Shown: positions 1 to 21,083 of the stretch, piece by piece
Layout of the letters: each line of letters opens with the position of its first letter
Numbering within the stretch: position 1 is the stretch's first letter
Virus record (IMG/VR): IMGVR_UViG_3300032307_000927
Span: 1-21,083 of that record
Direction: 5' to 3' (one strand)
Length of the DNA: 21,083 nt
DNA from: a virus
The notes under the pieces: model-generated
Database searches by the model: none
What the model saw: only the letters and a program-made list of their open reading frames with translations
Told to the model about the DNA's origin: nothing
Program-made: the position numbers and the translations under genes

Positions 1-2
1 CA

Positions 3-746
3 CTTAACGATGTTGTAAAGTTTTTTATTTTATTAATCGTATTAGTATTTGATCCATTAGCGGTAGCACTTATTATTGCCTTCAACGGATTGATTATGAA
101 AGGTAGAAAAGAAGGAATTGATGCTATTATAGATGATGGTGGTATTTCTGGAATTCCATATTCCAATAAGGAATATGAAGTATATGGTGATAAAGCAAAA
201 CAGAAAGAAGCACTTACCCAAATGATGGAGGAGGATGAGAAACTAGGTTTATACGAAGATGAGCTAGAAGAGTGGGATGAGGATCACCAATTGGATATGG
301 TATTGAATAGTATGGTGGAAGATTTATCGGAAGAGGATATTAAAGCAATTATTGAAGAAACCCAAAATCCATCAGAACCAAACGAAGTATTAGTTGAAGC
401 AGCTAAAAGGTATAAAGAAGACGATAAAAAAAAAGCTGATACCGAACCCAATTTACAAAACCTAAAAAGAGATTTTTCCAAAAGAGGTGTAGATGTTGAT
501 GATGATGGAACTATTGATGGATACGATACTAATGGCGATGGTTTAATTGATGTTATGGTTCCAGGTTCTGCATCCAGATGGAGATATGTAGAAAACACAA
601 AACCTGTATATGCACGAAGAGGGTTTGATTGGAATGATACATCAAAATGGATTGGTAATCAAAACGCTGTAAATTACTATTTAACATACATTAATCCAAA
701 AGCAGAAACCAAATATCCAGACAACTTCGATAGTAAAACATACTAA
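3..746 (+). CDS. Membrane-anchored protein with Ca-loop-like repeats (5' truncated)
   Basis: The reading frame is open from the window edge, so the true start lies upstream. A TTG at 90 is only an internal leucine codon. The first visible residues (nt 18-95) form a hydrophobic segment containing FDPLAVALIIAFN, which looks like a transmembrane helix, followed by a positively charged stretch (MKGRKEG). After it come a long acidic, probably helical region and, at nt 492-551, two calcium-loop-like repeats (DVDDDGTID and DTNGDGLID). The last part is rich in W, Y and N and looks globular. The D-x-N-x-D-G-x-I-D spacing is that of EF-hand, dockerin and thrombospondin type-3 loops, so calcium binding is likely but unproven. 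I do not recognise the full protein; a phage membrane or virion protein is the best guess. Coding is certain from the long open frame, the function is not. Confidence 0.7.
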   Translation, partial: LNDVVKFFILLIVLVFDPLAVALIIAFNGLIMKGRKEGIDAIIDDGGISGIPYSNKEYEVYGDKAKQKEALTQMMEEDEKLGLYEDELEEWDEDHQLDMVLNSMVEDLSEEDIKAIIEETQNPSEPNEVLVEAAKRYKEDDKKKADTEPNLQNLKRDFSKRGVDVDDDGTIDGYDTNGDGLIDVMVPGSASRWRYVENTKPVYARRGFDWNDTSKWIGNQNAVNYYLTYINPKAETKYPDNFDSKTY

Positions 747-764
747 AAAATTAATTTGAAGAGC

Positions 765-795
765 TTGGAAATGTAAAATGTTTTTTGTATATTTG
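765..795 (+). promoter_or_regulatory. Bacteroidota-type -33/-7 promoter
   Basis: TTG at 765-767 and TATATTTG at 788-795 are separated by 20 bases, matching the TTG / TAnnTTTG promoter of Bacteroidota. The same two elements with the same spacing recur before 5629. The expected transcription start falls about at the ATG at 801, so the message would be nearly leaderless. It should drive the methyltransferase to cupin operon. Confidence 0.65.
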
Positions 796-800
796 ATTTA

Positions 801-2021
801 ATGATAAAAGAATATTTCAAGAAGTTTTACGGAATGACCCCCTACATCAATATCGATGAGAAGGAGTGGAGCTACATTCTCAAAACATTTCAAAAAGAGG
901 AAATTGTAGAAACTCTATCAGAAGTCCTACACACTTATCCCCCACCAATTCCAATCATAACCGAAGAGGAAACAATTGATGCATATCGTAAACTAAAAGG
1001 GACTTGGTGGCCTGATATTCTAGTTGAAGGTGAGTGGTTTCCTCGTAATGAAAGAGAGTCCACATATCCACTTACATTTGGTGGTAGTAACTATTACTTC
1101 AAACGAAGTAATGTTGGTAATAACGCATCCAATCCTTTTCACATTGAAAACAGATGGAAGGTAGATTGGTCTAGAACTCCATCAGGTTGGAAGACATGGC
1201 AAACCGTAGATGGTATCAAAACAATCGTAAGAGCATTCTTTACATTGGAGCAAGTTTTAACCGATGTGAATAAAGAAACTTTGAAGATGGCAACTACATT
1301 GAGAAAGTATGTAGCATCACAATTCAAACCCGTAATAGCAAAGGCATTTTATGATAGATTTCAAAGTGAGAATGTATTAGATTTCTCTGCGGGTTGGGGT
1401 GATAGATTATGTGGGTTCTTTGCAAGTGAAACTGGCAAACACTATGTTGGTATAGACCCTAATTTGGATAATCATCCTAACTATACTAAACAAATAGAGT
1501 TCTATCAAAAGCATAAAACATTTTTTGAGAATGATAAAACTGCTGAGATGATACCAATGCCGGCGGAAGATGTAGATTATTCAAAGTATGAAAACTTCTT
1601 TGATACAATCTTTACATCACCGCCATATTTCAATACAGAAAAGTATTCATTGCACGATACACAAAGTTATCTACGATATAAGAAGATAGATGATTGGAAC
1701 ACAAACTTTTTACATAAAACAATTGATAAACTTATTCCAACATTAAAAGTTGGAGGTATATTGGCAGTGAATATTGCCGATGTATATTCTGCGCCTGATA
1801 AAGGATATGTTGATATAGTAAACTCTATGAATGATTTTATTAAATCAAAAGGATTGGATTATATGGGTTGTATCGGAATGGAAATGACTAAACGATTTAA
1901 TTCAGGCGGAGCAGGTAATGCTAAATCAGAATACTTTGCAGAAGAATTAAAAGAAAAAACCCAACAGAGTAAAAACCAAGCATTTGGTGAGCCAATTTGG
2001 ATGTGGAAAAAAACTAAATAA
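801..2021 (+). CDS. Orphan DNA methyltransferase (SPPY type)
   Basis: A 406-residue amino-methyltransferase that would use S-adenosylmethionine to methylate adenine N6 or cytosine N4 in DNA. The cofactor-binding motif is DFSAGWGDR at residues 194-202, followed by GIDPN. The catalytic motif is TSPPY at 272-276. The cofactor motif comes before the catalytic motif, which is the alpha/gamma order. The first 160 or so residues are rich in W, P and Y and may form a target-recognition domain; I do not recognise it. No restriction gene is adjacent, so it is best seen as an orphan enzyme protecting phage DNA or marking it. It is the first gene after a host-type promoter, suggesting early expression. 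ATG 801 gives an almost leaderless message; a second in-frame ATG at 834 is an alternative start. The methylated base and target site cannot be read from the sequence. Confidence 0.8.
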   Translation: MIKEYFKKFYGMTPYINIDEKEWSYILKTFQKEEIVETLSEVLHTYPPPIPIITEEETIDAYRKLKGTWWPDILVEGEWFPRNERESTYPLTFGGSNYYFKRSNVGNNASNPFHIENRWKVDWSRTPSGWKTWQTVDGIKTIVRAFFTLEQVLTDVNKETLKMATTLRKYVASQFKPVIAKAFYDRFQSENVLDFSAGWGDRLCGFFASETGKHYVGIDPNLDNHPNYTKQIEFYQKHKTFFENDKTAEMIPMPAEDVDYSKYENFFDTIFTSPPYFNTEKYSLHDTQSYLRYKKIDDWNTNFLHKTIDKLIPTLKVGGILAVNIADVYSAPDKGYVDIVNSMNDFIKSKGLDYMGCIGMEMTKRFNSGGAGNAKSEYFAEELKEKTQQSKNQAFGEPIWMWKKTK

Positions 2022-2053
2022 TTTATCATACAATTAAACACAAATCAGTTAAG

Positions 2054-2947
2054 ATGAACTTAGGATACGCTTGTATTAATATGAGTATGGGTAAGAAAGT
2101 TACCACTAATCGAGCAATGGTTAAAAGGACTTTCGAAGCAAAAGGTTTAGATTATGTTTCCGAACTTGCGTTAGCAAATGCAAAGGATATCATTAAGATA
2201 TTGGAATGGAACCGAATGAATGGTATTAAACTATTCCGCCTTTCATCCACTATTGTACCGTGGGGAGATCATTTAGACCTTACACAATTAAAAGATTACA
2301 AAGAGATTAAATCGGAGTTAAAAAAGGCAGGTGATTTTGCTAAGTTTTGGGGTATGAGAGTTAACTCACATCCAGGTCCTTTCGTAGTTCTTACTTCACC
2401 GAATGAGGAGGTGGTAAAAAACGCAATTGCTGATTTGGAATTGCATGCTAAAATATTCGATATGATGGAATTATCTAAAACTCATTACAACAACATTAAT
2501 ATCCATTGTAATGGGGTATATGGAGATAAACAATCTGCGATGGATAGGTTTATCCAAAACTTCCAAAGACTCTCCCTATCGGTACAAAAACGATTGACGG
2601 TGGAGAATGATGATAAGGCTTCTATGTATTCCGTTAAAGACCTTATGTACATTCACAAAAATACAGGTATCCCAATTGTATTTGATTATCACCATCACCA
2701 ATTTTGTACAGGTGGATTGAGTGAAGAAGAAGCAGTTAAATTAGCAGCAACAACTTGGCCGAAAGGAATTAAGCAAGAAGTACACTATTCAGAAAGTAAA
2801 GCATTACATGAAAACAATCCAAAAGAAAAACCGCAAGCCCACTCCAGTTATATTAATGCCCTCCCCAATACATACGGGTTGGATTTGGACATTATGGTTG
2901 AAGCAAAAGCAAAAGAGTTAGCAATATTACCTTTCATACAAAAATAA
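2054..2947 (+). CDS. uvsE: UV-damage endonuclease (UvdE/UvsE)
   Basis: A 297-residue TIM-barrel nuclease that nicks DNA 5' of UV photoproducts and starts an excision repair path independent of UvrABC. Family landmarks are present in order: GYACIN at the N-terminus, FRLSS at 61-65, SHPGP at 105-109, INIHCNG around H151, VENDD with E184, FDYHHH with D211 and H214, VHYS with H244, AHSSY with H263 and E283. Together these account for nearly all metal ligands of the three-metal centre known from the Thermus enzyme. One difference stands out: the family Lys two residues before the H244 equivalent, carboxylated in the Thermus structure, is Glu242 here. Length matches the bacterial enzymes. The gene sits 5 bases before the thioesterase and two genes before thymidylate synthase, in a DNA-maintenance operon. 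A light-exposed habitat would fit. Confidence 0.92.
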   Translation: MNLGYACINMSMGKKVTTNRAMVKRTFEAKGLDYVSELALANAKDIIKILEWNRMNGIKLFRLSSTIVPWGDHLDLTQLKDYKEIKSELKKAGDFAKFWGMRVNSHPGPFVVLTSPNEEVVKNAIADLELHAKIFDMMELSKTHYNNINIHCNGVYGDKQSAMDRFIQNFQRLSLSVQKRLTVENDDKASMYSVKDLMYIHKNTGIPIVFDYHHHQFCTGGLSEEEAVKLAATTWPKGIKQEVHYSESKALHENNPKEKPQAHSSYINALPNTYGLDLDIMVEAKAKELAILPFIQK

Positions 2948-2952
2948 ATAAT

Positions 2953-3312
2953 ATGAACTTTAGAACAAGGAAGTTAATTAAGTACGAAGACCTCAATGCA
3001 AGGGGAACTCTTTTTGGTGGACAGGTGTTGAAGTGGATAGATGAAGAAGCATCCATATTTTGTATCTGTCAGTTAGGTACTAGAAGTTTAGTTACCAAAG
3101 CAATGAGTGAAGTGAACTTCGTATCATCTGCTAATTTGGGTGATATTGTGGAGATAGGATGTGAACTAATATCATTTGGTAATACATCTATAACAATAGC
3201 GTGTGAGGTACGAAACAAAGATACAAAGAAAACAATTATACGAATAGATAAAATTGTATTCGTAGCAGTAGATGAAAATGGGAAACCCAAACCACATGGA
3301 ATTACAAAATAA
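2953..3312 (+). CDS. Hotdog-fold acyl-CoA thioesterase (YciA/BFIT-like)
   Basis: A 119-residue single hotdog domain. The signature DLNARGTLFGGQVLKWIDEEA (written in parts: DLNARGTLFGG at 13-23, QVLKWIDEEA at 24-33) matches the central helix and loop of the YciA / cytosolic acyl-CoA hydrolase group. N15 and D30 are the residues expected at the active site. The later VNFVSSANLGDIVEI stretch is the usual second half of the hotdog. Family members hydrolyse acyl-CoA thioesters and work as oligomers. The gene is packed between uvsE and thyA with 4-5 base gaps, so it is a true operon member. Its role in infection is unknown: altering host lipid or CoA pools is one idea, and a non-lipid thioester or a binding role is another. 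Assignment to the fold is strong; substrate is not known. Confidence 0.85.
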   Translation: MNFRTRKLIKYEDLNARGTLFGGQVLKWIDEEASIFCICQLGTRSLVTKAMSEVNFVSSANLGDIVEIGCELISFGNTSITIACEVRNKDTKKTIIRIDKIVFVAVDENGKPKPHGITK

Positions 3313-3316
3313 TAAT

Positions 3317-4399
3317 ATGAATATTTTAGATGATAACTACAAACAACTCCTATTAGATATTATTCGTAATGGAGTTGAAAAAAAGGATAGAACAGGAACT
3401 GGAACTCTTTCAGTATTCGGTAGACAAATTCGTCACAAAATGAGTGAAGGATTTCCCCTACTCACTACAAAGAAAATGGCATGGAATGTCATGGTTGCCG
3501 AACTCCTATGGTTTCTAAGAGGAGATACTAATATCAAGTTCTTATTAGATTATGATTGCCATATTTGGGATGGTGATGCTTATAAAAACTATGCAGCCAA
3601 AACATCAATGGATGTAGATGGACAACTTACAAAAGAAGAATTTATCAAAGAGGTCAAAACCAATAAAGTATTTGCAAAACAATGGGGTGATTTAGGACCA
3701 ATTTATGGTAAGCAATGGAGGCAGTGGGGTGGGTTGCAAGATTTGACTGATGACGATACACCAATCTATTTAGACCAAATCACAAATCTAATCAATGAAC
3801 TTAAAACTAATCCAGATAGTAGACGATTGATGGTAAGTGCTTGGAATGTTGGAGAATTAGATCAAATGGTACTTCCACCTTGTCATTATGGATTTCAAGT
3901 TTACACAAGAGTATTAGATGAAACAGAAAGAGTTGTATTGATGGATAAGAAATTAGGAGTTACTGAAAACTTTCCTCCATATTACACCGAAGATGAAATG
4001 GTAAAACATAACATCCCTAAAAGAGCAATCTCTTTAATGTGGAACCAACGAAGTGTAGATACATTTTTAGGATTACCATTTAACATTGCTTCCTATGGAT
4101 TGTTATTGGAAATTATTGCTAGAGAAGTAGGTATGATGCCTGATGAGATAATTGGTAATTTAGGGGATGTGCATTTATACAAAAATCACATTGAACAGGC
4201 GGAAGAACAAATCAGTAGAACACCATACGGATTACCATCAGTACAGATTACCGAAAGAAATTGGTATCAACATCAATTAGTTAAAGAACACTTGGGTGAA
4301 AAAACATTTAGTGAAAAGATACTTTCTTATAGACCAGATTGTTTTGAGTTAATTGGTTATCAATCACACCCAAAAATCAAAGCACCACTTTCTAACTAA
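3317..4399 (+). CDS. thyA: Thymidylate synthase, enlarged ThyA
   Basis: Makes dTMP from dUMP with methylene-tetrahydrofolate, feeding phage DNA synthesis. Key motifs are DRTGTGT at 24-30, FPLLTTKKM, ELLWFLRGDTN, GPIYGKQWR, and the active site PPCHYGFQ with catalytic Cys189. Substrate-binding DSRRLMVSAWN and LPFNIASY are also intact. At 360 residues it is about 96 longer than the E. coli enzyme. The extra length is in two places: roughly 40 residues before GPIYGKQW, and about 44 residues between the YTR that follows the active site and the WNQRSVD motif. Both stretches are in frame and look like protein insertions, not an intron. The start at 3317 follows the previous stop by 4 bases; an in-frame ATG at 3272 would overlap the thioesterase and lacks homology to the family N-terminus. 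No intron like that of T4 td is present. Confidence 0.95.
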   Translation: MNILDDNYKQLLLDIIRNGVEKKDRTGTGTLSVFGRQIRHKMSEGFPLLTTKKMAWNVMVAELLWFLRGDTNIKFLLDYDCHIWDGDAYKNYAAKTSMDVDGQLTKEEFIKEVKTNKVFAKQWGDLGPIYGKQWRQWGGLQDLTDDDTPIYLDQITNLINELKTNPDSRRLMVSAWNVGELDQMVLPPCHYGFQVYTRVLDETERVVLMDKKLGVTENFPPYYTEDEMVKHNIPKRAISLMWNQRSVDTFLGLPFNIASYGLLLEIIAREVGMMPDEIIGNLGDVHLYKNHIEQAEEQISRTPYGLPSVQITERNWYQHQLVKEHLGEKTFSEKILSYRPDCFELIGYQSHPKIKAPLSN

Positions 4400-4400
4400 A

Positions 4401-4640
4401 ATGCAAATCACAATCTTCATAGATACAGATATCGATGACCAACTGGTAGAAATGATAAGAGATGGTAAACTTGAAGGAGGATACTCAATTGATTACGCGT
4501 TGAATGCATTAGTATCATCCCATAATGGGAAAGAAGTTATCATATACAATTTTGATAAGTATCTTAAATTGGATAATAGATGGTGTGGACATAAGATTGA
4601 AAAACATGAAAAAGAAATAGTTATAAAATTTATTAGATAA
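4401..4640 (+). CDS. Small unknown protein (79 aa)
   Basis: Starts one base after the thyA stop codon; a longer form starting at 4353 would overlap the end of thyA by 47 bases and is less likely. The product opens with a beta-strand-like MQITIFIDTDID, has a helix-like middle, and ends with a strand-like EKEIVIKFIR. It is a mixed charged globular protein with no signal peptide or membrane segment. I do not recognise it. Tight packing with thyA and the gene at 4644 supports real coding. Confidence 0.6.
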   Translation: MQITIFIDTDIDDQLVEMIRDGKLEGGYSIDYALNALVSSHNGKEVIIYNFDKYLKLDNRWCGHKIEKHEKEIVIKFIR

Positions 4641-4643
4641 GTT

Positions 4644-4880
4644 ATGTTATTGATAGAAAAAAATGGATTAAATGATAACTATACTATAAGTTTAGTATCA
4701 ACTGGCATTATAGTAGGTGAGTTTGTTAAAGTGGATGGTTTTTATTATTTTTGTAAAAACACAAATAGAACTTGGGGATATTGGTCAGAAGAGTTCTTAA
4801 AAAGTTTAGCAGATGGATTGGCAGTTCTAAACAAAGAAGTAAACGATGCCATAGCAGCTGATTACATAAATTTTCAATAG
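4644..4880 (+). CDS. Small unknown protein (78 aa)
   Basis: Begins 3 bases after the previous stop and ends immediately before the ATG at 4881. The N-terminal half is strand-rich and aromatic (YYFCKNTNRTWGYWSEEF); the C-terminal part is a probable helix. Soluble, no motif I recognise. Its place within an unbroken run of short genes is the main support for coding. Confidence 0.6.
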   Translation: MLLIEKNGLNDNYTISLVSTGIIVGEFVKVDGFYYFCKNTNRTWGYWSEEFLKSLADGLAVLNKEVNDAIAADYINFQ

Positions 4881-5009
4881 ATGATAAAGTTAACAAAAGA
4901 AAACATAGAAAAACTAAAAACGGAATTACTTAAATTGAAACTTAAAGAAGTACTTTCAGTTGAAGATAAATTAAGAATTCAGTACATTCAACAATTTTTA
5001 GATAAATAA
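4881..5009 (+). CDS. Very small helical protein (42 aa)
   Basis: The ATG directly abuts the preceding TAG stop. The product is almost entirely charged/hydrophobic alternation (ENIEKLKTELLKLKLKEVL), the pattern of one amphipathic helix, followed by a short second helix ending FLDK. Eight leucines and ten lysines in 42 residues. It may self-associate or bind a partner. No homology recognised; coding is supported by position in the operon and by filling an otherwise empty gap exactly. Confidence 0.5.
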   Translation: MIKLTKENIEKLKTELLKLKLKEVLSVEDKLRIQYIQQFLDK

Positions 5010-5020
5010 TAATTAAAATT

Positions 5021-5407
5021 ATGGTCATAGATGTAAAAATTAAAAAACCGAAAAGGGTTGAAAAGGCTTGGGGATATGAATTGTGGATACACAATGAACC
5101 TGATTATTGTGGTAAGTTATTAGTGTTTAATAACATAGAAGACCATTTCTCAATGCACTACCATATGATAAAAAAAGAAACTTGGTATATCCAAAGAGGA
5201 GCATTTAGATTTGATTGGATAGATGTTGAGAATGGTGTTAGAAATTTTACTCAACTGCAAGAAGGTGATGTGATTGAAATTGAAAGAGGATTACCACATC
5301 AATTAACCGCACTTACACCAAAGGCAACTGTATTTGAAGTGAGTACCGAACATTTCGATGAGGACTCATACAGAGTGTATAGAAATAGTTATACAGATTT
5401 GGAATGA
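5021..5407 (+). CDS. Single-domain cupin, sugar-phosphate-isomerase-like
   Basis: A 128-residue beta-barrel protein. The first cupin motif is HYH-x4-E-x6-G with H46, H48 and E53 as metal ligands, and the second motif, GDVIEIERGLPHQL, supplies H93. The opening KAWGYELWIHN and the SMHYH block resemble the cupin found at the end of mannose-6-phosphate isomerase / mannose-1-phosphate guanylyltransferase enzymes and other sugar-binding cupins. A role in sugar-nucleotide chemistry or small-molecule binding is plausible, but many cupins have other functions. It overlaps the next gene by four bases (ATGA), indicating translational coupling. All ligands are present, so it is probably metal-binding. 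Confidence 0.75.
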   Translation: MVIDVKIKKPKRVEKAWGYELWIHNEPDYCGKLLVFNNIEDHFSMHYHMIKKETWYIQRGAFRFDWIDVENGVRNFTQLQEGDVIEIERGLPHQLTALTPKATVFEVSTEHFDEDSYRVYRNSYTDLE

Positions 5408-5577
5408 GTTTCACAAAGAAGTATGTTCCACCTTTATTAGAACTGAAAAAAGAAATCGATACTAATCCAGATATAATAAAATACTATGCAAAGTATGAAG
5501 CATTTATAGGAGATAGTGATAGTTTAGAATTCTTATTTCAAGTAATAAACCATAATTCAAAATTAAATCCTAAATAA
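5404..5577 (+). CDS. Small unknown protein (57 aa)
   Basis: Starts inside the stop of the cupin gene (ATGA overlap) and ends one base before the -33 region of the next promoter. The product, MSFTKKYVPPLLELKKEID and onward, is charged, with two probable helices and a short Asn/Lys tail. No membrane segment, no recognised motif. The four-base overlap is good evidence for coding; function unknown. Confidence 0.55.
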   Translation: MSFTKKYVPPLLELKKEIDTNPDIIKYYAKYEAFIGDSDSLEFLFQVINHNSKLNPK

Positions 5578-5578
5578 T

Positions 5579-5609
5579 TTGGATTTAATCAAAATAAATC
5601 GTATATTTG
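5579..5609 (+). promoter_or_regulatory. Bacteroidota-type -33/-7 promoter
   Basis: TTG at 5579-5581 (within TTTG) and TATATTTG at 5602-5609 are separated by 20 bases, exactly as in the promoter at 765-795. The expected start lies about 5615, leaving a short A-rich leader before the ATG at 5629. It would drive the operon that contains the sigma factor. Confidence 0.7.
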
Positions 5610-5628
5610 TTAAAACATATAAAAAGTT

Positions 5629-6207
5629 ATGAAAGTAAAATTAATAAACCCATCACCAATACTAAATGATGATATTGAGTTGTATAAGGATAGGACTTCC
5701 AAATTAAAAGGGGTTGTATTCACATCAAATGATATCGGATTAGATAAAAGAATTGTATCGGTTAGATTAATTGGAGACGATGATTTAGTTTTAGTAAATC
5801 CAGTAATAGTAGAGAAGTCAGATAATTTACTTGTTTATTTTGAAAAGGATAGCAATAAGGCAAACAAAGTTAGAAAAACAATTAGATATCCATATCTCAT
5901 TGTTGATACTGATAATTTGGGAAGGGTTGAGTTTAAGGCTACCAATGAAACTAATAAGTGGGAAAATATAAACCACCTTATGGAAGATGCTGGGTTATTA
6001 GAAGCGGTATTGGTACAAAGAGCTATCGATGCAATTGATGGAATTGATATTACCGATAAAAGAAGAGCTTATACTGAAACGGTTCAATCTAAAAAAGAAC
6101 CATCAAGAAATGAGCGGGTTATGTTACAATCTTCAACTGGAGAAACTGTATTTGTAAAATACAAAAAAGCGGAAGAGTACATTAAAATGGGATACCGATT
6201 ACTATAA
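5629..6207 (+). CDS. Peptide-deformylase-like protein without catalytic residues
   Basis: 192 residues. The pattern follows peptide deformylase from end to end: LINPSPIL near the start, DIGLDKRIVSVRL where active enzymes have the G-LAAPQIG-ragged strand, LVLVNPVIVEKSDNL matching the 'NP-I--KS' strand, and LVQRAIDAIDGIDITDK at 128-144 matching the C-terminal helix. The metal site is gone. The expected Q-H-E-x-x-H-x-x-G reads Q130-R-A-x-x-A135-x-x-G138, and no EGCLS motif with its metal-binding Cys is present; the position reads YFEKDSNK. A tail of about 45 residues (148-192) is extra. I infer a catalytically dead deformylase relative, perhaps a binding or structural protein. The family call rests on pattern reading, not a profile search. 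First gene after a host-type promoter, so probably abundant early. Confidence 0.6.
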   Translation: MKVKLINPSPILNDDIELYKDRTSKLKGVVFTSNDIGLDKRIVSVRLIGDDDLVLVNPVIVEKSDNLLVYFEKDSNKANKVRKTIRYPYLIVDTDNLGRVEFKATNETNKWENINHLMEDAGLLEAVLVQRAIDAIDGIDITDKRRAYTETVQSKKEPSRNERVMLQSSTGETVFVKYKKAEEYIKMGYRLL

Positions 6208-6218
6208 TTTTATTAACT

Positions 6219-6464
6219 ATGGCAAAGCTAGAATATACCACAGATGATATCTACAACAGAGAGGCTACTAAAATTTCATTTGAAATTGCTAATGATTTAA
6301 ATATTCACGAGTTCAAAACGATTTGTATGAGAATGGCTTCCGCTATGGGATATACAAAAAATACAATAAAATCATCATTTGGTGAAGAGTATGATGGTGA
6401 TGTTGATGCAGAGTTTCTAAATGTAATTCAAAATCTTTTGACAGGTTCTAAAGAATATATCTAA
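6219..6464 (+). CDS. Small unknown protein (81 aa)
   Basis: Acidic, soluble, mostly helical by composition, with a start NIHEFKTICMRMASAMGY in its middle that resembles a regular helix pair. Its stop overlaps the next start by one base (TAATG), indicating coupling with the gene at 6464. Not recognised. It lies between the deformylase-like gene and the sigma factor gene in the same operon. Confidence 0.6.
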   Translation: MAKLEYTTDDIYNREATKISFEIANDLNIHEFKTICMRMASAMGYTKNTIKSSFGEEYDGDVDAEFLNVIQNLLTGSKEYI

Positions 6465-6691
6465 TGTTAGAAGATTTACAAAAACAAATATTTGCAATTC
6501 AGTTGATACAAGAACTGATAGTTGATAAGTTAGATGAAGCGGGTGTTTTTAGTAGAAAAGAATTCGAAACCGAACTAAAAGAGAAGGTTGATGAGTTTAA
6601 TAAAACTTTAGAAAAAATTAGCAAAGAGTTAAACGATGATAAAACAAAAACTCCAACAATGTTTATGAGTAATATTGTTGGTGAGGCTTAA
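6464..6691 (+). CDS. Small coiled-coil-like protein (75 aa)
   Basis: Starts at the last base of the previous stop. Residues 1-58 show heptad-like spacing of I, L and V with many E and K (for example FETELKEKVDEFNKTLEKI), suggesting a coiled coil or helical hairpin. The end, TPTMFMSNIVGEA, is different in character and could be a binding tail. Not recognised; could be a small adaptor or oligomerising factor. Confidence 0.6.
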   Translation: MLEDLQKQIFAIQLIQELIVDKLDEAGVFSRKEFETELKEKVDEFNKTLEKISKELNDDKTKTPTMFMSNIVGEA

Positions 6692-6700
6692 ACTTAAAAT

Positions 6701-6973
6701 ATGATGATTACACTTATAATTACAACTATCGTATTATCTTTTATTTCAATATTTCTATTCATTAGAGGAATTTCATTAGTTAAGCGAAATGAGATGTTGG
6801 AAGATTTGATAGTACAATATGATTTAAGAGATGATGAAACTAAAAAGGTTTTGGAATTGATGCTTCAACAAATGCAAGAAATAGATATAAAAGGTTCATT
6901 TGAAGCAGATGACGAGGTGGGTGCAGTTTTCACTCAACTAAAGAACGTCATCGAAACATATAATAATATCTAA
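6701..6973 (+). CDS. Single-span membrane protein (90 aa)
   Basis: Residues 2-23 form one strongly hydrophobic helix (MMITLIITTIVLSFISIFLF), followed by a basic residue cluster, so the C-terminal part is probably cytoplasmic. That part is a helical, acidic domain ending KNVIETYNNI, with a GSFEADDEVGAVFTQLK stretch that resembles small conserved proteins of large marine phages. Function unknown. The sigma factor gene starts 5 bases after its stop, so the two are co-transcribed. Confidence 0.65.
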   Translation: MMITLIITTIVLSFISIFLFIRGISLVKRNEMLEDLIVQYDLRDDETKKVLELMLQQMQEIDIKGSFEADDEVGAVFTQLKNVIETYNNI

Positions 6974-6978
6974 TCAAT

Positions 6979-7710
6979 ATGCCTAGAAAGAAAAAAAGTA
7001 AAATATACTTTACCGAAGATACTGAAAAAGCAATTATAGAATATAATAAAACTAGTAGTCCTAGTGTTAGAAATCGAATATACAAAGAACAAATCCAATA
7101 CCCCTTTGAAAAATTAGCAGAAAATATTCTTAACACATTTAAGTTTTCATATTTCGATGTACCTAAAATAGATATTCAAATGGAAGTAGTATCTACTCTA
7201 ATTGAAAAGATACATATGTTTAAGGAAGGTAAGGGTAAAGCATTTTCTTATTTTTCAATTGTTGCTAAAAACCATTTGATATTAAAAAATAACTCAAACT
7301 ACAAAAGATGGAAACAGACATCTTTAATTTCCGAAATGCCTGAAACATGGAATCCTGAAAATGATTTCTATGATACAGAAATGGGAGATGAGTATATGGA
7401 GTTTAGGGATTTGATGCTAAACTTTTGGGAAAAGAACTTGACAAGGATTTTCACTAAGAAAAGAGATATACAAATTGCAGATGCAGTTTTAGAATTATTC
7501 CGTAGAAGTCAATACATAGAAAACTTTAATAAGAAACATCTATACCTTCTCATTAGAGAAATGACCGATTGTAAGACTCATTACATTACAAAAGTGGTAA
7601 ATGAAATGAAGCAACATCAGGTTAAAATGTTGAATGATTATTTAGAGAACGGAAAAATTGAAGAACAAAATAACGATTTTTGGAATGAAGGATATTTATA
7701 TGAAGAATAA
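6979..7710 (+). CDS. gp55-like late-transcription sigma factor
   Basis: 243 residues; T4 gp55 has 185. It starts with a basic MPRKKKSK, then has the block LAENILNTFKFSYFDVP and the most conserved stretch GKGKAFSYFSIVAKNHLI at about 84-101. The last matches the sigma region 2-like core seen in gp55 relatives of marine T4-like phages. The protein would bind host core RNA polymerase and direct it to late promoters. The C-terminus is acidic and aromatic (NNDFWNEGYLYEE), recalling the tail with which T4 gp55 contacts the sliding clamp; that is an inference. Lying in an operon with a host-type promoter, it would be made before the structural genes. The motif TATA(T/C)TTAT in three later gaps is a candidate target. 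Family call by recognition of the core block; no search was possible. Confidence 0.75.
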   Translation: MPRKKKSKIYFTEDTEKAIIEYNKTSSPSVRNRIYKEQIQYPFEKLAENILNTFKFSYFDVPKIDIQMEVVSTLIEKIHMFKEGKGKAFSYFSIVAKNHLILKNNSNYKRWKQTSLISEMPETWNPENDFYDTEMGDEYMEFRDLMLNFWEKNLTRIFTKKRDIQIADAVLELFRRSQYIENFNKKHLYLLIREMTDCKTHYITKVVNEMKQHQVKMLNDYLENGKIEEQNNDFWNEGYLYEE

Positions 7711-7726
7711 CATATAAAATTAAATT

Positions 7727-8089
7727 ATGGAAGACTTCATATCATTATTATTACATAGTAGAACTCAAGTACATTCATTTCATTTAGGAGTTGAAAAATA
7801 CTCTGCACATATAGCATTACAGGAATATTATGAAGGTATAGTAGACCTAATTGACAGCATAACAGAAGGATATCAAGGTAAGTATGGATTGGTTAAATTA
7901 AAATCAGTAACGGGATTGGATACCGATAATAGTGTAGAAAACATAATTTCATATTTTGAAAAATTAGCAAAATATGTTTCCAGCAAAAGAAGTATTGAAA
8001 CATTAAAGGACTCGTTTATTCAGAATGAAATAGATAATGTAGAACTTTTAATATACAAAACTATATACAAACTTAAAAACTTAAACTAA
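7727..8089 (+). CDS. Four-helix (Dps/ferritin-like) phage protein
   Basis: 120 residues, all helical. The N-terminal half, SRTQVHSFHLGVEKYSAHIA followed by LQEYYEGIVDLIDSITEGYQG, recalls both the DUF5856 phage family and the first two helices of Dps-type proteins, where His, Asp and Glu residues lie at a dimer interface. H16, H19, H28 and several acidic residues are suitably placed, but I cannot confirm a metal site. The second half is a plain helical hairpin. No basic tail as in DNA-binding Dps. Last gene of the sigma factor operon, 16 bases downstream of it. DUF5856 membership is a memory-based call. Confidence 0.55.
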   Translation: MEDFISLLLHSRTQVHSFHLGVEKYSAHIALQEYYEGIVDLIDSITEGYQGKYGLVKLKSVTGLDTDNSVENIISYFEKLAKYVSSKRSIETLKDSFIQNEIDNVELLIYKTIYKLKNLN

Positions 8090-8118
8090 TTGTTTTAGTA
8101 ATATTTTATATAAATTAG
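8090..8118 (+). promoter_or_regulatory. Possible promoter before the holin-like gene
   Basis: TTG at 8090-8092 lies 18 bases before TAAATTAG (8111-8118), one base off TAnnTTTG. The same stretch also holds TATAAATT (8109-8116), one base off the T4 late box TATAAATA. Either reading is weak; the 63-base AT-rich gap is the only wide one nearby. Confidence 0.3.
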
Positions 8119-8152
8119 TTACATAGATTTAACAAACTAAAAAAAGAAATCT

Positions 8153-8410
8153 ATGAAAAAGTTTTTTTCTAATTTATTCAGTGACAACAATGATATTAAT
8201 GAAAAATCCGTAGTAGGATTTGGTGCATTCTTAATGTTGGTAATAACTTTATTTGTTGACTTAATTACCGGATTGATGGGTCAAGAATTACCAATACACG
8301 AGTTTGTGTTTGATGGATTTATGGTAATCACATTAGGAGCGTTTGGTATTGCTTCCGTTGATAAGTTTATTAACAAATCAAAGAAAAAAGACGAAGATAA
8401 TTTAGGGTAA
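8153..8410 (+). CDS. Holin-like two-span membrane protein (85 aa)
   Basis: Short N-terminal soluble part, then two hydrophobic segments at about residues 20-42 (VVGFGAFLMLVITLFVDLIT) and 52-70 (FVFDGFMVITLGAFGIASV), ending with a highly charged tail (NKSKKKDEDNLG). Size, two spans and charged C-terminus fit class II holins, which form the inner-membrane lesion that ends infection. No sequence motif proves this. It stands alone between a 63-base gap and a strong terminator, so it is probably its own transcription unit. A small membrane protein of another function remains possible. Confidence 0.55.
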   Translation: MKKFFSNLFSDNNDINEKSVVGFGAFLMLVITLFVDLITGLMGQELPIHEFVFDGFMVITLGAFGIASVDKFINKSKKKDEDNLG

Positions 8411-8446
8411 ATATTTCCTTTAACTGTAGGAAGGGCGAGGATATTT

Positions 8447-8476
8447 AAGGGAGAAGTATTATTTCTCCCTTTTTTT
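8447..8476 (+). terminator. Rho-independent terminator
   Basis: AAGGGAGAA (8447-8455) pairs perfectly with TTCTCCCTT (8463-8471) around a 7-base loop, followed by a T run to 8476. It lies 37 bases past the holin-like gene. The T run merges with the start of the TATATTTAT motif of the next unit. Confidence 0.85.
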
Positions 8477-8488
8477 ATATTTATTATA
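8476..8488 (+). promoter_or_regulatory. Candidate late promoter motif (copy 1)
   Basis: TATATTTATTATA begins 28 bases before the ATG at 8504 and directly follows a terminator. It shares TATA(T/C)TTAT with the gaps before 10780 and 15367. There is no TTG about 20 bases upstream, unlike the two host-type promoters. Confidence 0.4.
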
Positions 8489-8503
8489 GTAAATAATAAT
8501 ATT

Positions 8504-9142
8504 ATGAAAGCATTACTTAAATTAGACTTAAAAACTATACTAATTATAGTTTTACTCGCAGTTGTTATATTCTCTCAATTCTTTGGTGGTAGTAAGGAAG
8601 AAGTTGGTGATATAGTAAAAGTAGATGGTAAAAAGTACGAATTGTTAAAGCATACAATTGATACTGTTTATCAAGAAATAGAAGTGGAAGTTCCTACTTA
8701 TGTACCTGAATATATTACAAAGATAGAAACGGTCGAAGTGCAAATCCCAGCAAATGTAGACTCATTAAAAATTATAAAAGATTATTTTTCAAAGTACGAA
8801 GTTAAAGATACTTTAGTATTGGAAGGATTAGGTAAGGGATATATTGTTGATGTAATTTCTCAAAATAAAATAGAAAGTAGAAACATTAAGTGGGATTATA
8901 AAATACCAACTATATTGGATACTAAAATTGTAAAAGAGCTTCCAAAAAATCAATTGTACTTAGGATTGAATACTAACTTTGATAGAGCTAATGTAGTGAA
9001 CTCAGTTGGTATCGGTGCTATATTCAAAACTAAAAGAGATAGGATATTTCAGTTGAATACTGGAATTGCTAATTCTATAACAGGTGAAACTCAACCTTTT
9101 GTTGGGGGTGGTATATATTGGAAACTTAAACTTCGTAAGTAA
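8504..9142 (+). CDS. Single-span periplasmic protein with beta-rich C-terminus, spanin-like
   Basis: 212 residues. Residues 9-28 are one uncleaved-looking hydrophobic helix after KALLKLDLK, so the bulk is probably periplasmic. The middle (about 50-115) has alternating charged strand-like segments (YQEIEVEVPTYVPEY, ITKIETVEVQIP). From 145 on, strands separated by short turns (NQLYLGLNTNF, SVGIGAIFKTKRDRIFQLN, QPFVGGGIYWKLKLRK) look like outer-membrane beta hairpins. A protein fixed in the inner membrane and reaching or entering the outer membrane would fit a spanin, and the gene follows a holin-like gene. This is inference: it has no lipobox and does not match a spanin family I know. Other phage envelope proteins are possible. 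Confidence 0.5.
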   Translation: MKALLKLDLKTILIIVLLAVVIFSQFFGGSKEEVGDIVKVDGKKYELLKHTIDTVYQEIEVEVPTYVPEYITKIETVEVQIPANVDSLKIIKDYFSKYEVKDTLVLEGLGKGYIVDVISQNKIESRNIKWDYKIPTILDTKIVKELPKNQLYLGLNTNFDRANVVNSVGIGAIFKTKRDRIFQLNTGIANSITGETQPFVGGGIYWKLKLRK

Positions 9143-9143
9143 T

Positions 9144-10568
9144 ATGAAGAAATCTTTAAGTATAAAATCACTGATTTCGGAAATTATTATGAAAGAACAA
9201 ATGAAGGATAAGTATACTCCAACTGTGTTGGTTCTATCATCAATGACTTCTGACTCTAAAGGTACAATCGGTAAACTAAAAAAATCTTGTGAAAAGTTTG
9301 GATTACCTTTCTATGCAATCCGTTCTAAAAGTGCGTTTATCGATACAACACAAAACTCCAAAAACTCATTAAGAATTGAAAATTATAATGGTAATGGAGA
9401 TGTTTTGCTCATAAACCCAAGAAAAACTATTTGTTTTGTTAGGGGAAGTGCAATTAAAACAGAAGTGGGTTCCGCACTTATTCATATAATGGAAAACTAT
9501 GGTGTATTTGCGGTAAATGATTATAAGTCCATGCAATTTTGTTCAAACAAACTTGCTTCTATGATTGAATTGGAAAGAAGAAATGTACCTATTCCAAGAA
9601 CTGCTTATGTTCCATCAACAGAAAATATTGATGTTGCTCTAAAAAAGATTGGTGGAAAGTTTCCAGTTGTTATAAAAACAATTACAGGTGCTGAAGGCAT
9701 TGGAGTTTCAATTGTAGACTCATATCAATCGTTAAAATCTGTTTTACAATCTCTTTGGAAATATGAGGCTGAAGTTCTTATTCAAGAATATTTTGATGTA
9801 AAATTTGATGTTCGTACATTAGTACTTGATGATAAAATTATAGCGAGTGCAAAACGAGTAAGAGGTTCATCTGATTTTAGAACCAACTTAGCATTGGGTA
9901 ATAGTGGAGGCCCACACAAACTTACAGATATTGAAAAGGAAACGGTATTAAAAGCCGCAAAAACATCTGGAGCTTTTTATGTTGCAGTTGACCACCTTTT
10001 AGTAGATGGAAAGCCGTATGTATTGGAACTAAATGGTTCTCCTGGATCAGCAAATATCTATACCAACTATTATAATTCGGAGGGAGATAGTTCAACTGTG
10101 AGTGGGCAAGAATTAATTGATAATGTTGTAGAATATATTTCAGATAAATCAAATTGGGAAATAAGTGTAAATGAAGCGGGTGTAGTTGAAAATGTGAAAA
10201 TAGAGGGAACCCATTACGAAGCAAAATTAGATACTGGAAACGCAGGTCATTCTTCACTACATGCAACTGATATTAAAATAGAAGAAGTTGATGGTACTAA
10301 AATGGTTAACTTTGTAGATAATTCAGGAAAAAAAATAAGCAAACCATTGATAACTATCGCTAGAGTAAGGTCTTCGCCAATTTATGAAGCCGATTCGAGA
10401 CCTGTTATCGAAATGGATGTTAGTTTTAGAGGTCTTGAATTTAAGAGAGTTCAATTCAATTTGGTAGATAGAAGTAATAATACATATCCTGTCCTTTTAG
10501 GTGCAAGGTTTCTAAAAAGAGCTAGAGTTTCAGTAAATCCAAATAAAACATTTGTATTACCTGATTAA
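9144..10568 (+). CDS. RimK-like ATP-grasp ligase fused to retropepsin-like protease domain
   Basis: 474 residues. Start at 9144, one base after the previous stop; an earlier in-frame ATG at 9084 would add 20 residues lying inside the upstream gene and is rejected. The N-terminal part is a RimK-type pre-ATP-grasp domain. The ATP-grasp spans about 130-330: FPVVIKTITGAEGIGVS is the nucleotide-binding loop, VLIQEYFDVKFDVRTLV follows, and LELNGSPGS holds the metal ligands E295 and N297. RimK ligases add glutamate or other amino acids to peptide C-termini. From about 355 the protein switches to a RimB / Zn_protease (PF05618)-like domain: KLDTGNAGHSSLHA with the D363-T-G triad, then RPVIEMDVSF and YPVLLGARFLKRA. 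This domain family is built like a retropepsin half. A ligase and a protease acting on the same substrate in one chain would be a modify-and-process enzyme. The target protein is not known. Confidence 0.8.
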   Translation: MKKSLSIKSLISEIIMKEQMKDKYTPTVLVLSSMTSDSKGTIGKLKKSCEKFGLPFYAIRSKSAFIDTTQNSKNSLRIENYNGNGDVLLINPRKTICFVRGSAIKTEVGSALIHIMENYGVFAVNDYKSMQFCSNKLASMIELERRNVPIPRTAYVPSTENIDVALKKIGGKFPVVIKTITGAEGIGVSIVDSYQSLKSVLQSLWKYEAEVLIQEYFDVKFDVRTLVLDDKIIASAKRVRGSSDFRTNLALGNSGGPHKLTDIEKETVLKAAKTSGAFYVAVDHLLVDGKPYVLELNGSPGSANIYTNYYNSEGDSSTVSGQELIDNVVEYISDKSNWEISVNEAGVVENVKIEGTHYEAKLDTGNAGHSSLHATDIKIEEVDGTKMVNFVDNSGKKISKPLITIARVRSSPIYEADSRPVIEMDVSFRGLEFKRVQFNLVDRSNNTYPVLLGARFLKRARVSVNPNKTFVLPD

Positions 10569-10616
10569 CTCACTAAATGGTTACAACATAAAAAATAAAA
10601 ATCAATAAGGGTTAAG

Positions 10617-10715
10617 ATGACTAACAGAGAAAGGGCAGCAAAAGCCAGAAAGAGAATGGCTAAACAGACTATAAAATCTCAACAGAAGAAGGGAATTTAT
10701 AAGAAAGTTCAATAA
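10617..10715 (+). CDS. Tiny, strongly basic protein (32 aa)
   Basis: An unmistakable short frame: ATG at 10617, preceded by AAGGG-like purines (AATAAGGGTTAAG), encoding MTNRERAAKARKRMAKQTIK and a short KKGIYKKVQ tail. Twelve of 32 residues are Lys or Arg with one acid, so it should bind nucleic acid or another polyanion. The N-terminal half would be one basic helix. Its TAA overlaps the first bases of the terminator stem, as expected for the last gene of a unit. Not recognised. Comparison with related phages would settle whether it is conserved. Confidence 0.5.
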   Translation: MTNRERAAKARKRMAKQTIKSQQKKGIYKKVQ

Positions 10716-10745
10716 AACCTCATCCATTTGAGGTTTTTTCTTTTT
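10714..10745 (+). terminator. Rho-independent terminator
   Basis: AAAACCTCA (10714-10722) pairs with TGAGGTTTT (10729-10737) around a 6-base loop, followed by a T-rich stretch to 10745. It separates the RimK-like unit from the baseplate genes. Confidence 0.85.
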
Positions 10746-10746
10746 G

Positions 10747-10760
10747 TATACTTATATATA
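10747..10760 (+). promoter_or_regulatory. Candidate late promoter motif (copy 2)
   Basis: TATACTTATATATA starts 33 bases before the ATG at 10780, directly after a terminator. It shares TATA(T/C)TTAT with 8476 and 15337. A TTG at 10728-10730 is only 16 bases upstream and inside the terminator stem, so it is unlikely to be a -33 element. Confidence 0.4.
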
Positions 10761-10779
10761 AACCAATAACTTAAAATAT

Positions 10780-11172
10780 ATGAGTGCAGAATTTGAACTT
10801 TTTCCTGGAAAGAATTTAAGTGGTCTTTTTCAGGATATATACACCAATCAAATTACCAAAAAAGAAAGAATATCTAAGTTTATAGAGGATCTAAAATCCA
10901 AAATAAAACACAATGGGGATGTTGCAATAATTGGACCTATAATTAAAGATTTGATTGATACTTCGGTTAAGAATGATGACCATTTAGTTAAGTTGGCAAC
11001 TATTGCACAAAGAATAATGTTGGCAAACAATAAGGGTAGTGGTGATGATGGATTTTTAACAGATGAAGAAAAGGCACAACTTTTGAATGATTTGCAAGAA
11101 GCTAAAGAGGAAGTTGAAAAAATGGATAATTTAGCAGTAGAAATTGATGAACTTAAAAAGAAAATAAAATAA
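10780..11172 (+). CDS. Baseplate-region protein with C-terminal coiled coil (130 aa)
   Basis: Opens with SAEFELFPGKNLSGLFQDIYTNQITKKE, then mixed helices, and ends in a charged heptad-like helix (residues 92-130, QLLNDLQEAKEEVEKMDN...). Its stop (TAATG) overlaps the start of the spike gene by one base, so the two are translated together. First gene after terminator and candidate late promoter. Not recognised; it could be a structural partner or chaperone of the spike. Confidence 0.6.
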   Translation: MSAEFELFPGKNLSGLFQDIYTNQITKKERISKFIEDLKSKIKHNGDVAIIGPIIKDLIDTSVKNDDHLVKLATIAQRIMLANNKGSGDDGFLTDEEKAQLLNDLQEAKEEVEKMDNLAVEIDELKKKIK

Positions 11173-12401
11173 TGGGTGGATTAGGAAGAGCTTCAACATT
11201 AAGTAATTTATCATCTCAAACTACTCAAATACCTGGAAAAAAAATTGGTATTGTATATGATGTTATACTAGATGGTACACATCCACGTGCGGTTAATGAT
11301 AATGTTGGTACATTATATAATGGATGTATTTTATATAGAAGTGCAGATAATTTAATTGTTTCTGAAAATGATTTATCTATAGCATACCCCAGTGATAAAA
11401 ATTTTAAATCATTACCTGTTAAAAATGAATCAGTAGAAATTTACGAAATATCCAATGGACAGTTTGCATATAGAAGAATTTTCGAAAGTCCAAATCCATC
11501 ATTTTCATCGGATCCATCTACTATTTCAAGTGCATATAAACCAGTTACAGAAGAAGGTAATAATGCAAAAAATTATCAACAGACATTCGGTACTGGTATT
11601 ACCACTACAAATTTCGATGATAGTGTTAAATTTAATGGTTATGGAAATTACTACCAACCAGTTTCTGGGTTGCATAAATTAAAGTTATACGAAGGTGATA
11701 CTTTAATTGAAAGCAGATTTGGACAATCCCTTAGATTTAGTGGATATAATAATGTAGAAAACATAGTATCACCTACAATAATTTTAAGAAATGGAGAAAG
11801 TTCCAGAACTAAAAAACTTTCACCACGATTAAATATTGAAGAAGATATTAACAGAGACGGTAGTATAATAGTAATTGGTTCAAATCAGTATCAATTACCT
11901 TTTCAACCTGGAACTGTTAGTGATAGTGGTACATCTGATTTCGAAACTAAGCCAGATTCTTTCACAAACTTTCCATCAAAATTAATTGGAGACCAAATAC
12001 TAATAAATTCGGGTAGATTAATATTCTCAGCTAAAAATGCAGAAATGATTTTCTACTCAAAAAAGAATTACGGATTTATTTCAGATGGGGCAATGTCAAT
12101 TGATAATAAATTGGGTATTGATATTAGTGTTGGAGCGAATGTAAACATTGTGACAAACGATAGAGATATTGTAATGTTTACTGGAAATGGTTCTATATTT
12201 TTGGGAAGTGGTGATTTAGAACCAATAGTTAAAGGACAGCAATTGGTAAACATTTTATCAGAGTTAATAGATGCAATAGCAGCACAAACATTCTTAACTC
12301 CTTCTGGTCCAACTGCGGAAGGTCCAGTTAATGTTGCAGATTTTGGTAGTATAAAATCTAAACTAAATGATATTTTAAGTAAACTTAATCAAACTTCATA
12401 A
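11172..12401 (+). CDS. Central spike-like baseplate protein (gp5 type without lysozyme)
   Basis: 409 residues. Residues about 22-65 (KKIGIVYDVILDGTHPRAVND, then GTLYNGCILYRS) have the look of the OB-fold at the head of T4 gp5. The middle block has YEGDTLIESRFGQSLRFSGY at about 172-191, a pattern I associate with spike proteins of marine T4-like phages. From about 272 short strands repeat every 7-9 residues (GDQILINSGRLIFSA, IDISVGANVNIVTNDRD, GNGSIFLGSG), as in the triple beta-helix that forms the needle of gp5 and VgrG. It ends in a helical KGQQLVNILSELIDAI and a short tail. I see no lysozyme domain between OB-fold and helix, unlike T4 gp5. The two hydrolases lie two and three genes downstream. 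Call is by pattern; a structure prediction of the trimer would be the test. Confidence 0.6.
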   Translation: MGGLGRASTLSNLSSQTTQIPGKKIGIVYDVILDGTHPRAVNDNVGTLYNGCILYRSADNLIVSENDLSIAYPSDKNFKSLPVKNESVEIYEISNGQFAYRRIFESPNPSFSSDPSTISSAYKPVTEEGNNAKNYQQTFGTGITTTNFDDSVKFNGYGNYYQPVSGLHKLKLYEGDTLIESRFGQSLRFSGYNNVENIVSPTIILRNGESSRTKKLSPRLNIEEDINRDGSIIVIGSNQYQLPFQPGTVSDSGTSDFETKPDSFTNFPSKLIGDQILINSGRLIFSAKNAEMIFYSKKNYGFISDGAMSIDNKLGIDISVGANVNIVTNDRDIVMFTGNGSIFLGSGDLEPIVKGQQLVNILSELIDAIAAQTFLTPSGPTAEGPVNVADFGSIKSKLNDILSKLNQTS

Positions 12402-12715
12402 TGGCAGAAAATTTACCAAATCCGGAAGAAATAGCTAGACAAGCAGCAGAACAAGCAGCTGCTTTAGCTAAAGAAAAAATAGAAAAAGCAAAAGCTGCAT
12501 TTGAAAAATTGAAAGCATTGAAGGAAAAATTAAAAAATAAAAAACCACCTAAATTTCCTCCAACTCCTAAGTTTGAACCTAAAAAATTACCAAAAGAAGA
12601 GGTAAAAAAATTTAATAAACCTACACTTCCCAAGCAACGGTCTGTTCCTTCAATACCCTCGGTTCCTTCAGTACCCTCGGTTCCTTCAGTACCCTCGGTT
12701 CCTTCAGTACCTTAA
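12401..12715 (+). CDS. Helix plus proline-repeat protein (104 aa)
   Basis: Start overlaps the stop of the spike gene (TAATGG). Residues 7-47 are an Ala/Lys/Glu helix with coiled-coil spacing. Residues 48-75 are Lys- and Pro-rich (NKKPPKFPPTPKFEPKKLP). The end is P-S-(I/V) repeated: PSIPSVPSVPSVPSVPSVP, encoded by an 18-bp tandem repeat. This looks like an extended, rigid-to-flexible rod or tether. Sitting between the spike and two hydrolases, it might link them or cap the spike, but no family is recognised. The repeat can expand or contract by slippage, so length may vary between strains. Confidence 0.6.
   Translation: MAENLPNPEEIARQAAEQAAALAKEKIEKAKAAFEKLKALKEKLKNKKPPKFPPTPKFEPKKLPKEEVKKFNKPTLPKQRSVPSIPSVPSVPSVPSVPSVPSVP
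12647..12711 (+). repeat. 18-bp tandem repeat (PSVPSV coding)
   Basis: Three full units and a partial fourth of CCTTCAGTACCCTCGGTT, starting at 12647, 12665, 12683 and 12701. The first unit differs by one base (CAATA). The fourth stops matching at 12712, where the TAA stop forms. Each unit encodes P-S-V-P-S-V (first P-S-I-P-S-V). Confidence 0.9.
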
Positions 12716-12726
12716 TTATAACATAT

Positions 12727-14043
12727 ATGTCTTGGGAAATTTTTAAACAAAACGTTTTAAGAGTAGCGAATAATCCACAATCTATAGATGATATAGATAT
12801 TGTAGCTGAAACATACGCAAATGAATACGATGCTGCAGTTAAAAGAGGTGGTGATACTGTTAATTTAGTTTCTGTTAAAACTGGAAATGTTGAAGCCATG
12901 AAACAAATATTTAGAGCTGCTTTACAAAAAGGTTTAACATCAAATGTACCTTATGATTTAGTTGGAGAAATGGGAAAAGGTGTAGTTGCGTATTGGACAG
13001 GTGCAACTCTAAATGAATATCCAATACCAGTAGTACCCGCAATAGGTGCAGCTCAAAATGTAGGTGTAACATCGAATATCGTAATTAATCCAGGAACTTG
13101 GGCACCTGTATTAACCGCACCTTCTATTGAGTTTCAACTAACACCTGAAGAAAAATTAGACTACGAAAATAGGTTACAGATTGAAATTTCTAAATATGAA
13201 ACTGAAGTAATTACGAGTCCTCCTGACATATTAGAAGCAAGAGAAGACACAATAAGTAAGTTTACTGGAATAATTGAAAACAATGAAAATTATAGAGTAG
13301 ATATACCATTTCCTTCTCCAATCGTAACCACTGGTGCTAATATTGTTGATATTAATGGTAATGTTATCAATAAAGTTAGTCCCGCTACAAATTTTATTGT
13401 AAATGATGAAGAAGAAGATGATATTAGTGGAACTGGGCAAGATGTATTACCAACATTTCCAACTTTTCCACCACCACCAGTTCAACAAGGTAATCCAGAT
13501 TTATTACCAGGCGAATATATACAATATACACCATATTTACCTGCAGGTGCATCTGTAGCCGAAAAAGCAATTGCAATTGCACTAACTGATATTAAAAATG
13601 GAGTAAAAGAAGATCCTGACTCAAGTAACACTGGTCATCCTAGACTATTACAAATACAAAGAACTGCTGCTAGGTCAGAATGGACTAAGTTTCCTTGGTG
13701 TGCTTCAGCGGTATTTACTTGGTGGTATGAAGCAGGATTTCCGTTTGTTACTGATAAAAATGATCCTACTTATCTTGTAAATCCCAAACATTGTGTTAGT
13801 TGGCAGCAATGGGCAGTAGCAACTGGAAGATGGGTAGACAAACGAAACGGTGCAAATCCTAATTTTATTCCTAAAGCGGGAGATGCTGTTATGTATTCTA
13901 CGGATAACTTAACATTCGATCATATTGGTATGGTATATGAATTAAAAGATGGTAAATTAACAAGTATTGACGGTAATTACAAAAACTCAGTATCTTATAA
14001 TCTAGCATATACACGATATATTGCAGGTTATGTGCAAATATAA
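12727..14043 (+). CDS. Tail-associated CHAP-domain peptidoglycan hydrolase
   Basis: 438 residues. An N-terminal domain (1-125) with GGDTVNLVSVKTGNVEAMKQ and NPGTWAPVL resembles conserved N-terminal domains of structural proteins in marine phages. A Glu-rich linker follows, then at 220-249 an acidic/proline segment (DEEEDDISGTGQDVLPTFP) and a PPPP stretch. The C-terminal catalytic domain (about 275-438) is CHAP/NlpC-like: FPWCASAVFTWW with Cys325, FDHIGMVYE with His399, and SIDGNYKNSVSY. Such domains cut peptidoglycan amide bonds. The N-terminal half and the location beside spike and wedge genes point to a virion enzyme used at entry, not a free endolysin. The acidic/proline segment is almost repeated in the next gene. 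Cutting site on the peptide is not known. Confidence 0.75.
   Translation: MSWEIFKQNVLRVANNPQSIDDIDIVAETYANEYDAAVKRGGDTVNLVSVKTGNVEAMKQIFRAALQKGLTSNVPYDLVGEMGKGVVAYWTGATLNEYPIPVVPAIGAAQNVGVTSNIVINPGTWAPVLTAPSIEFQLTPEEKLDYENRLQIEISKYETEVITSPPDILEAREDTISKFTGIIENNENYRVDIPFPSPIVTTGANIVDINGNVINKVSPATNFIVNDEEEDDISGTGQDVLPTFPTFPPPPVQQGNPDLLPGEYIQYTPYLPAGASVAEKAIAIALTDIKNGVKEDPDSSNTGHPRLLQIQRTAARSEWTKFPWCASAVFTWWYEAGFPFVTDKNDPTYLVNPKHCVSWQQWAVATGRWVDKRNGANPNFIPKAGDAVMYSTDNLTFDHIGMVYELKDGKLTSIDGNYKNSVSYNLAYTRYIAGYVQI
13384..13472 (+). repeat. Direct repeat copy A (acidic/proline linker)
   Basis: 89 bases matching 14518-14606 with 6 mismatches, and with a perfect 57-base core at 13404-13460. It is in frame in both genes (offset 1134 bases) and encodes ATNFI-x-x-DEEEDDISGTGQDVLPTFP. 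The flanking protein sequence is not related between the genes. Confidence 0.95.
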
Positions 14044-14058
14044 TAAAAATTATTTAAA

Positions 14059-15309
14059 ATGGCAGCAATAAATCCAACCGATGTTACCGCATTAATTGTA
14101 GATGAGTTTATACGAAATGCAACTACGCACTTAACTACTGTTAGTGGAATTGTAAATACACTATCTTTATATCCGCCAATACCAACTCCATCACCTGGTA
14201 TAACAAATTGGACAGGTTATACAATACCACCTGCTGCTAGAGTAACTAATGAGTTAAGGGATAGAATAATTTTAAACGAAATTTTAGCAAAACCAGATGA
14301 TGCTAACATTCAATTAGAAACTGATCCGGCAGTAAATAAACAATTTAATGACAATAAAAGTAATATATCTGGATTTAGAGTAGACCCAGAAGCAGGTGGT
14401 TATGGGGAAGTTGTTACGGACTTAACTGAAGCTAAACTTTTAGCTCCAGCAGCAGTACCATTAAGTTTAATTTATTCAAATTTAGTTAATCTTCCATCCA
14501 CAACTACATTACCAACTGCTACAAATTTTATTGCAAGTGATGAAGAAGAAGATGATATTAGTGGAACTGGGCAAGATGTATTACCAACATTTCCTGTCTT
14601 TCCACCTCCTGATCCGGTTACATCTGGACTTAATGAGGATCCAAACTCCCCTGCGTTTGGTGCAACTGTATCATTTGGAAGGTTATCAGTAAGAGAGGGT
14701 GGCGGGTTAATTTCAATTGGAGAAGATAAAGCAATCGGTTTAACACGAGAACAATATTTAAGAACTCTAAATTTTGAAGATGGACTGCAAATTGCTAATG
14801 TTGATATGAGTGCAGAATGGAGTGTAATAGCAAGGCAATATCTTGTAAAAAAAGAAGGATTTTCACCAGGACCCGCAAAAAATGATGAGGGAAAACTACG
14901 ATTGGGATATGGTACTGATCGGATTTTGGACATAGGTGCAACTTTTCCACGCGAAGTTAAAGCAGGTGATACCACAACTAAAGAGCAGGCAGGTAAGGTA
15001 TTGGAACTACAAGTACGAACTACTTATAAAGATAAAGTAGTTGGTACATCCGATATCCACATAACAGAAGCAGATTGGAATGCATTAAATAATCCACAAA
15101 GAGCTGCGCTGATATCTTTTGTTTATAATTGTGGAAGTTTTACATATTATCCACATATTCCTGCTGCAATTAAAGCGAAAGATTATGTTAAAGCTGCAAA
15201 TGGATTACTAAATGGACCGATAGGTGGTGCTCAATCTGGAAATATATACTCAGGCTTGGTTAGGAGAAGAGCTGAAGAAGCAGGAATGTTTATTTATGGA
15301 TTACAATAA
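14059..15309 (+). CDS. Tail-associated GH24-type lysozyme
   Basis: 416 residues. The N-terminal 150 residues are unlike the previous protein and not recognised. Residues 154-183 carry the shared acidic/proline linker, followed by PPPDPV. After a middle region, the lysozyme domain runs from about 255 to 416: YLVKKEGF with the general-acid Glu266, LRLGYGTD around 283-287, NPQRAALISFVYNCG, and a C-terminal RRRAEEAGMF. These are T4 lysozyme landmarks, so it should cut between MurNAc and GlcNAc. The catalytic neighbours differ from T4: with a gap-free alignment, Asp20 is Asn (an Asp is next to it) and Thr26 is Arg. The R-x-G-Y-G variant may be a known subgroup. Location after the CHAP gene suggests a second virion hydrolase that would replace the lysozyme domain of gp5, but a role as endolysin cannot be excluded. 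Confidence 0.75.
   Translation: MAAINPTDVTALIVDEFIRNATTHLTTVSGIVNTLSLYPPIPTPSPGITNWTGYTIPPAARVTNELRDRIILNEILAKPDDANIQLETDPAVNKQFNDNKSNISGFRVDPEAGGYGEVVTDLTEAKLLAPAAVPLSLIYSNLVNLPSTTTLPTATNFIASDEEEDDISGTGQDVLPTFPVFPPPDPVTSGLNEDPNSPAFGATVSFGRLSVREGGGLISIGEDKAIGLTREQYLRTLNFEDGLQIANVDMSAEWSVIARQYLVKKEGFSPGPAKNDEGKLRLGYGTDRILDIGATFPREVKAGDTTTKEQAGKVLELQVRTTYKDKVVGTSDIHITEADWNALNNPQRAALISFVYNCGSFTYYPHIPAAIKAKDYVKAANGLLNGPIGGAQSGNIYSGLVRRRAEEAGMFIYGLQ
14518..14606 (+). repeat. Direct repeat copy B (acidic/proline linker)
   Basis: Second copy of the 89-base repeat at 13384-13472; perfect core at 14538-14594. Third-codon positions are unchanged through the core, so duplication or gene conversion is recent or ongoing. 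Confidence 0.95.
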
Positions 15310-15336
15310 TTAAAAAAAACCAAAATATTTCATTCG

Positions 15337-15350
15337 TATATTTATATTGG
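15337..15350 (+). promoter_or_regulatory. Candidate late promoter motif (copy 3)
   Basis: TATATTTATATTGG starts 30 bases before the ATG at 15367 in the widest gap of the baseplate block (57 bases). It shares TATA(T/C)TTAT with 8476 and 10747. No TTG lies at the -33 spacing. Confidence 0.4.
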
Positions 15351-15366
15351 TATAAACTATAAAAAA

Positions 15367-15867
15367 ATGGATACTGATAAATTATTAAAAGCTATTCAAA
15401 TTTTGGTTGAAGCTGAAGTTAAAAAACAATTACCTAAAATTGTAGCTGAAGTTGTGGGCTCAACTCAAAAGAGGAGAATGGTTGAAAATACAAAAGAAAC
15501 TCCAGCAACTACTGTAAAGAAAACTCCATCTATTGCTAAAGCGATATTAGGAGAAACTAAAGTAAATAAGGTAACCGATGTTCAATACACTAAAAATCCA
15601 GTATTGAACCAGATACTAAATGAAACGAGAGCAAACACTTCGTATGCAGGGGGAACTGAAAGTGGTTATGAAGAATGGCCTACTATGAATGCTTCAATAC
15701 CAACTCCATCAAACGGAATGGATATTAATAGTGTTCGTTCTCAAATGGCATCTAAAATGGGATATGGTGATATGAATACAGGTGGAGGTTTAGGTGTAAA
15801 AACTGGAAACGAAGCATTGGATAAAGCATTGAACCGAAATTATAGTGAGTTGGTAAAAAGATTTTAA
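15367..15867 (+). CDS. Unknown baseplate-region protein (166 aa)
   Basis: A helical N-terminus (LLKAIQILVEAEVKKQL) is followed by a low-complexity, Thr/Lys-rich stretch and the segment IAKAILGETKVNKVTDVQY, then Gly- and Asn-rich sequence ending in SELVKRF. Soluble, probably partly disordered. I do not recognise it. It starts a likely transcription unit and is followed 2 bases later by the gp25-like gene, so it is probably a virion or assembly protein. Confidence 0.6.
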   Translation: MDTDKLLKAIQILVEAEVKKQLPKIVAEVVGSTQKRRMVENTKETPATTVKKTPSIAKAILGETKVNKVTDVQYTKNPVLNQILNETRANTSYAGGTESGYEEWPTMNASIPTPSNGMDINSVRSQMASKMGYGDMNTGGGLGVKTGNEALDKALNRNYSELVKRF

Positions 15868-15869
15868 TT

Positions 15870-16298
15870 ATGGCTGTAGTATTAGGTAGTAAAAAAGTTC
15901 AAGATTTAGAGCAATTTAATGATACTGCAATTGGTATTACATTACCTTTGCAAATAACTAATACTGCCTTCAATCAATCATTTCAAACTATAGATCAAGT
16001 TAGGACTAATATTAAATCATTACTTTTAACTAAACGAAGGGAAAGAGTAATGCAACCTTTTTTGGGTAGTGGACTAACTGAATTGTTGTTTGAGCAAAAC
16101 GATGAAGAGTTAGAAGAAAGAATTGAAAATACTATCGTACAATCTTTACAAACTTGGCTACCTTATGTTGTTATAGATACTATAATAATAGAACAAAGTA
16201 ATGAATTAAAAGATAGAAACTCTGTAGAAGTTTCAATTACATTTAGGATAAATGGAAACCCAACATTAGAGACTGTTACTTTTAATGTAGAAGAATAA
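15870..16298 (+). CDS. gp25-like baseplate wedge protein
   Basis: 142 residues, close to T4 gp25 (132). The block ITLPLQITNTAFNQSF is followed by TNIKSLLLTKRRERVMQPFLGSG, which is the gp25/TssE signature around the P-x-x-G-S-G-L motif, and by FEQNDEELEERIENTIVQSL. In T4, gp25 joins the wedge to the sheath initiator and is the nucleus for sheath polymerisation. The gp6-like gene starts 5 bases downstream, the same pairing as in contractile systems generally. Confidence 0.85.
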   Translation: MAVVLGSKKVQDLEQFNDTAIGITLPLQITNTAFNQSFQTIDQVRTNIKSLLLTKRRERVMQPFLGSGLTELLFEQNDEELEERIENTIVQSLQTWLPYVVIDTIIIEQSNELKDRNSVEVSITFRINGNPTLETVTFNVEE

Positions 16299-16303
16299 AA
16301 TAG

Positions 16304-18343
16304 ATGGCAACTAACAACACAGTAAATAACAATTTTAGGAATAAAGGAAAAGATATTAAATATCTAAATACAGATTTTGCTGGATTTAGAGAAAATTTAA
16401 TAGAGTTTTCTAAAACATATTTTCCAAAAACTTATAATGATTTTAATGAAACATCTCCTGGTATGATGTTTATAGAGTTATCATCATACATTGGTGATGT
16501 ACTTGCATATTATGTAGATGATACTTTTAAGGAGTCATTATTACCATTTGCGGAAGATGAAAGAAGTATTATTGCATTAGCACAATTTTTAGGTTATAAG
16601 CCAAAGGTAACATCACCAGCTTTAACAACACTTTCTGTATATCAATTAGTACCTTCAGTTGGAACAGGTCAAAATAATGTACCAGATGAAAGATTTTATT
16701 TAAGAATACGTGAAGGAATGCAAGTAGAGTCTACAACTAATACCATCCAATTTACAACAACTGATATTATTGATTTTGGGGATCCATTTGAGCGAGAAAC
16801 TATTGTATATAGTAGAGATGTAAACACTGGCGAACCTAATTTTTATTTAGTAAAAAAGCAAATTCAAGCAGTCTCATCAACAATAGTTGAGAGACAATTT
16901 ACATTTGGTACATACGAGCCATTTAGAACAATTACATTACCTGAAACAGATGTTATTCAAATTTTAGATGTTAGAGATGCTAATGGAGCTAAATATTATG
17001 AAGTTCCGTATTTAGGACAAGAAATGGTTTTCATTAACGAAACCAATACTATATCAAATAGTTCTGATTTATATCAGTTTAGAGATACTGTTCCATACCT
17101 ATTGAAAACTCTAAAAACCGCTAGAAGATTTACACTTAAAATAAACGAGAATAGAACTACTACTATACAATTTGGTGCAGGTGATCCATCTGCAAGTGAT
17201 GAACAATTAATTCCAAATCTTAAAAATGTTGGATTAGGATTGCCTAATTCAATTAGTAGATTGGAAGAGTCATTTGATCCAACAAATTTTTTAAAAACAA
17301 AAACATATGGAACTTCTCCATCAAATACAACTATTACTGTTAGATATTTAGTTGGAGGTGGTATTAATAGTAATCTATCACAAGGAACACTAACTACTTT
17401 AGCTGGTGTTCAATTTGAAGAAGACCTTTTAACATTTAATGCAAGCCAAAGGATAGTATATAATCGAGTTAAAAATTCACTAGCGGTAGATAATGAAGTA
17501 CCGGCCGTTGGTGGTAGAGGTCCTGAAACTTTGGAAGAAATTAGACAAAATGCATTAGCTAATTTTGGTTCTCAAAATAGAGCAGTTACTGCAAGAGATT
17601 ATCAAGTTAGAGCGTTGTCTCTTCCTGCAAAATATGGTGGGATTGCGAAAGCGTATGCAAGTGCGGATGGTACATTGGATAATAACTCACCATCTTCAAT
17701 CCTTGCATCTCCAAACTCTTTACAACAATTTACTGATATAGTAATGGATTTTGTGGAAAGAGCGGATAGCAATGAACCAAGTGAAGGTGAAGTAAAAGAG
17801 CAGATTAAAAATTTTCTAATAGGAAAAACTGATAATGTAAATGAAACAAATAATCCATTTGCAATTAATTTATATCTTTTGGGATATAATCAAAATGGAA
17901 ATTTAACACCTATTAATAAAGCAATAAAACAAAATCTTAAAACATATCTAAATGAATACAGAATGTTAACAGATGGTGTTAATATTTTAGATGGATTTGT
18001 TGTTAACATAGGAGTTGAATTTGAAGTGATTACATTGGAGGGATATAATAAGAGTGAAGTTGTTACACAATGTATAAATGAAATTAGAAACTTTTTTCAG
18101 ATAGACAAATGGACTTTTAATCAAACCATTAATCTTAATGAATTAGAATTAGTTATAGCAAATGTAGAGGGTGTGTCATCGGTTCCCAAATTACATATAT
18201 CAAATAAGTGTAGAGGACAGTATTCTATAAATTCATATAATATTGATGCGGCTACAAAAGATAAGATTATATATCCATCTTTAGACCCTTGTGTTTTTGA
18301 AATTAAGTTTCCGAATTCGGACATTAAAGGAAGAGCAAGATAA
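16304..18343 (+). CDS. gp6-like baseplate wedge protein
   Basis: 679 residues, close to T4 gp6 (660). The N-terminal part has the gp6 signature: DIKYLNTDFAGFRENLIEF, ETSPGMMFIELSSYIGDVLAYYVDD and ALAQFLGYKP. The middle holds ESTTNTIQFTT and FGAGDPS, and the later NALANFGSQNRAVTARDYQV is the baseplate-J-like signature shared with phage Mu and P2 J proteins. gp6 dimers form the ring that ties wedges together and opens on sheath contraction. It follows the gp25-like gene, and its stop overlaps the next start (TAATGG). Confidence 0.9.
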   Translation: MATNNTVNNNFRNKGKDIKYLNTDFAGFRENLIEFSKTYFPKTYNDFNETSPGMMFIELSSYIGDVLAYYVDDTFKESLLPFAEDERSIIALAQFLGYKPKVTSPALTTLSVYQLVPSVGTGQNNVPDERFYLRIREGMQVESTTNTIQFTTTDIIDFGDPFERETIVYSRDVNTGEPNFYLVKKQIQAVSSTIVERQFTFGTYEPFRTITLPETDVIQILDVRDANGAKYYEVPYLGQEMVFINETNTISNSSDLYQFRDTVPYLLKTLKTARRFTLKINENRTTTIQFGAGDPSASDEQLIPNLKNVGLGLPNSISRLEESFDPTNFLKTKTYGTSPSNTTITVRYLVGGGINSNLSQGTLTTLAGVQFEEDLLTFNASQRIVYNRVKNSLAVDNEVPAVGGRGPETLEEIRQNALANFGSQNRAVTARDYQVRALSLPAKYGGIAKAYASADGTLDNNSPSSILASPNSLQQFTDIVMDFVERADSNEPSEGEVKEQIKNFLIGKTDNVNETNNPFAINLYLLGYNQNGNLTPINKAIKQNLKTYLNEYRMLTDGVNILDGFVVNIGVEFEVITLEGYNKSEVVTQCINEIRNFFQIDKWTFNQTINLNELELVIANVEGVSSVPKLHISNKCRGQYSINSYNIDAATKDKIIYPSLDPCVFEIKFPNSDIKGRAR

Positions 18344-19419
18344 TGGCATATTATTTTATAACAGCATCAAAAGATGCGAGTATATATTTACAACAACCTG
18401 ATCAAAATACAGGTTTGGATGAGATATTGGATATTAGTAAAGTTTATTTTGGAAACATAAAGGATATTTCTAGAGCATTAATTAAATTTGATTTAGATGC
18501 ATTAGCACAGTCAATATCTAATGGAGATGCTGTTATTGATAGTGTTAAACTTTCACTAAGAGAAACTGAGAGTCAAGAAATACCATTGAGATATACAATT
18601 TTAGCGCATCCAATATCTGGAAGTTGGGAAATGGGTAATGGTACTCGATTTGACAAAATATCTACAACTGGTGTAACTTGGAAATATAGAGAAGGTGACT
18701 CAAACATTGATTGGTTACCAAACGGATTAGCAAGTGGTAGTGATAGTAATCCAAATGATGGCACTGGTGGAACATGGTATACTGCATCAGCAGCATCTCA
18801 ATCATTTAATTATCAGAGTGCTGATTTGAATATTGATGTTAAAGATATAGTTAAACTTTGGCTGAGTGGTAGTTTACCTAATGACGGATTTATTCTTAAA
18901 CATACCAATCAGTATGAAAACGATACCAACGATTATGGAATACTAAAATTTTTTGGAAAAGAAACTAATACAATATACCAACCTAAATTAGTAATAGGAT
19001 GGGATGATCAAATTTTTAATACTGGCTCATTACAACCTGTAGATTTAGGAGATGGTGAAGTTGTAATTAGAGTGAAACCACTTACCAAAGAATATAAATT
19101 AAATACAACTAAAATAATTAGATTAGTTGGTAGAGAGAAGTACCCATTAAAAACTTTCGCAAATGCGTTTGTAACTGATGTTGTTAAGTATTTACCTTCC
19201 ACAACTTATTATCAAATAAAAGATTATCAATCAAACGATATCATTATACCGTTTAGTGAATATTCTAAAGTAAGTTGTGATACTAAGGGAAATTATATAA
19301 AATTCGATTTTACAAATTGGCAACCAAATAGAGTTTATAAAATAGAATTTAAGGTTGAAAGTGATGGTGATACTATTTACTTTGATGATAAAATTACGTT
19401 TAAGATTGTTGAAAACTAG
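18343..19419 (+). CDS. Baseplate/fibre protein with DNRLRE-like beta-sandwich
   Basis: 358 residues. Residues 1-225 look like a DNRLRE-type beta-sandwich, a fold found in bacterial surface proteins: ASKDASIYLQQPDQNTGLDE at the start, ALIKFDLDAL, LRETESQEIPLRYTILAHP, WTYKREG-like W-rich middle, VKLWLSGSLPNDGFILK and YQPKLVIGWDD at the end. Residues 230-358 form a second strand-rich domain. Gene order (gp25, gp6, this gene) suggests a wedge-periphery or fibre-attachment protein. I cannot assign it to a T4 gene. DNRLRE naming is by pattern memory. Confidence 0.55.
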   Translation: MAYYFITASKDASIYLQQPDQNTGLDEILDISKVYFGNIKDISRALIKFDLDALAQSISNGDAVIDSVKLSLRETESQEIPLRYTILAHPISGSWEMGNGTRFDKISTTGVTWKYREGDSNIDWLPNGLASGSDSNPNDGTGGTWYTASAASQSFNYQSADLNIDVKDIVKLWLSGSLPNDGFILKHTNQYENDTNDYGILKFFGKETNTIYQPKLVIGWDDQIFNTGSLQPVDLGDGEVVIRVKPLTKEYKLNTTKIIRLVGREKYPLKTFANAFVTDVVKYLPSTTYYQIKDYQSNDIIIPFSEYSKVSCDTKGNYIKFDFTNWQPNRVYKIEFKVESDGDTIYFDDKITFKIVEN

Positions 19420-19424
19420 TAATA

Positions 19425-20489
19425 ATGAAAAACACTGGATTAAAGAATGAAAATTTTGTAAACAAACTCACTTTGAGTGGCTCTACTGCCATAAAAACTA
19501 AAAATGAGTTTGGTGTACATATATTTTCTGGTTCTGTAATAGATGATGGTGTAATATCTTCAAAATTAGTAAAACCAAAATATAATATAGGTGAAATTGA
19601 AAAATCAATAGACACCACTATTATTGAACTTATACCAGTAAGACCTCCTGAATTACCTGATACGGTATTACGAAGTGTATACAATATAGCTTTAGCGGAA
19701 ATAGCCGATTTAACACAGGAAGTTAATACATTAAATGGCGTTATTTTAAATTTACAAGCTAATATTACTGAATTAGAAATTGTTACACAATCTTTAAGAG
19801 TTGAAATTGATGGTAATGATATAGTTGTTGCTACTTTACAAAATCAAAATGAACAATTAACATTGAGAGTACAGAGTAGTATTACTGATTTACAAAATTC
19901 AATTCAAAAAGCAACTTCAGAAGCAATACAAAGAGTATCTCTTACGGCTAGGAACGAATCATTATTGCAAGAAAATGACGGGTTAAGAACTGAATTGGAA
20001 TTGGCAAAAGATAGATTAGAATTGGTAACTAAAGAACTCAACAGAGAAGCTGCGGTAGGAGCTGAATTAGCTAAAGGAGCATTTGGTGGAAACAATTTAA
20101 CTGCAAAGCCCGAACCAATAAGTGACTCATCAATTTCACCAATAGCTTGGAGAGGAAGACCTCAGGGTAATTATAGAGATGGTAACTTTATAAATGGAAA
20201 AACATTGAGTATATTTAATGCAAGTGATAATCCTGTTACTGTATCATTTACTCAACAAGGAATTGATTTCTTAACAAATATAAGTCCAATAACTGTTAGG
20301 TCTAAACAATTTGGAACTGTTAATTTAAGTGTAAATACTACAAAAGTTGATAAATATAAGAAAGGTAGTGATAGTTTAAATATAGGACAATTGGAAGTAT
20401 CTACTCCTGAAAGCACATTCTCTATACCAATCGAACTTCAAATACAACGAGGTGCTAACTATAGAAGACCTAGTAGTCCTACTAGTTAA
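19425..20489 (+). CDS. Virion protein with long central coiled coil
   Basis: 354 residues. The N-terminal 70 residues (KLTLSGSTAIKTKNEFGVHI) look like a small beta domain. Residues 85-210 are a continuous helix with heptad spacing of L, I and V and many N and Q (ADLTQEVNTLNGVILNLQAN and ENDGLRTELELAKDRLELV), so about 18 heptads of coiled coil. The rest (235-354) is a beta domain with SISPIAWRGRPQGNY and repeated strands NPVTVSFTQQG and FGTVNLSVNTT. Head-rod-head architecture fits a fibre or whisker-like protein. No homology recognised; place after the DNRLRE-like gene supports a baseplate periphery role. Confidence 0.6.
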   Translation: MKNTGLKNENFVNKLTLSGSTAIKTKNEFGVHIFSGSVIDDGVISSKLVKPKYNIGEIEKSIDTTIIELIPVRPPELPDTVLRSVYNIALAEIADLTQEVNTLNGVILNLQANITELEIVTQSLRVEIDGNDIVVATLQNQNEQLTLRVQSSITDLQNSIQKATSEAIQRVSLTARNESLLQENDGLRTELELAKDRLELVTKELNREAAVGAELAKGAFGGNNLTAKPEPISDSSISPIAWRGRPQGNYRDGNFINGKTLSIFNASDNPVTVSFTQQGIDFLTNISPITVRSKQFGTVNLSVNTTKVDKYKKGSDSLNIGQLEVSTPESTFSIPIELQIQRGANYRRPSSPTS

Positions 20490-20508
20490 TTGAAAAATAT
20501 TTAAAAAA

Positions 20509-21083
20509 ATGGCTATACAGAATATAAAAGAAATAATAAATAACAGAGGATATGTTATAAATCCAGATGATAGAAAAATCTTTGAAGAAGGAGATTTACA
20601 ATCTTTTTTTGGATTTAGTGAAAATGATGCCATTGAATTTATAGTGTACGATATTAATAATAATCAGTTACCCCAAACAGATGGTAGTTTGGTAAAATAT
20701 ATTCCATTAACTAACGATAATATAAACGATTATTTTTTAGTTCCAAATGGAACAATATTCCAAAAATATCAATTACCTAAAGAATATTTTATTGATATTG
20801 AGAGATTGATGGGAGAAGCTGGATATACTAATGGAATTTTTAAAACTCAAATAACTCTAATTAACAAAAGAGCTGGTAGTAACAAACAGTTTGATAAATT
20901 ATGGATACAAGAAATATCTCCATCTAGAACAGAAGTTAGATTATTTCCATTAAAAGAAGGTGTTACATTAAATCCTGAATTGAAAACAAGATATGATGCA
21001 TTTGTAAATGATAGAGAATTTAGAGAAGATACTATTGCTTATGTAATTGAGTTTATTGAAAATATAAAACCTACCGAAATATC
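20509..21083 (+). CDS. Unknown virion protein, 3' truncated
   Basis: Starts at ATG 20509 after an A-rich run and stays open to the window edge (191 codons seen). The visible part opens MAIQNIKEIINNRGYVINPDD and continues with alternating short strands and loops (ENDAIEFIVYDINNNQLPQ, NKQFDKLWIQEISPSRTEVR). It is soluble and looks like an attachment domain of a large structural protein. Not recognised. It continues the baseplate/fibre block. Confidence 0.7.
   Translation, partial: MAIQNIKEIINNRGYVINPDDRKIFEEGDLQSFFGFSENDAIEFIVYDINNNQLPQTDGSLVKYIPLTNDNINDYFLVPNGTIFQKYQLPKEYFIDIERLMGEAGYTNGIFKTQITLINKRAGSNKQFDKLWIQEISPSRTEVRLFPLKEGVTLNPELKTRYDAFVNDREFREDTIAYVIEFIENIKPTEI

Follow-up and report, generated by a model that had tools for sequence, protein, structure and literature searches.

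Two adjacent genes in the tail cluster of a virus record probably encode a modular rack of baseplate hydrolases, in which anchored carrier proteins present their enzymes on linkers that are matched by concerted evolution. The window analysed here is the whole of the record IMGVR_UViG_3300032307_000927 (21 kb; 21,083 nt). The products of the two genes, designated A and B, would be adjacent carrier proteins of a contractile-tail baseplate. Conservation and gene order suggest that each is attached near a lysozyme-free spike by an N-terminal anchor of its own, and each would bear an exchangeable peptidoglycan hydrolase at the C-terminus of a long flexible linker. In phages that combine a CHAP enzyme on A with a GH24 enzyme on B, the linkers hold a phage-specific segment predicted to be disordered (the tag), whose two copies are probably kept alike by short-tract copying between the genes together with purifying selection on the amino acids. 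The features of the region are as follows.

10780..11172 (+), p130, a conserved 130-aa protein upstream of the spike, within the syntenic block (100% identical in L004 and 58–68% in more distant loci)
11172..12401 (+), lysozyme-free spike with a modelled N-terminal OB-fold; remainder modelled poorly
12401..12715 (+), gap protein, 104 aa, Ala/Lys-rich, with a Lys-Pro motif and a VPS repeat
12727..14043 (+), gene A, anchor, linker and CHAP domain
12727..13116 (+), A anchor, residues 1–130, conserved and independent of the enzyme
13384..13476 (+), matched tag, copy 1, A residues 220–250, predicted disordered
13552..14040 (+), CHAP domain of A, Cys325/His399/Asn417
14059..15309 (+), gene B, anchor, linker and GH24 lysozyme
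14059..14235 (+), B anchor, residues 1–59, conserved
14518..14610 (+), matched tag, copy 2, B residues 154–184
14851..15279 (+), GH24 (Phage_lysozyme) domain of B, Glu266/Asp276 (PF00959, 5e-12)
15367..15867 (+), p166, a conserved 166-aa protein between B and gp25, present at almost every locus of the group
15870..16298 (+), gp25-like baseplate wedge protein (PF04965, 1.5e-13)
16304..18343 (+), gp6-like baseplate wedge protein (phrog_219, 5e-21)

Spike gene and gene order of the tail cluster

The spike gene at 11172 gave no match in Pfam and PHROG searches, a sequence-profile search found no solved relative of its product, and comparison with a viral structure library gave nothing clear. The AF2 monomer model contains the N-terminal OB-fold of gp5-type spikes at residues ~22–104 (pLDDT ~77) and is of low confidence beyond residue 105. 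The structural neighbours of this OB-fold were phage, PVC and VgrG spikes as well as other OB-folds, with Z < 8. No lysozyme-like helical domain was found in the model, which is itself weak outside the OB-fold, and the absence of lysozyme is therefore based mainly on the family searches together with the lack of such a domain. A lysozyme hidden within the spike chain was rejected accordingly, since none appeared by Pfam, by PHROG or in the model. A previous sequence-only reading of this DNA had described a spike-like protein that appeared to lack lysozyme and a proline-repeat protein encoded between spike and enzymes. The first point was borne out within the limits of the partly weak model, and the second is seen in the 104-residue gap protein at 12401, which ends in the VPS repeat.

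Relatives were collected as 63 IMG/VR loci that carry both A and B, with near duplicates removed. In this set (the first 60 listed in detail), the order p130, spike, often a gap protein, A, B, p166, gp25 and gp6 recurs, and the gap protein is found in many relatives but not in all. The A and B genes are thereby placed by gene order in the tail/baseplate cluster, between the spike and gp25/gp6, and the two proteins are candidates for a place in the virion. In two relatives (L068 and L084), the gap protein has an apparent peptidoglycan-binding repeat, as judged by eye. In L020, L022 and L034, which have no gap protein, the A and B linkers contain KPRF-x-PK-like motifs that resemble the PKFKPKKLP motif of the gap protein.

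By their gp6 proteins, the nearest named phages are Microcystis phage Mel-JY01 (40% identical) and Flavobacterium phage immuto (37%). Both have a p130-like gene, spike, gp25 and gp6 in the same order; in the position of A and B, Mel-JY01 has a GH19 gene and immuto only a gene resembling that of the gap protein. They differ from the present group in that neither an A nor a B anchor was detected in them. Searching an annotated phage collection gave no matching record for A, and B matched in its lysozyme part only. The A anchor was found in no cultured phage searched, nor was a cellular or prophage copy found among species genomes.

Conserved N-termini and exchangeable enzymes

The CHAP fold is papain-like with a Cys-His-(Asn/Asp/Glu) site. 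A itself had no match in the Pfam search, and Pfam CHAP matched 17 of 45 relatives of A. The AlphaFold model of A resembles CHAP/NlpC-P60 structures, including the CHAP domain of LysK, with Z of about 11, and the viral structure library returned CHAP-type matches only. Cys325, His399 and Asn417 are invariant in 28/28 CHAP relatives. Judging from the modelled fold and these invariant residues, A is a CHAP amidase/endopeptidase. B is a GH24 phage lysozyme as far as the PF00959 match and the Glu/Asp pair indicate, Glu266 and Asp276 being invariant in all 18 GH24 relatives. The two separate hydrolases that had been read downstream of the spike, CHAP with Cys325/His399 and GH24 with Glu266, are thus both in place with conserved residues. 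Arg281 of B (window 14899–14901) is likewise invariant in the 18/18 GH24 members; in a manual register, we take it to occupy the position expected for the catalytic Thr26 of T4L.

Throughout the group, both proteins have conserved N-terminal parts (residues ~1–130 of A and ~1–59 of B), while the C-terminal domains change enzyme class, in agreement with the modular arrangement proposed before. An alignment of 38 A anchors has 37 invariant columns and a mean column identity of 67%. Enzyme classes were defined as sequence-similarity clusters labelled from Pfam totals and by eye, so that single assignments may err; on this basis, the cargo of A among the 63 loci is CHAP in 28, M15 types in 26 and an amidase-like class in 9. 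B carries a glycosidase in 41 of the 63 (GH19 in 21, GH24 in 18 and a third, putative class assigned by eye in 2) and otherwise M15 types or the amidase-like class. Glycosidases are confined to B and the CHAP cluster to A, and either protein can carry M15 or one amidase-like class. A would accordingly cut peptides and B usually glycans, and both types of wall bond might be opened when the tail punctures the cell wall.

In two non-redundant phages (L030 and L038), B consists of the bare anchor, a protein of 69 residues. In L090–L094, the A anchor is split over two genes, residues ~1–90 with an M15 enzyme and ~91–130 with CHAP, followed by B with GH19; three enzymes consequently stand in a row (L090:1463–4311, and likewise in L091–L094). 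The bare B, the split A and the changing cargo indicate that the N-termini are maintained separately from the enzymes, and for this reason they are read as anchors. Gene order suggests that both sit in the baseplate. A sequence-profile search found no solved relative of the A anchor, and the results of a structure search with the A model were filled by the CHAP domain, so that none bear on the fold of the anchor. Comparison of the A and B N-termini by hhalign gave a probability of 0.3%; no relation between them was detected, as noted earlier from the sequence, and a common origin was rejected.

The catalytic domains of the A/B group match endolysin families, as they would if both proteins were ordinary endolysins that lyse the host and whose genes stand among the tail genes by chance. 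This explanation is most improbable in view of the constant place between spike and gp25/gp6, the long conserved anchors, the B anchor that occurs without an enzyme, the presence of two enzymes per phage, and the seven A members that also match the PHROG family "baseplate hub subunit and tail lysozyme".

An enzyme-free protein of 175 residues occupies the A/B position in LR756508, an uncultured 484-kb phage (L237:4040–4564). It scored 12.9 bits against a profile of the joined A and B anchors, compared with a maximum of 10.6 in 5000 shuffles. The alignment is mostly A-like and the B-like part is a short match, which is suggestive only of a possible ancestor or of joined A and B anchors.

A linker segment matched within phages

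The linkers of A and B contain a direct repeat of 92 nt (13384–13475 and 14518–14609) with 92% DNA identity, in frame in both genes. The encoded tags are identical at 28/31 residues, which substantiates the earlier observation that A and B share a segment despite unrelated N-termini. In A, the tag lies just upstream of the catalytic domain and is predicted to be disordered (pLDDT 28–44). The window holds two copies and no more, and each of six records searched contains the tag exactly twice; a third copy was looked for in neighbouring proteins and elsewhere in these records, and none was found. One subgroup keeps a core, GKPF-V-x-GF, in both genes, and a scan with its motif GKPF located A/B loci only. 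Relatives of the segment are A and B genes of the same cluster, and not free endolysins.

Matching was scored outside the anchors and enzymes in 61 phages, with a score of at least 75 taken as a shared segment. By this threshold, 33/61 phages share a segment between A and B. It is present in 18/18 phages with CHAP+GH24, in 6/6 with the same enzyme twice and in 4/5 with CHAP+M15a; the fifth of the latter, L129, in which B is short, reaches 86 when the sequences are left unmasked. All five M15a+M15b phages have a segment, but it is weak and not best-ranking. A matched segment is found in 0/21 phages with GH19 on B, and several other phages are also unmatched. Scores between different phages reach 101 at the 95th percentile (median 36), and the weaker matching classes therefore overlap the background.

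The tag differs between phages, and its A and B copies match within each CHAP+GH24 phage. In this class, the within-phage A/B match scores sum to 3903, whereas 10,000 permutations averaged 1631 and did not exceed 2500. The own partner was within the top 2 among 61 in all 18 phages, and 15/18 were mutual best matches in the group. Across phages, the similarity of the A tags and that of the B tags are correlated with a Spearman coefficient of 0.955. Allowing for gp25, the tag showed partial correlations of 0.35 with the spike and 0.32 with the gap protein; these are weak and come from ten uncorrected tests on related phages.

Closely related phages show that both tags are replaced in parallel. 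Between L016 and L166, the A anchor, CHAP, B anchor and GH24 are 95, 97, 95 and 95% identical, respectively, and the A and B tags only 54 and 43%. The same trend is seen in L003, L004 and L005 (CHAP 95–98%, tags 32–50%), and DNA comparison of L016/L166 and the others agrees with that of the proteins. Exchange of one block is contradicted by this pattern, since the CHAP domain and B anchor that lie between the two tags remain ~95% identical while both tags differ. It would be explained if one tag was replaced and then copied into the partner gene, or if each of the two was replaced under selection.

Synonymous differences between the tag copies range from 0.19 to 0.57 (pooled pS 0.34) and saturation, as seen in the A anchors, is at ~0.58; this points to recent copying in most phages. 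Copies within a genome are more alike than orthologues between genomes, with synonymous similarity beyond saturation except in L025, as in concerted evolution. These synonymous sites, together with exact DNA runs as long as 65 nt shared by the two tag copies, the frequent exchange of enzyme classes, and a whole enzyme common to A and B in six phages, would also be expected of a recombination seam without function, i.e. a patch of homology for enzyme swaps that is homogenised by gene conversion as the genes adjoin. We consider this explanation somewhat unlikely. The pooled dN/dS of the tags is 0.35 (0.26–0.44) rather than ~1 and resembles the relation in the conserved anchor; it comes from simple Nei-Gojobori counts over a small number of sites in each phage, and would be no different if each linker were under purifying selection by itself, so that selection for matching is not separated by it. 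Moreover, in L025 the residues are still 83% identical at saturated synonymous sites (pS 0.57; 30 sites), and in every matched phage the two copies, aligned as proteins, share one reading frame. DNA copying and protein-level constraint thus both appear to act on the tags. A DNA-level role of the repeat is unlikely, as the proteins still match in L017 and L025, where the exact runs measure just 13 and 21 nt.

Possible roles of the matched linkers and relation to known systems

A shared binding groove, a cleavage site and a mere recombination seam are candidate roles of the matching. The earlier proposal was that the segment docks both enzymes: by binding a single site, whether of the spike, the gap protein or the baseplate, it would load them on the tail. 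The matching of the pair within each phage, the protein-level constraint, the core kept in both genes of one subgroup, its weak correlation with the spike and the gap protein, and the restriction of the segment to A and B are all compatible with this proposal. However, the anchors of both proteins persist without the tag in L030, L038 and all GH19 phages, and no third protein carries or visibly mirrors it. Docking by the tag is therefore unlikely as its main function. The conserved N-termini are the better candidates for docking parts, because B can be an anchor alone and the 21 GH19 phages lack a shared linker; the latter also indicate that the tag is not a general attachment device and that the family can do without matching. 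The segment may still play a lesser part in docking, for example with both linkers on the same spike groove.

In T4 gp5, two linkers run along the spike, and one of them holds the cleavage site (PMC3004832). The latter precedent, and the disordered place of the tag directly before the catalytic domain in A, would suit a recognition site for one protease in both linkers, by which the enzymes are freed together on penetration, much as gp5 is cleaved during maturation in T4. This is improbable; a candidate protease was not identified here, and the tag differs so strongly between near-identical phages that the protease would need to change equally fast. The course of the T4 linkers along the spike, together with the disorder of the tag and the weak covariation, leads us to prefer, with low confidence, a common partner or surface. 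In the anchored-carrier arrangement, matching would most likely arise because both linkers are placed on one partner or handled by it, such as equivalent grooves of a trimeric spike, in the way that the gp5 linkers of T4 follow its beta-helix. More speculatively, the tag may be a phage-specific identity code, an address borne by both enzymes and suited to a partner that evolves along with it (spike groove or gap protein); when the code changes, it would do so in the two genes at once. We rate this as rather unlikely.

The present system resembles T4 gp5 in having an OB-fold spike gene in the baseplate cluster and, as proposed, hydrolases kept close to the spike through long linkers (PMC3004832), but the lysozyme of T4 lies inside the spike chain, whereas here the enzymes are on two proteins of their own and none was detected in the spike. 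The hub protein gp15 of Anabaena phage A-1(L) likewise provides a baseplate with lysozyme-like, endoglucanase and peptidase domains; in the part of that report available to us, all are described in one hub chain, unlike the separate carriers and matched linkers considered here (PMC10966104). The needle protein gp5 of phage P1 also has no lysozyme domain, but in that phage the tape measure protein, rather than neighbouring genes, is credited with the enzyme activity (PMC9024508). As in other cases of concerted evolution by gene conversion, copies in one genome are closer to each other than to orthologues elsewhere; the difference is that this is confined to the linker region of a pair of genes that are otherwise unrelated, for which we found no phage precedent in the literature with the terms used.

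For these tail-associated hydrolases on separate carriers, an unusual arrangement, both the modularity and the concerted evolution of the linkers are well supported. Such an arrangement would give a contractile tail exchangeable wall-opening enzymes, on peptidase and glycosidase carriers, with the spike left untouched. The exchanges that have occurred in nature show at which boundaries such enzymes were swapped, and the matched linkers, as an unusual case of concerted evolution, offer a direct test of whether disordered tail linkers carry specific information.

Compared with L004, the stretch 11172–15309 forms an island of divergence, in which the spike, A and B are 72, 80 and 64% identical, respectively. 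Around it, identity to L004 is 100% for p130, 99.6% for an upstream ATP-grasp-like gene and 98% for gp25. The long open reading frame at 9084–10568, which adjoins the tail genes, appeared by eye to contain an ATP-grasp part and a protease-like tail. Consecutive genes at 801–4399 were likewise recognised by eye as an apparent DNA methylase, a UV-damage endonuclease-like gene, a thioesterase and a thymidylate synthase.
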